Of a DNA stretch of 64,000 bases, positions 1-64,000 are shown in pieces. This DNA comes from Mariniflexile litorale (GTDB lineage Bacteria; Bacteroidota; Bacteroidia; Flavobacteriales; Flavobacteriaceae): contig NZ_CP155618.1 of NCBI RefSeq assembly GCF_031128465.2, positions 2,179,501 to 2,243,500 of the forward strand, given 5' to 3'. Under the pieces are notes generated by a model that searched no databases, was not told the origin of the DNA, and saw only the letters and a program-made list of their open reading frames with translations. The position numbers were made by a program, and so were the translations under genes. Position 1 is the first letter of the stretch, and each line of letters begins with the position of its first letter.

Positions 1-485
1 CTCCAATGGCTCAAAAAGATGGTGTCTATTTAGCGGCAGAAAGTGTTCCTAATTCATATTCTCCAACAAGTGAGCATACTATTGACCATCCTGCCGTTTT
101 GGGAGCTATGAGCATGTTACCACATAATAATTTTGTTGATGTATCAATAATGAACCATACTTTTGATATTGTAGATAAAGTTTGGAATTGGGATCATACT
201 TGGGGTTGGGATTTCCCCTTAGAAGCGATGACTGCTACACGACTTAACAGACCAAAGGATGCTATAAAAGCATTATTAAGAGATCAAATAACAAATACTT
301 ACCTGCCAAGTGGGCACAATTACCAAACAGAACGGCTAACATTATATCTTCCTGGAAATGGTGGTATACTTTCAGCTATAGCACTTATGTGTGCTGGTTA
401 TGATGGGAATACTATTAAAAACCCAGGATTTCCAAAAGATGGGACGTGGAACGTTAAATGGGAAGGTTTAAAGCCAATGCCGTAA
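1..485 (+). CDS. C-terminal part of a probable (alpha/alpha)6-barrel glycoside hydrolase
   Basis: The reading frame is open from the first base, with a Pro codon at positions 3-5 before the first in-frame ATG at 6, so the gene starts upstream of the window. The visible ~160 residues are rich in aromatics (WNWDHTWGWDFPLEAMTA, YLPGNGGILSAIALMCAGYD), as in the last helices of six-hairpin glycosidases. Similar tails occur in Bacteroidota proteins annotated loosely as GH65- or trehalase-like, but I cannot assign a CAZy family from this fragment. It ends 147 bases before the PL10 lyase and probably belongs to the same pectin locus. Fold is moderately sure; substrate is unknown. Confidence 0.5.
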   Translation, partial: PMAQKDGVYLAAESVPNSYSPTSEHTIDHPAVLGAMSMLPHNNFVDVSIMNHTFDIVDKVWNWDHTWGWDFPLEAMTATRLNRPKDAIKALLRDQITNTYLPSGHNYQTERLTLYLPGNGGILSAIALMCAGYDGNTIKNPGFPKDGTWNVKWEGLKPMP

Positions 486-593
486 AATTAAATAATCTTA
501 AGCCTTTTTTATTAAAATAACACACTCAAAAACAAGGGTTATTATGATTTGTCTTGTATTATGTTTAGTTGATTACTAATCACCACTTTTAAA

Positions 594-607
594 TGTAATC
601 GATTATA
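594..607. promoter_or_regulatory. Predicted LacI-family operator upstream of the PL10 gene
   Basis: The palindrome TGTAATCGATTATA is centred on the CpG at 600/601, 26 bases upstream of the PL10 start region. The core AATCGATT recurs at 7771, 7835, 26675 and 53623, always just upstream of a pectin transcription unit. LacI-family operators are typically palindromes with a central CG. Assignment to the regulator at 6432-7481 is inference. Confidence 0.6.
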
Positions 608-632
608 ATTAAAACTAAATAAAATAATACAA

Positions 633-2234
633 ATGATAATTATGATGAAAAAACTCAAAGGTTTAAAAGCATTTTTTGCTCTAGTTTTTATGATTAGCTG
701 CTCTAGTGATAATCCTGTAGATGTAAACTCTAAAAATATTCTAGTAAAAAATGTAATAATTAATGGAAGTGATATTGTAGATGGAAAAGCGAAACAATTA
801 GTTGTTGCTGTGCTTCCAAATAATGCGACTAATAAAACTATAACATGGAGTGTATCAGATGAATCAATAGCTGTCATATCGAGTTCTGGGCTTTTAACAC
901 CGGTGGAAAACGGAACTGTAACAGTAACTGCAACTACAAATGATGAGTCTGGAATTTCGGCAGAAAAAGTTATTACAATATCAGGTGTATCAGGTCCACC
1001 TGTTTTTGTTGAAAGTATCTCAATTACGGGAACGGATATTTCAGATGGGCAACCACAACAATTATCTGTTCAGGTTTTACCCGTAACTGCTAGTAATAGA
1101 ATTGTTACTTGGGAGGTTTCAGACGCATTATATGCTTCAATATCGAGTACGGGATTATTAACACCTAAACTTAATGGGGTAGTAACCATAACAGCAATAG
1201 CTACTGATGGTAGTGGAAAGGTTGGTCAACTTCAAATAACGATATCTGGTTTAGTACCTGTATATGCTACCATTTTAAAAGCAGAAAACATGCTATTATG
1301 GCAGCGTACTAATGGTGGATGGCCAAAAGAACCTCATAACGATTTCTCTGGTTATGAACGTGTGCAAACATCTAGTGAAATAGCCACAGCTAATAGTGGA
1401 AAAAATAAAACAGATACAACCATAGATAATGGGCATACTATAACAGAAGTTAGATTCTTATTAAGCTCTTATAAGGCTACCCAAAATCCTGAATATTTAG
1501 CTGCAGCCATAAGAGGGATTGATTGGATTTTTGAAGCACAATACGATAATGGTGGATGGCCTCAAGTTTATCCTATAGAGCCAGGTGATTATAGTAGATA
1601 TATTACTTATAATGATAATGCTATGGGAAATGTTATGAATTTAATGAGAGATATCTTCTTAAAGAAAAACAATCTGGATCTAATTGACATACGTTATGTA
1701 AGTCAAGCACAAATAGCATTTGATAAAGGGGTTGATGTTATATTAAAAACTCAAATTGTAGTAAATGGAACAAAAACAGCATGGTGTGCTCAACATGATC
1801 AAGTAACTTTATTACCAGCAGATGCACGGTCTTATGAATTGAAATCAATTAGTGGGTCCGAATCTGTAGGGGTTGTTAGAATTTTAATGACCATAGATTC
1901 TCCGTCATCTGAAGTAATTGATGCTGTTAATAAGGCAGTAGCATGGTTTGAATCTTCTAAAATAGTAGGTTATAATTTGGTAAGTGTAACGGGGGATCAA
2001 TATGAAACGGGCAAAGATAAGATTTTGGTAGAAGCTCCAGGTAACATTATGTGGGGTAGATTCTATGATTTAGTAACTAATCAACCATTTTTCTGTAGTA
2101 GAGATGGCATTAAGAGAAGTGCAATAGCGGAAATAACTCATGAAAGAAGAAATGGTTACTCATGGTATGGCAATTGGCCTTCTAGTTTAATAGGTTCAGA
2201 ATATAGTAATTGGAAGACTAAACATGGTATTTGA
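633..2234 (+). CDS. PL10 pectate lyase lipoprotein with two N-terminal Ig-like domains
   Basis: This enzyme is predicted to cleave polygalacturonate by beta-elimination at the cell surface or in the periplasm. Met codons lie at 633, 642 and 645; the one at 645 gives the cleanest signal peptide, MKKLKGLKAFFALVFMISC, with a lipobox Cys. Two bacterial Ig-like (BIG2) domains follow, at about residues 38-117 and 125-206. The PL10 catalytic domain spans about residues 213-533, with NGGWPKEP, QYDNGGWPQVYP, YNDNAMGN and the block AWCAQHDQVTLLPADARSYE, which contains the Arg expected near the active site. An operator-like palindrome lies directly upstream, and a CE8 gene follows after 93 bases. Pectin de-esterification and cleavage are therefore encoded together. 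Confidence 0.9.
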   Translation: MIIMMKKLKGLKAFFALVFMISCSSDNPVDVNSKNILVKNVIINGSDIVDGKAKQLVVAVLPNNATNKTITWSVSDESIAVISSSGLLTPVENGTVTVTATTNDESGISAEKVITISGVSGPPVFVESISITGTDISDGQPQQLSVQVLPVTASNRIVTWEVSDALYASISSTGLLTPKLNGVVTITAIATDGSGKVGQLQITISGLVPVYATILKAENMLLWQRTNGGWPKEPHNDFSGYERVQTSSEIATANSGKNKTDTTIDNGHTITEVRFLLSSYKATQNPEYLAAAIRGIDWIFEAQYDNGGWPQVYPIEPGDYSRYITYNDNAMGNVMNLMRDIFLKKNNLDLIDIRYVSQAQIAFDKGVDVILKTQIVVNGTKTAWCAQHDQVTLLPADARSYELKSISGSESVGVVRILMTIDSPSSEVIDAVNKAVAWFESSKIVGYNLVSVTGDQYETGKDKILVEAPGNIMWGRFYDLVTNQPFFCSRDGIKRSAIAEITHERRNGYSWYGNWPSSLIGSEYSNWKTKHGI

Positions 2235-2327
2235 TAATAATAGGTTAAGCATCAGTAATACTACTTTAGTTTAAAATTTTTCAAATACCATATTTTTCAA
2301 ATAACATTTTCAACCAAACTATTTTTT

Positions 2328-5300
2328 ATGAAATCTAAAATATTTTCAGTAAAAGAAAATAAGCTCTTTGTGGCTTTTATCATCTTATTTATTATTACAT
2401 GTAAACAAATAACGGCTCAAACAAAACTTGCTGATTGGTCTTTTACAAATGAATATTCAGTAACAGGTAGCGACCCTGTTATTTATAAACCAACAGAAAC
2501 TTCTATTGGTAATTATGCTGGAGTTATAACAAGTTCATCACATAGTATATATGCGAATTTTTATCTAGGTGATCAAGGAGATTATTATATGCGTTTAAAT
2601 GCTCCTACTGGTAAACATGAAAATCATGGGGGAATTATGGATGTGATGCGTATTTATTATGATGGCGCTTTTTCTATAACCGATTTTACTAATCCATCAA
2701 ACCACAATAATTATTACGAATTCACCTTTCCAACAACTGGATATTTTAATATAGAACTTGATTATACGTTTTATGGAGGACAATCAAACTCTGATGATTT
2801 TATTGAAGTTGTTTATTCCATAGATGAAGGAATTACTTGGGCAGATGCAAAAACAACTTATGCGGGATCTGGTTGGAGTACTGAAGTAAATGATGTTGCT
2901 CAAATCACAGCAAAGAACAAAAGCAGTGTCATAGTTCGACTTATATGTGTTACGGAAAATACGGCAAGTAATAATTTCAATTTAAGTAAATTCTCAGTGT
3001 CTGGAACTTCTACAACCATTCCTTCTAATACAAATTCGACTGTATCTTGGTTATTCGATCTAGGAACTACGAATCAAATGGCAACCTATTCTGATGAAAG
3101 TTTATGGAAACCAGATTATGTTTCCGAAGGATCAAATTTATCTTATAATGGCACAGAAACTGGACAAGAAAACAGTGTGACCTTTACAAGGTTTACCCCA
3201 ACCGTTAAAAGTGGTTCAAGGTTAGCTGTAGATGTTGTTAGTTTTAATATAACGCCTTTAACAGGTTTAACATTTGCTCCAAAAAACATCTTTTTTAATT
3301 GTGAGCGTTTTGGTACAGGTGGCGGACTTATAGATGTTATCTGGAAATCATCTGATGGCGCATTAACTACAATACAGACTGGTATAAAACCAGATAGAAA
3401 AGGAGATGATTCTTTTTTAGAAGCAACTTATGTGGCTGATATTGATGTAAGTAGTTTGTCAATTCCTATTTTAGAAGGAGAAGGTTCATTACAAATATAT
3501 ATCTATTCATTAGATCCAGGAAAAAGTGTTGGAATAGCGAACATTAAAATTGAGGGTGTATTAAATGGAACGATTGAAGATATAGCTCAGTATACCGTAA
3601 CAACGGCAGTTACTCCTTTAGAAAGTGGAGTTATTACATCTGACAAACCTACAACTGTAGATAACGGCTCTCAGATAACACTTACTGCAAATCGCAATTT
3701 TGGTTATGAATTTATAAACTGGACAGATGGAGCTGATAATGTAATTTCTACCGATAATCCATATACGTTAACAGTAACAAGTGACATTACTGTAAAAGCA
3801 AATTTTAATTCTATAAATACATATGCTTTAGATTTTACTGCAAACGGAGGTGCTGCAGATTATATGGTAGATATTTCTCCATTAGGGACCATGGTTAATA
3901 GTTCTAGAATGTATGAAGAAGGCACGAATGTCTCTCTTGCAGCTAGCAATAATCCTATTCTTAATTTTTCAAACTGGGGAACTGGAGAAACCAATGCGAC
4001 ACTTAGCGTGGTAATGGATAATAATAAATCGGTTTCAGCAGAGTATAATGCTTTAGATTATATTGTGGGATGGGATTTTTATAAAACAGGAAGTAGTGGT
4101 CGCCCAGCTGATTTTTCATCAAATGTGATTAACGATGCTTCTTCTTTAATCCTTCGTCAAGCAGACGGAACACAAAGTTCATGGTTAGATAAATCTTCAT
4201 CATCTGGTGGTTATGAAGGTAGAAATGCTGCGGTTAATTGGAAACCAATTGCTGATAAATTTTACTATCAAATCAGCTTTAATGCAACTGATTATACCGA
4301 TATTACAGTACAAGCATCAATGCTTTATAATTATAACGCTTATGCTAAGCAATTATGTGAATATTCAATAGATGGTGAAAATTTTACTCAAATTGGTTCT
4401 ATTGATTTAGTAAATGCTAAAACTTATTACGATGGGATATTTACATTGCCTTCTGATGCCGATAATGCTGGAGCCGTTTATATAAGATGGATTCCAGATT
4501 ATAATTCTAATATTATCGGAACACCAGCATCTAATGATGGAACTGCTATTTCTAGCATATATGTTTTTGGAACAGAAAGTGTTTTCAATGATGGTGTTGC
4601 TCCAATTCTTGTTAACTCTGTACCTGACAATAACGCCATAGGCGCATCGGCTACAGGAAAAGTTGTGTTTAATTTTGATGAGCGTGTTAAAATAGCTGAT
4701 AACACGACGGCTACACTTAATGGGGAAAATCTAATACCCGTTGTATTTGGTAAATCAATTTCATTTAATTACTCAGGCTTAGATTATAACACGCAATACA
4801 CATTTGAATTGGCTGGAAATGTTGTGTCAGATTTAACAGATAACATATTAGTTGATGCTATTTCTATTTCATTCACAACACTTAATAAACCCACGGTAAC
4901 TAAAAAAGTATATGATTTTATAGTGGGTGTAGATGGTGATTTTGCCGCGGCTTTAGTTGCTGCTCAAACAGCATCTTCAAGTGGAGAACGATTTTTTATA
5001 TTTTTTCCTGACGGCGAATATGATTTAGGAAATACAACAGGAGATGCCACACAACAAACATATATTAACTTACCTAATGTATCATTTATTGGTCAAAGTG
5101 CCGATGGAGTTATTCTTTTTAATGAACCTCTTGCAAAGGATGAAGGTATTGGTACCACACCAACTATAAATTTCCAAAGCAATTCTAAAAATATTTACAT
5201 GCAAGACCTTTCTATTTTAAATAAAATGGATTATCGTAAAGGTACATTTACGGGAAGAGCAGTGGCCTTAAGAGATCAAGGTGATAAAAACATCTATAAA

Positions 5301-6353
5301 AACGTAAAACTTCTAAGTAATCAAGATACATTTTACACAGGAAGCAATAGGATTTACCTAGAAAACAGTGAAATACACGGAACCGTTGATTTTATATTTG
5401 GTGGTGGTGATGTTTTTTTTAACGCGTGTACTATTTATTTAGAAGATCGTGGAGGTAATCATGTAACAGCAGCAGCCACTGGATCTAATTGGGGCTATGT
5501 ATTTAGAGACTGTACGATTGATGGCTTTCCTCAAACCAATGGTACATATAAATTGGGGCGACCATGGCAAAATAGTCCTAAAACTGTATTTATTAATACC
5601 ATTATGAATGTGCTTCCTGCTAACGAAGGTTGGTCTGAATGGGGAGCTGCTCCATCTGTATATGCTGAATATAACAGTATAACATCATCAGGTGTATCTT
5701 TAGATTTATCTGGAAGAAGAACAACTTATAACTATACTAATGGTGGAGGCGGAACTGTTATGCTTAATCCTGTGCTTACTTCAGTAGAAGCAGAAACTTA
5801 TACTATTGAAAATGTGTTAACTGGAACCGATACTTGGCAACCAAAATTAGCTACAGAGCAAGCAGCAATCCCTGTATTATCTAATAAAGATTCTACCCTT
5901 ACATGGGAGGAGGATGATTATGTATTAGGGTGGGCTGTTTTTAAAGACGATGTATTTGTAGATTTTGTAACGACAAACAGTTTTGATATTTCTGGTAACA
6001 TTTCTGGCGTTTATTCCATAAGATCTGCAAACGGTATGGGAGGTTTAAGTGCTAAATCAAATAAATTTGATGCAGCTACTTTGGGACAAGATAAAAATAC
6101 TTTAGTTTTAAGAAACTTGATTTTAAGTCCAAATCCAACTAGAGATATTATTAAATTAAAAATTGAAGGAACAATGGAGCAAACATTTTTATCATTATAT
6201 AATTTAACAGGACAAAAGTTATGGTTTACTGAATTAATAATGGGAAATAATGATGTTGTGTCAATTAATTTAAATCAATTTTCAAAAGGTGTTTACCTTT
6301 TGAAAATTGAAAGAGGTTCAGTTAGTAGAACTATGAAAATAGCAAAACAATAA
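2328..6353 (+). CDS. Giant multidomain CE8 pectinesterase-like protein with T9SS sorting domain
   Basis: This 1341-residue secreted protein has a signal peptide ending near residue 31 (QITAQ). Two beta-rich domains of unknown type, possibly carbohydrate-binding, follow at about 32-230 and 238-415. An InlB-like repeat lies at about 420-495, further beta-rich sequence to ~760, and an SbsA-like Ig domain at about 763-855. The CE8 parallel beta-helix spans about 860-1175, with NQDTFYTG, HGTVDFIFGGG and LGRPW. A type IX secretion C-terminal domain begins near 1264 (LSPNPTRDIIKLKI) and ends in KIAKQ, so the protein is probably surface-anchored or released. The position that is Gln in the usual CE8 GQAVAL motif is Arg here (GRAVAL), while both catalytic Asp and the GRPW Arg are kept. 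It may be a weak or altered esterase. A strong terminator follows. Confidence 0.85.
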   Translation: MKSKIFSVKENKLFVAFIILFIITCKQITAQTKLADWSFTNEYSVTGSDPVIYKPTETSIGNYAGVITSSSHSIYANFYLGDQGDYYMRLNAPTGKHENHGGIMDVMRIYYDGAFSITDFTNPSNHNNYYEFTFPTTGYFNIELDYTFYGGQSNSDDFIEVVYSIDEGITWADAKTTYAGSGWSTEVNDVAQITAKNKSSVIVRLICVTENTASNNFNLSKFSVSGTSTTIPSNTNSTVSWLFDLGTTNQMATYSDESLWKPDYVSEGSNLSYNGTETGQENSVTFTRFTPTVKSGSRLAVDVVSFNITPLTGLTFAPKNIFFNCERFGTGGGLIDVIWKSSDGALTTIQTGIKPDRKGDDSFLEATYVADIDVSSLSIPILEGEGSLQIYIYSLDPGKSVGIANIKIEGVLNGTIEDIAQYTVTTAVTPLESGVITSDKPTTVDNGSQITLTANRNFGYEFINWTDGADNVISTDNPYTLTVTSDITVKANFNSINTYALDFTANGGAADYMVDISPLGTMVNSSRMYEEGTNVSLAASNNPILNFSNWGTGETNATLSVVMDNNKSVSAEYNALDYIVGWDFYKTGSSGRPADFSSNVINDASSLILRQADGTQSSWLDKSSSSGGYEGRNAAVNWKPIADKFYYQISFNATDYTDITVQASMLYNYNAYAKQLCEYSIDGENFTQIGSIDLVNAKTYYDGIFTLPSDADNAGAVYIRWIPDYNSNIIGTPASNDGTAISSIYVFGTESVFNDGVAPILVNSVPDNNAIGASATGKVVFNFDERVKIADNTTATLNGENLIPVVFGKSISFNYSGLDYNTQYTFELAGNVVSDLTDNILVDAISISFTTLNKPTVTKKVYDFIVGVDGDFAAALVAAQTASSSGERFFIFFPDGEYDLGNTTGDATQQTYINLPNVSFIGQSADGVILFNEPLAKDEGIGTTPTINFQSNSKNIYMQDLSILNKMDYRKGTFTGRAVALRDQGDKNIYKNVKLLSNQDTFYTGSNRIYLENSEIHGTVDFIFGGGDVFFNACTIYLEDRGGNHVTAAATGSNWGYVFRDCTIDGFPQTNGTYKLGRPWQNSPKTVFINTIMNVLPANEGWSEWGAAPSVYAEYNSITSSGVSLDLSGRRTTYNYTNGGGGTVMLNPVLTSVEAETYTIENVLTGTDTWQPKLATEQAAIPVLSNKDSTLTWEEDDYVLGWAVFKDDVFVDFVTTNSFDISGNISGVYSIRSANGMGGLSAKSNKFDAATLGQDKNTLVLRNLILSPNPTRDIIKLKIEGTMEQTFLSLYNLTGQKLWFTELIMGNNDVVSINLNQFSKGVYLLKIERGSVSRTMKIAKQ

Positions 6354-6367
6354 AATTTTTTTTACAT

Positions 6368-6402
6368 AACCCTCTAAGAATTATTGTAGTTCTTAGAGGG
6401 TT
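6368..6402 (+). terminator. Intrinsic terminator after the CE8 gene
   Basis: A perfect 13-bp stem (AACCCTCTAAGAA paired with TTCTTAGAGGGTT) with a 9-base loop is followed by T-rich sequence. It lies 15 bases after the CE8 stop and separates that gene from the convergent LacI gene. Confidence 0.85.
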
Positions 6403-6431
6403 TTATTATAAAAAGAAGTTATAAACTAGGT

Positions 6432-7481
6432 CTAACTCTTTATTGGTATAAAAGGTTTTGAAGAAGATTTTCGAATAATTAGTTCAGGAGTTAAGACTAC
6501 GTTTTTATTTTTTTTATTTTTTACGTTAGTAATATTTACTTCTTCTAAAAATACTTGAGCAGCAATCCGCCCCATTTCTATAGGAAACTGATTTATTGTT
6601 GTTATTGTTGTAAACTCCATAAATCTCGTAAAGGGTTCATTTGAAAATCCAGCAATACAAATATCTTCTGGAATTTTAAGCCCTCTAGATTTAATTTCTT
6701 GGAAAGCGCCTAGAGCAACAAAATCACTTGAAGAAAATATAGCATCAGGAGGTATTTCTAAATCAAGAAGAAGGCTTGTCGATTTTCGACCTTCAATAAC
6801 TTTACTTTCTGTTTCAATAACTAAATCTTCATCAAAATTCAATCCATTATCAATTAAAGCTTGTTTATAACCTAAATATCTATTTTTATAAATTTCAAAT
6901 AAACGATTGTTTGATAAATGCGCAATACGTTTACAGCCTTGATTAATTAAATGCTGAGTCGTATCATATCCAGCTTTAAAATCATCTATAGTAACAGAAC
7001 TAATTCCATCAATATCAATTTTTCTATCAAAAAAAATTAAAGGTGTTTTTTTATTTTTAATTAGTTTATTAAAGCTCTCATTTTTTTCTAATTCAGCATT
7101 AGAGATAGACATTAAAATGCCATCTACTTGAACATTTAACAATGAATGAATATTATTGACTTCTAAATCATCAAGATCATGAGTTTGACATATTATTACA
7201 TGATATCCTTTAGGATATAATTCTTCTTCAATACCTCGTATTACAGATGAGAAAAAATTATTGTCAATTCTAGGAACTATAACCCCTACATTATTACTTT
7301 TTCCACTTTTAAGAGCTAAAGCAACTTTATTTTGTTCATAATTCATTTCTAAAGCAGTTCTTTGAACTAACTCCCGAGTTGCTTTACGTATCTTAGGATT
7401 ATCATTTAATGCTCTTGAAACAGTGGATGCAGTTATATTTAGCTCCTTAGCTATGTCATAAATTGTCGTTTTTTTTCGCAT
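6432..7481 (-). CDS. LacI-family transcriptional regulator
   Basis: A 349-residue DNA-binding regulator of normal LacI length. The N-terminal helix-turn-helix (TIYDIAKELNITASTVSRAL, residues ~5-25) and hinge region lead into a periplasmic-binding-protein-like effector domain starting at NNVGVIVPRIDNNFFSSVI. It is convergent with the CE8 gene and divergent from the SusC gene at 7948. The intergenic region carries two AATCGATT palindromes, which are the likely operators. The effector is probably a pectin-derived sugar or sugar acid, but the sequence does not identify it. A degraded fragment of a second LacI-type gene lies 33 bases upstream of its start. Confidence 0.9.
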   Translation of the reverse strand: MRKKTTIYDIAKELNITASTVSRALNDNPKIRKATRELVQRTALEMNYEQNKVALALKSGKSNNVGVIVPRIDNNFFSSVIRGIEEELYPKGYHVIICQTHDLDDLEVNNIHSLLNVQVDGILMSISNAELEKNESFNKLIKNKKTPLIFFDRKIDIDGISSVTIDDFKAGYDTTQHLINQGCKRIAHLSNNRLFEIYKNRYLGYKQALIDNGLNFDEDLVIETESKVIEGRKSTSLLLDLEIPPDAIFSSSDFVALGAFQEIKSRGLKIPEDICIAGFSNEPFTRFMEFTTITTINQFPIEMGRIAAQVFLEEVNITNVKNKKNKNVVLTPELIIRKSSSKPFIPIKS

Positions 7482-7514
7482 TAAATTAATTTTTTAATGA
7501 AGAATCTAGTATAA

Positions 7515-7649
7515 TTAATTCGAGGGAACAATAACTCCAATATTAAAACTTTTGTCTCTTTTAAGAGTTTGCACAAGTTTATTTTTTTCATAATAAATTT
7601 CAATCGTAGCTTTATGAAGTCGTTGATTATTTATTGAGTAAATGTGCAT
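7515..7649 (-). pseudogene. Remnant of a second LacI-family regulator
   Basis: The - strand encodes 44 residues from an ATG at 7649 to a stop at 7515. They include KATIEIYYEKNKLVQTLKRD and FNIGVIVP, which align with KATRELVQRTALEMNYEQNK and NNVGVIVP in the intact neighbour (about residues 33-74). The helix-turn-helix, several central residues and the whole effector domain are missing, so it cannot be functional. It looks like a decayed tandem copy, or the trace of a replaced regulator. The similarity was read directly from the translation; the evolutionary history is inference. Confidence 0.7.
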
Positions 7650-7770
7650 TAATAATTTAAAATATTGAATTTATAAATACTTTTTTTTGTATTTCGTTAT
7701 TTTATTTTTTTGTAACGCATTCATTTTGCTTTAATTATACTTGCAATATATGTTTTTTTTATATATTTTG

Positions 7771-7780
7771 CAATCGATTG
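7771..7780. promoter_or_regulatory. Predicted LacI operator 1 upstream of susC (perfect palindrome)
   Basis: CAATCGATTG is a perfect 10-bp palindrome sharing its core with the other predicted operators. It lies 168 bases upstream of the SusC start and 55 bases from the next site, a spacing that could allow cooperative binding or looping. Confidence 0.6.
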
Positions 7781-7832
7781 TATTTTTTAATGAGTGCTCT
7801 TTACCTAAAATTTTGAATTTTCAATTTAAAAA

Positions 7833-7846
7833 TACAATCGATTACA
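7833..7846. promoter_or_regulatory. Predicted LacI operator 2 upstream of susC
   Basis: The 14 bases from 7833 to 7846 contain the core CAATCGATTA (7835-7844) within near-symmetrical flanks. This is the second of two copies between the LacI and SusC genes. The remaining ~100-base leader to the SusC start is A-rich, and I see no further structure in it. Confidence 0.6.
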
Positions 7847-7947
7847 ATAATTAAAAACCATTAAATTAGAAATGCCTATGAGAGAAAAAATCAAAAAAGA
7901 TTAAACTATTCATTCAAAAAAACAAAAGTTAACTAAACAAACTAAGT

Positions 7948-10900
7948 ATGAAAACAAAAAAAACAATTAAATATTATTTTCTTTTATTAGGGTTGATAAT
8001 ATACCTGCCAATATATGGGCAAAGCACATCCAATGTAAAAGGTACTGTTTCAGACGAAGCAGGATTGCCGTTACCAGGTGTTTCGGTAATTATTAAGAAC
8101 ACAAGCACAGGAACAGCAACAGATTTTGATGGTAATTATACTATAAATGCTAGTTCTAACGCTATTTTGGTATTTAGTTATCTAGGTTATAAAACTCAAG
8201 AGATTTCGGTAAATGGAGGATCTACGGTGAATGTTAAGCTAGCGGAAGATACTAGTGAATTGGATGAAGTAGTTGTAGTAGGGTATGGATCTGTTAAAAA
8301 GTCAGATCTTACAGGATCTGTAGCTTCCATATCTGCTAGTGAACTTAATTCTTCACCAATAACTTCAATGGAACAAGGATTACAAGGAAGAATTGCTGGT
8401 GTACAAATCACTAATAATTCAGGTGCCCCAGGAGGGGGAATTAGCGTAAAAATTAGGGGTACAACTTCCATTTTGAATGGTAGTGAGCCTTTATATGTAA
8501 TTGATGGATTTCCAGTAACAGGCCAATCACAATTTGCGACAAATTCTGGAAGGTCAGGAGATGCTAGTTCAGGAACAGATTATACAGTAAACCAAAATCC
8601 TCTAGCAGCCTTAAATCCATCTGATATTGAGTCTATTGAGGTTCTTAAAGATGCATCGTCTGCTGCAATTTATGGAGTAAGAGGTGCTAATGGTGTTATT
8701 CTTATTACTACTAAAAGAGGTAGAAAAGGTATTCCAAAAATATCATATAATGGATATACTGGTATTCAGTCAATCTCTGATAAAATTGAAATGATGAATG
8801 CAGAGCAGTTTCAAAATATATATAATGAAGCTGCAGCAAATAGTCCCATACCTGATCCAGTTGTTTTTAGTGGAGCTCCCGCATATAATACAGATTGGCA
8901 GGATTTAATTTTTAGAAATGCTATGATTCAAAATCACCAAATAGGTGTTAGTGGCGGTTCTGAAAACATTCAATACAATTTATCTGCGAATATTTTTAAT
9001 CAAGAAGGTATTATTAAAGGATCTGATTTCAAAAGATTTTCGTTAAGATCAAATCTTGATATCAATGCGAGTGATAAATTTAAAATAGGTAATTCATTAA
9101 GCGTTTCAAGATCAATAAATAATGCTGCCGAAACTGAAGGTGAAGCAACAAATAGTATTACAGCCACTGCATTACAAATGGCTCCTACTTTGCCAGTTTA
9201 CCAACCTGACGGCACATATTCTGTACTTAATGATATGCCTGCAGGTGTTCCTGATGCACAAGGAACTCGTAACCCACTAGCTTTTATCAATGAGTTCTCA
9301 GATGAAAGTGTAAATACCAGAATATTAGGGTCAATTTATGGAGAATATTCCTTAATCGAAGATCTTAAATTAAGAGTAAGCTTAGGAGCTGATTTGGAAC
9401 ACCGTGACAGACATGTTTTCAGAACTTCTTTATTTGACGCGGTTAGTCCAATAAATTCTGCCAATGTAAGTTCTGTTGATAGAACTTCTTTACTAAATGA
9501 GAATACACTTAATTATATTAAATCATTTGATAAGCATAATTTTCAAGCATTAGCTGGATTTACAGTTCAACGTGAAACTGAAGAATATAGACTAACTACT
9601 GCTAGAGGTTTTGCTACTGATATAACTGGCCCTTATGATTTAGGAGCTGGTTCCGTGCCACCAATCGTAGATTCGCAATATGCCGAATTTAGTATTATGT
9701 CTTTCCTTGGTAGAATTAATTATAATTATGATGAGCGTTATTTATTAACTGTTACTGGACGTAGAGATGGTTCTTCTAAATTCGCTGATGGAAATAAATG
9801 GGCATTTTTCCCTTCTATTGCAGGTGCATGGAGAATTTCAAATGAAGCATTTATGTCTGAACAAGACCTCTTTTCTAATTTAAAACTTAGAGTTGGTTGG
9901 GGTAAAGTAGGAAATCAAGAACTTCCTACATATAGATCTTTAGCGCTTTTGCAAGCGGATCCATACAATTTTGGAGACGGAACTATAGTAAGCGGATTTG
10001 CTCCATTACGCGTAGCGGTGCCAGATTTAACATGGGAAATAACAAGTCAAACTAATTTAGGACTTGATGCATCATTACTAAAAGGTCGATTTACGGCTTC
10101 AATTGATTATTATATTAAAAAAACAAAAGATCTATTACTAGAAGTTAATCTCCCGGAAACTTCGGGTATTCTTGATCCATCAGTACAAAATTTAGGTGAG
10201 ATGGAAAACAAAGGATATGAATTTTCAGTGGATGGCATGGTAGTACAAAACGATAACTTTAAGTGGAATCTTGGATTCAATATTGCTGCAAACAAAAATG
10301 AAATTACTTCTCTTGGTAGTGCAGATAAAGTTGGTGAAGGTGACCAATCATATGAAATTGCACGACCAACCTTTGCTGGTTCTACGGTTGTATCATATGT
10401 AACTGTAGGTCAGCCAGTGGGCGTGTTTTACGGATATGATTATGACGGCTTGTATCGAAGCCAAGCAGAAGCAGATGCTGACCAAGCTATTCGACCAGGC
10501 GTTATACCAGGAATGGCCAAATATGTGGATGTTGTTCCCGATGGACAACTTAATACGCAAGATCGTACCGTGCTTGGAAGTCCTCATCCAGATTTTACTT
10601 ATGGTATTAATTCAACTTTTACTTATAAAAATTTTGAATTAAGATTTTTCTTGCAAGGTCAGAAAGGCGGACTCGTTTATAATGCCATGAGACGATTTAA
10701 TACAAGTGTCACCAGAGGGCAGAATGTATTATCTGAAGTAGCTAATTACTGGACACCTAGTAATCCTAATGCTGTTTGGCCTACGGTTGTTCAAACTCCT
10801 AACCCTGTAGGTGGAACAGCAACACTTGGTGATTCTGATTTCTTTTTAGAAGATGCATCATACCTTAGAATGAAGGAAATTACTTTCACTTATAATTTTC

Positions 10901-11091
10901 CAAATGGTTTATTAGGTAATATAAATGGATCTGTATATGTTACTGGTCAGAATTTGTTTACAATAACGGATTACACAGGTTATAATCCTGATACCAATGG
11001 ACGTGCAAATGTTAGAGGATCGTTTGGTTGGGACATTAGCTCTTATCCACTGTCTAAAACTGTTTTAATGGGGCTAAAACTTGATTTTTAA
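7948..11091 (+). CDS. SusC-like TonB-dependent outer-membrane transporter (first SusCD pair)
   Basis: This 1047-residue SusC/RagA-family porin imports oligosaccharides captured by its SusD partner, using TonB energy. A signal peptide ends near IYGQS. A carboxypeptidase-regulatory-like domain (VKGTVSDEAGLPLPGVSVII) follows at about 28-105, then a TonB-box-like DEVVVVGYG, a plug domain, and a 22-strand-type barrel ending in the aromatic LMGLKLDF. It has no N-terminal STN domain, unlike the second SusC at 34159, so it should not signal through FecR. That fits control by the adjacent LacI gene instead. The partner SusD starts 17 bases downstream. Confidence 0.95.
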   Translation: MKTKKTIKYYFLLLGLIIYLPIYGQSTSNVKGTVSDEAGLPLPGVSVIIKNTSTGTATDFDGNYTINASSNAILVFSYLGYKTQEISVNGGSTVNVKLAEDTSELDEVVVVGYGSVKKSDLTGSVASISASELNSSPITSMEQGLQGRIAGVQITNNSGAPGGGISVKIRGTTSILNGSEPLYVIDGFPVTGQSQFATNSGRSGDASSGTDYTVNQNPLAALNPSDIESIEVLKDASSAAIYGVRGANGVILITTKRGRKGIPKISYNGYTGIQSISDKIEMMNAEQFQNIYNEAAANSPIPDPVVFSGAPAYNTDWQDLIFRNAMIQNHQIGVSGGSENIQYNLSANIFNQEGIIKGSDFKRFSLRSNLDINASDKFKIGNSLSVSRSINNAAETEGEATNSITATALQMAPTLPVYQPDGTYSVLNDMPAGVPDAQGTRNPLAFINEFSDESVNTRILGSIYGEYSLIEDLKLRVSLGADLEHRDRHVFRTSLFDAVSPINSANVSSVDRTSLLNENTLNYIKSFDKHNFQALAGFTVQRETEEYRLTTARGFATDITGPYDLGAGSVPPIVDSQYAEFSIMSFLGRINYNYDERYLLTVTGRRDGSSKFADGNKWAFFPSIAGAWRISNEAFMSEQDLFSNLKLRVGWGKVGNQELPTYRSLALLQADPYNFGDGTIVSGFAPLRVAVPDLTWEITSQTNLGLDASLLKGRFTASIDYYIKKTKDLLLEVNLPETSGILDPSVQNLGEMENKGYEFSVDGMVVQNDNFKWNLGFNIAANKNEITSLGSADKVGEGDQSYEIARPTFAGSTVVSYVTVGQPVGVFYGYDYDGLYRSQAEADADQAIRPGVIPGMAKYVDVVPDGQLNTQDRTVLGSPHPDFTYGINSTFTYKNFELRFFLQGQKGGLVYNAMRRFNTSVTRGQNVLSEVANYWTPSNPNAVWPTVVQTPNPVGGTATLGDSDFFLEDASYLRMKEITFTYNFPNGLLGNINGSVYVTGQNLFTITDYTGYNPDTNGRANVRGSFGWDISSYPLSKTVLMGLKLDF

Positions 11092-11108
11092 TTTAAAAAA
11101 TAAACAAT

Positions 11109-12680
11109 ATGAAAAATCTAAAATATATAATAATTTCATTCTTGGTGGTAAGTACATTCTCCTGCCAAGATTTCCTTGATGAAGTTCCCAAGGATTCCAT
11201 TTCTCCTGTTAATTTTTACAAGACAGCACAAGACGCTGAGTCAGCTGTAAATGGGGCTTATGCAGCATTAAGAGTTAACGACTATTATTCAAGATATTGG
11301 ATTACATCAAGCGCACTTGCTTCTGACGGATGTTTTACTCGACTGGGTGCTACCTCAGATCGTGCTGAAATAATCCAATTAAATGATGCTGGGATGTTAA
11401 AAAGTTCCCGTTACAATATTGCTATATGGAGTGCTGTATGGCAAGCTATTAATCGGGCCAATGCTGTGATTGATCATGTTCCTAATATTGAAATGGATCC
11501 AACGCTTAGGGCTAGGATTGTTGGAGAAGCGAAATTTTTAAGAGCATTGACATACTTTAATATGGTTAGAAGATGGGGTGGTGTTCCACTTATTTTAAAC
11601 GAAACGAGTACTTCTGATATTAGTGAACTTCAGGTTTCCAGAGATACACCAGAAGCTGTTTATGCTCAAATTGTTACTGATTTAACTGATGCTATGGCAG
11701 TTTTGCCTAACATTTCATCTTATACAGGTAATGATGTAGGTCGTGCTTCTAAAGAAGCGGCACAAGGATTATTAGCCAAAGTTCAACTTTATACAAAAGA
11801 CTTTCCAAATGCTAAAATCAACGCATTGGCAGTTATAAATCCTGCAAATGGTTTAGACTTAATGCTTGATCCAAAAGACAATTGGTGGATGGGTAATGGT
11901 GATGTAGATAACAATGTTGAAAGTGTTTTTGAGGTACAGTATAACGGAGTTTCTCCACAAGGTCATGAATTAGGAAATAATTTTGAACCTAATAATAACG
12001 GTTACGGACCTGGGCAATGGGGAACAATTATTGGAAGCTTATGGTGGTTCAATCAATTCAGTGATAATGATAAAAGAAAACCAGCAACTTGGTTAACTGA
12101 ATTCCCAAAACTTAATGGAGGAGGGGAATTGGTTCAATGGCAAGAAAACACATATCCTGTTCCACATGTAAATAAATATAGGGATCCTGATAACAAAATA
12201 GGTAATAGTATGCCCTACAACATTAAAGTTTTGAGATTTGCAGATGTTTTATTAACTGCTGCGGAAGCAATAAATGAAAGTGAAGGTCCTACCAATGCTT
12301 ATCCATATGTAAATAGGGTTAGATTTAGAGCTGGACTTCCAGATTTATCTGGATTAACTAAAGAAGAGCTTCGAGAAGCCATCTATTTAGAGTTTAGAAA
12401 AGAACTCTGTTTTGAAGGTCAAGATTATGAGGAATTAGTACGACAAGGCAAACTTCTTACAAATAAAACGGCTTATGCAACATATACGGTTCCAACCATG
12501 TATGATGACAATGGAAACGTATTTGTTCCAGGTCAAGCTTTGCTAGATAGAATAAAGCTTTATCAACCAAATTTGACTTTTTATGAACTTGACGCTCATA
12601 ATACCATTTTTCCTATCCCGCAAACGGCGATTGATAAAAATCCTAATCTTAAACCACAAAACCAAGGATATCCACAATAA
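11109..12680 (+). CDS. SusD/RagB-family surface glycan-binding lipoprotein (first pair)
   Basis: A 523-residue lipoprotein (MKNLKYIIISFLVVSTFSCQ, Cys19) that lids the adjacent SusC transporter and binds glycan at the surface. It begins DFLDEVPKDSISPVNFYKTA, typical of SusD, and contains the TPR-like region with AKFLRALTYFNMVRRWGGVP. The C-terminal part carries LRFADVLLTAAEA and FRKELCFEGQDYEELVRQG. It is co-transcribed with the SusC at 7948, and a strong terminator follows. The substrate is probably a pectin oligosaccharide, inferred from the neighbours only. Confidence 0.95.
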   Translation: MKNLKYIIISFLVVSTFSCQDFLDEVPKDSISPVNFYKTAQDAESAVNGAYAALRVNDYYSRYWITSSALASDGCFTRLGATSDRAEIIQLNDAGMLKSSRYNIAIWSAVWQAINRANAVIDHVPNIEMDPTLRARIVGEAKFLRALTYFNMVRRWGGVPLILNETSTSDISELQVSRDTPEAVYAQIVTDLTDAMAVLPNISSYTGNDVGRASKEAAQGLLAKVQLYTKDFPNAKINALAVINPANGLDLMLDPKDNWWMGNGDVDNNVESVFEVQYNGVSPQGHELGNNFEPNNNGYGPGQWGTIIGSLWWFNQFSDNDKRKPATWLTEFPKLNGGGELVQWQENTYPVPHVNKYRDPDNKIGNSMPYNIKVLRFADVLLTAAEAINESEGPTNAYPYVNRVRFRAGLPDLSGLTKEELREAIYLEFRKELCFEGQDYEELVRQGKLLTNKTAYATYTVPTMYDDNGNVFVPGQALLDRIKLYQPNLTFYELDAHNTIFPIPQTAIDKNPNLKPQNQGYPQ

Positions 12681-12703
12681 GTTATCCTTATCAAGCTAAA
12701 GTT

Positions 12704-12732
12704 AAAAGAGGGAAATGAATTTCCCTCTTTTT
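12704..12732 (+). terminator. Intrinsic terminator after susCD
   Basis: A perfect 12-bp stem (AAAAGAGGGAAA with TTTCCCTCTTTT) encloses a TGAA tetraloop and runs into a T-tract. It lies 24 bases after the SusD stop, so the CxxCH lipoprotein gene at 12861 should have its own promoter. Confidence 0.9.
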
Positions 12733-12860
12733 GTTTTTACAGAAACCGATAAACTATAAACTTTTAAAATGGTAAAACAGCATATTTTATGACATAAATA
12801 TTATTTCAAATGACTAAATTGTTGCATTTTTATAGTAAACTTTTTTTTAAATTAAAATCA

Positions 12861-14441
12861 ATGAAACCGAGAATTCAAATCTTTATACTGTTTATTATTT
12901 TCCTTTCAATTTCCTGCAATAATAAAACTGAAAAGAAGCCTGTTTTGGACGCCATCAAAGATGAAGAAATTGTTTTCACGGGTGAAGAACTGGCAAAAGG
13001 ATATTGTGCCAGCTGTCATATTTATCCAGAAGCTAATTTGTTAGATAAAAAAACATGGAAACATGGTACGCTTCCTCAAATGGGCTATAGAATGGGAATT
13101 TATGATGATACGCCTCGTCAAAGTTTAATAGAAGCCGGTATAGGAGGAACGCTAGTAGAGGAAAAAAACATATTCCCATTAAAACCCATATTGACAAAAA
13201 AACAATGGAAGCTAATAGTTGATTATTACGTAAAAAATGCACCAGATAGTTTGGCAGTTCCTCATAAAGTATTAAAAATGGGAGTTAAAGGATTGAAGAT
13301 TGAAATACCTGAATTTCATATTTCACCTCCAATGATCACAGCCATAAAATATAATCCAGAGTTAAACCAAGTATATATTGCAGATGCTAAGGCAGACTAT
13401 AGCACTATAAATGTTTTAGATAAAAATTTAAAATCAATAAGCACATTAGCACTTCCATCTCCAATCTCTCATATAGATTGTAAGTCTGATACTATTTTTG
13501 CCACTTTAATGGGAGGCTTTATGCCTACAGATGCACCATCAGGTAGTATAATTAAAATATTTAAAAGACCAGGTGAAAATGAATACACAGGGTTTTCAAC
13601 TATTTTAAAAAATATTCAACGACCGGTTCATGCAACCTATGCTGATATGAATGGCGATAAAAAAGAAGATATTATAGTTTGTGAATATGGTAACCATACA
13701 GGTAAACTCAGTCTTTATTTAAAAAATAATTTGGGTCAATACGATAAAAAAATATTATCCACAGACCCTGGAGCTACTACGGTTACGGTAAAAGATTTTA
13801 ATCAAGATGGTCTTCCCGATATTATGACATTAATGGCTCAAGGCAAAGAACGAATTGATGTATATTACAACCAAGGAAATGGCAATTTTAAAGTAAATAC
13901 ACTATTAAATTTTCCTTCATGCTATGGCTCTGTATCTTTTTCCATAGTCGATTGGAATAAAGATGGATACGACGATATTATTTATATTAATGGTGATAAT
14001 GCAGATTATTCAATGATTCTAAAGCCTTATCATGGGTTGAGAATCTACCTGAATGATGGTAAAAATAATTTTACAGAATCATTTTTCCAACACCAAAATG
14101 GTGCATACAAATCAGTATGCTTTGATTTTGATAAGGATGGTGATTTGGATATAGCATTAACCTCTTTTTTTCCGGATTTTGTTAACGATCCTCAAGAAGG
14201 TTTTATTTTTATGGAAAATATAAGCACAAAAGATTCTATAAAGTTTAATCTTAAAACTTTTAAACAAGCTTCATCAGGTAGATGGCTTATCTTAGAAAAA
14301 ACCGACTTTGATAAAAATAATTTTCCAGAATTGCTTTTAGGCTCTTTTACTGGAATGGGAATTAATGGTGATGTTGATGGAAAAATAGGTAAAAAGTTTG
14401 TAGAGACTTCTCCTACGATTATGGTTTTGAAATTTGATTGA
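12861..14441 (+). CDS. Lipoprotein with a c-type haem motif and FG-GAP/VCBS-like repeats
   Basis: An upstream in-frame ATG at 12810 exists, but the ATG at 12861 gives a proper lipoprotein signal (MKPRIQIFILFIIFLSISC). The mature N terminus carries one CxxCH haem-attachment motif (KGYCASCHIYPEANLLDKK), and a downstream Met-rich segment (LPQMGYRMG) could supply the distal ligand. The rest is a beta-propeller-like series of calcium-loop repeats: DMNGDKKEDI, DFNQDGLPDI, DWNKDGYDDI, DFDKDGDLDI and DFDKNNFPEL. The protein may be a haem-bearing surface binding or electron-transfer protein. It follows the susCD terminator and converges on the TonB receptor gene. Its role in pectin use is unknown. Confidence 0.75.
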   Translation: MKPRIQIFILFIIFLSISCNNKTEKKPVLDAIKDEEIVFTGEELAKGYCASCHIYPEANLLDKKTWKHGTLPQMGYRMGIYDDTPRQSLIEAGIGGTLVEEKNIFPLKPILTKKQWKLIVDYYVKNAPDSLAVPHKVLKMGVKGLKIEIPEFHISPPMITAIKYNPELNQVYIADAKADYSTINVLDKNLKSISTLALPSPISHIDCKSDTIFATLMGGFMPTDAPSGSIIKIFKRPGENEYTGFSTILKNIQRPVHATYADMNGDKKEDIIVCEYGNHTGKLSLYLKNNLGQYDKKILSTDPGATTVTVKDFNQDGLPDIMTLMAQGKERIDVYYNQGNGNFKVNTLLNFPSCYGSVSFSIVDWNKDGYDDIIYINGDNADYSMILKPYHGLRIYLNDGKNNFTESFFQHQNGAYKSVCFDFDKDGDLDIALTSFFPDFVNDPQEGFIFMENISTKDSIKFNLKTFKQASSGRWLILEKTDFDKNNFPELLLGSFTGMGINGDVDGKIGKKFVETSPTIMVLKFD

Positions 14442-14476
14442 AAATATTAGAAATTAGATCTATTGTTAAATTCTAT

Positions 14477-17311
14477 TTAAAACTTATAGCTAAGCTTAAG
14501 AGTCGCTCTTCGAGGTAAAATGGGAACAACTATAAAACTTGCGTTTGGATTCGATTTTACAAAATCAGGAGTTATATCATCTGCATTTCCCCCAAAAGTA
14601 TTTGAACCAAAAAAGTTATTTAAACCTGATGAGTTAAATAGATTTGATACCAACAAGTCCGCAGAGATATGATGATTCATAGTGTATTTTAGTCCCAAAT
14701 GAAAAAGGCTATAATTTGGTAGTTGAAATGCATTACTAATATTAGCTTCTCTTTTACCAATGTGTTGCCATCTCATAAATGAGCTCATCCTATTTATTTT
14801 ATATTCAGCACTTATATTTGTAGCTAATTTAGGGATAAATGGAATGGTGTTATTTGAGAAATTAGCAATTTCATCATCACTTGTATCTACTGTGCCAGAG
14901 GCATTATAAACGGTCCAATTTAAAGCCTTGGCATTTTGAATGGTGCCGTTAAATCTAAATGTCAGATTGGATAGGGGTGCATATGCACTTTCCCATTCTA
15001 AACCCATTGACCTTGAACTATTAAATTGAATAGGTGTATAAAAAATAGATGCGTCATCTGGGTCAAACTCAAAATTTATGATGCCAATATTATTAAGTTG
15101 ACTTATGAATGATGTTATTGTTGAAGAAAAATATTTAGTATTCCACTTTAAGCCTAATTCAAATTGAGTTATTTTTTGAATGACACCCTTCCGATTTATT
15201 GGAACATTAGAGAAATTATTAAAATAATAATCAAGTTCTGGTGCTTTATTTCCTAATGAATAGCTAGTAAATATGGCAAAATCATTAAATAACAAATAAT
15301 TTAAACCAAAAGAATATGATAAATAGTCATAATTATAATTAAAATCATCATGAATTCCAGTAGGCGCTAAAATACCATTATCATAAGCTGTATTGGTATC
15401 ATTATCTAATCCGCCATCGCTTTGAAATGGTTCAAATCGATCCTTGCTCCCTTTGTGTATTATATTTTCATAACGGACTCCAAGATCCAGTGTTAGATTC
15501 TTTTTTATTTTATATCTATCATTTAAAAAGATAGCATGTTGTCTAACTTTTGCCTCTCCATTTATAAAAAATAGTCCACCGTAATTACTAAGTCCATTAG
15601 AATCAGATAATGCAATTACGTCCTCGTTTGGGTTTTCTAAAGTCACTCTAAGCATTCGTGGATTGGGTTCATAAGTTACATAAGCAAAACTACCTTGAGT
15701 AAATAAAGTTGAATTTGAAATACCTAAAGCGGTGCCAAAGTTAAAATCGTGATTTTTCCATTTTTTATTTATCCGAAGTTCATCAATCCATTCGTTAGCT
15801 GTATTCTTTTTATACCATGCAGATGTTCCCATAATCGCATCATTTGGCAATCGTCCTTCATCTAAATATTCAAAAGATTCTCCTGCTAAAATTCCGCTAT
15901 TATTAATACGAGCTATCTCAGAACCAGACTTAGTATCTCTAAAAACGAGTTGTCCAATGGGGAAATCTGCACCACTAATAAAGTATGCCAAAGGATCGTT
16001 TAAAGAAACTAGAGCATTACTAATGGAGGTTTGCCAATCTGCTATTTTATGAGAGAATTTCCCGTTATATCTCATAGACCAATCATTATTAAAGTTTTGA
16101 TGGAAATCAATTCCAATAGCATAATCTTGAGCATGTACTCCTTTTGAAGGATCGAAACCATTCGTCTTGTTATTAGTGAGATGACGTCCATCAGGAATTT
16201 CACCCTTAAAACCGGGCATTAACAAAGCAGTAGTATTAAAATCTTGTCCAAACGCAGCGTGAGGATTTTTCCAATTAGTAGCAGCAACTCCTGTATATCT
16301 ATTGGTATAATCATCTAAAACTTTACCATATAGTTTTAGCAAACCATGTTTGTTTTCCTTTATGGCATTAAACTTAATTTGTCCGCCATTGCTAAAATTA
16401 AAATCTGTATTTCGAGCCCCTTCATCTTTACGATAATGCCCTCCCAAATTAAAAAACCAATTATTGCCCAAAGGACCACCAATAACGCCATCCATTTTAA
16501 ACAACGCATTTTGGTCTCCTTGTAATGCCCCATTTAATTGAAATTCGCCTCTTAAACTATCATTTACCCCTCGTGAAATGAAATTAAAAATCCCACCCGG
16601 AGCGTTTGTTGCGCTTATGGAAGCATTACCACCATGTAAAACTTCTAGTTTTTCAGTCATTAAATCAAAGCGATGAAAAATATCTGGAGCGTAATAAGAA
16701 TGTTGAATTAAACTTATGGGAAGTCCATCTTCTTGTAGCGATGCATAGTACCAACCTAGATCATCTTGTGCAGAAGCTGATATTCCTCTGGAAGATACTT
16801 TGGTGAATACTTCACCTGCTGATGGATCAGTTGTAAGACTAGGAATGCTTTGTAATAGGTCTGCGGTACCATTATAAAATTGTTGCTGTAATTTATCTGA
16901 TTTTAATGTGGTTATCGCTATTCCAGATTCCATCTGCCTTCTGGAAAAACTAGTTCCGGTGAGAATAATGTTTTCTAAATTTATAAAATCTTCTGTTAAA
17001 ATTATTGAAAGCGTAAGATCAAGATCTTCCATTTGGATCATTTCATGATATGATTTAGAACCCAGATGCGTAATTATAATTTCATAAATTCCTCTATCAA
17101 GATCATCAATTTTGAAATAGCCATTTACATCTGTAGAAGTGAATATATTAGTAGGCATTAGCTTTACAGAGGCATTAATTAAAGGGGCATTATTAGCATC
17201 TTTAACGATTCCTCTTAAACTTTTTTGAGCAAAACTTTGAATACAAACTATAACGACTAATACAAATAAGGAAAAAGCTTTTTGCGTACTTGTATTTACA
17301 ATATAATTCAT
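14477..17311 (-). CDS. TonB-dependent receptor, not of SusC type
   Basis: A 944-residue outer-membrane receptor with a signal peptide (to about FAQK, residue 30). A carboxypeptidase-regulatory-like domain follows (LRGIVKDANNAPLINASVKL), then a plug (about 125-240, including EVLHGGNASISATNAPGG) and a long beta-barrel ending LKLSYKF. It has no STN domain and no SusD partner, and it is shorter than the SusC proteins here. It is the last gene of the - strand operon led by the GH28 gene at 26658. It may import small oligogalacturonides, or a metal or cofactor, but the sequence does not settle the ligand. Confidence 0.85.
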   Translation of the reverse strand: MNYIVNTSTQKAFSLFVLVVIVCIQSFAQKSLRGIVKDANNAPLINASVKLMPTNIFTSTDVNGYFKIDDLDRGIYEIIITHLGSKSYHEMIQMEDLDLTLSIILTEDFINLENIILTGTSFSRRQMESGIAITTLKSDKLQQQFYNGTADLLQSIPSLTTDPSAGEVFTKVSSRGISASAQDDLGWYYASLQEDGLPISLIQHSYYAPDIFHRFDLMTEKLEVLHGGNASISATNAPGGIFNFISRGVNDSLRGEFQLNGALQGDQNALFKMDGVIGGPLGNNWFFNLGGHYRKDEGARNTDFNFSNGGQIKFNAIKENKHGLLKLYGKVLDDYTNRYTGVAATNWKNPHAAFGQDFNTTALLMPGFKGEIPDGRHLTNNKTNGFDPSKGVHAQDYAIGIDFHQNFNNDWSMRYNGKFSHKIADWQTSISNALVSLNDPLAYFISGADFPIGQLVFRDTKSGSEIARINNSGILAGESFEYLDEGRLPNDAIMGTSAWYKKNTANEWIDELRINKKWKNHDFNFGTALGISNSTLFTQGSFAYVTYEPNPRMLRVTLENPNEDVIALSDSNGLSNYGGLFFINGEAKVRQHAIFLNDRYKIKKNLTLDLGVRYENIIHKGSKDRFEPFQSDGGLDNDTNTAYDNGILAPTGIHDDFNYNYDYLSYSFGLNYLLFNDFAIFTSYSLGNKAPELDYYFNNFSNVPINRKGVIQKITQFELGLKWNTKYFSSTITSFISQLNNIGIINFEFDPDDASIFYTPIQFNSSRSMGLEWESAYAPLSNLTFRFNGTIQNAKALNWTVYNASGTVDTSDDEIANFSNNTIPFIPKLATNISAEYKINRMSSFMRWQHIGKREANISNAFQLPNYSLFHLGLKYTMNHHISADLLVSNLFNSSGLNNFFGSNTFGGNADDITPDFVKSNPNASFIVVPILPRRATLKLSYKF

Positions 17312-17373
17312 TTAAAACGACGCTTTTAGTGTGATATTAATGTATATCCGAATATAATAAATATTCCTTTTAA

Positions 17374-18324
17374 TTATTTAAATACGACATTCAAAAAATT
17401 AACGGTATAACTAAGCGTTGTTTCGAACCATGGATGCATGAGCCAAAATGAATGTGGACTATCTGGAATGGTATGTGTTTCGGTATAAGTATTATATTTG
17501 TTTAATAATGTCATCATATCATCTCGCCCCGCATGAAAACGAGGTTGTGCACTATTTATAAAAAGGGTAGGAGGCGAGTGTTCATCTACATATTCTAGAG
17601 GCGATGCTTCTTTCCAGTTTTTAAAATTTTCATGTTTTAAACCACTCAGCCAAATACCAGCCATTTTACCCTCGCCGCTTGCTTCGGGATGAATAAATGA
17701 AACGATACCATCTATATTTACTATAGCTTGTACATCATCAGAAATAAAAGAATCAAATCCATAAACAGATGAATTTGGAGTCACCCCAATTAATGTTGCT
17801 AATTGAGCTCCAGCTGAAGCTCCTAAAACAGCTATTTTATCAGGATTAATATGATGTTTTTTCGCGTTTTTTCGCATCCACCTAATAGCATCTTTTAAGT
17901 CGATAACGCCTGCAGGGTATGGCGCTTCAAATCCTAATCTATAAGAGACAGAAATACCTACATAGCCATTTAAGGCTAAATGTTGAGCCATCACACGTTC
18001 ATTCTCTTTACTGCCAACCAACCATCCGCCACCGTGAATTAATAAAACGGCTGGATACGTTTTGTTACTATCTCTTCCTTTAGGAATGTAAACATCAAGT
18101 TTTAATTTTGAGCTATTAGTTTTTTTATAAACTATGTTTTCTTTTGATTTTATTTCCTTTGATTTTAAAGGCTCAATAGGTGTAATAAATGGATGGTCTT
18201 TTTTTAATTTTTGATAAGTTGTTTCAATAGTATATGGCGAATAAGTTGGTTTTTCTTGAGCAAAAACATTGCTTATTATAAAAAATATAAAAATCAAACA
18301 TGTTATTTGTTTTAATATTATCAT
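17374..18324 (-). CDS. Alpha/beta-hydrolase esterase (BD-FAE / acetylesterase-like)
   Basis: A 316-residue exported hydrolase with a signal peptide ending NVFAQ. It shows the oxyanion motif HGGGW, the nucleophile elbow GASAG (residues ~168-172) and a C-terminal His in PDSPHSFW. These are hallmarks of the BD-FAE/esterase-lipase group, which includes enzymes removing acetyl or feruloyl groups from plant polysaccharides. Its start overlaps the stop of the upstream GH28 gene by four bases (ATGA), so the two are probably translationally coupled. In this operon, removal of O-acetyl groups from pectin is the likely role; the exact ester is not determined. Confidence 0.8.
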   Translation of the reverse strand: MIILKQITCLIFIFFIISNVFAQEKPTYSPYTIETTYQKLKKDHPFITPIEPLKSKEIKSKENIVYKKTNSSKLKLDVYIPKGRDSNKTYPAVLLIHGGGWLVGSKENERVMAQHLALNGYVGISVSYRLGFEAPYPAGVIDLKDAIRWMRKNAKKHHINPDKIAVLGASAGAQLATLIGVTPNSSVYGFDSFISDDVQAIVNIDGIVSFIHPEASGEGKMAGIWLSGLKHENFKNWKEASPLEYVDEHSPPTLFINSAQPRFHAGRDDMMTLLNKYNTYTETHTIPDSPHSFWLMHPWFETTLSYTVNFLNVVFK

Positions 18325-20012
18325 TTAAAAACAATGGCTTTTTTGGAAATGTCTTTACCTGATTGAATTTGTTCATTCGCATTTAAAAAATCTTTTTTAT
18401 CAAATTCTAAATTATTGCTTTTTGAACCTAAAATTTTTATAGCCGATTTACTTTCGTCAAATTTAAAGTTACTTGTTTTTATGTTTTTGCTGTTATAAAT
18501 AGTTAATGCAAAATCATCTGAAGCTTTTACTGTAACATTTTTTAGTGTAATACCATCCGCATCAATGGCTGTAATTCCTTTTCTTGTTTCAAAAACTGAA
18601 TTTTCAATTGAAATGTTTTTCAGATTCATTTCAGGTAAACCCATAAAAAACACAGCTGCTTCAGAATCGGATACATTAATATTTTTCATAGAGATATTTC
18701 TAAAAGAAGGCGTTTCCTCTGTCACTTCAACTAGTTCTTCCTCTTTTATTTTAGTGTCTGATTCTTCACCTTCTTCCAAAACAGGTGATTTCCCAGAATA
18801 GTACAAATTGAAACGAATGGCTTCTGTGGGAATATGTATCATGTCAATATTAGAAATGTAAATGTTCTCCACAATACCACCTCTTCCTCTTGTGCTTTTA
18901 AAACGTAAGCCTACATCGGTTCCTATAAATGTACAGTTGGAGACATGTATGTTTTTTACGCCACTAGACATTTCACTACCTATTACAAAACCACCATGGG
19001 CATGATAAACAATGTTATTTTTAATAATTACATTTTCAGTAGGAATGGCTCTTTCTCTACCGTCTTTATCCTTACCAGATTTAATACAAATGGCATCATC
19101 TCCCACATCAAACGTATTGTTATAAATCAACACATTTTTACAGGATTCTAAATCAAGCCCATCACCATTTTGAGAATACCAAGGATTTCTAACCTTAAGG
19201 TTTCTAATAACGATATCTTCACTCATTAATGGATGGATATTCCACGCTGGTGAGTTTTGAAAGGTTGGGCCATCTAAAAGGATGCGCTTACTATTCACGA
19301 TGCTTACCATTACAGGACGAAGAAAATCTTTAACAGATTCTAGTTCTGAAGTACCAATTAAATCAGGAACATTAAAATTAGAACTTCCTTCGTAGCCTTT
19401 TTTAGCACCTTCAGAAGGAAACCACATTTTACCGTCGGTTGATAAAACACCGCCGGATTTAACTAATGTTTTCCATTGCGTATCCGTCATTTTTCCAATT
19501 TTCACTGGTCGCCAAGTATCTCCACTACCATCAATAATACCGTTGCCGGTAATGGCAATATTATCAACTTCAAAGGCACTAATAGGTGAAATACATCTAA
19601 CGGTATTTAAACCTTCAAAGCTAGTTTTGATAAGTGGATAATCATCAAAATCTTTACTAAAAATCAGTAAAGCACCTTCTTCTAAATGTAAATTCACATT
19701 GCTTTTAAATTTAATAGGGCCAGTAAGCCAGATGCCTCGAGGTATAATAATTTTACCACCACCTTTAGAATTGACATCAGTCATGGCTTTTGAAAACACA
19801 TCGGTATTTTTAAATAAACCGCCACTTTTAGCACCCAAACTTGTAATGCTAACTTCATAATCTGGGAAATTTGTGGTTCTTATTTTTGGCATTTCAAATT
19901 CAATACCATCATAAATATCAACTTCACTACTTTTTGCAGTTTCTAGAGTTTGATGTTGTTTGCAAGAAATAATTAATAATGATATACTAAAAGCTAACAG
20001 TAACTTATTCAT
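18321..20012 (-). CDS. GH28 polygalacturonase-family lipoprotein
   Basis: A 563-residue lipoprotein (MNKLLLAFSISLLIISC) with a right-handed beta-helix GH28 domain. Catalytic blocks are NGDGLD, VGDDAICIKSG, AHGGFVIGSE and RFKSTRGRGG. The usual GHG is AHG and the usual RIK is RFK, so specificity may differ from a standard endo-polygalacturonase, for example exo-acting or rhamnogalacturonan-directed. An acidic insertion lies near residues 405-425 (EEGEESDTKIKEEELVEVTE). It sits between GH43 and the esterase in a tightly spaced operon, with 6 bases to the GH43 stop. Confidence 0.9.
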   Translation of the reverse strand: MNKLLLAFSISLLIISCKQHQTLETAKSSEVDIYDGIEFEMPKIRTTNFPDYEVSITSLGAKSGGLFKNTDVFSKAMTDVNSKGGGKIIIPRGIWLTGPIKFKSNVNLHLEEGALLIFSKDFDDYPLIKTSFEGLNTVRCISPISAFEVDNIAITGNGIIDGSGDTWRPVKIGKMTDTQWKTLVKSGGVLSTDGKMWFPSEGAKKGYEGSSNFNVPDLIGTSELESVKDFLRPVMVSIVNSKRILLDGPTFQNSPAWNIHPLMSEDIVIRNLKVRNPWYSQNGDGLDLESCKNVLIYNNTFDVGDDAICIKSGKDKDGRERAIPTENVIIKNNIVYHAHGGFVIGSEMSSGVKNIHVSNCTFIGTDVGLRFKSTRGRGGIVENIYISNIDMIHIPTEAIRFNLYYSGKSPVLEEGEESDTKIKEEELVEVTEETPSFRNISMKNINVSDSEAAVFFMGLPEMNLKNISIENSVFETRKGITAIDADGITLKNVTVKASDDFALTIYNSKNIKTSNFKFDESKSAIKILGSKSNNLEFDKKDFLNANEQIQSGKDISKKAIVFK

Positions 20013-20018
20013 ACTTTT

Positions 20019-21644
20019 TTATTTTGTGATTTTAAAATAATCTACATCGGCATAACCATATCGTTTGGCATCTGGAGTGCTAACACTAAATAGCCCCACT
20101 TTTGCACCTACCCATTTACCTTGTATGGCTTTAAACGGCTTACCTATTTTTTTATAATTTTTTCCGTTTTCAGAATAACTAAATTGGCACATAGCATCGG
20201 GTGCAGAAACTTCAACTCTAAAATAAGCTGTATTGTTTTTTAGGCGCTCTTCTGCATTGGTTTGTTCTTTAGCACCATTTATTGCTCCAATGGCTTCTGT
20301 TTGTTTTATGAAATAACCTTTTTCATCAACTGAAATACTTAACGTTGCATAGTTCATACCTAAGACAACAAGTCCTGCTGTTTTTCCATTTGTAGCTCCT
20401 TCAGGAACTAATGTGATTTTAGTTGAAGTTGTAAAGTCTGGAGCAGGAAATTTTTGAAGTAATAAACTAGGAACCATCCATAAGTTAGGAATGTCTTCGG
20501 GTACGATAATAGAAAACAATCTTAAATAATCCTTATGAGGAAATTTAGCATGCCATACCACATCAGAATTTGCATTCCATTGCCATTGAAGCCCAATGTC
20601 ATTGCCATCAAAGTTATCTGTTTCAGCAGGTGTTTCGATAGGGTAGGTTTTACCCACATTCGGTTTTTTATGAGAAGCAACAGGTTCTCCAACACCATTA
20701 CCATCAAAATCTTTACCCATTACAGGCCAGTCATTTTTCCAACTCATAGGTTGTAAATGGATAATTCTTCCATAGGCTTCAAGATCTTGAAAATGGTAAA
20801 ACCAAGATTCACCGTTTGGTGTATCTACCCAAGCACCTTGATGGGGCCCATTCGTTTTTGTGCTACCTTGTTCTAAAACAATTTTCTCCTCATAAGGACC
20901 ATAAATATTTTTAGAACGCAAAATAAGCTGCCAACCAATTGGTACGCCTCCTGCTGGTGCGAAAATATAATAGTAACCGTTACGTTTGTAGAACTTAGTA
21001 CCTTCAACTGTTTTATGATTTTCGTGTCCATCAAAAACATGAACACCTCTGTCTAGTACTTTAGTACCTTCAGGGTTCATTTTATTAACACTTATTAAAC
21101 TTTTCACACCTGCTCTACTCCCTGCATATGCATGAACTAAATAAGCTTCTCCATTATCATCCCAAAGCGGGCAAGGGTCAATAAGACCTTTACCAGGCAT
21201 GACTAGAATAGGCTCCTCCCATTTGCCCTTAGGATCTTTGGTCTTTACCATGTAAATACCAAAATCAGGATCACCCCAATAAATGTATAATTCACCTTTA
21301 TGAAAACGAATTGCTGGTGCCCAAACACCATTACCGTGTTGAGGTACATTAAACACTTCTACAGGAACTTGTTCTGGTAATGCATGGTTTATTAATTTCC
21401 AATTGACCATGTCTTTAGAATGTAGAATTGGTAATCCTGGAGCTGAATTAAAGCTAGAGGACGTCATATAATAATCATCTCCAACTCTTGCAACATCTGG
21501 GTCTGAATAATCTGAATATAAGATGGGATTTTTATAAGTGCCATCGCCATTATCGGCTACCCAAACCTCAGATACATAAGGTTTATTTTGTGCACATATT
21601 AAAGTTGTACTAATTAGTGTAAATAAGAACGAATATAGTTTCAT
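20019..21644 (-). CDS. GH43-family glycosidase with C-terminal beta-sandwich
   Basis: A 541-residue exported enzyme (signal peptide to about ICAQ). The N-terminal five-bladed propeller has the GH43 acidic residues in SDYSDPDVARVGDDYYM (Asp), GLIDPCPLWDDNGEAY (Asp) and HKTVEGTKFYKR (Glu). The C-terminal ~200 residues, from about PAETDNFDGNDIGLQWQWNA, form a concanavalin-like sandwich typical of GH43 xylosidase/arabinofuranosidase/galactosidase subfamilies. The probable role is trimming arabinose or galactose side chains of pectin. It is one of two GH43 genes in the window; the other is at 57527. Confidence 0.88.
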   Translation of the reverse strand: MKLYSFLFTLISTTLICAQNKPYVSEVWVADNGDGTYKNPILYSDYSDPDVARVGDDYYMTSSSFNSAPGLPILHSKDMVNWKLINHALPEQVPVEVFNVPQHGNGVWAPAIRFHKGELYIYWGDPDFGIYMVKTKDPKGKWEEPILVMPGKGLIDPCPLWDDNGEAYLVHAYAGSRAGVKSLISVNKMNPEGTKVLDRGVHVFDGHENHKTVEGTKFYKRNGYYYIFAPAGGVPIGWQLILRSKNIYGPYEEKIVLEQGSTKTNGPHQGAWVDTPNGESWFYHFQDLEAYGRIIHLQPMSWKNDWPVMGKDFDGNGVGEPVASHKKPNVGKTYPIETPAETDNFDGNDIGLQWQWNANSDVVWHAKFPHKDYLRLFSIIVPEDIPNLWMVPSLLLQKFPAPDFTTSTKITLVPEGATNGKTAGLVVLGMNYATLSISVDEKGYFIKQTEAIGAINGAKEQTNAEERLKNNTAYFRVEVSAPDAMCQFSYSENGKNYKKIGKPFKAIQGKWVGAKVGLFSVSTPDAKRYGYADVDYFKITK

Positions 21645-21669
21645 TAAATATTAATTTATTAAAGTTTTA

Positions 21670-22914
21670 TTATTTGTTTAATTCAAGACTAGCCAAAATA
21701 AATGGGCCAGTTCCTTTTGGGTCGTTAGAGCGAATCATTTCATTAATGTAGTACTCGTAAGAACCATCTCTATAAGGGTTACCGCCTAATCCTGCAACAC
21801 CACAGCATTTATTTAGGTTTACAACGCCATTTTCTTCAACAGTTATTAAATTTTCTAAAAGGCCTGCATATGCTTTTTCTGCAACATCTAAATATTTTTT
21901 GTCTAAGTATCCTTTACGAACGCCTTTTGCAAATGTATAAGTAAACATGGCGGTTCCTGTAGCTTCTAAGTAATTACCTTCTCTATTTCCTTGGTTTAAA
22001 ACTTGCCACCATAAACCAGTTTCGTCTTGAACATTGGTAGTGGCTTCAGCAAATTGATTTAAATACGTAATGATACGTTCGCGACCTGGATGATTTTCTG
22101 GTAAAAAATCTAAAACATCAACCATAGACATCCCATACCATCCCATACCTCTAGACCAGAAATGTTGAGAGTTTCCAGTTTCTTTATTTGCCCATTTTTG
22201 TTCTTTGCTTTCATCCCAACCGTGATAAAGCAATCCTGATTTTTCATCACGACTGTGTTTTTGAATCAAATCAAACTGAAGCACAACATCATTATATATT
22301 TTTTGTTTTTTAGCTTCATCTTCTATGTAATCTCTTGCATAGCGCGCATGAAAAGGTTCGGCCATGTATAAACCATCTAACCACATTTGATGAGGATAGA
22401 TTTTTTTATGCCAATACCCGCCATCTGACGTTTTAGGTTGTGATTCCATTTGGTTATCCAAGGTTTGCATGGCTTTTAAAAAACGCTCTTCTTTTGTTTT
22501 TGGATATAAATAAAGTAACACATCACCAGATTTAATCATATCTAAATTTTGATTTTCCAGTTTGTAAGTTTCTATGGCTCCAGTGCTATCAATTAGTTCA
22601 TCTGCATAAGCATATATGTAGTCATAATATTTTTTATTGTTTGTTTGTTCATAAACTTTCGAGAAAGCACTTAGAACCAAACCAGGGGTATAACTCCACT
22701 TAGGAGATGTTCTAAAATCTAATAACGAAGGTTTTGGAAAACGCAACATTTCAGAAAGCACCATACGTTCAGACCATTTTAAGTTTTCTGGTACTACTTT
22801 CTCTACTGTGGCAACTTCTTTTGTGTCCTTTTTCCCATCTTTACAGCTTGTAAAAGCTATTAAAACAAAAAATAATCCTACTAAAACGTGATGTCTGGTT
22901 TTATGTTTTTTCAT
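21670..22914 (-). CDS. GH105 unsaturated rhamnogalacturonyl/glucuronyl hydrolase, copy A
   Basis: A 414-residue lipoprotein (VLIAFTSCKDG) of the YteR/GH105 type, which removes the 4,5-unsaturated uronic acid left by pectin lyases. The (alpha/alpha)6 barrel shows YPHQMWLDGLYMAEPFHARY, with the likely catalytic Asp, then FWSRGMGWYGMSMVDVLDFL and YLEATGTAMFTY. It is a close paralogue of the next gene upstream in the operon. The two share long identical DNA stretches, for example 22142-22248 with 23421-23527, which suggests recent duplication or gene conversion. Confidence 0.9.
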   Translation of the reverse strand: MKKHKTRHHVLVGLFFVLIAFTSCKDGKKDTKEVATVEKVVPENLKWSERMVLSEMLRFPKPSLLDFRTSPKWSYTPGLVLSAFSKVYEQTNNKKYYDYIYAYADELIDSTGAIETYKLENQNLDMIKSGDVLLYLYPKTKEERFLKAMQTLDNQMESQPKTSDGGYWHKKIYPHQMWLDGLYMAEPFHARYARDYIEDEAKKQKIYNDVVLQFDLIQKHSRDEKSGLLYHGWDESKEQKWANKETGNSQHFWSRGMGWYGMSMVDVLDFLPENHPGRERIITYLNQFAEATTNVQDETGLWWQVLNQGNREGNYLEATGTAMFTYTFAKGVRKGYLDKKYLDVAEKAYAGLLENLITVEENGVVNLNKCCGVAGLGGNPYRDGSYEYYINEMIRSNDPKGTGPFILASLELNK

Positions 22915-22948
22915 ATTTGTTTAACTATACTTAATTAAGTGTTTGATT

Positions 22949-24190
22949 TTATCTATTTAACTCTAAAGATGCCAGAATGAATGGTCCTGTGCCTTTTGGG
23001 TCGTTAGAACGGATTAATTCACCAATATAATATTCGTAAGAACCATCTCTGTATGGATTACCGCCTAAGCCTGCGACACCACAACACTTATTAAGATTTA
23101 CAATACCATTTTCTTCAATAGTAACTAAATTTTCCAAAAGACCATCATAGGCTTTTTTTGCCACGTCTAAATACTTTTTATCTAAATAGCCTTTACGAGC
23201 TCCTTTTGCAAAAGCATAAGTAAACATGGAGGTTCCTGTAGCTTCTAAGTAATTACCTTCTCTATCTCCTTGATCTAAAACTTGCCACCATAAACCAGAT
23301 TCATCTTGAACTTTAGTTATAGCTTCAGCAAATTGATTTAAATACGTAACGATACGTTCGCGACCTGGATGATTTTCTGGTAAAAAATCTAAAACATCAA
23401 CCATAGCCATACCGTACCACCCCATACCTCTAGACCAGAAATGTTGAGAGTTTCCAGTTTCTTTATTTGCCCATTTTTGTTCTTTGCTTTCATCCCAACC
23501 GTGATAAAGCAATCCTGATTTTTCATCGCGACTGTGTTTTTGAATCAAATCAAACTGATGTACAACATCATTATATATTTTTTCCTTTTCAGCTTCATTC
23601 TTATAGTATTCTTGAGCATAACGGATATGAAAAGGTTCAGCCATATATAAACCATCTAACCACATTTGGTAAGGGTATCTTTTTTTATGCCAATATCCTC
23701 CATCAGACGTTTTAGGTTGCGATTCCATTTGGCTATCTAATGTTTCCATGGCTTTTAAAAAACGCTCTTCTTTTGTTTTTGGATATAAATAAAGTAACAC
23801 ATCACCAGATTTAATCATATCTAAATTTTGACTTTCTAAAGAATATGTTTTGATAGTTCCTGTGCTATCAATCAATTCATCTGCATAAGCATATATGTAG
23901 TCATAGTATTTTTGATTGTTGGTTTGCTCATAAACTTTAATAGCAGCCGATAAAACTAGACCATTCGTGTAACTCCAACCCGGAGTGGTTCTAAAATCTA
24001 GTTTGGTAGCTTCAGGAAAACGTTCTATTTCAGAAAGCATCATACGTTCAGACCATTTTAAGTTTTCTGGAACAAGTTTTTCTATGGTGGCAGTTTCTTC
24101 TGTATTTTCTTTTTTAGTTTCTTTACAGGAGGTGACCGATAAGCCTAAGGCGATTGTAAAAAGAACGATGTATTTAGTTGTATTTTTCAT
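22949..24190 (-). CDS. GH105 unsaturated rhamnogalacturonyl/glucuronyl hydrolase, copy B
   Basis: A 413-residue lipoprotein (LGLSVTSCKET) and tandem paralogue of copy A, 34 bases upstream of it in the same operon. The core motifs match (MWLDGLYMAEPFHIRY, FWSRGMGWYGMAMVDVLDFL, YLEATGTSMFTYAFAKGARKG). Differences concentrate in the N-terminal 90 residues and around residues 190-210 (QEYYKNEAEKEK against RDYIEDEAKKQK). The copies may prefer different linkages next to the unsaturated uronate, such as rhamnose and galacturonate. That is inference, as is the equal level of activity. Confidence 0.9.
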   Translation of the reverse strand: MKNTTKYIVLFTIALGLSVTSCKETKKENTEETATIEKLVPENLKWSERMMLSEIERFPEATKLDFRTTPGWSYTNGLVLSAAIKVYEQTNNQKYYDYIYAYADELIDSTGTIKTYSLESQNLDMIKSGDVLLYLYPKTKEERFLKAMETLDSQMESQPKTSDGGYWHKKRYPYQMWLDGLYMAEPFHIRYAQEYYKNEAEKEKIYNDVVHQFDLIQKHSRDEKSGLLYHGWDESKEQKWANKETGNSQHFWSRGMGWYGMAMVDVLDFLPENHPGRERIVTYLNQFAEAITKVQDESGLWWQVLDQGDREGNYLEATGTSMFTYAFAKGARKGYLDKKYLDVAKKAYDGLLENLVTIEENGIVNLNKCCGVAGLGGNPYRDGSYEYYIGELIRSNDPKGTGPFILASLELNR

Positions 24191-24196
24191 TTTATA

Positions 24197-25207
24197 CTAG
24201 TTTATCGAATTTGTTTTTTCTAAGGATTCTAATTTTTTATTTAGATCAGCTATAAAGTTTTCTTCTGTTTTTATGCCATTTATTTCTTGTTCCCAAGCAC
24301 CTAAAAAGTAATAAGTTAAGGTTTTTGAAGATGGTTTAAAAATAACTAAATGGTCATCAATACCTTGTTTCTGTTCAGCTACTTCATCTAATTTGTAGAA
24401 AAGAGCCATTCCTAAATTATCAGGCGGACTTGCTAATGTTTGTTTTCCATAAGTAGCAATATATGCCCATTTTGCACCATCTTTTTTAACTAAAGGAATA
24501 TCTTTTGCTATTACGATCCCAGTGCAAATACCTGTAACTTCTTTTGAAGGTGTTAACTCTGCTTTTGTGAATCTGTCTTCAGGGTAAATAGTAAGTTTAG
24601 TTGTTAAATCAGTACTATCTTCTCCAGAAGCCCATCCTTTATACTCTATGTTTACAGAAGAACTTTCTTTTAAGTTTTCCACTTTAGCAAACGTACTTTT
24701 TACACTTTGAAAATGAACTACAGTATCAGCAACAATTCTTCCATAACCACCAATTCCCATCGATTTACCTGCTTTTAGAATGTCTTGACCCCAATCTGCT
24801 GGTTCGTGGTAGGAGTCAAAACCATCTTGACCAACGTAAGGAAGTACTAAAGAATCTACCTTTTTACCGTAAATATCGATAGCATTTCTCCAATCTAAAT
24901 ATAAGCGGTAACCTATTTGACTGTTTTCCCAACCAGGACCTTCATAGCGTAAGAACCAAGAATGGTCGGTATGTTCTTTTGGAACTTGAAGCGAATTTAT
25001 ATTTTTAAATGAAGTTCCAGCACTATATTCTTTATGCCCTCTTGGCCCATCTTTCCATTCTCCACCTTGCGCAATAGAAAGTTCAGCATATGTTTTAGAA
25101 TCTGTTTTTTCTTCTGAAGCGATTGATTCTGTATTAGTTTTAGATTGTTTTTCTTTACAAGAAAATAGACATAAAAGGGCAATTGACAAAACTGCGATTT
25201 TTTTCAT
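24197..25207 (-). CDS. DUF4861-family lipoprotein
   Basis: A 336-residue lipoprotein (MKKIAVLSIALLCLFSCKEK) matching the DUF4861 pattern as I recall it. Visible blocks are WFLRYEGPGWENSQIGYRLY, DGFDSYHEPADWGQDILKAG and GGYGRIVADTVV, with a C-terminal YYFLGAWEQE. Members commonly sit in Bacteroidota pectin loci next to GH105 and GH28 genes, as here. Biochemical function is not established to my knowledge; a carbohydrate-active or binding role is likely from context. It lies 6 bases from GH105 copy B and 23 from the GH28 stop. Confidence 0.75.
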   Translation of the reverse strand: MKKIAVLSIALLCLFSCKEKQSKTNTESIASEEKTDSKTYAELSIAQGGEWKDGPRGHKEYSAGTSFKNINSLQVPKEHTDHSWFLRYEGPGWENSQIGYRLYLDWRNAIDIYGKKVDSLVLPYVGQDGFDSYHEPADWGQDILKAGKSMGIGGYGRIVADTVVHFQSVKSTFAKVENLKESSSVNIEYKGWASGEDSTDLTTKLTIYPEDRFTKAELTPSKEVTGICTGIVIAKDIPLVKKDGAKWAYIATYGKQTLASPPDNLGMALFYKLDEVAEQKQGIDDHLVIFKPSSKTLTYYFLGAWEQEINGIKTEENFIADLNKKLESLEKTNSIN

Positions 25208-25230
25208 AATGTATAATTAGTTAATTGGTT

Positions 25231-26658
25231 TTAATATTCTTTACCGTTTATTGTGGTGTTTTTAAATGTGATAGGTTCTGAGTTTTCAACAGACAGTGGT
25301 GTTTCAGCATTTTTAATATGAACGTTAGTTAAAGTTACATTTTTCACAAAACTTTGCGGTCTGCCTTTTATTAAAACTCCATATTTACCGCCATTTTCCA
25401 CATTAATATCTTGTAGGTGGATGTTTTTTACTGAAGGCATAAAATCACCTTCTTGTGGACCATAAATTGCATAAAACAAATTTATTTTTAATACGGCCTC
25501 TTTAACTTGACCTACTTCAATATTTTTAACATAAACATTTTCTACAAAACCACCTCTTAAAGTGTTAGTTTTAATTCTTATGGCACGGTCTAATTCAGGA
25601 CTATTCATTTTACAATTTCTAACATATACATTTCTAACACCTGCGGATATTTCACTACCCATTACAACTCCACCGTGGCCATCTTTCATGTTGCAATTTT
25701 CTACTACAATATTTTCACTTGGAATGTTTACACGCCTTCCATCATTGTTTCTTCCAGACTTGATTGCAATACAGTCATCACCAGTGTTAAAAGTACAGTT
25801 GTTTATATGTACGTTTTTTGAGTATTCCGGATCGCAACCATCATTATTGGGTCCATGACTATTTACAGTGACGCCTTCAACCCTCACATAATTACATTTA
25901 ATAGGGTGGATGACCCAAAATGGTGCATTTGTAAAAGTGACTCCTTGTATCAATACATTTTCACATTCAAAAGGTTGGATAAATAAAGGACGAAGTTGAT
26001 GTCCTTCTCCAAAAATACGTTCAGAAACAGGGGTGTTGTTTTCAGCCATTTCCCATAAGCGAGGCAAATTATGTTCATCTCTTTGATGAAGCATCCCTTC
26101 TAAGCGCCCATATCTCTCAGCCCCACACCAAGGCCACCAATTGGTGTTACTTGCTTGTCCGTTAAACGTTCCTTTTCCAGTAACCGCGATATTATTTTGT
26201 TTGTAAGCATATATTAAAGGAGAATAATTCATTAATTCTTGACCTTCATACGAAGTGTGTACAACCGGTAAGTAATCTTTGTGGTTTTTAGAGAATAAGA
26301 CTTCAGCACCTGCTTCTAAATGCAAATTCACATTGCTTTTAAGGTGAATAGGACCCGTTAAAAACTTACCTGAAGGAATGATGACTTTTCCTCCTCCAGC
26401 TTCGTTACACATTGTAATAGCTTTTTTAATAGCTTCAGAGTTATTGGTTTCGCCATCAGCAACTGCTCCATAGTCTAATATGTTAAATGTGTTATTTGGA
26501 AATTCAAGAACTTTTATGCTCTTAACAATTTTATCAGCTTCATCAAAAGGAGATGCTTCTTTTGTTTCTTCTTTCTTAGCTTTACAGGAATTAAAAACTA
26601 GTGCAAAAACAGATAAATATAGTAGCGAACGTAATAAATAAGATGTGTTAATTTTCAT
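25231..26658 (-). CDS. GH28 polygalacturonase-family lipoprotein, first gene of the - strand operon
   Basis: A 475-residue lipoprotein (SVFALVFNSCKAK) with a canonical GH28 beta-helix. All expected catalytic blocks are present: NNDGCDPEYS, TGDDCIAIKSGRNNDG, GHGGVVMGSE and RIKTNTLRGG. The N-terminal block NILDYGAVADGETNNSEAIK is typical of the family. It is predicted to hydrolyse galacturonic acid linkages, probably exo-acting on oligogalacturonides. A LacI-type palindrome lies 16 bases upstream of its start, making this the probable promoter-proximal gene of a unit running down to the TonB receptor at 14477. Confidence 0.93.
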   Translation of the reverse strand: MKINTSYLLRSLLYLSVFALVFNSCKAKKEETKEASPFDEADKIVKSIKVLEFPNNTFNILDYGAVADGETNNSEAIKKAITMCNEAGGGKVIIPSGKFLTGPIHLKSNVNLHLEAGAEVLFSKNHKDYLPVVHTSYEGQELMNYSPLIYAYKQNNIAVTGKGTFNGQASNTNWWPWCGAERYGRLEGMLHQRDEHNLPRLWEMAENNTPVSERIFGEGHQLRPLFIQPFECENVLIQGVTFTNAPFWVIHPIKCNYVRVEGVTVNSHGPNNDGCDPEYSKNVHINNCTFNTGDDCIAIKSGRNNDGRRVNIPSENIVVENCNMKDGHGGVVMGSEISAGVRNVYVRNCKMNSPELDRAIRIKTNTLRGGFVENVYVKNIEVGQVKEAVLKINLFYAIYGPQEGDFMPSVKNIHLQDINVENGGKYGVLIKGRPQSFVKNVTLTNVHIKNAETPLSVENSEPITFKNTTINGKEY

Positions 26659-26673
26659 AAATTTAGTTTAAAT

Positions 26674-26686
26674 GTAATCGATTGAC
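26674..26686. promoter_or_regulatory. Predicted LacI operator upstream of the GH28-GH105 operon
   Basis: The core TAATCGATTG (26675-26684) lies 16 bases before the GH28 start on the - strand. It is in the 120-base gap that separates this operon from the PL1-CE8 gene. I see no clear hairpin terminator in that gap, so some read-through from the SusCD operon upstream is possible. Confidence 0.6.
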
Positions 26687-26778
26687 TAAAATACTAAAGT
26701 TGTACACATTGGCATAATTTATCCGACTAGATTATCTTGTCTTTGATGAAATTTAACAAAAAATTATATTTTAAATGA

Positions 26779-29016
26779 TTATAATGTAGGAAGCCAATTA
26801 TCGGAACCTTTTAATACATTTTTTAAACTAAAAGTCTCGGTTTCTTTTTCTGATATTTTTTTAGCCCAATCGACTCTTTTATTAGAAGCACCTGGCCCCG
26901 AGGTATTGTACTCGACATAAAACGTAGTCTGCTCTGCATTAGGTTTCCCCCAATTGTGCCAGCCTTCTGGTTTTATATGTTTGTCCATATAGCAATCTAT
27001 CCAAATTGTTTTTGCATAATCCCGCCACGGACGTCCTAAGTAAAAGGTGTTTTCTAAAGCAGTTCCTGTTAATTTGCAGTTTTTAAAAACAAACCCATAT
27101 TCTGTGTCTTTATTGGTAGAAGCCGCAGTTATATATCCCTTACTTTTGCAAAATATTTCGCAGTTTTCAAAAAAAGCAGTAGACCAACCAAATATAAAAT
27201 CGACGGTACCTTCAATGTAGCAGTCTTTATAATATTGTCTGCTATCATCACCATGACAATAAAGGGTGTCTTGATTACCTAAAAAATTACAATTTTCAAA
27301 TATAACCCTGTCACCATCAACTCTAACAGCTACGGCTTGACCTATGTTACCCGCACTATTTTCAAAAGTGATATTTTTTGCTTTAAAATCATTACCGAAA
27401 ATAAAAAATGAGGTTGAACCTGTGGTGCCCATTTCTTCTCCAAACGTATTGAGTTTTTTTGCATAATCATCAAAGGTTAAAATAGTAGTGTCTTTATTTT
27501 CTCCAATCAACGTGACATTGGTTTTTGAAGAAGGAAGTACTATTTTTTCTTTATAGATCCCGTTTCTTATGAAGATTTTTGTTTCATTCTTTCTGAAATC
27601 GGGAATGGCATTAATAGCTTCTTGAACTGTATAAAAGTCACCATGTCCTTTCGAATCAACAACAAAGTCAAAGTCTTTATTATTAATAACTTCTTCTTTT
27701 AGAGGAGCATTAATGAGATAGTTGCTGTAAACCTCAATATTTGTATAATTATTATCTAAAGTATTTGATATAGCATCATTTGTTTTTAGGTCTAATTTAT
27801 TTTGAATTTCCCAATCATCAGGCATGCCATCAGAATCTAAGTCTTCCTTTGGTTTTACTGATTTCAATGTAGGCCAACCACCAACATCTTCTTGAGAATC
27901 TATCATGCCATTTTTATAGTTTGTACGAGCTTCTTTGGTACTATTTACAACTCTGTCATCAACAGCATCTCTAAAAATACTAGCTCCTACATTTTTAAGT
28001 ACTTCATTGTAAGCTTCTGTAGCATTTGATGTTTTAATGTTTTCTGAAATATTTATAGGTGAATTTAATTTAGTAGCAACAGGATTATCGCATTGGACAC
28101 CACCATCCCAATTGTTTTTGGTTATGGTTTCATAACCTTGTACAAAATTTCCATTTACATAAAATTTACCATAAGGTTCTGAAGGGTTTATAATGCGATC
28201 TAATTTAGAAGAAGTAGTTGCAGGGCCCGATTTAAAATAATTGTTAACAATGTTGTATGTTCCTTTTTCACCACCATAAATACTGTTTTGTCCCCAATTG
28301 TAGATAACATTATTTCTAAAGTCTACAAATTCATTTTCTGAATTTTGGGTCGTAGATGACCCACTAAATCTTGGGTTTCTACTATTATTACTTGCAATTA
28401 AATTATGATGAAATGACACATTAACACCACCCCAAATACCTCCATAACCATGCGCGCCTTTTGTGTGCACTGATTTATTTAGAGCTTCTGAAATAATACA
28501 CCATTGTAAGGTGAAGTTTTTATTGTTGTAAAAAGAGGCGTTTTCATCGGTTCCCCAACTGATAGAGCAGTGGTCTATAATAACGTTATTAACATTTCTA
28601 CATCCAAGAGCATCTCCTTCAACCTTGTTAATGTCACCCATTCTAAATCTAACATAACGAATAATAACATTGTCTGCTTTTATGGTTACAGGATACCCTT
28701 TAATAGTTATGCCTTCACCAGGAGCAGTGTGTCCTAGGATAGTTAAATCACCTTTGTTGATATCCAAATTTCTTTTAAGTTCGATAGTACCAGAAATATC
28801 AAATACAATAGTTCGTGAGCCACTTTTTGAAATCCCCTTTCTAAGACTTCCTTCTCCATCATCATTTAAATTAGTCACTTTATATACCAAACCACCTCTG
28901 CCTCCAGTTGTAAATTGACCAAAGCCTTCGGCTGTAGGGAATGCTAACTTTTGCGCATAACTTGATTGATATACTAGAAAAATAATTGTAATAAAGAAGG
29001 AAGTTTTTTTTATCAT
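26779..29016 (-). CDS. PL1 pectate lyase-CE8 pectin methylesterase fusion
   Basis: A 745-residue exported two-domain enzyme (signal peptide to about SYAQK). Residues ~22-400 are a PL1 beta-helix (FPTAEGFGQFTTGGRGGLVY, IDHCSISWGTDENASFYNNK, NSRNPRFSG). A calcium-type linker (DLDSDGMPDDWEIQN) follows. Residues ~450-745 are a complete CE8 domain with GQAVAVRVDGDR, GNQDTLYCHGDD, EGTVDFIFG and LGRPWRDYAKTIW, so Gln, both Asp and Arg of the CE8 active site are all present. Linking demethylation to cleavage in one chain suits partly methyl-esterified homogalacturonan. It is the last gene of the susC2 operon. Confidence 0.93.
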   Translation of the reverse strand: MIKKTSFFITIIFLVYQSSYAQKLAFPTAEGFGQFTTGGRGGLVYKVTNLNDDGEGSLRKGISKSGSRTIVFDISGTIELKRNLDINKGDLTILGHTAPGEGITIKGYPVTIKADNVIIRYVRFRMGDINKVEGDALGCRNVNNVIIDHCSISWGTDENASFYNNKNFTLQWCIISEALNKSVHTKGAHGYGGIWGGVNVSFHHNLIASNNSRNPRFSGSSTTQNSENEFVDFRNNVIYNWGQNSIYGGEKGTYNIVNNYFKSGPATTSSKLDRIINPSEPYGKFYVNGNFVQGYETITKNNWDGGVQCDNPVATKLNSPINISENIKTSNATEAYNEVLKNVGASIFRDAVDDRVVNSTKEARTNYKNGMIDSQEDVGGWPTLKSVKPKEDLDSDGMPDDWEIQNKLDLKTNDAISNTLDNNYTNIEVYSNYLINAPLKEEVINNKDFDFVVDSKGHGDFYTVQEAINAIPDFRKNETKIFIRNGIYKEKIVLPSSKTNVTLIGENKDTTILTFDDYAKKLNTFGEEMGTTGSTSFFIFGNDFKAKNITFENSAGNIGQAVAVRVDGDRVIFENCNFLGNQDTLYCHGDDSRQYYKDCYIEGTVDFIFGWSTAFFENCEIFCKSKGYITAASTNKDTEYGFVFKNCKLTGTALENTFYLGRPWRDYAKTIWIDCYMDKHIKPEGWHNWGKPNAEQTTFYVEYNTSGPGASNKRVDWAKKISEKETETFSLKNVLKGSDNWLPTL

Positions 29017-29030
29017 TATTTAAATCAAAT

Positions 29031-30533
29031 TTATTTTTGGCCTTCTGTAATTGAGGCAACTAAACTGTTTATGTAAACTTCTATATTATCATAACCCGTG
29101 CTTAAATCGTTTCCGTTAGGGTTATTGTCAGCTACTTTTAATTTTTTACTTTCCTTCCAAGCATCTGGCATACCATCACCCGAGGTGTCAACTGGAGCGG
29201 CTTCAGATTTTAATTCAGGCCACCCGCCAACATCTCCTTGAGAATCTATAATGCCTTTTGTGCTTCCATTAGATCCTTCATAGGTGTAAGTTTTTGTTTT
29301 AACTTCTTCGGTTATTCTTAGGTCTATGGCATCTCGTTTTAAGGAAGCACCCCCGTAGGCTAATACTTTATCGTAAGCAACTAAAGCTGTATGTGTGTTC
29401 ACATTATTATTAATACTAAGTGGTTCTACTAAGCGCATAGCGGTTTTGTCTTCTTCTGAAACAGTGCCGTAGCTACTATGAAATTGGTTAAAAACACCAT
29501 AACTCCAATTATCTCCAGTAGTTTGTGTACTGCCTTCAACATAATTACCATGAATATAAAACTTGCCCCAGATATCATAAACCTCTGTGCCAGAAACTTT
29601 ATTTTTATCTAAAGAGGCAATACGTTGAGTTTTTGTAGTGACAGGGCCTGGTTTGTAATAACTATTAGTAATGTTTACATTCATGGCTTCCCCTCCATAC
29701 AAGCTATTACCTCCCCAATTGTAAATAACATTGTTTCTTAAGTCTACTAAATCTGTAAGTGCAAATGCTGAGCCAGCAGATTCGCCCAAGCGTGGATTCC
29801 TACTATCGTGGTGTGCCATCAAATTATGGTGAAATGAAGCGTTTTTTCCACCCCAAATGCCACCATATCCATGAGAGCCTTTGCCATGAACAGAGTTACG
29901 TAAGCTTTCGGTTATATAACACCATTGTAAAGTGGTGTTTTCATTATTATAAATAGATACAGTTTCGTCTGTAGACCAACTCATAGAGCAATGATCTACT
30001 ATGATGTTTTTATGAAATCGACTACCTAAAGCATCACCTTCTTGTTGTGCCTCATCACCCATTCTAAATCTTAAAAACCTTATTATAATATTATCAGCAT
30101 CTATTGTAACTGGATAATTTCTTAAGCAAATACCATCACCAGGAGCTGTTTGACCAGCAATGGTAAGATCTCCATTCTTTATTTTTAATTCAGAAAGAAG
30201 ACGTATGGTTCCTGACACTTTGAATATAATGTACCGAGGGCCAGTAGTGTTGATAGCTTCTCTTAAGCTACCAGATCCGTAATCATTTAGAGTCGTAACA
30301 AACAGTACTTTACCTCCACGACCACCTGTAGTATTCATGCCGAAGCCCTCTGCGCCAGGAAAAGCTATAGCATTTTCTTGAATTTGAGTAGGTTGCTCTT
30401 CTGGTTCAGGTTCTTCTGGTTCAGGCTCTTGTATAATAACCTCTGGTTCTTCAGTAGTATTATCATTTGGAGAGCTACAGCAAACCATAAAAAGAGGCAG
30501 AATTAATAGTATTATTTTTAAATATAACTTCAT
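29031..30533 (-). CDS. PL1 pectate lyase lipoprotein with acidic Pro/Glu linker
   Basis: A 500-residue lipoprotein (LPLFMVCCSSPND). After the lipid anchor comes a Pro/Glu-rich spacer at about residues 26-52, with repeats of the type PEPEEPEPEEQP, then a PL1 beta-helix. It shares the motifs of the fusion enzyme: FPGAEGFGMNTTGGRGG, VDHCSMSWSTDETVSIYNNE and HDSRNPRLGES. The C terminus has the same DTSGDGMPDAWKESK block but no CE8 domain. The long flexible spacer suggests a surface-tethered lyase. It is separated from the upstream glycan-binding gene by a strong hairpin. Confidence 0.92.
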   Translation of the reverse strand: MKLYLKIILLILPLFMVCCSSPNDNTTEEPEVIIQEPEPEEPEPEEQPTQIQENAIAFPGAEGFGMNTTGGRGGKVLFVTTLNDYGSGSLREAINTTGPRYIIFKVSGTIRLLSELKIKNGDLTIAGQTAPGDGICLRNYPVTIDADNIIIRFLRFRMGDEAQQEGDALGSRFHKNIIVDHCSMSWSTDETVSIYNNENTTLQWCYITESLRNSVHGKGSHGYGGIWGGKNASFHHNLMAHHDSRNPRLGESAGSAFALTDLVDLRNNVIYNWGGNSLYGGEAMNVNITNSYYKPGPVTTKTQRIASLDKNKVSGTEVYDIWGKFYIHGNYVEGSTQTTGDNWSYGVFNQFHSSYGTVSEEDKTAMRLVEPLSINNNVNTHTALVAYDKVLAYGGASLKRDAIDLRITEEVKTKTYTYEGSNGSTKGIIDSQGDVGGWPELKSEAAPVDTSGDGMPDAWKESKKLKVADNNPNGNDLSTGYDNIEVYINSLVASITEGQK

Positions 30534-30552
30534 GTCTTTTAAGTTTATGTTA

Positions 30553-30597
30553 AAAGTGGATATCTTAAAGTTTGATTGCTTTATAGATATCCACTTT
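30553..30597 (-). terminator. Strong intercistronic hairpin between the glycan-binding gene and the PL1 gene
   Basis: Arms 30553-30565 and 30585-30597 form a perfect 13-bp stem (AAAGTGGATATCT with AGATATCCACTTT). It extends by five more pairs (TAAAG/CTTTA) after a one-base bulge, leaving an 8-base loop. On the - strand it is followed by only four T residues. It could be a leaky terminator, or an mRNA-stabilising or processing hairpin setting a higher level of SusCD than of the lyases. Confidence 0.6.
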
Positions 30598-30629
30598 ACT
30601 ATATTTAGATAATAGTTAAAAGGATAGCT

Positions 30630-32297
30630 TTATAATTTTGCTCTCCATCTTGGATCACCAGCGCTAGTTTTTCCTAAGAAATTAGCATTTAGAAAGTTGA
30701 AATCGTTTTTTTCTGGATCAATCCATAAATCTTTTTGAGAAGTACCAGCATTTCCAATAGGGATTTCAGCGATTTCTTTACCTGATACAAAAAGGAAATC
30801 TGTGGTTGTGTAAGTGTTTATAACAGTGAAATTTGTGCCTCCCAATCCGTTACTTTCACTACCTATTACAGCAAGATCAGCACCAGATAGTTTACCTGTA
30901 GGATCCCATTTATGACCAAAAATGGTATTTTTAATTTCAATTCCATTAGTGACGTCATTATTACCATTCCCGCCCCTGTAGCGAAAAATGGTATTGATGT
31001 TAGCAAAAGTACAGCTTTCTATAATTAGAGATTGTGATGGTGTTCTTGATTGAATCCCCATTTCAATTTTATTAAAAGTACTATTTGTAAACTTAATATT
31101 GTTTATGGTAGCTGCCGTAGCGCCATCAGTATCACAAGTAAGTAATCCGTAACCACCTATACTATCAACAACTGTATTTCTAATTTCAAAATTGTTTATC
31201 GAAACATTATCACCTCTTAATCTCATGATACCACGCATGGTTCCAACTTCGCAATTATCAAAAAGTATTTCTCCAATATTTAAATTATTAGAATTATGGT
31301 TAAATGCATAATTGCCACCATAATTAGCTCCTCTAACCTCTAAGTCAACAAATCGAATATATCCAATAGGAATTCCAGAAGCGATGTTCATATTGCCATC
31401 TTTAAATAGTTTAGCTTTTTGTTTGCCAAAACCGTAGGCAGCTCTAATCGTTACAGATTTATCAAATGCCGTAGAAGGCATGTCATATGTTATACCTCGT
31501 TTTACAAGAATAATAGCACCTTCAGGGGCAGAACTTAATGCTGTATTAACCGCAGACGGACTTTCATCCGCTCTAATGTCTATAACTCCTGGACCATTTG
31601 GATCTATATCTGCTACTTTGGTAGTGTAATTAACCCAACCCTTAAGTTCGGTTCCTGCATAAATAGCAATTTGATAAGTTGTGTTAGGTTGTAAACCTGT
31701 TACAAAAGTTTCTCCTGCTTCAAATTCCTCTTGGGTAACTGTTGCTTCAGGAAAAAGAGGTGTTTCAAGTCTTAAATCATTTGGAGCAAAAACTTTAATA
31801 CCTGTAATTGCGTCTCCTAAAGGTTCCCAAGCTAGTCTAGCAGATGTGTCAATTACATCATATGATTTTGGTTGAAAAAGAATTGAAGGGAATCTTTGCG
31901 TTCTAACACTTCCAAAATCAGATATTTTACTATCGAATAGTGCCTCTGCTTCATGAGCCGTTGCTCTTACTTGGTATATAGAATTCCAAAACAGTTCTTC
32001 ACCAACTGTATTTTTGTTTATTTCTACATAATTTGTATCTGTCAATATGGTGTATTCAACAGTAGTAAAGGTGTCTCTACTAACTTCAATTGTATAGCCA
32101 ACAGCGCCTTTAAGTTTTCCCATATTTACAACAATTGTATTACCGTTTGCAAATAAATTTTGGTTTAGAACTGGGCGAAATAAACGAGTTTTATCGTATG
32201 TCTGTTCGTCATCTTTATCACATGCACAAAACATGGTTAAGGTTAAGCATAAAAACAATACTGTTTTTATGCTAAATAAGTTTTTATTATTTTTCAT
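30630..32297 (-). CDS. Surface glycan-binding lipoprotein, DUF4957/DUF5123-like
   Basis: A 555-residue lipoprotein (LCLTLTMFCACDKDD). The N-terminal half has two fibronectin III-like beta domains (about 40-130 and 135-230). The C-terminal half, from about GVIDIRADESPSAVNTALSS, is a short parallel beta-helix resembling chondroitinase-B-like DUF4957 and DUF5123 modules, ending in NFLGKTSAGDPRWRAK. It follows susC and susD, the normal place for a SusE/SGBP-type protein in Bacteroidota pectin loci. The helix probably binds rather than cleaves pectin; I cannot identify lyase residues in it. Confidence 0.78.
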   Translation of the reverse strand: MKNNKNLFSIKTVLFLCLTLTMFCACDKDDEQTYDKTRLFRPVLNQNLFANGNTIVVNMGKLKGAVGYTIEVSRDTFTTVEYTILTDTNYVEINKNTVGEELFWNSIYQVRATAHEAEALFDSKISDFGSVRTQRFPSILFQPKSYDVIDTSARLAWEPLGDAITGIKVFAPNDLRLETPLFPEATVTQEEFEAGETFVTGLQPNTTYQIAIYAGTELKGWVNYTTKVADIDPNGPGVIDIRADESPSAVNTALSSAPEGAIILVKRGITYDMPSTAFDKSVTIRAAYGFGKQKAKLFKDGNMNIASGIPIGYIRFVDLEVRGANYGGNYAFNHNSNNLNIGEILFDNCEVGTMRGIMRLRGDNVSINNFEIRNTVVDSIGGYGLLTCDTDGATAATINNIKFTNSTFNKIEMGIQSRTPSQSLIIESCTFANINTIFRYRGGNGNNDVTNGIEIKNTIFGHKWDPTGKLSGADLAVIGSESNGLGGTNFTVINTYTTTDFLFVSGKEIAEIPIGNAGTSQKDLWIDPEKNDFNFLNANFLGKTSAGDPRWRAKL

Positions 32298-32314
32298 AAG
32301 TATATTATTTTTGT

Positions 32315-34141
32315 TTAAATTCCAAAACCGTACTGATTATTCTTTATAGCTCCTTGGCTATTATCAATAGCTACTATAGGTATAGGAAATATGTATCTTG
32401 CTACACCTGCTTTTGGGCCATTATAATAATTGTTATAATCATTTAAAATAAATTCTGAGTAGGTGGTTGTATCGTCATGTAGTCCAATTAAAAAGGGTTC
32501 TCGAAACCATGTGTCATCTGGTGCAGCTAGAACCTTGGTATCTGGATTTAATACTACAAATTTACCATCTACTGATTTCCAATACATGTAATCAGGTCCA
32601 GTACCAGTTCCTACAAATGCTTTGTCTGCTAATTCTATTAAACCATTAACAGTTTCTTGGGTTTTTTCGGCGTAAAGATTCCAGCGTATTAATTCGTATT
32701 TACGAATCATTTCACCTCCAAATTCCCATGCGCGTTCGTCAACAATAGCATTAAAAAAGGCTTCTTTAGAAGCTGCTGCACTTGCAACATAAGGGTCTAC
32801 TTTAGTACTCCAATCCGCAGGATCAAAAGCACGTTGGCGAATTCTCTTAAGCATGTCTTGAGCTTCAATGGTTGGTCCGTTTAACTCATTTTCAGCTTCA
32901 GCGTACATTAATAGTACATCAGCATAACGTAGCATTGGCCAGTTGATGCCTGTACCTTTAGCAGATTCTCTTCCTGGAGGTTCTGGCAATAGACGTCTGT
33001 TCCATTTTCCTTGAGAAATATTACCAATTCCTGCATGTGCTAGTGTATCTTCTTGAGTAACTCTAAAAAGTCCGCAAGTTACTTCTCTACGAGTATCTTT
33101 ACTATCAAATGACATGTAGTAAGTTGCAGGTATAGCCATATAATTACTTCCTGAACCGTAATCATGTTTAGCATTGGTACCTCCATCAACTTTAATACCA
33201 ATATTCCAACCTACATCACCACCGCCTTTAGCAAAAGGAACTTCAAATAAAATTTCTTGATTAACGGGTGTTAAAAACAGATTTTCATTTAAAAATATTT
33301 GTCTAAAGTTTGATGTTAATGGTCTATCTTTTAAATCTATTAATTTTTTGGTGTATTGTTTAGCAATGGTATAATAGTCTAAATAATCGTTATCTCTTAC
33401 CATATTATAATCAGACTCTCCTTCTGGTTTAAGATAATAGCCACCACGTTGTAGTGCTAAACGAGCAATCATACCTAAGGTGTACTCACGATTTACCTGC
33501 TCAATCCCGTATGGTAAAGCATCGGCCCATTGCATGTTTTCTTCAACATCAATTAAAGCTTGAATTTCTTTAGTAAGAATTTCATTTCTGTCCGTTTTTG
33601 GATAAAAGAAATCAGCACCAGCTACAGGGGCTTCAATAACATAAGGAACATCTCCAAAATAATAGGCCAACATACTATACCAATAGGCTCTTAAAGTATA
33701 TGTTTCACCTAGTAGTTGATTGAAACTGTTCTTTATAGATACATCTTCAGATTCTAGGTTTCCACTATTGTTTATTCCTTCAATGGCAATGTTCGCATCC
33801 CTAATAGCTCTATAAGCATAGGTCCATACAGCGTTTAAATCGCCATTAGATGATTGTGCGTCCAGATTCCAGATTTCACGTCTACCATTATCATATTCAG
33901 CATTATGGTATCCAATTTCTATATCGGTTGATCCTGCGAAATTATTTGATAACCTTGATCTAAATGCATCTTGATTAAAATAAGAATAAACAGCATTGAC
34001 GCCATTTCTAGCATCATCAACATTTGAATAGATAAATTCGGGGTTATATGTAGATATAGAGTCTGGCTCTAAAAAATCTTTGTCGCATGAAGTTGCTATT
34101 AACAAAAGAGGTATAATAGCTAAAAAAAGTTTAAGTTTCAT
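32315..34141 (-). CDS. SusD/RagB-family lipoprotein (second pair)
   Basis: A 608-residue lipoprotein (LAIIPLLLIATSCDKDF, Cys19) that pairs with the SusC at 34159, 17 bases away. SusD hallmarks include YSNVDDARNGVNAVYSYFNQ, the helical TPR region with GETYTLRAYWYSMLAYYFGD and LRYADVLLMYAEAENE, and a C-terminal YIFPIPIVAIDN. It is longer than the first SusD (523 residues), consistent with a different or larger ligand. Binding of pectin oligomers is inferred from the downstream PL1 and CE8 genes. Confidence 0.95.
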   Translation of the reverse strand: MKLKLFLAIIPLLLIATSCDKDFLEPDSISTYNPEFIYSNVDDARNGVNAVYSYFNQDAFRSRLSNNFAGSTDIEIGYHNAEYDNGRREIWNLDAQSSNGDLNAVWTYAYRAIRDANIAIEGINNSGNLESEDVSIKNSFNQLLGETYTLRAYWYSMLAYYFGDVPYVIEAPVAGADFFYPKTDRNEILTKEIQALIDVEENMQWADALPYGIEQVNREYTLGMIARLALQRGGYYLKPEGESDYNMVRDNDYLDYYTIAKQYTKKLIDLKDRPLTSNFRQIFLNENLFLTPVNQEILFEVPFAKGGGDVGWNIGIKVDGGTNAKHDYGSGSNYMAIPATYYMSFDSKDTRREVTCGLFRVTQEDTLAHAGIGNISQGKWNRRLLPEPPGRESAKGTGINWPMLRYADVLLMYAEAENELNGPTIEAQDMLKRIRQRAFDPADWSTKVDPYVASAAASKEAFFNAIVDERAWEFGGEMIRKYELIRWNLYAEKTQETVNGLIELADKAFVGTGTGPDYMYWKSVDGKFVVLNPDTKVLAAPDDTWFREPFLIGLHDDTTTYSEFILNDYNNYYNGPKAGVARYIFPIPIVAIDNSQGAIKNNQYGFGI

Positions 34142-34158
34142 ATCGATTATTTTTTTTA

Positions 34159-37100
34159 TTAAAATGTTAAGTTAACTCCAAGGGTGTAAGAACGTGATCT
34201 TGGAAAAGAAGACTCGTCAAGACCAGGAGTAAAAGGATTACTATTAGAATTAACTTCTGGGTCGTACCCAGAATACTTAGTCCATATATGTAGGTTTCTA
34301 CCTGTTGCAAACACTCTAAATTTAGATAAGCCCATTTTAGAAATTAATTTTTCAGGTAAGCTATAACCCAAGGTTAGATTGTTCAGTCTTAAGAAAGAAC
34401 CATCTTCTATTGCCCAATCATGTATTACTGCGGCGGCAACACCATGACTGGCATGAGACCAAATATTTTTACCTTGGTTTAAGTCTCTTAATTGTTCTAG
34501 ATCGGTTACTATACCGCCAGGAGTACCAGTATAAGAGCCATCAATATCAAGATATGTAAATCTGTTATCTAAACTCATGGTGCTTAGCAGGTTGCCATTA
34601 GAAATTCTTCTGTATTGGTTGAATTGTATTTTACCAGTATTGTACACATCATTTCCAACCTGATAGTTGAAAAATGCAGCTAAATCAAAACCTTTATATC
34701 TTACATTAAAACCAAAACCTCCTTGAAAGTCTGGTAATGCATTACCAATTATTTTTCGGTCGTCATCGTTAATCTGACCATCTTGTTCATATACTTTTTT
34801 TCCATCAGCATCTAAAACAGGAACACCTTCACTATCAACAACTAAAGTCGCTAAGTCTTTTAATTTAAGTGACCCAGGTCTTAAAGCTCCACCTACAGTG
34901 CCTGAAGCATCAGCTACACCATCTTTAAGTATATATTTACCACTTACTTCATCATAGCTCTCAAAGTCGTCTACTGAATAAAAGCCTTCAGTTACAAAAC
35001 CATACATATTACCAATTTTACCACCAAGTTCAAGTTGATAATCGTTTCTATTTCTAAGATCGGTACCAGCCCATCCAGATTGTGCAAATTTTGTTTGTGT
35101 ACCATCTAATTTTTCTATAGTAAGTACATTTCTGCCAATATTGAAGTTAGCTGATAACGAAAAGTCTTTAGTATCAATAATATAACCTGTTAGGCCAAGT
35201 TCAATCCCTTTGTTTGCTGTACTACCAATATTAGCATATTGTTCATTGAAACCAGTATTTGTTGGTATGGCTTGTGTATAGAGCAAATCGCGTGTTTCAT
35301 TTTCGTAATAGTCTAAACTACCATTTAAGCGTCTTTTAAACATGGTAAAATCCAAACCGTAGTTGCTGGTTACTGTAGTTTCCCATATTAATTCTGGGTT
35401 ATATAAAGTACTACTGTCGGGTGTATAATAAAGATTGTCTTTATTTCCAAAACCAGGACCTTTGTTTGTTTCAGCTTTAAAGAGGAATTGTGTTAAACCA
35501 GAGCTGATTCTATCGTTACCCGTTTCACCATAACTTATTCTTAATTTTAGTTCATCTACAAAGTCTACATTTTGCATAAAATTTTCTTGGTCTATTTTCC
35601 AAGCAAAAGCTAATGCGGGAAAAATACCTAAAGAGTTTTCTTTAGCGAATTTACTTGATTGATCTGCTCTAGCGGTAAGTGTAAAAACATACTTGTCTTG
35701 TAATTGGAAATCAAATCGTCCAAATACAGATTTTCTATTAGTATCAGTAAATACTCCACCATCAATTCTATCTACATCACCAAACTGCATGTTAGCAAAC
35801 AATTCTTCAGGAGTGACCGATAATCTGAAATTTTCTGCTCTTATAAAATGGTCTTCTCCTCCACTTGAAGAAATCTCTTGACCAAGTAAAACGTCTAGCC
35901 TTGATTCTCCCCAATCTTTTTTATAGTTTAAAGTGTTAATCCAGCGGTATGAATGATCCTCTTTATTTGTTCTTTGTCCTAGTGGTAAACTACCCCCATT
36001 GTTAAATGATTCACCAGTTAATGGACCGTAAAATCTCAAATCTTCTTGAAATCCTTTAGAACGAGAAAATGATGATTTTGCAGTAATTTCATCTGTAATA
36101 GCCCAAGTTAATGCCGCATTTAATACATAATCATGCTCTGTTCTCCTTCTCCAATCTTGTTTAACCAACTCATTAGGATTTACTAACCCTAAAAGGAATT
36201 GTTGAAAATCGTCATTATCAGTTACTTGATTTAAGTCAATATCTAACTCATCTGCAATACCATTTACAGGTCTTGTTTGAACAGCATCTTTAATACTTAG
36301 TTGGCTACTTGATGTTCCTGCTCCGTCTTTTATTGAATTTGTTATTCTGGCTTGTGCATCGAAAGAAAGACGATCTGAAATTTTTTGGTTTAATTTAAAG
36401 TTGATAGCTGTTCTTTGATAGCCGGAGCCAGTAAGTAACCCTTCATCATTGTTATGTGATAAACTTAAATTCACTTTTGTTAATTCAGTTCCACCTCCAA
36501 TAGATAAGTTATGATATTCAGAAACTCTAGAACCTCCAAATAGTTCATCTTGCCAATCGGTTGCTTTTCTGTTTTTGTACAGTTCAATATCATCATATTT
36601 TCCAAAATATTTTTCAAACCCTTTTATAGCTGCTTCTCCTTGTAAGGCTTCGTATTCGTAATTGGCTAAAACGAATTCATAAGGGCTTAAAACCTCATAT
36701 TTTCTGTCTTGAGGTAACTCGTTAAATTGATAATAGTTATTATAACTTACAGATATTTTTCCCGCAACAGGAGACTTGGTAGTTACTACAATAACACCAT
36801 TAGATGCTTGCGCACCATAGATGGCAGTTGCTGCAGCATCTTTTAAAACATCAATAGTAGCAATATCATTAACAGGAATATCATCAATACCACTAACAAT
36901 AAAACCGTCTACTACAAATAAAGGACTGTTGTCTTGAGATAAGGACGTACCCCCTCTAACTCTAATTCGTACTGTTGAGCCTGGTTCTCCATCGGCAGTG
37001 GTTACGTTTACACCTGGCAATCTACCAGAAAGCGCTTCGGCAGCACTTGATACTGGAATTGTTGCAAGTTCTTTGCTACCAATACTAGCAGAAGCACCTG

Positions 37101-37773
37101 TCATGTCTGTTTTTTTTATTTTTCCATAGCCATAATCAACAATTACAATTTCATCTAATTGACTAATATCTATTTCTAAAGTTACATTAACAGATGATTG
37201 GTTGCCAATTGTTACTTCTTGTGTTTTATAACCAACATAAGAAAATACTAATACGGCATTTGGAACAATATTATTTAAAGTGTAACTTCCATCAAAATCG
37301 GTAGAGGTTCCATTGGAAGTTCCTTTAACAATCACGGTTACACCTGGAAGTGGACCACCCAATTCGCTACCATCGGTTACTATTCCACTAATTTGTGTTT
37401 GTTGCTTAACTTTGGTAATAACAATTTTATTGTCGTCATGAAAGTCAAAATTAAAATTTCCACTAGAAAGAGTCTCTTTTAGTAATTTATTGGCTTTAAT
37501 ACTACCTTTTTTTATTTGCACTTTAGGTGCGTTCTTAAAAAGATCTTCTTGATAAATAAAGGTATAATTAGTTTGTGTTCTTAGTAAATCAAAAATCTCA
37601 TCAATAGTTACAATCTTGTCTTTATCTATTTCAATTTTACTGTTTTGCGAAAAAATATCGCCTGATGGAAGACTAAAAACTATTGTACAAAACAAGAGTA
37701 TAAAAGTTTTCATAATTAGTTTTAAATTTTTTTTCTTAGGGAAAGAAAAAACGTTAGTTAGTTTAATTTGCAT
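34159..37773 (-). CDS. SusC-like TonB-dependent transporter with STN signalling domain
   Basis: The open frame extends to 37800. The Met at 37773 (MQIKLTNVFSFPKKKNLKLI) is the more usual start for this class, and a further Met lies 20 codons on. An STN (secretin/TonB N-terminal) domain sits at about residues 45-120 (ITIDEIFDLLRTQTNYTFIY in part). A carboxypeptidase-regulatory-like domain (GPLPGVTVIVKGTSNG), a plug and a long barrel ending YTLGVNLTF follow. The STN domain is the module that contacts FecR-type anti-sigma factors. The fecR and ECF sigma genes directly upstream complete a trans-envelope signalling set, so ligand import should induce this operon. Confidence 0.93.
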   Translation of the reverse strand: MQIKLTNVFSFPKKKNLKLIMKTFILLFCTIVFSLPSGDIFSQNSKIEIDKDKIVTIDEIFDLLRTQTNYTFIYQEDLFKNAPKVQIKKGSIKANKLLKETLSSGNFNFDFHDDNKIVITKVKQQTQISGIVTDGSELGGPLPGVTVIVKGTSNGTSTDFDGSYTLNNIVPNAVLVFSYVGYKTQEVTIGNQSSVNVTLEIDISQLDEIVIVDYGYGKIKKTDMTGASASIGSKELATIPVSSAAEALSGRLPGVNVTTADGEPGSTVRIRVRGGTSLSQDNSPLFVVDGFIVSGIDDIPVNDIATIDVLKDAAATAIYGAQASNGVIVVTTKSPVAGKISVSYNNYYQFNELPQDRKYEVLSPYEFVLANYEYEALQGEAAIKGFEKYFGKYDDIELYKNRKATDWQDELFGGSRVSEYHNLSIGGGTELTKVNLSLSHNNDEGLLTGSGYQRTAINFKLNQKISDRLSFDAQARITNSIKDGAGTSSSQLSIKDAVQTRPVNGIADELDIDLNQVTDNDDFQQFLLGLVNPNELVKQDWRRRTEHDYVLNAALTWAITDEITAKSSFSRSKGFQEDLRFYGPLTGESFNNGGSLPLGQRTNKEDHSYRWINTLNYKKDWGESRLDVLLGQEISSSGGEDHFIRAENFRLSVTPEELFANMQFGDVDRIDGGVFTDTNRKSVFGRFDFQLQDKYVFTLTARADQSSKFAKENSLGIFPALAFAWKIDQENFMQNVDFVDELKLRISYGETGNDRISSGLTQFLFKAETNKGPGFGNKDNLYYTPDSSTLYNPELIWETTVTSNYGLDFTMFKRRLNGSLDYYENETRDLLYTQAIPTNTGFNEQYANIGSTANKGIELGLTGYIIDTKDFSLSANFNIGRNVLTIEKLDGTQTKFAQSGWAGTDLRNRNDYQLELGGKIGNMYGFVTEGFYSVDDFESYDEVSGKYILKDGVADASGTVGGALRPGSLKLKDLATLVVDSEGVPVLDADGKKVYEQDGQINDDDRKIIGNALPDFQGGFGFNVRYKGFDLAAFFNYQVGNDVYNTGKIQFNQYRRISNGNLLSTMSLDNRFTYLDIDGSYTGTPGGIVTDLEQLRDLNQGKNIWSHASHGVAAAVIHDWAIEDGSFLRLNNLTLGYSLPEKLISKMGLSKFRVFATGRNLHIWTKYSGYDPEVNSNSNPFTPGLDESSFPRSRSYTLGVNLTF

Positions 37774-37824
37774 AAATTTGCTTGTTAATTGATTAAACAT
37801 TTAGTTTTAATTGGTTAATAATAA

Positions 37825-37874
37825 AAAGGGGGATGAAGCTGTTTTACTGTCCAGGTACTAGCTTTGTTCCCTTT
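37825..37874 (-). terminator. Possible terminator between fecR and susC2
   Basis: On the - strand, AAAGGG and AAGCT pair with AGCTT and CCCTTT across a ~20-base loop. The structure is interrupted by small internal loops and followed by TTATTATT. It is imperfect, but it lies just after the FecR stop and could separate fecR from the SusC operon. Confidence 0.4.
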
Positions 37875-37878
37875 GTCT

Positions 37879-39057
37879 TTATTTTATAATAATTTTGTTT
37901 TTTGTTATTTCATAGGCATTTATAAAGTTTGTGTTTTTAATTGTTTCTAGTATTTCTTTTACGTTATCTTGTTTGCTAAGTACGCCGTTAAATTTAATTT
38001 TTTCGAGGTCAGTATTTGTAAATAATATATCAACGTCGTACCATCTTGATAACGTTGTCATAATTTCTTTTAAGGATTTACTTTTAAAACTAAAAATGCC
38101 TTTTTTCCAAGAGATTTCACTGTAAACATTAATTTGATTAATAGTGATGTTTTTATTCTTTAAGCTTAATTTAGATTGTTGATTAGGTAATAAGTTCTGT
38201 TTAGAAAATGAATTGCTTACAGTTACTTTGCCTTCAACTAAAGTTGTGATAACATCTTCATTTTTATATGCTTTAATGTTAAACTCTGTACCAAAAACCT
38301 CTACTTCCTGATTTTGATTTACTACTTTAAATTTAGCACCTTGGTGATCTGTACTAGGCGAAACGTCAAAATAAGCTTCGCCATAAACTAATTCAACCTC
38401 ACGACTTATACCTTCAATGAAGGCGACGGGATATTTTAGTTGCGATTCAGAATTTAACCAAACTTCAGTTCCGTCAGATAACTTTACATAAAATTGTCCA
38501 CCTCTAGGAATGGTTAAATAATTATAAGTGACTTCAGATTTCGCTGTATTTTCTGTTTTATAAACTAACTCTTTACCAGTACTATTTACTCTATCAGTTT
38601 GATATGTTTTATTTTTTTCTAAATCTATAACGGTACCATCTTCAAGAGTTAGAGTTGCTTTATTTCTTTCCGTCTCTACATTGTTATTACTATTGTTAAC
38701 AATAATAACAGGAGTTGTTGTTGCAGGACTGTTAGTGTCTAGGGAATTTGTAGAATAATATGTTAATATTCCAATAAGCACTGCGGCGGCGGCATATTTA
38801 AGTATAGATTGTCTTTTTAACCTATAAACTATTGATTTTTCTTTTTTTATAGTTCCAAGGAATTTTTCAATAGCTATTTTTTCTTCTGGATTATTCACGT
38901 TGTAAGTTATGGCATAATGTGTTTGTATATAATCTTTAAACATCTGCTCATTGTCAGGGTTTTTAACCCATTCAGAAAGTTTATCCAAATCACTGCTAGT
39001 TGCTGATTTAGTTATGTATTTTACTATAAGTTTTTCTATTTTTTTAATCATATACAA
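37879..39057 (-). CDS. FecR-family anti-sigma factor
   Basis: A 392-residue inner-membrane regulator. The N-terminal ~85 residues are the cytoplasmic sigma-binding region (IVKYITKSATSSDLDKLSEW). A single transmembrane helix lies near 87-105 (ILKYAAAAVLIGILTYY). A periplasmic FecR domain (LTIPRGGQFYVKLSDGTEVW, FGTEFNIKAYKNEDVITTLV) is followed by a DUF4974-type end (LKEIMTTLSRWYDVDILFTN). Divergent from the sigma gene and upstream of the STN-SusC gene, it should hold the sigma factor inactive until the transporter signals. FecR here is a paralogue family name, not evidence of iron transport. Confidence 0.93.
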   Translation of the reverse strand: MYMIKKIEKLIVKYITKSATSSDLDKLSEWVKNPDNEQMFKDYIQTHYAITYNVNNPEEKIAIEKFLGTIKKEKSIVYRLKRQSILKYAAAAVLIGILTYYSTNSLDTNSPATTTPVIIVNNSNNNVETERNKATLTLEDGTVIDLEKNKTYQTDRVNSTGKELVYKTENTAKSEVTYNYLTIPRGGQFYVKLSDGTEVWLNSESQLKYPVAFIEGISREVELVYGEAYFDVSPSTDHQGAKFKVVNQNQEVEVFGTEFNIKAYKNEDVITTLVEGKVTVSNSFSKQNLLPNQQSKLSLKNKNITINQINVYSEISWKKGIFSFKSKSLKEIMTTLSRWYDVDILFTNTDLEKIKFNGVLSKQDNVKEILETIKNTNFINAYEITKNKIIIK

Positions 39058-39149
39058 TTTAAGATAACTAATACTATTACAAAGCTGTTTTTAATAACCC
39101 TTGCTTTTTATGTGTTTTTTTTCATATTTTATTATTATTTTTCACAATA

Positions 39150-39184
39150 TTTGATAATCTAATAATAAATAATAAATATTTTTG
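39150..39184 (+). promoter_or_regulatory. Possible Bacteroidota-type promoter of the ECF sigma gene
   Basis: TTTG at 39150-39153 and TATTTTTG at 39177-39184 match the Bacteroidota -33 (TTTG) and -7 (TAnnTTTG) elements with 23 bases between. If used, transcription would begin almost at the TTG start codon, giving a near-leaderless message. In such AT-rich sequence a chance match is likely. Confidence 0.25.
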
Positions 39185-39187
39185 ATA

Positions 39188-39808
39188 TTGTCAGACATCT
39201 ATAAAGATAATAATAAGCTAATAAATCACCTTGAAAAAGGGGAGGAGAAGGCGTACATATATTTAATAAATACGTATAATAAGCTTCTGTTTGTTTATGT
39301 TTTGAGTTTGACAAATGATCATGCTCAATCAGAAGATATCGTTCAAAATGTTTTTTTTAAAGTATGGGCTTCCAGAAAACGCCTAAATGGAAATTATTCC
39401 ATAAAAAGTTTTTTATATAAAACAGCATATAATGAATTTATTAATCAGTATCATAAAAATAGAGCAATTTCTGTTCTAGAAAAGGTTTATGTGGAAGCGA
39501 TTAATGAAAGTGTTGATGATAAAAATTCTGAGTTAATAGAGAAAAAAATAGCGATTGTTAATGAGGGTATAAAGCAGCTTCCTAAAAAATGTAAAGAAAT
39601 ATTTCTTTTAAGTAAAATGGAGGGTTTAACTAATATTGAAATTGCGGAACATTTGAGCATATCCACCAAAACAGTTGAAGGGCATCTCACAAAAGCCTAT
39701 AATCTATTACGTAATAACGTTGGGGACCAATTAAAAAAAATATTATTTTTATTATTTTATTTCTCCCCAAAAACTAAAGTATATAAAAATAAAGCGAATG
39801 TTCTTTAA
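39188..39808 (+). CDS. ECF-type RNA polymerase sigma factor
   Basis: A sigma-70 family ECF protein of about 207 residues. There is no suitable ATG. The TTG at 39188 gives MSDIYKDNNKLINHLEKGEE, the typical opening of flavobacterial members; another TTG lies two codons upstream at 39182. Region 2 contains HAQSEDIVQNVFFKVW. Region 4 contains LPKKCKEIFLLSKMEGLTNI and IAEHLSISTKTVEGHLTKAY, a clear helix-turn-helix. It is divergent from fecR with a 130-base shared regulatory gap. The expected target is the susC2-susD2-lyase operon. Confidence 0.92.
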   Translation: MSDIYKDNNKLINHLEKGEEKAYIYLINTYNKLLFVYVLSLTNDHAQSEDIVQNVFFKVWASRKRLNGNYSIKSFLYKTAYNEFINQYHKNRAISVLEKVYVEAINESVDDKNSELIEKKIAIVNEGIKQLPKKCKEIFLLSKMEGLTNIEIAEHLSISTKTVEGHLTKAYNLLRNNVGDQLKKILFLLFYFSPKTKVYKNKANVL

Positions 39809-40168
39809 ATGCTTTTTTGGTAAGTTCAAATTTATTTTAAATGTTAAGAGCTATCAAATAGTATATGTTATTTGTTCTGTAATCGTAAACTCTAAAAGGT
39901 TGGAAATCTTTAAAATTATTATATAAATTAACTTTTTTAGAATAAGAATATCTACTAAAAAATATTCATTTTTTTTACTTCAGCTTTTAGTTGTTAGCTT
40001 ACCTGTTGTAGTAAAAATCGACTATTAACACCAATAATTAATTTATAAAATCGGTCACCGCTCAAAAATAGTATAGAAGTATTTTTAATTTCCCAATATT
40101 GCACATTTTATATTGTAATGTTTAGCAACGTTATATTATGATTTTTAACTGTATTAAAGAAGTTATTT
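39809..40168. other. Intergenic region between the sigma gene and the sugar-acid cluster
   Basis: These 360 bases are AT-rich, and I find no convincing open frame, RNA gene or strong hairpin. It must hold the promoter for the long + strand cluster beginning at 40169, but I could not place -33/-7 elements with confidence. The AATCGATT operator core is absent, so this cluster appears to be outside the predicted LacI regulon. Confidence 0.5.
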
Positions 40169-41017
40169 ATGCAAAAACGTTTTTCAGGAGTTGTGGTGCC
40201 AATGATAACACCGCTTAATAAAGATTATACAGTTGATGTTACTGCTGTTGAACGTATTGTAACACTTTTTGCTGAAAATGGCATTCACCCGTTGGTGCTA
40301 GGTACTACTGGCGAGTGTAGTTCAATTAATGAATTGGAAAGTCTTAGATTGGTTGAAGCGGCTGTTAAAGCTAAAGGTGAAAATCAAAATATTTATGCGG
40401 GACTCGTAGGTAATCAAGTGGGGGATTTGATAATAAGAGGTAATCAATATATCAATTTGGGTGCCGATTGCGTGGTAGCAACATTACCATCATATTATGG
40501 TTTAACTCCTAAACAAATGGCTCATTTTTATAAAACATTAGCAGATAAAATCCATGGGCCACTGATGATGTATAACATCAAAGCCACAACTCAAATGACC
40601 ATTCCATTGGAAGTGGTAACCGAGTTATCTTCACATCCAAATATTTGGGGGTTAAAAGATTCTGAGCGTGATATAGAACGTATGGAGTTTCTCATCAAAA
40701 CATATAAAAACAATCCAGAATTCTCATATTTCTGTGGCTGGGGAGCACAAAGTGCAGGGAGTTTGAAGTTTGGAGCCGATGGTATTGTACCTAGTACAGG
40801 AAATTATGTGCCAGAAATGTATAAGAAATTATATGCTGCTGCTTTAAATGAAGATTGGAAAATTTGTGATACTTGGCAAAATGAAACAGATATTGTCGCG
40901 CAACAATATCAAAAAGATAAAACTTTAGGCGAATCGTTAGCAGTTTTAAAATCATTGATGCATAAAAAAGAATTATGCAACAAAACCATGATGCCACCAT
41001 TAACCGAGGTGGAATAA
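40169..41017 (+). CDS. DapA-family (DHDPS/NAL) aldolase or dehydratase
   Basis: A 282-residue cytoplasmic class I aldolase-fold enzyme. It has GVVVPMITPLNKDYTVD at the N terminus, the family GTTGECSSI block, the catalytic Tyr in GPLMMYNIKA and the Schiff-base Lys in IWGLKDSERD. The family covers dihydrodipicolinate synthase, N-acetylneuraminate lyase and 2-keto-3-deoxy sugar-acid aldolases and dehydratases. Its place at the head of a sugar-acid cluster, followed by a symporter, argues for cleavage or dehydration of a 2-keto-3-deoxy acid rather than lysine biosynthesis. The exact substrate cannot be read from sequence. Confidence 0.85.
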   Translation: MQKRFSGVVVPMITPLNKDYTVDVTAVERIVTLFAENGIHPLVLGTTGECSSINELESLRLVEAAVKAKGENQNIYAGLVGNQVGDLIIRGNQYINLGADCVVATLPSYYGLTPKQMAHFYKTLADKIHGPLMMYNIKATTQMTIPLEVVTELSSHPNIWGLKDSERDIERMEFLIKTYKNNPEFSYFCGWGAQSAGSLKFGADGIVPSTGNYVPEMYKKLYAAALNEDWKICDTWQNETDIVAQQYQKDKTLGESLAVLKSLMHKKELCNKTMMPPLTEVE

Positions 41018-41045
41018 ATCAAACCAACTAAAAAACTAAATTATT

Positions 41046-42581
41046 ATGCTAAACATTCATTGGATAGATATCGTTATAGTAATCGTATCTGTATTATTTA
41101 CACTAGGAGCTGGCTTTTATTTTGCAAGTAGACAAAAAAGCTCCGACCAGTATTTTTCAGGAAGTAAAACCATACCGGCTTGGGCAATTGGAATTTCTAT
41201 TTTCGCAACTTTAATAAGTAGTGTTACTTTTTTAGCGTATCCGGCAGCGGCTTATAAATCAAATTGGATTTTATTAGTGCAAGGTTTAATGGTTCCCATT
41301 GTATTGGTGGGGTTAATATGGATTATTGTACCCTTATTCCGTAAAGTGATTCGTTTAAGTACTTATGAATATTTCGAGCGTCGTTTTGGAGTGTTTGCAC
41401 GTATGTACAGTTCTGTCGCCTTTATATTAACGCACTTCTCAAAAATGGGTACGGTGCTTTATTTAGTTAGTTTAGCCTTGGCAACCTTAACGGGTTTAGA
41501 CGTGACTACTTATATTTTAATGCTTAGTGTTATTATTATATTACTAACGCTACTTGGTGGTATGGAAGCTGTAATTTGGATGGATGTTATTCAAGGTTTT
41601 TTATTAATAGGAGGCGGATTGCTGTGCGTAGGTATTTTACTTTTTAATTATGAAGGTGGGGCAGGAGACATGCTAAGTGAAGCTGTAACTAGAAAAAAAA
41701 TAGATTTCGGACCGTATGATTTTAGTTTTACTGAATTAACTTTTTGGGTATTAGTTGTTAACGGTGCCTTTTACGCATTACAAAAATATGGAACCGATCA
41801 AACCATCGTACAAAGATATTTAGCAGCCAAAAACGATAAAGATGCTAAAAAAGCAGCCTACATTGGAGTGTTTGCTAGTGTACCAGTTTGGGCATTGTTC
41901 ATGTTAATAGGCTCGTTGTTGTTTGTGTTTTATAACTCTGGAGGCGCTGCATTACCTGAAGGTATTAATGCAGATCAAACTTTTACTTATTTTATAGGAA
42001 CTGAGTTACCAGTTGGTGCTGTTGGCTTAGTATTGGCAGCGTTAATCGCAGCAGCAGTTTCTAGTTTAGATTCTGATATGAATTGTTTAGCAGCAATTGG
42101 TGTAGAGGATTTTTACCAACGTTTCAAGCCTAATTGTACGGATAGAGACCGATTGGTTGTGGGTCGCTTATTAGTTTTGTTTTCAGGAATAGCCATGTCA
42201 GGAGTAGCGTTATTATATGCAGCTTGGGATGGTGAAGGTGTTCTAGGTGTTGTATTTCAATTGTACGCTATTTTTTCAGCAGGGATCGTAGGAATATTTC
42301 TTTTAGGATTATTCTCAAGAAGAGCTAATAAACAAGGTCTGTATGTAGGTTTAGCTGTATGTGTCGCTTTTACAGCTTATGCCGTATTAACAACCACAAA
42401 AATTGGTGGTGCAGTAATTTTAGATTTAGGAAACTATAATTTTCCGCAGCATAAATATATGTTAGGGGTTTATAGTCATTTAATAGTATTGGTAGTAGGT
42501 TATTTTGCTAGCTTTTTATTTAAGTCTGAAAAGGTAGATGACAGTTTAACATTCTACGGATATTTAAAACAAAAGAACTAA
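41046..42581 (+). CDS. Sodium:solute symporter (SSS family)
   Basis: A 511-residue polytopic inner-membrane protein with about 13 hydrophobic segments. It starts MLNIHWIDIVIVIVSVLFTL and contains SSDQYFSGSKTIPAWAIGIS and AAAVSSLDSDMNCLAAIGVE, typical of SGLT/SSS transporters. It lies 28 bases after the DapA-family gene and is presumably co-expressed. Such symporters often bring in monosaccharides or uronic/sialic-type acids released by polysaccharide loci. With the downstream acid-sugar enzymes, a sugar acid is a reasonable but unproven cargo. Confidence 0.9.
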   Translation: MLNIHWIDIVIVIVSVLFTLGAGFYFASRQKSSDQYFSGSKTIPAWAIGISIFATLISSVTFLAYPAAAYKSNWILLVQGLMVPIVLVGLIWIIVPLFRKVIRLSTYEYFERRFGVFARMYSSVAFILTHFSKMGTVLYLVSLALATLTGLDVTTYILMLSVIIILLTLLGGMEAVIWMDVIQGFLLIGGGLLCVGILLFNYEGGAGDMLSEAVTRKKIDFGPYDFSFTELTFWVLVVNGAFYALQKYGTDQTIVQRYLAAKNDKDAKKAAYIGVFASVPVWALFMLIGSLLFVFYNSGGAALPEGINADQTFTYFIGTELPVGAVGLVLAALIAAAVSSLDSDMNCLAAIGVEDFYQRFKPNCTDRDRLVVGRLLVLFSGIAMSGVALLYAAWDGEGVLGVVFQLYAIFSAGIVGIFLLGLFSRRANKQGLYVGLAVCVAFTAYAVLTTTKIGGAVILDLGNYNFPQHKYMLGVYSHLIVLVVGYFASFLFKSEKVDDSLTFYGYLKQKN

Positions 42582-42604
42582 TTTAGTAGTAGTTAATTTT
42601 AAAA

Positions 42605-43753
42605 ATGAATTCAATCACATTATTACAACCCGGAAAAATTGTATTTGGAGAACATGTATTAGCGGAACTTTCTAATGAGCAAATAGTATCCCATTCAAAC
42701 AAAATACTCTTCTTGGTTGCAACACCGTTACTTGATGCTGTTGCTTCAATAATAGAAAATTTGCAGTCAGAAAACAAAGACGTCATATGTGTAGAATATA
42801 AGTTTTTGGGAGAGCCCACTTTTGCCCAGTTCAATTCATTATTGGAAAAGTGCGAAGGATTCAATCCTGATTGTGTTATAGGAGTTGGAGGCGGCAGTGT
42901 TTTAGACTGTGGAAAATTATTAGCAGCTTTAATAAATAACACCCAAAAATTAGAAGATATAGTTGGTATAGGTTTTTTAAATGGAAGAAAAATAAAACTC
43001 ATTTGTATTCCAACAACATCAGGAACGGGTAGTGAAGTATCACCTAATGCGATTTTATTAAACGAAGATACCCAAGCTAAAAGTGGTATTATTAGTCCGT
43101 TTTTAGTGCCAGATGCTTGTTATCTCGATCCTGTATTAACGATTAGTTTACCAGCTAAATTAACAGCCGAAACGGGAATTGATGCCTTGTCGCACTGTAT
43201 TGAAGCCTACACCAATAAATTTGCGCATCCAACGGTTGATACCTATGCATTAAAAGGAATCCAACTTATATCTGAAAATCTTCAAAAAGCATATGAAAAT
43301 GGAAATGATATAGAGGCACGTTCTGCGTTATTGTTAGGCTCCATGTATGGCGGTTTGTGTTTAGGGCCTGTAAATACATCGGCAGTTCATGCATTGTCTT
43401 ATGGATTGGGTGGAAAATTCCATATTGCTCATGGACTTTCAAATGCCATTTTAATGCCAGAAGTATTGCGTTTTAATTTATCCGCAAATCCAAAGCGTCA
43501 TGCTGAAGTAGCACGTGGCTTAGGAGTAACTATGATAGGTACAGATGAAGAAGTAGCATGGGCTGGAATAGAAAAAATTGAAGGCTTATCAAAAGGATGT
43601 AATATTCCGCAACGATTAACAGAAATTGGTATTACTGAAGACGTATTGCCAGAATTAGCAGATATCGCCATGAAAGTAACGCGATTATTAAAAAATAATC
43701 CACGAGAAGTTACTAGAGAAGATGCTATAGCGATTTATGAGAAATTGCTTTAA
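42605..43753 (+). CDS. Iron-containing (group III) alcohol dehydrogenase
   Basis: A 382-residue NAD(P)-dependent dehydrogenase of the FucO/DhaT/maleylacetate reductase type. The cofactor region has GVGGGSVLDCGK and IPTTSGTGSEVSPN. Metal ligands are visible in GIDALSHCIEAY and the later His of HALSYGLGG and HIAHGLSN. FucO-type enzymes reduce lactaldehyde from deoxy-sugar breakdown, while other members oxidise or reduce hydroxy-acid semialdehydes. Pairing with a DapA-family aldolase would suit disposal of the aldehyde product. This is inference from neighbourhood. Confidence 0.88.
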   Translation: MNSITLLQPGKIVFGEHVLAELSNEQIVSHSNKILFLVATPLLDAVASIIENLQSENKDVICVEYKFLGEPTFAQFNSLLEKCEGFNPDCVIGVGGGSVLDCGKLLAALINNTQKLEDIVGIGFLNGRKIKLICIPTTSGTGSEVSPNAILLNEDTQAKSGIISPFLVPDACYLDPVLTISLPAKLTAETGIDALSHCIEAYTNKFAHPTVDTYALKGIQLISENLQKAYENGNDIEARSALLLGSMYGGLCLGPVNTSAVHALSYGLGGKFHIAHGLSNAILMPEVLRFNLSANPKRHAEVARGLGVTMIGTDEEVAWAGIEKIEGLSKGCNIPQRLTEIGITEDVLPELADIAMKVTRLLKNNPREVTREDAIAIYEKLL

Positions 43754-43764
43754 AAAGAAACAAA

Positions 43765-44790
43765 ATGAAACCAAAAATAGGAATCTCGATGGGCGATCCA
43801 GCAGGAATTGGCCCAGAAATAATTATAAAAACATTAGCATTAAAAGACCTTTACAGTCGATGTAGTCCTTTGGTTGTTGGTGATGCTGAAACCATGCAAA
43901 ATGAAGTAAATGCATTAAAATCATCATTAAAAATAAACGCCATTGAAAATGTAAATGATGCCAAGTTTGAACATGGCACCATTGATGTCTTCGATTTAAA
44001 GAATGTCAATAATAGCGAGTTAAAACCAGGAGTTGTAACAGCTATGGCAGGAAAAGCAGCTTTTGAAGCGGTTATAAAAAACATCGAATTAGCCTTAGCC
44101 AACAAAATTGATGCTACCGTTACAGCACCTATAAATAAAGAATCTATTCATAAAGCTGGACATAAATATTCAGGGCATACCGAAATTTATGCCGATTATA
44201 CAAATACCAAAAAATTCGCCATGCTTTTGGCTGACGAAAACTTTAGAGTCATTCACGTAAGCACCCATGTATCGTTGCGTCAAGCCTGCGATTTATGTAA
44301 AAAAGACCGTGTATTTGAGGTAATCACTTTATTGGATGATGCTTGTAAAAAGTTCGGAATAGAAAACCCAAGAATAGCTGTTGCAGGATTGAATCCACAT
44401 GCAGGTGAAAATCAATTATTTGGTGATGAAGAAGTTGATGAAATCATTCCAGCTATAGAACAAGCTAATAAATTAGGTTATACCGTTGAAGGGCCATTTC
44501 CTCCAGACACCATGTTTGTTAAAGCGGTTCAAGGAAAATTTGATGGATGTATTGCCATGTACCACGACCAAGGACATATTCCTTTTAAACTAGAAGGTTT
44601 TAAATGGGATAATGAAAAGGAAACAATGAAAAGTGTAAAAGGTGTAAATATTACATTGGGTTTGCCTATTATTCGAACTTCAGTAGACCACGGAACCGCT
44701 TTTGAGATTGCGGGACAAGGTATTGCTTCGGCAGACGCTATGTTAGTTGCTATTGATTATGCCATTGTTATGGCGAAACACAAAAAATAA
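43765..44790 (+). CDS. pdxA: PdxA2-like 4-phospho-threonate/erythronate-type dehydrogenase
   Basis: A 341-residue member of the PdxA family with GISMGDPAGIGPEII, HKAGHKYSGHTEIYA, GLNPHAGENQLFGDEE and AMYHDQGHIPFKLEGF, including the metal-binding His residues. True PdxA acts in vitamin B6 synthesis. PdxA2 proteins beside DUF1537 kinases act in catabolism, oxidising and decarboxylating 4-phospho-D-threonate or erythronate to dihydroxyacetone phosphate. The stop overlaps the start of a DUF1537 gene by one base (TAATG), so the catabolic assignment is favoured. Confidence 0.9.
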   Translation: MKPKIGISMGDPAGIGPEIIIKTLALKDLYSRCSPLVVGDAETMQNEVNALKSSLKINAIENVNDAKFEHGTIDVFDLKNVNNSELKPGVVTAMAGKAAFEAVIKNIELALANKIDATVTAPINKESIHKAGHKYSGHTEIYADYTNTKKFAMLLADENFRVIHVSTHVSLRQACDLCKKDRVFEVITLLDDACKKFGIENPRIAVAGLNPHAGENQLFGDEEVDEIIPAIEQANKLGYTVEGPFPPDTMFVKAVQGKFDGCIAMYHDQGHIPFKLEGFKWDNEKETMKSVKGVNITLGLPIIRTSVDHGTAFEIAGQGIASADAMLVAIDYAIVMAKHKK

Positions 44791-45947
44791 TGATTTTTGT
44801 TTTAGCAGATGATTTAACTGGTGCAGCTGAAATGGCTGGAATATGTCTTCGCTATGGATTAGATGTTTCGTTTGGAATTGATACCATTCCTGAAAAAGAA
44901 GCGACTGTTAATATTATAGCAACAGATACGCGTTCGATGACAGAGGATGAAGCGTATGAAGTTCATTTTCATTTAGCCGAAGAAATAATTTCAAAAAAAA
45001 ATTATACTATATTTAAAAAATGCGATTCGGTATTGCGTGGTCATGTTCTAACGGAGCTTTCAGCATTAATAGATGTAACAGAGAAAAATAGTATTTTACT
45101 GCAACCTTCAAATCCAGAGGGGAGTCGTTGTATTGAAAAGGGAATTTACTGGGTAAATAATGATCTTATAGAAAACACTGGATTTGCTGCCGATCCAGAT
45201 TTCCCTGCTAAAACATCACAGGTTAAAAATCTGGTTCTGGATAGAACTACCAAGAAATCTCATGTTGAAGTTTTTTCAGGTGTTTTTCAAGCTATAAATT
45301 CAAAAGGCATCTTTATTCCAGATTGTGATTCTGTAGAAGCATTATCAAAATGTATTAATTTATATAATGAAGAGATGATTATTGGAGGAAGCGCTGCTTT
45401 TTTTGAACAATTTCTCATTAAAAAGAGATTAGTAACTTCGAAAATAAACAATAAAACACAAAGCTTTTCAGAAAATTATATGCTCCTTTCAGGAAGCGCA
45501 CATCCCGAAAGTATCCGTTTTTCAAAAACTCTTGAAATTGCAAAATGTCCTTTAATTGTTTTTACTAAAAGTCTTTTAGAGCATGAGTTTAGTGAGGCTG
45601 CTATAAATGACTTTGTAGTGAATATGTCTAATATTTATAACGAAAATAAAAAAATCGTTTTAAGAATTTCCAATACGGTTATTCAATTTGAAAATAGGTC
45701 TTTAAACCTGAAAAACAGAATGAGTTTAGTAGCAAAAAGATTTTTAGAAGTTTCTAGCGTTAACGAACTTTTTATTGAAGGTGGTGCAACCGCTTATGAT
45801 GTTCTTGAAAAACTAAATTGGCAGTCGTTTACACCTATTGAAGAGTTAGCTCTTGGTGTTGTACGGATGCAATATGATAAAAACCCTGACAGGTTTATTA
45901 CCATAAAACCGGGTAGTTACCAATGGCCAGAAGGATTATTAAATTAG
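44790..45947 (+). CDS. Four-carbon acid sugar kinase (DUF1537; OtnK/DtnK-like)
   Basis: A 385-residue kinase with the family N-terminal motif LADDLTGAAEMAG, KKCDSVLRGHV and LLQPSNPEGSRCIEKG. The C-terminal nucleotide-binding part has LLSGSAHPESIRFSK and IEGGATAYDVL. Family members phosphorylate threonate, erythronate and related short aldonic acids. Together with the overlapping PdxA2 gene it forms the known kinase-dehydrogenase pair that converts a four-carbon acid to a triose phosphate. The usual third partner (a class II aldolase or isomerase) is not adjacent, which leaves room for a variant substrate. Confidence 0.9.
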   Translation: MIFVLADDLTGAAEMAGICLRYGLDVSFGIDTIPEKEATVNIIATDTRSMTEDEAYEVHFHLAEEIISKKNYTIFKKCDSVLRGHVLTELSALIDVTEKNSILLQPSNPEGSRCIEKGIYWVNNDLIENTGFAADPDFPAKTSQVKNLVLDRTTKKSHVEVFSGVFQAINSKGIFIPDCDSVEALSKCINLYNEEMIIGGSAAFFEQFLIKKRLVTSKINNKTQSFSENYMLLSGSAHPESIRFSKTLEIAKCPLIVFTKSLLEHEFSEAAINDFVVNMSNIYNENKKIVLRISNTVIQFENRSLNLKNRMSLVAKRFLEVSSVNELFIEGGATAYDVLEKLNWQSFTPIEELALGVVRMQYDKNPDRFITIKPGSYQWPEGLLN

Positions 45948-45975
45948 TATATCTAAATTGATTAAGAAATAATAA

Positions 45976-47115
45976 ATGATAACATTAAAAGGAATCGCTT
46001 GGAATCATACGCGGGGTTTTACTTCGGTAGTAGCAACAGCACAACGATTTGAAGAGCTAAATCCTGATGTAAGAATTACATGGGAAAAACGCTCGTTACA
46101 AGCTTTTGCAGATGCTTCTTTAGGTGAGTTAACAGCTAATTACGATTTGCTGATTATGGATAATCCACATGTGTCAATTGCTGCAAGGGATAAAGTGTTA
46201 TTATCTTTTGACGATTATTTAGATGCTGCATTTTTAAAAGAATTAGCCAATAATAGCGTTGGAAAATCGCATGCTAGTTATCATGTGAATGGTAAGCAAT
46301 GGACGTTGGCAACTGATGCTGCAACACCCATTGCAACTTGGAGAGAAGATTTGGTAAGTAAATACAATGTGCAAATCCCTAAAACTTGGGAAGAGTTGAT
46401 GAAGTTGGCAAAAACAGGAAAAGTGGCGTTTGCTTCCATACCAATTGATACGTTGATGCATCATTTTATGATGTGTATTGCCTTAGGAGCTGAGGTTTTT
46501 GAAAGCAAAACGGAAGTGGCACCACGCCAAATAATGATTGAAGCCATCAAAACCTATAAAGAATTATTAGATTTAGCACCGTCGTTTTGTTTAGAAATGA
46601 ATCCTATTAAGGTTTATGAACGCATGACGCAAACCAATGATATTATTTACAGTCCGTTCAATTATGGCTATTCAAATTATTCGAAAAAGAATTATGCCGA
46701 CCATGTTTTAAAAGCAGGAGGTTTGGTAACTTTTAATGGAAAACGACTGCGTTCTACCTTAGGAGGTGCTGGTATTGCAGTATCTTCAAAAACAAAACAT
46801 GCTGAAATTGCCATGAAGTATGCAGAATTTATAGCTTCAGAAAAGGTTCAATCAGGTTTGTATTTCGAATTTGGAGGGCAACCAGGACATAGAAAGTCAT
46901 GGTTAGATGAAGGTGTGAATAAACAATGTAAAGACTTCTTTAAGGATACATTACAAACTTTAGATGAAGCTACCATGCGTCCGCAATATTATGGCTATAT
47001 GCATTTTCAAGATGAAGCAAGTCCTGTAATTCATGAAGCTATTTCTGGAAAAACATCCATAGAAGCTGCGGTAGATAAGATGAATGAAATCTATAAAGAA
47101 TCTTTAACACATTAA
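45976..47115 (+). CDS. Solute-binding-protein-like protein without signal peptide (A)
   Basis: A 379-residue protein of the family 1 extracellular solute-binding fold. It begins directly with the first beta-strand (MITLKGIAWNHTRGFTSVVA), with no signal peptide or lipobox and no upstream in-frame start that could add one. Typical blocks are FEELNPDVRITWEKRSLQAF, the PKTWEELMKLAKTG hinge block and GGAGIAVSSKTKHAEIAMKY. No ABC permease or ATPase gene is present in the window. It should stay in the cytoplasm. It sits between the DUF1537 kinase and two CoA-transferases and may be an enzyme subunit, ligand carrier or sensor. Confidence 0.8.
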   Translation: MITLKGIAWNHTRGFTSVVATAQRFEELNPDVRITWEKRSLQAFADASLGELTANYDLLIMDNPHVSIAARDKVLLSFDDYLDAAFLKELANNSVGKSHASYHVNGKQWTLATDAATPIATWREDLVSKYNVQIPKTWEELMKLAKTGKVAFASIPIDTLMHHFMMCIALGAEVFESKTEVAPRQIMIEAIKTYKELLDLAPSFCLEMNPIKVYERMTQTNDIIYSPFNYGYSNYSKKNYADHVLKAGGLVTFNGKRLRSTLGGAGIAVSSKTKHAEIAMKYAEFIASEKVQSGLYFEFGGQPGHRKSWLDEGVNKQCKDFFKDTLQTLDEATMRPQYYGYMHFQDEASPVIHEAISGKTSIEAAVDKMNEIYKESLTH

Positions 47116-47121
47116 ACAAAT

Positions 47122-48267
47122 ATGAAGCCATTAGAAGGTTTATTGGTTTTAGAATTTGCCCAATTTTTGGCGGGTCCTTCGGCAGGTTTAAAATTGGCCG
47201 ATTTAGGCGCACGTTTGATTAAAATTGAGCGTCCTGTAAAAGGAGAGGCTTGCAGACAATTAAGTATTAAAGATTTGTTTGTAGATGAAAGTAGTATGCT
47301 ATTTCATACCATCAACCGAAATAAAGAATCCTTTGCTGCCGATTTAAAGAATCCAGATGATTTAGCGCAAGTAAAAAAACTAATCGCTAAAGCAGATATT
47401 ATGACTCATAATTTCCGCCCAGGCGTTATGGAAAAAATAGGCTTGACGTTTGAAGATGCTTTCGCCATCAACCCCAAAATTATTTACGGTGTTATTACTG
47501 GTTATGGCGAAAAAGGGCCTTGGGCAAAAAAACCGGGACAAGATTTATTAATACAATCGCTTTCGGGTTTAACTTGGTTGAGTGGAAAAAGCAGTCAAGG
47601 GCCTGTGCCTTTTGGTTTGGCGGTGGCCGATTTAATGTGTGGTAATCATTTTGTTCAAGGCATTTTAGCAGCGTTACTTAAACGAGCTAAAACTCGAAAA
47701 GGTGTTCTGGTTGAGGTGAGTTTGTTGGAGTCTATTTTAGATGTTCAGTTTGAAGCCATCACCATATTTTTAAACAATGGAGGCAAATTAGCCGATAGAG
47801 GAAATGTTCGCGGTAGTGCTCACGCCTTTTTAAGTGCGCCTTACGGAATTTACGAAACCAGCGATGGCTATTTAGCATTGGCAATGGGCGATTTACTTTT
47901 ACTAGGAAGTATTCTTGATGTTGATTTAAGCAAATACACCAATAAAAAAACATGGTTTAGGTCGCGTGCAGCCATTCGGAAAATATTAAGTAAAAAAATA
48001 ATTACCAAAGATTCAGATTACTGGATTAAAGCTTTGCGTGAAAAAGGGATGTGGTGTGAAAAAGTGTCAGATTATAACGATTTAAATAGCCAACCTTTCA
48101 TCAACGATTTACAGTTGAAACAAACCGTTAAAAATTTTGAAGGAAAAGAAATGCTAACGACGAGACTTCCAATAAAGTTTGATGAAACTATTTTAAGTAG
48201 TGCTAAAGCAGCACCAAAAGTAGGAGAAGATAATGAGAAGATTTACGAACAATTTTTAAATAATTAA
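47122..48267 (+). CDS. CaiB/BaiF family (class III) CoA-transferase 1
   Basis: A 381-residue CoA-transferase with LVLEFAQFLAGPSAGLKLAD, GARLIKIERPVKGEACRQLS, INRNKESFAADLKNPDD and the GLAVADLMCGNHFVQGILAA block, which holds the expected catalytic Asp. It starts 6 bases after solute-binding-like protein A, and its stop overlaps the next CoA-transferase start by one base (TAATG). These enzymes move CoA between carboxylic acids through acyl-enzyme anhydrides. Two tandem paralogues suggest a heteromer or two related acid substrates. A CoA thioester step is unexpected in a sugar-acid locus. Confidence 0.9.
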   Translation: MKPLEGLLVLEFAQFLAGPSAGLKLADLGARLIKIERPVKGEACRQLSIKDLFVDESSMLFHTINRNKESFAADLKNPDDLAQVKKLIAKADIMTHNFRPGVMEKIGLTFEDAFAINPKIIYGVITGYGEKGPWAKKPGQDLLIQSLSGLTWLSGKSSQGPVPFGLAVADLMCGNHFVQGILAALLKRAKTRKGVLVEVSLLESILDVQFEAITIFLNNGGKLADRGNVRGSAHAFLSAPYGIYETSDGYLALAMGDLLLLGSILDVDLSKYTNKKTWFRSRAAIRKILSKKIITKDSDYWIKALREKGMWCEKVSDYNDLNSQPFINDLQLKQTVKNFEGKEMLTTRLPIKFDETILSSAKAAPKVGEDNEKIYEQFLNN

Positions 48268-49400
48268 TGAAACCATTAGAAGATTATTTAATAGTAGATT
48301 TTAGTCAGTTTTTGTCTGGACCATCAGCGAGTTTACGTTTGGCAGATTTAGGAGCTAGAGTTATTAAAATTGAAAAACCTGGAACAGGTGATATCTGCAG
48401 AACGCTGTATACTTCCGATTTAATAATGAATGGTGAGTCGTCTATTTTTCATACCATCAATAGAAATAAAGAATCCTTTGCAGCCGATTTTAAAAATGCA
48501 GAAGATTTGAAAATCATAAAGAAATTATTGGCTAAAGCCGATGTCGTGATGCATAATTTCAGACCCGATGTTATGAAACGTATTGGTTTAAGTTATGATG
48601 ATGTAAAAGCTATCAACCCAAAAGTGATATATGCTGAAATTTCAGGTTATGGCAATCATCCCGATTTAAAGGATAAACCCGGTCAAGATTTATTGTTACA
48701 ATCCATGACTGCCTTAACATGGTTAACAGGCAACCAAAATGACGGTCCGGTGGCTATGGGATTATCCATTGTCGATATGTTGGCAGGTGCTCATTTGGCA
48801 CAAGGTATTTTAGCGGCGTTGTATAGAAAAACAGTCAATGATGCTGGTGCTTTGGTGCAGGTGAGTATGCTAGAATCTGCTATCGATTTTCAGTTCGAAA
48901 CCATCACCACGTTTTTTAACGATGGCGGCGAATTACCAGTACGAACCAAAAGCAACAATGCCCATGCGTATTTAGGCGCGCCGTACGGCATTTATAAAAC
49001 CAATAATGGTTTTTTAGCCTTGGCTATGGGGTCTATTCCTGTGTTGGCACAACTTTTAAAATGTGATGCTTTATTGCAATTTTCTGAAAATAAATTTGGG
49101 TTAAGAGATAAGATTAAAAAAGTATTAGCAACACATCTTAAAACCCAAAACACAGATTATTGGCTAGCCATTTTAGAACCTGCCGATATTTGGTGTGCTA
49201 AGGTTTTAAATTATCAAGAGCTTTTTGAGGAAGAAGGATTTAAAGTTTTAGATTTTGTTCAGAAAGTCACGATGGGCGATGGGTATTCGTATGAAACAAC
49301 TAGATGTCCTATAAAAATTGATGGTGAATTGTTTATTTCTGAAAAAGGTTCGCCAAAACTTGGTGAGCACAACAAGAAAATTTTAAAGGAGTTAATGTAA
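48267..49400 (+). CDS. CaiB/BaiF family (class III) CoA-transferase 2
   Basis: A 377-residue paralogue of the preceding gene, clearly related along its length (IVDFSQFLSGPSASLRLADL, INRNKESFAADFKNAED, GLSIVDMLAGAHLAQGILAA). It also retains the putative catalytic Asp. Both proteins share the unusual KESFAADLK/FK block and similar C-terminal ends (KAAPKVGEDNEKIYEQ against KGSPKLGEHNKKILKE). They look like an old tandem duplication whose two products are kept active. The next gene starts at the base after its stop, so translation is probably coupled. Confidence 0.9.
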   Translation: MKPLEDYLIVDFSQFLSGPSASLRLADLGARVIKIEKPGTGDICRTLYTSDLIMNGESSIFHTINRNKESFAADFKNAEDLKIIKKLLAKADVVMHNFRPDVMKRIGLSYDDVKAINPKVIYAEISGYGNHPDLKDKPGQDLLLQSMTALTWLTGNQNDGPVAMGLSIVDMLAGAHLAQGILAALYRKTVNDAGALVQVSMLESAIDFQFETITTFFNDGGELPVRTKSNNAHAYLGAPYGIYKTNNGFLALAMGSIPVLAQLLKCDALLQFSENKFGLRDKIKKVLATHLKTQNTDYWLAILEPADIWCAKVLNYQELFEEEGFKVLDFVQKVTMGDGYSYETTRCPIKIDGELFISEKGSPKLGEHNKKILKELM

Positions 49401-50624
49401 ATGGATAAGATAAGAATCGCCGTTCGGAAATTTGAACCTTTTGAAACGACTTTAAAAAAGTTGTGGGACGCATTTAGTGTTGAAAATAATTTAAATATGG
49501 AAGCAGAAATGATTCCGTTGGAACTTCACGATTTATATGAAGAAACGCTCACTAAAAAAGGCTTGCAAAATGGCGATTGGGATATTGCTCACATAAACAC
49601 CGACTGGATTTTTGATGCTGTAAATTCTAAGGCCGTTGAAAATTTATCACCATTAATTGCTCAAAATCCACCTCAAAATTTTCCAGAAGGTTGGCATGAA
49701 TCATTATTGCACCTTCAAGAAATAAATAATCAAGTTTACGGCTTACCATTTCACGATGGGCCAGAATGTTTAATTTATAGAAAGGATTTATTTGAAGATA
49801 TTTCAGAAAAAGAAAACTTTAAAAATCAATATGGTTACGATTTGCAACCACCAAAAACTTGGGAACAATTCACTCAAATAGCTGAATTTTTCAACAGACC
49901 AAGTGATAATCTTTACGGTTGCGTCTTTGCAAACTATCCCGATGGTCACAACATGGTATTCGATTTTTGCTTACAATTATGGACACGTGGCGGTTCGTTA
50001 TTACATGACAATAATCAGATAAATATTAACAAACTAGAGGCAATTCAAGCATTGGATTTTTACAGACACATAGTAAACAATCCAAAAACAACACATCCCA
50101 AATCTAAAGAATTTGGCTCGGTAGAAGCAGGTATGGCATTCGCAACTGGAGAAGCAGCTATGGCAATAAATTGGTTTGGGTTTGCATCCATGTGCGAAGT
50201 TATTGAAGCTTCCAAAGTAAAAGGAAAGGTTGATATTGCAGAATTGCCACATGATGAAAACCAAAACTCAGCTTCGTTAAATGTCTATTGGTTATATACC
50301 ATAGGTTCGGGGAGCAAACATAAAAATATAGCTTACGATTTTTTAAGATTTGCGACGACACCTCAAAGTGATAAACTGTTAACCAATGAAGGCGGTATCG
50401 GTTGTAGAAAATCTACTTGGAATGATACTGAAATCAATAAAACCATTCCGTATTATCACAAGTTAAGCATGCTTCATGAAAATGCACTAACGCTGCCACA
50501 AACTCCTGTATGGCCAAAAGTAGCTGAATTAATAGATTACATGGTACTAAAAGCTATTGATAGCAAAATACCTTCAGCTCAATTGTTAGAAGAAACTCAA
50601 AAGAACATTCAAAAAATAATATAA
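49401..50624 (+). CDS. Solute-binding-protein-like protein without signal peptide (B)
   Basis: A 407-residue second family 1 solute-binding-like protein, only distantly similar to protein A. It too begins at the mature fold (MDKIRIAVRKFEPFETTLKK) with no signal sequence. Recognisable blocks are GDWDIAHINTDWIFDAVNSK, QVYGLPFHDGPECLIYRKDL and PPKTWEQFTQIAEFF. It starts immediately after CoA-transferase 2 and two bases before the Gfo/Idh gene, so an export signal has not been lost to a misplaced start. A cytoplasmic role tied to the CoA-transferases is the simplest reading, but its biochemistry is unknown. Confidence 0.8.
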   Translation: MDKIRIAVRKFEPFETTLKKLWDAFSVENNLNMEAEMIPLELHDLYEETLTKKGLQNGDWDIAHINTDWIFDAVNSKAVENLSPLIAQNPPQNFPEGWHESLLHLQEINNQVYGLPFHDGPECLIYRKDLFEDISEKENFKNQYGYDLQPPKTWEQFTQIAEFFNRPSDNLYGCVFANYPDGHNMVFDFCLQLWTRGGSLLHDNNQININKLEAIQALDFYRHIVNNPKTTHPKSKEFGSVEAGMAFATGEAAMAINWFGFASMCEVIEASKVKGKVDIAELPHDENQNSASLNVYWLYTIGSGSKHKNIAYDFLRFATTPQSDKLLTNEGGIGCRKSTWNDTEINKTIPYYHKLSMLHENALTLPQTPVWPKVAELIDYMVLKAIDSKIPSAQLLEETQKNIQKII

Positions 50625-50625
50625 A

Positions 50626-51696
50626 ATGACTGTTACTTACAAACCATTATTGCCAGAAACTGAGCAGCCCATTATCATTATTGGTGCTAGCGGTATTGTA
50701 AAAGATGCACATTTACCAGCTTATAAAATGGCAGGATTTAAGGTGTTTGGAATAACAAATCGTACCATGTCTAAGGCGCATGATATGGCAAAAGCGCATA
50801 ACATTCCAAATGTATTTAAAAATGTTGCTGAAGCTGTAAAACATGCTCCTAATAATGCGGTTTACGATATTACCGTGTTGCCAGACCAATACATAGAAAT
50901 TTTAGAACAATTACCAGATGGAGCAGCTGTGCTCATTCAAAAACCAATGGGTAATGATTATAAGCAAGCCAAAGAAATTGTTGCAGTTTGCGAACGGAAA
51001 AATTTGGTGGCAGCCATCAATTTTCAATTGCGATTTGCATCGTTTGTAAGTGCTGCAAGAAATATGATTGATCAAGGACTTATTGGTGATTTGTACGATT
51101 TAGAGTTTAAAGTTACCGTAAACACGCCTTGGGAATTATTCCCAGTAATTAAACAACACCCACGATTAGAAATCTTATTTCATAGTGTACATTATATCGA
51201 TTGTATTCGCTCTTTTTTAGGTAATCCAAAAGCAGTTATGGCAAAAACGTGGAAGCATCCTTTAAAAGATTTATCCTCATGCCGTTCAACCATTATTCTA
51301 GATTATGGCGATACATTAAGTGTAAAAATAAACACCAACCACGACCATAATTTTGGACAGAAACATGAAGAAAGCTACATCAAATGGGAAGGAACCAAAG
51401 GCGCTATTATAGCAAAAATGGGTTTGCTTATGAATTACCCAGAGGGCTTACCTGATGCTTTTGAATATGCAATAGCACAAGAAGGAAAAGCCTATGAATG
51501 GAAAATGCTTAATTTAGAAGGTTCATGGTTTCCAGAAGCATTTGTCGGTACTATGTCAAACTTAATGCGTTTTAAAGAAGGTTCAGATAAAGTGTTGCAT
51601 GCGAGTGTTCAAGATGTTTTAAATACCATGAAAGTGGTTGAGGCATGTTATATAAGCAATAACAACGGAGGTGTTGAAATTGAGGATTTGAATTAG
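50626..51696 (+). CDS. Gfo/Idh/MocA-family oxidoreductase
   Basis: A 356-residue NAD(P)-dependent oxidoreductase. The Rossmann motif is IIIIGASGIVKDAHLPAYKM. The family EKP motif appears as IQKPMGNDYKQA, with Gln in place of Glu. The C-terminal beta-sheet domain carries HSVHYIDCIRSFLGNPKAVM. Family members oxidise or reduce hydroxyl groups of sugars, sugar acids, inositols and sugar nucleotides. In this cluster it could open the pathway by oxidising a sugar-acid hydroxyl. Its stop codon forms the first base of a repeat element at 51696. Confidence 0.87.
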   Translation: MTVTYKPLLPETEQPIIIIGASGIVKDAHLPAYKMAGFKVFGITNRTMSKAHDMAKAHNIPNVFKNVAEAVKHAPNNAVYDITVLPDQYIEILEQLPDGAAVLIQKPMGNDYKQAKEIVAVCERKNLVAAINFQLRFASFVSAARNMIDQGLIGDLYDLEFKVTVNTPWELFPVIKQHPRLEILFHSVHYIDCIRSFLGNPKAVMAKTWKHPLKDLSSCRSTIILDYGDTLSVKINTNHDHNFGQKHEESYIKWEGTKGAIIAKMGLLMNYPEGLPDAFEYAIAQEGKAYEWKMLNLEGSWFPEAFVGTMSNLMRFKEGSDKVLHASVQDVLNTMKVVEACYISNNNGGVEIEDLN

Positions 51697-51776
51697 GGCG
51701 TTACCACAAGGGTCGGGCTTTACGCTACAATCTTTTGCAGAAAAAGCAAAAGGATTTTCACTACAATCCCTAACGC
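51696..51776. repeat. Flavobacterial intergenic palindromic repeat element
   Basis: An ~81-base element bounded by inverted GCGTTA (51698-51703) and TAACGC (51771-51776). An inner imperfect stem pairs AATCTTTTGC (51729-51738) with GCAAAAGGATT (51746-51756), and CTACAATC is repeated directly at 51725 and 51761. It begins at the last base of the Gfo/Idh stop codon. I recall dispersed elements of this look from flavobacterial genomes, but I cannot count copies here; only one is in this window. It is more GC-rich than the surrounding sequence. Confidence 0.6.
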
Positions 51777-51840
51777 ACAATGGAACTATAAAAACAACTT
51801 AACAAATAAACAATTCAACGATTCAATAAATAAAGAGACT

Positions 51841-52284
51841 ATGTATTTCAAATCAACATTTTTCGAAGATTATCAATTAAACGAAAAACGAGTAACCTTA
51901 GGAAGAACCATTACCGAAACGGATTTTGTAGTGCATGCTGGACATACAGGTGATTTTTTTCCGCATCACATGGATGAAGCATGGTGTAAAACACAGCCAT
52001 TCGGACAGCGTATAGCACACGGCACCATGATTTTTAGTATCGGAATTGGTCTAACAGCATCAGAAATAAACCCAGAAGCCTTTTCAAAAGGTTACGACCG
52101 TTTGCGTTTTGTAAAACCAGTGCATATTGGTGATACGATTCATTCAGAAATTACCATTTCAGATAAAGCAGATGCAAAAAGACCAGAAATGGGTACGGTT
52201 ACTGAACATGTAGAAATCATCAATCAAAAAGGCGAAGTTGTATTGGTTTGTGATCATTTGCTTCTCGTGAAAAGAAAATCTTAA
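51841..52284 (+). CDS. MaoC-like (R)-specific enoyl-CoA hydratase/dehydratase
   Basis: A 147-residue hot-dog-fold protein. The MaoC catalytic signature is visible in [20 protein letters not shown] followed by [15 protein letters not shown], with the Asp and His expected for hydration or dehydration of a CoA thioester. It follows the palindromic repeat after a 64-base gap and precedes the RhaT-type gene by 34 bases. With the two CoA-transferases it suggests that a CoA-bound hydroxy or enoyl acid is an intermediate in this cluster. Confidence 0.88.
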
Positions 52285-52318
52285 AATCTTACAACTAACC
52301 AATTAAATTTAGACTAAA

Positions 52319-53368
52319 ATGAGTACACCAAATTCTTTAATAGGAACGCTTCTTCATGCAGTAGGAGGTATTTCAGCAGCAAGTTGTTATTTACCTAGCA
52401 CCAAAACAAAGGGGTGGTCGTGGAATACGTTTTGGTTAGCACAGTCTATTTTTGCATGGTTAATAGTGCCTTTAATATTAGCATTGTTAACGGTGCCAAA
52501 CTTCTTTTCTATTATAGCAGATGCTCCATCAAAACCTTTTTGGATGGCTCTTTTTTTAGGCGGTATTTATGGCTTTGGAGGGATGTCTTTTGGTAAAGCT
52601 ATAAATCACATAGGCTATTCTTTAACCTATACGATTGCTATTGGTATTTCAGCCGTAGTGGGTACTATCATGCCGCTAATGGTTTTTGGTGGTTTGGGAG
52701 ATTTCTTTACGAAACCAGGAGGTAGTATTGTGCTTTTAGGGATGCTATTATCTATCGTAGGCGTTGTTATTTGTGGATGGGCTGGCTTTAAAAAAGAAAA
52801 GGATCTGGCAAAAGAAAAGCTAAATAAAGCAGGGTTTAATATGATGTTGGGTTTGGGGTTAACCATTATTGCTGGAGTCCTATCAGGAGTGTTTAATTTA
52901 TCATTAGAATACGGACAGCCTATTGCAGATATGGCAGCCGAAAATGGTGCTGGACAATTTGAAGGAAATGCGAAACTCGTAGTGTCTACTTTAGGATGTT
53001 TTATTGTAAATTTTATATGGTATATCGTTGTTGGTTTTAAACAAAAAACGATAATAGAATTTTTGCCTAATAAAAACGAAAATAGAGAAACTAAAAGCAA
53101 CCTTCTTAGAAACTGGTTATTGTCTTCTCTAACAGGCTCGTTATGGTGTTTGCAATTTTTCTTTTACGGATTGGGGCATGTAAAAATGGGAGCGTATCAG
53201 TTTGCTAGCTGGGTATTACACATGTCTATGCTTATTTTCTTTAGTTACATAGTAGGTGTGATTATGAAAGAATGGAAAAATGTTAAAAAAGAAACCTATG
53301 TTATTCTACTTGTTGGATTGGTTGTGTTAATTGTGTCGTTTTGTGTTACGAGCTACGGGAGTTATTAA
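52319..53368 (+). CDS. rhaT: RhaT-family L-rhamnose/H+ symporter-like transporter
   Basis: A 349-residue inner-membrane protein, close to the length of enterobacterial RhaT (about 344). It has around ten hydrophobic segments. It starts STPNSLIGTLLHAVGGISAA and contains FGGMSFGKAINHIGYSLTYT and FFFYGLGHVKMGAYQFASW, which match RhaT-type carriers. L-rhamnose is abundant in rhamnogalacturonan I, so rhamnose uptake is plausible. The neighbours are not rhamnose isomerase, kinase or aldolase genes, so another sugar or sugar-acid ligand remains possible. It ends the compact cluster. Confidence 0.85.
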   Translation: MSTPNSLIGTLLHAVGGISAASCYLPSTKTKGWSWNTFWLAQSIFAWLIVPLILALLTVPNFFSIIADAPSKPFWMALFLGGIYGFGGMSFGKAINHIGYSLTYTIAIGISAVVGTIMPLMVFGGLGDFFTKPGGSIVLLGMLLSIVGVVICGWAGFKKEKDLAKEKLNKAGFNMMLGLGLTIIAGVLSGVFNLSLEYGQPIADMAAENGAGQFEGNAKLVVSTLGCFIVNFIWYIVVGFKQKTIIEFLPNKNENRETKSNLLRNWLLSSLTGSLWCLQFFFYGLGHVKMGAYQFASWVLHMSMLIFFSYIVGVIMKEWKNVKKETYVILLVGLVVLIVSFCVTSYGSY

Positions 53369-53370
53369 GC

Positions 53371-53532
53371 AGTAACAAGTTTATAAATGAAAAATCTAAT
53401 ATAGAAACGGGTTCTTCTTGGTTAGTTATGTTTGTAGTTGGAGAGGCATTTCTACTAATGCTATGGGAGCATTGATATGAAATACGACGATATTCTAGAA
53501 TTTTTGGGTATAAAGTAAAAAACAAGAAATAA
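53371..53532 (+). pseudogene. Possible decayed gene end with an internal stop
   Basis: Read in frame from 53371, the strand encodes a plausible membrane segment (SSWLVMFVVGEAFLLMLWEH), a TGA at 53473, and a basic tail (YEIRRYSRIFGYKVKNKK) ending at a TAA at 53530. There is no start codon for the first part. It resembles the end of a membrane protein broken by one nonsense change, but I recognise no family, and chance is possible. Confidence 0.2.
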
Positions 53533-53621
53533 TTCTATCAAAAGTATTAACTATTTAAAAGTTGTTTATCCCATTTTAACACATTTAATTTTAACACGGA
53601 ACTTTTTTTAAATATATTTGA

Positions 53622-53635
53622 GTAATCGATTGCAT
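53622..53635. promoter_or_regulatory. Predicted LacI operator upstream of the LamG-PL10-GH28 operon
   Basis: The core TAATCGATTG (53623-53632) lies 83 bases before the GTG start of the LamG-like gene. It is preceded by TTTG at 53617-53620, which could be a -33 element. A repressor bound here would then cover the promoter spacer. The promoter assignment is tentative. Confidence 0.55.
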
Positions 53636-53715
53636 TTTATGGGTTTTGTTTCACTAAACTTATTGAATAATCAATGGATTACTAATGAATTATAAATATT
53701 CTAAAACGTTGTTAA

Positions 53716-54399
53716 GTGAAGAGATTAATCTTACAAACTTATTTGCTTTTTTTGTGTATTACTTTTGTTTCTAATAGTCAAAACAAACAAGGAGATTTGA
53801 ACAATACTCAAAACTTGGAATGGTTAATTTCAAGTATGATAAATGAGAAATTTGACGACATACAAGTAAGTGGAAAACCCAAAATAGTAAGTTCTCCTTA
53901 TGGTGATGCTGTATATTTTAACGGTGTAGAGGATGCTTTTTTTTTAGAAAGATTACCTATAGAATCAATGGAAGAGTTTACCATTGAAATGATTTTTAAC
54001 CCTTCAATAGATGGTGATTTTGAACAACGTGTAGTTCACTTGGGAGAAGTGTCTGGGGATAGAATGTTACTCGAAATAAGAGCTATAGATGGTAATTGGT
54101 ATTTTGATGGCTTTGCTGCCTCTGGTGAGAATAAGTTAGCTCTAATTGATGAAAAACTAATTCATCCATTAGGCAAATGGTACCATGTGGCTTTTGTAGT
54201 GGCCAAGGACAGTCTTAGCACTTATGTTAATGGAAAGCTTGAATTAACAGAACCTTTTTCTTTTAGACCTATAGAAACAGGACAAAGTTCTGTTGGGGTT
54301 CGATTGAATAAGCGTTCTTGGTTTAAAGGGAATATTTATAAAATAAAAATATCTTCGAAAAAGCTCAGACCATATGATTTTATGACATTTAAGTTATAA
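53716..54399 (+). CDS. LamG/concanavalin-like jelly-roll protein
   Basis: A 227-residue exported protein. The start is a GTG at 53716, which gives a good signal peptide (MKRLILQTYLLFLCITFVSN); no in-frame ATG fits. The mature part is one laminin-G-like beta-sandwich with DAVYFNGVEDAFFLERLPIE, EFTIEMIFNPS, GKWYHVAFVVAKDSLSTYVN and a final SSVGVRLNKRSWFKGNIYKI. Such domains bind carbohydrates or form part of lyases. Placed 18 bases before a PL10-like lyase gene, it may be a free-standing binding module for the same substrate. Confidence 0.75.
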   Translation: MKRLILQTYLLFLCITFVSNSQNKQGDLNNTQNLEWLISSMINEKFDDIQVSGKPKIVSSPYGDAVYFNGVEDAFFLERLPIESMEEFTIEMIFNPSIDGDFEQRVVHLGEVSGDRMLLEIRAIDGNWYFDGFAASGENKLALIDEKLIHPLGKWYHVAFVVAKDSLSTYVNGKLELTEPFSFRPIETGQSSVGVRLNKRSWFKGNIYKIKISSKKLRPYDFMTFKL

Positions 54400-54417
54400 A
54401 AGAATAAGAAATGATTA

Positions 54418-56007
54418 ATGAGACAAACTAACTACATATTACTTGTTTTTTCGTTCTTTATTTTAGGGTCAAAATTGGAGGCTCAACAAAATATTTCAGA
54501 AGAACGAGTTCTTGGAACCATGCTAAAAGCTACCGAGTTTATGGTAGAAAATGTGAGTACCAATGGCGGGTATGTTTGGTATTACATGCCCGATTTTTCA
54601 CGACAATGGGGAGAAATGGAGGCTTATAAAACCATGATTTGGCTTCAACATCCAGGAACCATTAGCATGGGACATGTCTTTTTAGATGCTTTTAGAGTAA
54701 CTCAAAATGAATACTATTATAAAGCTGCCGAAAAAGCAGCAAGAGCCATTATTTGGGGGCAAAGTCCAGAAGGTGGTTGGAATTATATGATTGATTTTGC
54801 AGGAGATCGTTCGCTTAAACAATGGTATAATACCATAGGAAAAAATGGCTGGCGCTTAGAAGAATTTCAACATTATTATGGGAACTCCACCTTTGATGAT
54901 GATGTAACCACCGATGCTGCTCGGTTTCTTTTAAGGATGTATTTGGAGAAAATGGATCCCACTTATAAACCAGCGTTAGATAAAGCTATAGACTTTATTT
55001 TAAAAAGTCAATATATTAACGGAGGGTGGCCGCAGCGCTATCCGTTAAAATATGATTTTAATAAACAAGGGTTTCCAGACTACTCCTCGTTTTATACCTT
55101 TAATGATGATGTTATATGGGAAAATATCAATTTTCTGATGCAGTGCTATTTGGTATTAGGGCAAGAGCGCTTTCTGGATCCTATTTCTCGAGGGATGAAG
55201 TTTTATAAAATATCACAAGCAAGTTGTGGAGCTTGGGGGCAACAAGTAAATATGAAAATGGAAGCTACAAGTGCCAGAACTTATGAGCCAGCGGCATTTT
55301 TACCAGGGGCAACTTGTGAAAACGCACTACTTTTAATAAAGTTTTATCGATTAACTGGAGATAAGCAATTTCTTGAAGGTATACCAAAAGCCATTAAATG
55401 GTTAGAAGAAGTAAAACTTCCAATAGATAAAATAGAAGGCCATCGTACCCACCCAACCTTTGTAGATATTAAAACAAATAAACCAATTTATGTGCATCGT
55501 AAAGGTTCTAATGCGAAATATGGAAGGTATTATGTAGATGAAGATGATAAAAATTTGCTTTCTCACTACTACGGAAAAGGGTTTGTTAATCTTCAAGAAT
55601 TGAAAGATGAATATGAAAAAATTTTAAAGCTTTCAGTTGAAGAAGTAACCCAAGATTCTCCTTTAAAGCCGCAACAATTTCAGCATAAAGTAACCCCTCA
55701 AAGTTTTTACGATTTAAATAGACATATATTCAATTTTAAAATTGATGAATCTAAAATTGTTGAGGTGGTTGAACAACTTGATAGTCAAAATCGCTGGCTT
55801 TCAGACCGGGCTTTTATAAGTAATCCTTATATTGGTGATGGTGTAAATACCGAAACAACCCATGCGTATGCAACGACACGAGTTGGTGATGAAACAGATA
55901 CTTCACCTTATCCAGACACTACAAATCAAGAATATATTTCAACAGGAACTTATATTAGAAATATGAAGTTGTTGATTAATTATATTCAATCTTATAATAA
56001 TAAATAA
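54418..56007 (+). CDS. Divergent PL10-like pectate lyase
   Basis: A 529-residue exported protein (signal peptide to about KLEAQQ) with a PL10-type (alpha/alpha) toroid. Shared PL10 features are QSPEGGWNYMIDF, KSQYINGGWPQRYPL, FYTFNDDV and GAWGQQVNMKMEATSARTYE, where the likely catalytic Arg sits in a context comparable to the PL10 gene at 633. The HDQVTLLPADAR block of that enzyme is replaced by NMKMEATSAR, so the acidic pair near the active site has changed. It lacks the Ig-like domains and may represent a PL10 subfamily with different specificity. Confidence 0.75.
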   Translation: MRQTNYILLVFSFFILGSKLEAQQNISEERVLGTMLKATEFMVENVSTNGGYVWYYMPDFSRQWGEMEAYKTMIWLQHPGTISMGHVFLDAFRVTQNEYYYKAAEKAARAIIWGQSPEGGWNYMIDFAGDRSLKQWYNTIGKNGWRLEEFQHYYGNSTFDDDVTTDAARFLLRMYLEKMDPTYKPALDKAIDFILKSQYINGGWPQRYPLKYDFNKQGFPDYSSFYTFNDDVIWENINFLMQCYLVLGQERFLDPISRGMKFYKISQASCGAWGQQVNMKMEATSARTYEPAAFLPGATCENALLLIKFYRLTGDKQFLEGIPKAIKWLEEVKLPIDKIEGHRTHPTFVDIKTNKPIYVHRKGSNAKYGRYYVDEDDKNLLSHYYGKGFVNLQELKDEYEKILKLSVEEVTQDSPLKPQQFQHKVTPQSFYDLNRHIFNFKIDESKIVEVVEQLDSQNRWLSDRAFISNPYIGDGVNTETTHAYATTRVGDETDTSPYPDTTNQEYISTGTYIRNMKLLINYIQSYNNK

Positions 56008-56021
56008 TTTAAATATTTGAA

Positions 56022-57350
56022 ATGAAAAACATCTCTTTACACATCTTTTGCATCATAACAATGCTTCAGTTTTCTTGCGCTCAAAAAAACGATAATGATT
56101 TTTTTCCAGACGGCACCAAAATACCAGACTGGTTTAGAGATGTAACCAAAGTAGATTATAAAAAATTAGGGAAATCGTATGTAATTACAGATTTTGGTGT
56201 AATTAATGATAGTACAATTTTACAAACCACTGCCATTCAAAAAACTATTGATAAAGCTACTAGCAATGGTGGTGGCGTAATCATAATTCCTAAAGGAACC
56301 TTTTTAAGTGGTGCTTTGTTTTTTAAACCAAATACACATTTATATGTATCTGAAGGAGCCGTTTTAAAAGGATCGGACGCTATTGAAAATTACCCCATAA
56401 TGCCTTCTCGAATGGAAGGGCAAAACCTCGATTATTTTCCCGCTTTAGTAAATGCTTATGGAGTAGATGGCTTTACTATTTCAGGAACAGGAACTATTGA
56501 TGGTAATGGGCTTAAATACTGGGAAGCCTTTTGGCAACGAAGAGCAGAAAATCCAAAGTGTACAAATTTAGAAGTTTCCAGACCCCGTTTAGTTTTTGTT
56601 TGGAATTCTAACAATGTGCAAGTTCAAGATGTGAAACTTAAAAACTCAGGATTTTGGAGTAGCCATTATTACCAATGTAATAATGTTAAAGTACTTGATG
56701 TACATATTACCTCACCCCACAAACCTGTAAAAGCACCAAGTACTGACGCTATCGATATCGATGTTTGTAATAATGTGCTAATTAAAGGGTGCTATATGGC
56801 AGTTAACGATGATGCCATCGCCTTAAAAGGAGGTAAAGGTCCATGGGCAGATGCTGATGATAATAATGGAGGAAATAGCAATATTATTATTGAAGATTGT
56901 AACTTTGGTTTTTGTCATTCGGCACTTACTTGTGGCAGTGAATCTATTCATAATAAAAATATTATTATGAGAAATTGTACCGTACAAGATGCTAAAAGAT
57001 TGTTGTGGCTTAAAATGAGACCAGATACACCTCAAAAATATGAGTATATTACTGTTGAAAACATAAAAGGACATGCAAATAGCATGATATATATAAAACC
57101 TTGGACACAATTCTTCGATTTAAAAGGAAAGGAAGAAGTGCCTTTATCTTATTCAGATCATATTACATTAAAAAACATTGAGTTAGAATGTAATGTGTTT
57201 TTTGACATGAAAATAACGGAACATGACCGTTTATCAAACTTTGCTTTTGAAAATTTAAAAATAAAAGCGAAAAACAGTGATTATGATAAAAGTATTATAG
57301 ATGGTGTTACTTTTTCTAATGTAGAAGTTAATAACAAAATTATCAAATAA
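56022..57350 (+). CDS. Divergent GH28-family glycosidase
   Basis: A 442-residue lipoprotein (CIITMLQFSCAQKND). The beta-helix and GH28 acidic residues are recognisable (STDAIDIDVCNN and AVNDDAIALKGGKGPW). However, the usual GHG is CHS (GFCHSALTCGSE) and the usual RIK motif is replaced by LWLKMRPDT. It may act on an unusual pectic linkage, such as a rhamnogalacturonan or xylogalacturonan unit, rather than plain homogalacturonan. It is the third GH28 in the window and the least canonical, 14 bases after the PL10-like gene. Confidence 0.85.
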   Translation: MKNISLHIFCIITMLQFSCAQKNDNDFFPDGTKIPDWFRDVTKVDYKKLGKSYVITDFGVINDSTILQTTAIQKTIDKATSNGGGVIIIPKGTFLSGALFFKPNTHLYVSEGAVLKGSDAIENYPIMPSRMEGQNLDYFPALVNAYGVDGFTISGTGTIDGNGLKYWEAFWQRRAENPKCTNLEVSRPRLVFVWNSNNVQVQDVKLKNSGFWSSHYYQCNNVKVLDVHITSPHKPVKAPSTDAIDIDVCNNVLIKGCYMAVNDDAIALKGGKGPWADADDNNGGNSNIIIEDCNFGFCHSALTCGSESIHNKNIIMRNCTVQDAKRLLWLKMRPDTPQKYEYITVENIKGHANSMIYIKPWTQFFDLKGKEEVPLSYSDHITLKNIELECNVFFDMKITEHDRLSNFAFENLKIKAKNSDYDKSIIDGVTFSNVEVNNKIIK

Positions 57351-57526
57351 ATTAAGATTAAACCGATATAAGGAGAACATATAAATCCACCTTCTTATAA
57401 AACATACGTGATTGTTTAATATTTTTTTATGAATAAGTTATGTTTCATAATAATAGTTTTAATATAAAATCATATTTTCAAGACGCTTTTTTATTAAAAA
57501 TTGAATGGATTAATTAACTAAAGAGA

Positions 57527-59068
57527 ATGAAAAAACTAAAATCTACAAGCGTTTTAATAATTATATTTCTAATCCCCCTTGTTTTATTAAATTGTAAAAA
57601 CAAAACAAAAGATCAGACAAATACGGAAAAAGAAACTCAAGAAGTCACATATTCAAATCCTATACTAGGTGGTGATTATGCGGATCCTTCTATTGTTCGT
57701 GTTGGTGCAGATTACTATATGACACATTCGTCTTTTAATTATTATCCAGGGCTTTTAATTTGGCATTCAACAGATTTGATTCATTGGGAGCGCATTTCAT
57801 ATGCTATAACCAAAAACATAGGATCTGTTTGGGCTCCAGATATCGTTTACGTTAATGATAAATATTATATTTATTTCCCTGCGGGAGGAACGAATTGGGT
57901 GGTTTATGCCGACTCTCCAAAAGGACCATGGAGTGAACCCGTAGATTTGAAATTGAATGGTTATATAGATCCAGGTCATTTGTTAGACGATAAAGGCAAT
58001 CGTTATTTGTACCTCTCTAAGGGTTACATTGTAAAGTTAACGGCCGATGGACTGGCGATAGCCGAAGCGCCTGTTTCTAATTATGAAGGATGGCAATTCC
58101 CCAAAGAATGGATTACCGAGTGTTTTTGTTTAGAATCACCAAAATCAACTGTAAAAGATGGTTATTACTATATGACAACAGCAGAAGGAGGAACTGCTGG
58201 ACCAGCGACTGCCCACATGGCTGTTTCTGCACGGTCAAAATCGCCTTATGGTCCATTTGAGAATTCACCTTATAACCCAATAGTGCATACAGAGAATAGA
58301 AGTGAACGTTGGTGGAATCAAGGACATGGAACTTTAGTGGATGACGTAAATGGAGATTGGTGGATTGTATATCATGGCTATGAAAAACACTTTCAAACAC
58401 TTGGCAGGCAAACACTCATGCTGCCTATTGAATGGACAGAAGATGGTTGGTTTAAAGTGCCTGATGGAGTCAATGCTGCAGACCAAATTGTTGCTCCTAA
58501 TCTAAAACCGTCAAGTACATCATATGAGCTTAGCGATAATTTTGATAATGAAACATTAAATTTTCAATGGCAATTTTATAAAGATTATAATACCGATAGA
58601 ATTGATTTTAAGGATGGTGCTATGGTTTTTAAAGCAAAAGGCAAATCGTTTGAAGATAGTTTCCCTTTGGCTGTTAATAGTTCAGATAAAAAATATGAGG
58701 TTCAAATAGAGTATACAGTTGATAAGGGTGTTGAAGCGGGACTTTGCTTGTATTATAATGAAGTTGCAAACATGCATATTTCTGTAACGAAAGATAAGTT
58801 TACGGTTTACAATCGTCAAAGAAAAAAAATAAGTGAAGCCAATACTTTTGGAAATCACGGATTTTTACGCATTTTAAATGATGAAAATGAAGTGAGCTTT
58901 TATTACAGTGCTAATGGTAAAGATTGGAAACGATTAGAACGAAGTATAGAAGCTAGTGGATTTAATCATAATTCATTTGGTGAGTTTTTAAATCTTCGTG
59001 CGGGGGTATTTGCATTTGGAGAAGGTAAAGTGGTATTTGATAATTTTATTTATAAAGCTCTTAAATAG
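57527..59068 (+). CDS. GH43-family glycosidase lipoprotein
   Basis: A 513-residue lipoprotein (IFLIPLVLLNCKNK). The five-bladed propeller contains the three GH43 acidic residues in GGDYADPSIVRVGADYYM, GYIDPGHLLDDKGN and ITECFCLESPKST. The C-terminal sandwich starts near SYELSDNFDNETLNFQWQFY and carries LCLYYNEVANMHISV. It is predicted to remove arabinose, xylose or galactose side groups. A 176-base gap before it, without the AATCGATT core, may hold a separate promoter. It is quite different from the other GH43 at 20019. Confidence 0.88.
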   Translation: MKKLKSTSVLIIIFLIPLVLLNCKNKTKDQTNTEKETQEVTYSNPILGGDYADPSIVRVGADYYMTHSSFNYYPGLLIWHSTDLIHWERISYAITKNIGSVWAPDIVYVNDKYYIYFPAGGTNWVVYADSPKGPWSEPVDLKLNGYIDPGHLLDDKGNRYLYLSKGYIVKLTADGLAIAEAPVSNYEGWQFPKEWITECFCLESPKSTVKDGYYYMTTAEGGTAGPATAHMAVSARSKSPYGPFENSPYNPIVHTENRSERWWNQGHGTLVDDVNGDWWIVYHGYEKHFQTLGRQTLMLPIEWTEDGWFKVPDGVNAADQIVAPNLKPSSTSYELSDNFDNETLNFQWQFYKDYNTDRIDFKDGAMVFKAKGKSFEDSFPLAVNSSDKKYEVQIEYTVDKGVEAGLCLYYNEVANMHISVTKDKFTVYNRQRKKISEANTFGNHGFLRILNDENEVSFYYSANGKDWKRLERSIEASGFNHNSFGEFLNLRAGVFAFGEGKVVFDNFIYKALK

Positions 59069-59095
59069 TATAACAAACCAATTAAAATAAGTAAG

Positions 59096-60454
59096 ATGAA
59101 AAAAAACATTACAATTTTAATGATACTATTTTTGAGTTCTCTGACTTTTAGTCAAGGAAAAGATTCCATTTCGCATTACGCATCCATTATTAAATCGAAT
59201 GTTTATAAAGATTATAAAAAGATGTACCGCCCGAGTAGTGGCGCTTTAGTATATCCGTTTTTAACGCCAGGAAGTAATCAATACGATAATGTATTATGGG
59301 ACTGGGATTCTTGGTTAAGCAATATTGCACTTCGTCAAATTTTAACGGATGTAGGTTCTGATAAGGATAAAAAAGAAGCTGTTAAATACGAACAAGGTTG
59401 TGTGCTTAATTTTCTGCATTATGGTGAGTGGGATGGTTACTTGCCAATTGTAATATGGGAAGATTCGAAACCCCGAGACATCATGCCCGAAAATATTTAT
59501 GATGTAAACATGCATAAACCAGTTTTGGCACAACATGCAGCATTTTTAACACAAACGAATGGAGGCGATGCAAATTGGCTTCGCGAGAAATTTTATCATC
59601 TACAGGCATTTGTAAACAATTATAAATCACATCATCGTAACAAAACAACAGGTTTGTATTATTGGCAAAATGATGTAGCAATTGGAGTTGATAATGACCC
59701 TGCTACATTTTTTAGACCAGCAAAAAGTTCAGGTTCTATATACTTAAATTGTTTAATGTATAAGGAATTAAATGCGATGGTTTACTTAGCAAATCAATTA
59801 AATCAATCTGAAATAGGAAAAGAATTTGCTGAGGATGCTAAAAACTTAAAAGCAGCCATTCAAAAACATTGTTGGGATGAACGCGATGGGTTTTTCTATA
59901 GTGTCGATTTAAATTTAACACCTGCTAAAAACAGACTTGATAATACATTAGGAAAAGATTTTATGATTCACAGCGGTTATCCGCGTGATTATGATTGTTT
60001 AATTCAACGTATCGAAGTATGGTCTGGGTTTTTAGCATTATGGTCTGGAATTGCAACGCCTGAACAAGCTGAACGTATTGTAAAAGAGCATTATTCTAAT
60101 CCTAAAACGTTTAATTCTCAATCAGGGGTTAGAACACTTTCTAAAATGGAAAAAATGTATAGTATGCGTGCAAGTGCAAACCCATCAAACTGGAGAGGCC
60201 CTATTTGGGGGATTTCAAATTACATGGTTTTTAAAGGTTTAAAGGATTATGGGTTTACTGCAGAAGCTAAAGAGTTGGCATCTAGAACTATTTGGCTTTT
60301 TGGAAAAGATTTTGAAAAAAATGGCGCTTTACACGAATATTACGAACCAGAAACTGGCGAACCTCTTTTAAATAAAGGCTTTCAAAATTGGAATTATTTA
60401 GTTTTGAATATGATAGCTTGGATGGAAGGGAAACCAGTGATTGAAGAATTTTAA
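59096..60454 (+). CDS. MGH1/GH63-like (alpha/alpha)6 glycoside hydrolase
   Basis: A 452-residue exported protein (signal peptide to about LTFSQGK) with the six-hairpin fold. Motifs include DNVLWDWDSWLSNIALRQIL, DAKNLKAAIQKHCWDERDGF, IQRIEVWSGFLALWSGIATP, NPSNWRGPIWGISNYMVFKG and HEYYEPETGEPLLNKGFQNW. These resemble mannosylglycerate hydrolase-like, GH63 and GH37 enzymes. The Glu in HEYYEPETGE and the Asp in LWDWDSW are candidates for catalysis. The substrate is unknown; here an alpha-linked pectin side-chain sugar is possible. Confidence 0.75.
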   Translation: MKKNITILMILFLSSLTFSQGKDSISHYASIIKSNVYKDYKKMYRPSSGALVYPFLTPGSNQYDNVLWDWDSWLSNIALRQILTDVGSDKDKKEAVKYEQGCVLNFLHYGEWDGYLPIVIWEDSKPRDIMPENIYDVNMHKPVLAQHAAFLTQTNGGDANWLREKFYHLQAFVNNYKSHHRNKTTGLYYWQNDVAIGVDNDPATFFRPAKSSGSIYLNCLMYKELNAMVYLANQLNQSEIGKEFAEDAKNLKAAIQKHCWDERDGFFYSVDLNLTPAKNRLDNTLGKDFMIHSGYPRDYDCLIQRIEVWSGFLALWSGIATPEQAERIVKEHYSNPKTFNSQSGVRTLSKMEKMYSMRASANPSNWRGPIWGISNYMVFKGLKDYGFTAEAKELASRTIWLFGKDFEKNGALHEYYEPETGEPLLNKGFQNWNYLVLNMIAWMEGKPVIEEF

Positions 60455-60539
60455 TAAAAATCGTAAGCACATTATAAAGCTCGATTTTTAAAATAACAGA
60501 AAGCAAATTTTATTTTCAAGGAAAATCAGAATTTAAAAA

Positions 60540-60561
60540 ATTCCAGATTCATTCCAGATTC
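60540..60561 (+). repeat. Tandem 11-base repeat upstream of the bicupin gene
   Basis: ATTCCAGATTC occurs twice in direct tandem, followed by a partial third copy (ATTCCC) at 60562-60567. It lies in the 152-base gap between the MGH1-like and cupin genes. It could be a binding site for a regulator or slippage debris. Confidence 0.5.
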
Positions 60562-60606
60562 ATTCCCATTTGTTTTCAGATTCACTTTATTTATTTGTAT
60601 TAAATC

Positions 60607-61404
60607 ATGAAATCACTAATGAAACCAATTATTGTATCCTTTCTATTTATTCTTTTTGCTGAAAACATATTGGCACAAAGTAATGTTCATTTAAAACCTG
60701 TTAAAGACGGAGTTTATAGATGGGATTCGCTCCCTGTAAATAAAGGAGAGGACAAAGAATCAAGAAATATCTTTGAAGGAGTATCTCCACATTTTGAATA
60801 TTTCGAAATGCATGCGACTACTCAGTTACCGGGAGCTAAACCCAACAAGCCAAATGCAAATGATGATATAGAAGAATGCATCATTGTTAAAGAAGGGCTT
60901 ATGAAAGTAACCAATGAAGGGAAAAGTGAAATTGTTGGACCAGGAAGTGTTGTTTTATTTATGCCGAAGGAAATACATTCAATTGAAAATGTAGGCAACA
61001 CAAACTTGACGTATTACATTATGAGCTATAAGTCTAAAAAACAGATGAATATTGAACGCGGACAAACCAGTGGTGGTTCTGTAGTGTATAACGCTGATAA
61101 TTTAGAATTTAAACCAAGTACAAAAGGTGGAGGTATTGCTTATTTTGATAGATCTACAGCTATGTGTGAACGTTTTGAAATGCACATTACCCAATTAGAT
61201 AAAAAAGGACCAAGCCATAACCCACATACTCATATTGAAACCGAAATAATTTTACTTATTTCTGGTAATGCTGAAATGTCCATTGATGGTAAAGTTTATA
61301 AAGGAACCGCAGGCGATTTGTTTTTTGCAAACTCACAGTTATTACATGGGATAAGCAATGCTGATGATTCCCCCTGTAAATATTTTGCATTTAAATGGAA
61401 TTAA
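60607..61404 (+). CDS. Exported bicupin protein
   Basis: A 265-residue exported protein (signal peptide to about NILAQS) with two cupin domains. The C-terminal cupin (about 150-265) keeps a full metal-site pattern: HNPHTHIETEIILLISG and a later LLHGIS. The N-terminal cupin (about 60-135) has lost the paired His (NKPNANDDIEECIIVKEG) and keeps only a distal EIHSIENVG. KdgF-type cupins open the ring of unsaturated uronic acids in pectin and alginate use. That is a possible role, but this protein is exported and larger than cytoplasmic KdgF. It lies 13 bases before the CE8 gene. Confidence 0.8.
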   Translation: MKSLMKPIIVSFLFILFAENILAQSNVHLKPVKDGVYRWDSLPVNKGEDKESRNIFEGVSPHFEYFEMHATTQLPGAKPNKPNANDDIEECIIVKEGLMKVTNEGKSEIVGPGSVVLFMPKEIHSIENVGNTNLTYYIMSYKSKKQMNIERGQTSGGSVVYNADNLEFKPSTKGGGIAYFDRSTAMCERFEMHITQLDKKGPSHNPHTHIETEIILLISGNAEMSIDGKVYKGTAGDLFFANSQLLHGISNADDSPCKYFAFKWN

Positions 61405-61417
61405 AATTTGAACGATA

Positions 61418-62410
61418 ATGAAACTTAGAAAGCTTTTTTTTATAGTCACACTTATTTCTGTTGGTATTAATTTATATGCTCAAAAACCCAAAGACGAGTA
61501 TAACATGGTTGTTGCTAAAGACGGGAGTGGCGATTTTACAACCATTCAAGAAGCCATGTATGCTGCTAAATCTTTTCCTTATCAACGGGTAATTGTCAAT
61601 ATAAAAAATGGCGTTTATAATGAAAAAGTACATGTATATTCATGGAACACGAAAGTTTCATTAATTGGAGAAAGCAAAGAAAATACCATTATCACTTTCG
61701 ATGATTATTTTGATAGAATAAATTTAGGAAGAAATAGTACGTTTCACACATCAACCGTTTTGGTTGAAGGAGACGATTTTATAGCAAAAAACCTGACCAT
61801 AAAAAACACGGCAGGTGCTGTTGGGCAAGCGGTAGCACTATCAGTTAACGCTAATAGATGTTATTTTGAAAACTGTTCTTTTTTAGGAAATCAAGACACC
61901 ATTTACACTGCTGGTGAAGGGTTCAAACAATACTTCAAAAATTGTTATATAGAAGGTACTACAGACTTTATTTTTGGTGAAGCCACCGTACTTTTTGAGT
62001 CGTGTACTATTCACAATAAATCAAACTCATATATTACAGCCGCCTCCACTCCTAAAAATCAAAAGTTTGGTTATGTGTTTAAAAACTGTAAGTTAACTGC
62101 TGAAGAAAACGTAACCGAGGTGTATTTAGGTAGACCATGGCGACTCTATGCAAAAACGGTATTCATTAATTGTGAAATGGGTAAACATATAAAACCAGAA
62201 GGGTGGCATAATTGGTCTAAAAAAGAAGCTGAAGTATCAACGTTTTATGCTGAATATCATAGCACAGGTAAAGGTTCTCAATCAGAAAAAAGAGAGAAGT
62301 GGTCGCACCAATTAAAAAAATCTCAAGCTAAAAAATATACCATAGAAAATATAATGGATTACAAATTAGAAAATTCAAAATTACCTTGGTATTCGAATTC
62401 TTCGCATTAG
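61418..62410 (+). CDS. CE8 pectin methylesterase, single domain
   Basis: A 330-residue exported enzyme (signal peptide to about NLYAQK). It contains the full CE8 signature: VVAKDGSGDFTTIQEAMYAA, GAVGQAVALSVNANRC (Gln), LGNQDTIYTAGEGFKQY (Gln, Asp), EGTTDFIFGEAT (Asp) and LGRPWRLYAKTVF (Arg, Trp). It is the simplest of three CE8 proteins in the window and probably the housekeeping periplasmic methylesterase. The barrel gene starts four bases after its stop. Confidence 0.93.
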   Translation: MKLRKLFFIVTLISVGINLYAQKPKDEYNMVVAKDGSGDFTTIQEAMYAAKSFPYQRVIVNIKNGVYNEKVHVYSWNTKVSLIGESKENTIITFDDYFDRINLGRNSTFHTSTVLVEGDDFIAKNLTIKNTAGAVGQAVALSVNANRCYFENCSFLGNQDTIYTAGEGFKQYFKNCYIEGTTDFIFGEATVLFESCTIHNKSNSYITAASTPKNQKFGYVFKNCKLTAEENVTEVYLGRPWRLYAKTVFINCEMGKHIKPEGWHNWSKKEAEVSTFYAEYHSTGKGSQSEKREKWSHQLKKSQAKKYTIENIMDYKLENSKLPWYSNSSH

Positions 62411-62414
62411 AATT

Positions 62415-63656
62415 ATGAATAAACTGCTTTTTATTATACTTTTTGTTTTTCAACTAAACAATCTATGTGCTCAAGAAAATAAAAAATTAAAAGTTTTCAT
62501 AGATGGTGAAATTCCAGATTTGGGTTATACTAAAAGAGCGTTGACATTCGTAGATTTTGTTACCGATCAAAATGTCTGTGATGTATATGTGCTAACCAGT
62601 ACTAGATCAACTGGGAGTAATGGTGATTTATATTATTTTGTATTTACGAACAAAGCAATGCCATCCAACGATAAATTTGAATTAAATTGTCTTACATATT
62701 CAAATGATACACCCGATGACATTCGCTCTAAATTTACTGAAACATTAAAATTAGGCCTTGTACCATTCCTAAATAGATTTAATACGAGCTATTCTATTGT
62801 TGTAAATGAATTAGAACAAGATGAGAATAGTTTTAAAGAATTTAATAAAACTGATGATCCTTGGAATTATTGGGTGTTTAATGTAAGTTTTGGAGGTGAT
62901 TTTAATATTGAAGAACAGAAAAAAGAATACGGATATGAATATGAATTTAAAGCAGATAGAGTAACTGAAATTTGGAGAATACGGAATGATTATAGTTTTA
63001 AAAAAGAGGAGGAAATTATAACTAAAATTAAAGATTCCGTATCTACGGATATTCATGTGCTCAATGAAGAGCGTCAAATGAGGTCGAGAATTGCTTATAG
63101 TATATCTAATAAATTGTCTGTAGGGTTGTTTCTTGTAAATTCACAGGACACATACAAAAATATTAGGTATAATTCTAATATTTCCCCAGCTCTAGAATAT
63201 AATATATTTCCATGGTCGGAAGCATCTAGAAGAGCCTTTACTATTTCCTATGCTTTTGGTTCTTCATGGCTTGGTTACTATGAACCAACAATATTTTCCA
63301 AAATATCGGAACATCGTTGGAGAGAAAAATTGGAAACAAAGTTAGAGCTTATTGAAAAATGGGGAGTGATCACAACAAAATTACAAGGAACTCATTATTT
63401 TCCAAAGTATAAGGATTATTCCATTGATTTAGAGGTAAACTTATCATTTAGACTGGCTAGAGGTCTGTTTTTCGAATTTGGAATGGAAGCAAACAAAATT
63501 AATGACCAATTTTATTTACCCTTAAGCGAGCTAAGCGATGAAGAACTGTTGTTAAATGTTCGAAAATTGCCTACCTCATATGAAGTTTCTGGTTCTTTTG
63601 GAATTAGATATCAATTTGGTTCTATTTTCAATAGTATTGTAAACGAAAGATTTTAA
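62415..63656 (+). CDS. Unrecognised exported protein, probable outer-membrane beta-barrel
   Basis: A 413-residue protein with a signal peptide ending LCAQE. I recognise no family. The first ~150 residues look like a soluble domain (VFIDGEIPDLGYTKRALTFV; FTNKAMPSNDKFELNC). The rest alternates hydrophobic and polar residues with many aromatics, as in outer-membrane barrels: SIDLEVNLSFRLARGLFFEF, SYEVSGSFGIRYQFGS. It ends SIVNERF, with a terminal Phe as expected for outer-membrane proteins. It sits tightly between CE8 and CE12 genes. A role as a pore or assembly partner for surface enzymes is possible but unsupported. Confidence 0.65.
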   Translation: MNKLLFIILFVFQLNNLCAQENKKLKVFIDGEIPDLGYTKRALTFVDFVTDQNVCDVYVLTSTRSTGSNGDLYYFVFTNKAMPSNDKFELNCLTYSNDTPDDIRSKFTETLKLGLVPFLNRFNTSYSIVVNELEQDENSFKEFNKTDDPWNYWVFNVSFGGDFNIEEQKKEYGYEYEFKADRVTEIWRIRNDYSFKKEEEIITKIKDSVSTDIHVLNEERQMRSRIAYSISNKLSVGLFLVNSQDTYKNIRYNSNISPALEYNIFPWSEASRRAFTISYAFGSSWLGYYEPTIFSKISEHRWREKLETKLELIEKWGVITTKLQGTHYFPKYKDYSIDLEVNLSFRLARGLFFEFGMEANKINDQFYLPLSELSDEELLLNVRKLPTSYEVSGSFGIRYQFGSIFNSIVNERF

Positions 63657-63705
63657 TAAATGTTTAAATTTATCAATCATAATACAATTAATAATAATAT
63701 TTAAA

Positions 63706-64000
63706 ATGAAATTTAAACTATTAATTCTACTATTTATAGCCACTAGTTGTATGGCACAACAAACAACAATTTATATGATTGGCGATTCTACCATGTCAAA
63801 TAAAAAGGATCCAGAAACAAATCCAGAACACGGTTGGGGTCAAGTGTTACCACAATATTTTAAAGAAAATACTGTAATAGATAATCGCGCTGTAAATGGA
63901 AGAAGTAGCAGAAGTTTTATTGGTGAAGGGCGTTGGGATTCGATACTTAAGACCATAAAAAAAGGTGATTTTGTTTTTATTCAATTTGGACACAATGATC
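63706..64000 (+). CDS. CE12 rhamnogalacturonan acetylesterase, N-terminal part
   Basis: The gene runs off the window end. The 98 visible residues start MKFKLLILLFIATSCMAQQ, a signal peptide. They continue with TIYMIGDSTMSNK (GDS block with the nucleophile Ser), GWGQVLPQYF, NRAVNGRSSRSFIGEGRWDS (block III Asn region) and FIQFGHND. This is the SGNH-hydrolase pattern of CE12 rhamnogalacturonan or pectin acetylesterases. It extends the operon after the barrel gene and supports rhamnogalacturonan I as one substrate. Confidence 0.92.
   Translation, partial: MKFKLLILLFIATSCMAQQTTIYMIGDSTMSNKKDPETNPEHGWGQVLPQYFKENTVIDNRAVNGRSSRSFIGEGRWDSILKTIKKGDFVFIQFGHND

Follow-up and report, generated by a model that had tools for sequence, protein, structure and literature searches.

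A sugar-acid gene cluster of Mariniflexile litorale probably comprises two modules, one of them a widespread and apparently undescribed unit that groups CoA-transferases and a hydratase with sugar-binding-type proteins of the cytoplasm

In Mariniflexile litorale, a compact run of sugar-acid genes is combined with genes of coenzyme A (CoA) chemistry, which raises the question of whether they form one catabolic pathway. The cluster occupies positions 40169-53368 of the window (the 64,000-nucleotide stretch of contig NZ_CP155618.1 analysed here) and contains twelve co-directional genes on the + strand, with ten of the eleven gaps no longer than 34 bp (28, 23, 11, -1, 28, 6, -1, 0, 1, 144 and 34 bp in order) and 347 bp between the last gene (RhaT) and the next listed frame. 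The original prediction described eleven tightly spaced + strand frames followed by rhaT, with one-base overlaps at 44790 and 48267; all frames and both overlaps were found as described, and its family assignments agree with profile searches (DHDPS, SSF, Fe-ADH, PdxA, DUF1537, two CoA_transf_3, two SBP_bac_1, Gfo/Idh, MaoC and RhaT). It also read the kinase, the PdxA2-type gene and the CoA genes as one pathway, specifically a pectin pathway. Neither reading is supported, and the cluster is probably two functional modules side by side.

Relatives were compared at 102 distinct loci, and for 95 of these the available sequence reaches at least 6 kb upstream. The downstream genes (SBP1-CoT1-CoT2-SBP2-Gfo-MaoC with RhaT or FucP; hereafter the unit) recur across phyla in these loci, and the upstream DapA-SSS-FeADH-PdxA2-DUF1537 module stands alongside them in 4 of the 102, which speaks against one pathway. 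The gene order of the cluster is retained in four other genomes (L049, L050, L083 and L084) and is thus more than chance, so the whole set does stay together in the closest relatives, the check that had been proposed. By record names, the unit occurs in Bacteroidota, Verrucomicrobiota, Acidobacteriota, Chloroflexota and Pseudomonadota, and relatives of SBP1 with a CoA-transferase are also found on a Streptomyces plasmid. The unit adjoins pectin, agar or fucose genes, and the organism decides which neighbours it has (agarase/GH2, fucosidase, fucose-pathway or pectin genes), so a specifically pectin pathway is not supported. Where matches are annotated, labels such as "extracellular solute-binding protein" or "CoA transferase" reveal nothing of the unit's job. 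The statement that no known link joins the kinase and PdxA2 pair to class III CoA-transferases and a hydratase is in keeping with full-text literature searches, which returned no description of the unit; this core gene set is widespread and apparently undescribed.

The upstream module looks like a four-carbon-acid pathway of ordinary kind. It contains, all on the + strand, a DapA/NAL-superfamily aldolase of 282 aa (40169..41017; PF00701, DHDPS family, 139.5 bits), an SSS-family sodium/solute symporter (41046..42581; PF00474 (SSF), 145 bits; TIGR00813, 230.8 bits, above the cut-off of 184), an iron-type alcohol dehydrogenase (FeADH, 42605..43753; PF25137/PF00465), a putatively PdxA2-type, D-threonate-4-phosphate dehydrogenase-like enzyme (43765..44790; PdxA family, 361 bits) and a diverged DUF1537-family kinase of 385 aa (44790..45947; N-domain PF07005, 107 bits; C-domain PF17042, 25.9 bits, below the cut-off of 28.3). 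The solved relatives of DapA are DHDPS (up to 99 bits) and the 2-keto-3-deoxy-galactonate aldolase YagE (77 bits), and those of FeADH are 1,3-propanediol oxidoreductase (195 bits) and lactaldehyde reductase (about 160 bits), with no equivalog cut-off of NCBIfam reached by FeADH. PdxA2 scores 291-296 bits against the PdxA2-type structures 2hi1 and 6e85 and 189 against PdxA 1ps6, a difference of about 100 bits. With 357 bits it exceeds the cut-off of 290 set for TIGR00557, the general pdxA model, but with 349 bits it does not reach the 583 required by the D-threonate-4-phosphate dehydrogenase model NF002891. The best NCBIfam match of the kinase is the D-threonate kinase model NF047819, at 90 bits against a cut-off of 450.

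The D-threonate/D-erythronate pathway consists of DtnK and PdxA2, as Zhang et al. reportedly described in 2016. The cluster resembles it in that the putative PdxA2-type gene and the DUF1537 kinase are adjacent with a one-base overlap, and differs in that an aldolase, an iron alcohol dehydrogenase and a symporter are added and the kinase is short and diverged. As in the D-threonate route, the kinase and PdxA2 would convert a tetronate to DHAP, and DapA with FeADH may provide that tetronate. One specific form of this idea, which we consider unlikely, is that the five genes catabolise Dha (3-deoxy-D-lyxo-2-heptulosaric acid of rhamnogalacturonan II): SSS would import it, DapA would yield pyruvate and D-threuronate, FeADH would turn the latter into D-threonate, and the kinase and PdxA2 would give DHAP and CO2. 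All five genes would then be accounted for together, and the Fischer projection of the four-carbon product is that of D-threonate, an assignment for which we presume the configuration of Dha and the DtnK/PdxA2 route. The best NCBIfam match of the kinase, the place of D-threonate-4-phosphate dehydrogenase in the top three of PdxA2's solved relatives, and an OiaK/OiaX-like pair in the same genome are consistent with this; however, both threonate-specific models remain under their cut-offs, whereas that of the general pdxA model is exceeded, no rhamnogalacturonan-II-specific hydrolase was recognised within the window, and a plain threonate/erythronate route would account for just the kinase and PdxA2.

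The core unit opens with SBP1 (45976..47115, +), and a second solute-binding-type protein, SBP2, lies at 49401..50624 (+; PF01547, 90 bits). Both belong to the SBP_bac_1 family, as the original prediction of two solute-binding-like proteins implied, but neither has a signal sequence. Within the first 40 residues, hydropathy over 11 residues peaks at 0.67 for SBP1 and 0.25 for SBP2, compared with 2.48-3.23 in six presumed exported proteins of the window, and a hydrophobic N-terminus (at least 2.0) is found in 0 of 100 SBP1 and 0 of 37 SBP2 relatives (370-412 aa, duplicates included), by a test crude enough that the presumed cytoplasmic Gfo scores 2.3. The MalE-type two-lobed fold is assigned by structure model for SBP1 (pLDDT 95.1, pTM 0.91) and by Pfam alone for SBP2; Foldseek matched the SBP1 model to MalE3 (4e-22) and SmoF (1e-21), with TM of 0.84-0.86 to the sugar-bound forms. 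No ABC permease or ATPase for these proteins is found among the cluster genes of the window, and in six plasmid records with a nearby sugar ABC operon, that transporter carries its own separate SBP gene. A single open frame holds both SBP2 and Gfo in L050 and L083, so SBP2 could serve Gfo rather than the CoA step, although any role given to these proteins is a guess.

Between the two SBP genes lie CoT1 (47122..48267, +; PF02515, 290 bits) and CoT2 (48267..49400, +; PF02515, 303 bits), predicted from sequence to be active class III (Frc/CaiB) family CoA-transferases. They are 49.7% identical, and the CoA_transf_3 domain spans residues 4-371 and 4-369, the whole protein in each case. Asp170, which we take to be the catalytic residue of the Frc family, is present in both, and the corresponding Asp in 81 of 81 CoT1-type and 107 of 107 CoT2-type relatives (188 sequences of 330-470 aa). 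The closest solved relative of CoT1 is succinate-hydroxymethylglutarate CoA-transferase (171 bits), and its similarity to CaiB is weak (50 bits). A CoT is found in 98 of the 102 loci and lies no more than 250 bp from SBP1 in 99 of 104 CoT-bearing loci (duplicates included); single-CoT, single-SBP versions exist (L088, L090 and L095), and the CoT1/CoT2 partnership is therefore dispensable. The unit is completed by a Gfo/Idh/MocA oxidoreductase, a probable sugar dehydrogenase (50626..51696, +; PF01408, 39.8 bits), a MaoC-family hydratase/dehydratase (51841..52284, +; PF01575, 74.5 bits; 218 bits to the solved 4ffu) and a RhaT-family sugar-proton symporter (52319..53368, +; PF06379, 177 bits; NF010024, 303.5 bits, below the cut-off of 468). 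The Gfo-MaoC gap holds a Flavo-1 RNA match on the - strand (51707..51791; RF01705, 59.6 bits, cut-off 42). MaoC carries GDFFPHHMD, which fits GDxxPxHxD, presumably the MaoC hydratase 2 motif, and so do 48 of 53 relatives, the other five being paralogues at 37-39%. With the catalytic Asp in 188 of 188 transferases and this motif in 48 of 53 hydratases, the CoA chemistry originally inferred is likely.

Two architectures of the unit are found. Crotonase is present in 29 of the 43 loci without MaoC, nearly always with an aldehyde dehydrogenase (ALDH). A CoT accompanies both types (56 of 56 MaoC-only and 29 of 29 crotonase-only loci), whereas Gfo (54 of 56 vs 2 of 29), RhaT/FucP (48 of 56 vs 2 of 29) and lactonase (26 of 56 vs 0 of 29) follow MaoC, and ALDH (0 of 56 vs 28 of 29) and GH2 or agarase-type neighbours (0 of 56 vs 22 of 29) follow crotonase. 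This clean split fits a lactonase-requiring ring sugar on one side and a non-lactonising aldehyde, e.g. 3,6-anhydrogalactose, on the other. MaoC and class III CoA-transferases usually act on fatty, branched or dicarboxylic acids, and the closest solved CoT agrees with this, so the unit might process an acid that is not a sugar acid, either an acyl substituent or an overflow acid, with the SBPs as sensors or chaperones and the sugar genes as mere neighbours. We think this quite improbable, because of the RhaT/FucP and Gfo counts in MaoC-only loci and the sugar-binding-protein fold of SBP1. The core gene set probably serves to degrade a sugar acid in CoA-bound form.

Three known systems come closest to the core unit. 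In carnitine dehydration, CaiB and CaiD are a class III CoA-transferase and a crotonase; the likeness is one of principle, that the transferase activates an acid as CoA thioester, a CoA-dependent hydratase eliminates across C2-C3 and CoA is recycled, while the unit differs in substrate family, in having MaoC for crotonase in most loci, and in its cytoplasmic SBPs and sugar dehydrogenase/lactonase. The itaconate pathway uses Ict CoA-transferase, Ich MaoC hydratase and Ccl lyase, and shares a CoA-transferase with a MaoC hydratase (RipB/Ich model against window MaoC, 48 bits, cut-off 340), but no citramalyl-CoA lyase was recognised, and the unit has a sugar transporter, a sugar dehydrogenase and SBPs. 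The non-phosphorylative L-fucose (diketo) pathway proceeds through fucose dehydrogenase, lactonase, fuconate dehydratase, KDF dehydrogenase and FAH hydrolase, and we know of no version with CoA-transferases, MaoC or cytoplasmic SBPs; none was found in literature searches either. PMC11378808 also names the first steps of this pathway. In Flavobacterium, in some Verrucomicrobia and in rhizobia the unit is embedded among the pathway's genes, but fucose dehydrogenase, lactonase, KDF dehydrogenase and FAH are not among the families recognised at 40169-53368; they are present at another locus of the same genome (L193).

From gene content, we infer an acyl-CoA intermediate and beta-elimination on it, and with them a reaction, a substrate, a part for the SBPs and an order of steps. 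Sugar would enter via RhaT (FucP in other loci), its C1 would be oxidised by the Gfo/Idh enzyme, and the lactone would open, lactonase genes being present in 26 of 56 MaoC-type loci and none recognised in the window cluster. CoT1/CoT2 would turn the aldonate into a CoA thioester, whose acidified C2 proton would permit elimination of the C3 oxygen by MaoC (crotonase mostly in agar-type loci) to a 2-keto-3-deoxy acyl-CoA, and CoA would pass to the next aldonate, as with CaiB/CaiD. SBP1 may be a cytoplasmic sugar/sugar-acid binding subunit presenting substrate to the transferases, and SBP2 another, perhaps presenting it to the Gfo dehydrogenase, to which it is fused in two loci. An aldolase (DapA in this cluster) would then cleave the product, a step that SDR and FAH hydrolase would take elsewhere. 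We favour tentatively, as somewhat less than probable, a reading in which a sugar acid, still a putative substrate, is activated as CoA thioester and its C3 oxygen then leaves through beta-elimination, whether the unit stands in for aldonate dehydratases or works next to them; the lack of a recognised lactonase in the cluster counts against it.

The surroundings of the unit bear on whether it replaces a dehydratase. Of 239 Flavobacterium genomes, the same 35 carry SBP1 and MaoC, and 37 carry Gfo, whose gene lies between those two; in G756, G787 and G395 the locus retains Gfo and FucP while SBP1, CoT1, CoT2, SBP2 and MaoC are jointly lost, so Gfo is linked to the unit yet separable. Trees of 17 rows require at least two changes. 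In G529, the unit stands beside fucose dehydrogenase, a lactonase-type amidohydrolase, SDR and FAH with no dehydratase at the locus, and the dehydratase families recognised in that genome are only the baseline PF13378, one PF00920 and one PF04295 in a Uxa-type operon; second FAH loci (L198-L200, L209 and L210) have a UxaA/AltD-type dehydratase in place of the unit. However, of 8 proteobacterial plasmid records (two of the 8 from Sinorhizobium meliloti), 6 have an annotated L-fuconate dehydratase near the unit, FucD/ACI/UxaA/IlvD-like genes lie within the available flanking stretch in 11 of 102 loci, and the unit is therefore not simply a replacement there. G395, which has no unit, also retains fucose dehydrogenase, lactonase, SDR and FAH, and its only recognised dehydratase is that of the Uxa operon. 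These observations weigh against our explanation, and they fit the same CoA chemistry acting on a different, co-released sugar acid refractory to ordinary dehydratases (e.g. O-methylated, anhydro or epimeric aldonates), beside the canonical dehydratase and not instead of it. FucD in L090, L092, L095 and L161 and the sugar route kept without the unit in G395 and G756 agree with this, as do the separate fucose-type, rhamnose-type and galacturonate loci and the OiaK/OiaX-like pair of M. litorale. Because this genome has a RhaEW-type gene and, at L193, an AltD-type fucose locus, neither fucose nor rhamnose seems to need the window cluster, a further point against our explanation. The Uxa/Kdg galacturonate genes, originally reported absent from the window, are indeed absent there, but the chromosome carries UxaC, UxaB, a UxaA-type gene and a TRAP transporter around 2.112-2.120 Mb, some 60 kb before the window (UxaC, UxaB and TRAP identified by eye from N-termini), so the absence is uninformative. 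We rate the co-released acid as rather unlikely, since minimal operons such as Rubritalea L088 (Gfo-RhaT-SBP1-CoT-amidohydrolase-MaoC) resemble a route without other dehydratase, and G529 has none recognised outside its Uxa-type operon.

The CoA-thioester reading, in its broadest form, is a widespread route in which cytoplasmic MalE-fold proteins deliver sugar acids to class III CoA-transferases, and MaoC (6-deoxyhexonate-type) or crotonase (3,6-anhydrogalactonate-type) acts as beta-eliminase, so that dehydration or ring-opening takes place on CoA thioesters; we offer it as possible, with more doubt than confidence. The unit is carried by Sinorhizobium meliloti, so the question is testable at once in a genetic model. 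If the reading is true, bacteria would have, besides the aldonate dehydratases of the enolase, IlvD/EDD and UxaA types, an alternative based on CoA, and the solute-binding-protein fold would have an intracellular use outside transport; such a CoA-dependent branch of sugar-acid catabolism would account for sugar loci that have no dehydratase.

The twelve gene positions that the original prediction gave for the cluster at 40169–53368 stand, all of them on the + strand, and its family names were confirmed by profile searches. The intergenic gaps are at most 34 bp, with the sole exception of 144 bp before the MaoC hydratase gene. An ECF sigma factor gene ends 360 bp ahead of the cluster start, and pectin-type genes (PF09492, GH28, GH43) are located downstream. 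For PdxA, PdxA2-type structures are the closest, and the general pdxA model passes too. The DUF1537 kinase (44790–45947) shares only 52–69% identity among full clusters, compared with 75–96% for neighbour genes, and still has ADDLTG and KPG-type motifs by eye.

The gap between the Gfo/Idh enzyme gene (Gfo) and MaoC contains a match to the Flavo-1 RNA (RF01705) at 51707–51791 on the - strand. The same gap carries such a match in the relatives' loci L049 (14254–14410, -), L061 (14220–14301, +) and L079 (14218–14300, +), and probably in L084 (15749–15891, -; judged by position), while no match was detected in L050, L072 or L083. As the element is found on either strand, its behaviour is that of a mobile repeat with a preferred site and not that of a fixed regulator.

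The cluster contains two signal-less solute-binding-type proteins, SBP1 and SBP2. With a threshold of E 1e-3, SBP1 was matched in 17 of 199 family genomes and 43 of 395 phylum genomes; 19 of these 43 phylum matches reach E 1.6e-104 or better and count as strong, and the others, at E 2.6e-11 or worse, are weak. For comparison of loci we used 34 regions and 80 further named loci, the latter being the best 80 of 565 confirmed relatives, so the locus counts lean to close relatives. Removing 6 regions with SBP1 below 42% and 6 duplicates from these 114 left 102 distinct loci. Across the loci examined, the best 80 of 565 included, the stable core is SBP1-CoT1-CoT2-SBP2-Gfo-MaoC (CoT, class III CoA-transferase), often followed by the transporter gene RhaT or FucP. 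The SSS symporter, FeADH, PdxA2 and kinase genes of the upstream module occur in only 4 of the 102 distinct loci listed (L049, L050, L083 and L084; SBP1 at least 42%), with at least 6 kb upstream covered in 95 of the 102, and distant DapA matches (26–28%) add L089 and L103. Because of this rarity, the single twelve-gene pathway originally proposed is rejected as the general case.

For the upstream five genes, we propose catabolism of 3-deoxy-D-lyxo-2-heptulosaric acid (Dha) of rhamnogalacturonan II as a tentative candidate function. This proposal accounts for DapA, SSS, FeADH, PdxA2 and the kinase alike, and its stereochemistry would yield D-threonate, but no rhamnogalacturonan-II enzyme was recognised within the window.

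A class III CoA-transferase was found in 98 of the 102 distinct loci listed, and its distance from SBP1 is no more than 250 bp in 99 of 104 loci (counted before duplicates were removed). Four of 108 listed loci are without it: L096 and L099, which are on short contigs; L121, where the neighbouring CoT is just beyond the stretch examined and is visible in L233; and L070. The last, from genome G474, departs most plainly from the SBP1-CoT pairing: its SBP1 (46%) adjoins an IclR gene, with no CoA-transferase in the 19.6 kb covered.

When MaoC is scored as present at 50% identity or more, it occurs in 59 of the 102 distinct loci listed and crotonase in 32, with both in 3 and neither in 14. The split into locus types was made by these two genes, and other columns played no part in it. 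Of the 56 MaoC-only loci listed, 54 contain Gfo, 48 a RhaT/FucP-type transporter and 26 a lactonase, and none has a GH2 or agarase-type gene. Among the crotonase-only loci listed, 28 of 29 contain an aldehyde dehydrogenase and none a lactonase, and 22 of 29 contain GH2 (20) or agarase-type genes (10), the agar-locus neighbours being partly annotated. Since the loci share descent, Fisher comparisons between the two types cannot be treated as independent. In Verrucomicrobia the unit comes with a single SBP and a single CoT (L088, L090, L095). In a distant form (L062–L066; SBP1 32–36%), several of the five loci include genes for a beta-propeller lactonase, a crotonase, and UxuA-like and RraA-like proteins, together with an MFS transporter, and this architecture probably serves another sugar.

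SBP1 and SBP2 begin directly with mature-type sequence, and no strongly hydrophobic N-terminus was found in 100 SBP1 and 37 SBP2 relatives of 370–412 aa. The N-terminal hydropathy of six presumed exported window proteins is 2.48–3.23, which is a crude measure, since Gfo scores 2.3. The SBP1 model (pLDDT 95.1, pTM 0.91) has a MalE-type fold, closest in structure search to sugar-bound MalE3 and SmoF, and 69 of 379 positions are invariant across 31 sequences. All 188 CoA-transferases examined retain the catalytic Asp, and 48 of 53 MaoC proteins have the hydratase motif. MaoC matches 4ffu, a solved structure labelled simply "oxidase", at 218 bits, and plasmid-borne Sinorhizobium copies are 67–69% identical among the matches listed. 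In 2 of the 102 distinct loci listed, SBP2 and Gfo/Idh share one uninterrupted open frame of 759–760 codons (L050, 11937–14213; L083, 13430–15709). This is a possible natural fusion, and the single frame hints that SBP2 and Gfo may touch each other.

In 239 Flavobacterium genomes, SBP1 and MaoC occur in the identical 35 genomes, while Gfo, lying between them, occurs in 37. The two genomes that have Gfo without SBP1 and MaoC (G756, G787), and a similar third outside that sample's listing (G395), keep Gfo, FucP, a Zn-dehydrogenase, fucose dehydrogenase and an amidohydrolase at the locus, where SBP1, CoT1, CoT2, SBP2 and MaoC are missing; G787 also lacks SDR and FAH there. The absence is genome-wide for SBP1, and for MaoC in G756 and G787, and refers to the locus only for CoT1, CoT2 and SBP2. 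The Gfo and FucP trees (17 rows) require at least two changes, most simply losses of the unit. From this joint presence and absence, SBP1, CoT1, CoT2, SBP2 and MaoC behave as a unit kept or lost as a whole, without which Gfo can persist.

The Flavobacterium unit adjoins an L-fucose dehydrogenase (NF052481, 357 bits; cut-off 300), a fuconolactonase-type amidohydrolase (NF052480, 113 bits for the L095 member; cut-off 400), SDR and FAH (NF053535, 368 bits; cut-off 500) and fucP (TIGR00885, above cut-off), and no dehydratase is among these adjoining genes. The unit, by activating a sugar acid as CoA thioester before beta-elimination, could itself act as aldonate dehydratase. The best support comes from two patterns: second fucose-type loci in other genus members contain a UxaA/AltD-type dehydratase and no unit (L198–L200, L209, L210), and in genome G529 the sole PF04295 protein is encoded among Uxa- and Kdg-type genes (named by eye), with no other candidate recognised across the three families searched. 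In the 38-genome sets (28 with SBP1 and 10 of the Flavobacterium genus without it; G011, G044, G152 and G153, with SBP1 at 32–34%, omitted), nothing beyond baseline PF13378 matches was found in 9 of the 28 genomes that carry the unit. These baseline matches, two near 100 bits and one near 28, are taken as dipeptide epimerase, MenC and enolase.

Against this role, 6 of 8 proteobacterial plasmid records have a gene annotated as fuconate dehydratase close to the unit, and FucD is present in L090, L092, L095 and L161. In G395 the sugar route persists in the absence of the unit, and no dehydratase was recognised outside a Uxa-type operon. For these reasons the dehydratase role is plausible but falls somewhat short of an even chance. 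That the same CoA chemistry acts on a different, co-released acid appears somewhat less likely. A universal stand-in for L-fuconate dehydratase is rejected for proteobacteria, where most of the plasmid records have both in one neighbourhood. In Verrucomicrobia, c44 was rejected as the missing piece, since inspection by eye suggests a FucD-like protein, with a 71% match (L177, genome G340) in the enolase-family search. Every part of the unit belongs to a known family, and no description of cytoplasmic SBPs with CoA-transferases and a hydratase in sugar loci was found in the open-licence full-text literature, which covers few subscription journals.

The absence of Uxa genes from the window had been taken as a sign of the substrate, and this galacturonate argument is ruled out by UxaC-, UxaB- and UxaA-type genes elsewhere in the genome (locus L226). 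L-rhamnose, suggested by RhaT, is weakened as the window substrate: RhaA (PF06134) is absent from 38 of 38 genomes, but the bifunctional RhaD-type aldolase/dehydrogenase TIGR02632, adjoining RhaI-like and RhaB-like proteins by eye, is above cut-off in 22 of 38, including M. litorale itself. This genome has its RhaEW-type rhamnose genes at L225, and separate loci hold a fucose-type route with AltD (L193) and a further DUF1537 kinase, of full length, that adjoins a RuBisCO-like protein (L227, 4.365–4.385 Mb). OiaK (415 bits) and OiaX (492 bits) are the best NCBIfam matches of this pair, both under the cut-off of 700, and such similarity suggests apionate use. A second IlvD/EDD-family dehydratase of this genome (L224, 15945–17663; about 409 kb) marks a further uncharacterised sugar-acid locus, whose region also has a UxaC-like gene (by eye) along with RraA-like and UxaA C-domain-like genes. 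Given these separate loci, the window cluster most likely serves something other than the galacturonate, fucose-type, rhamnose or L227 routes.
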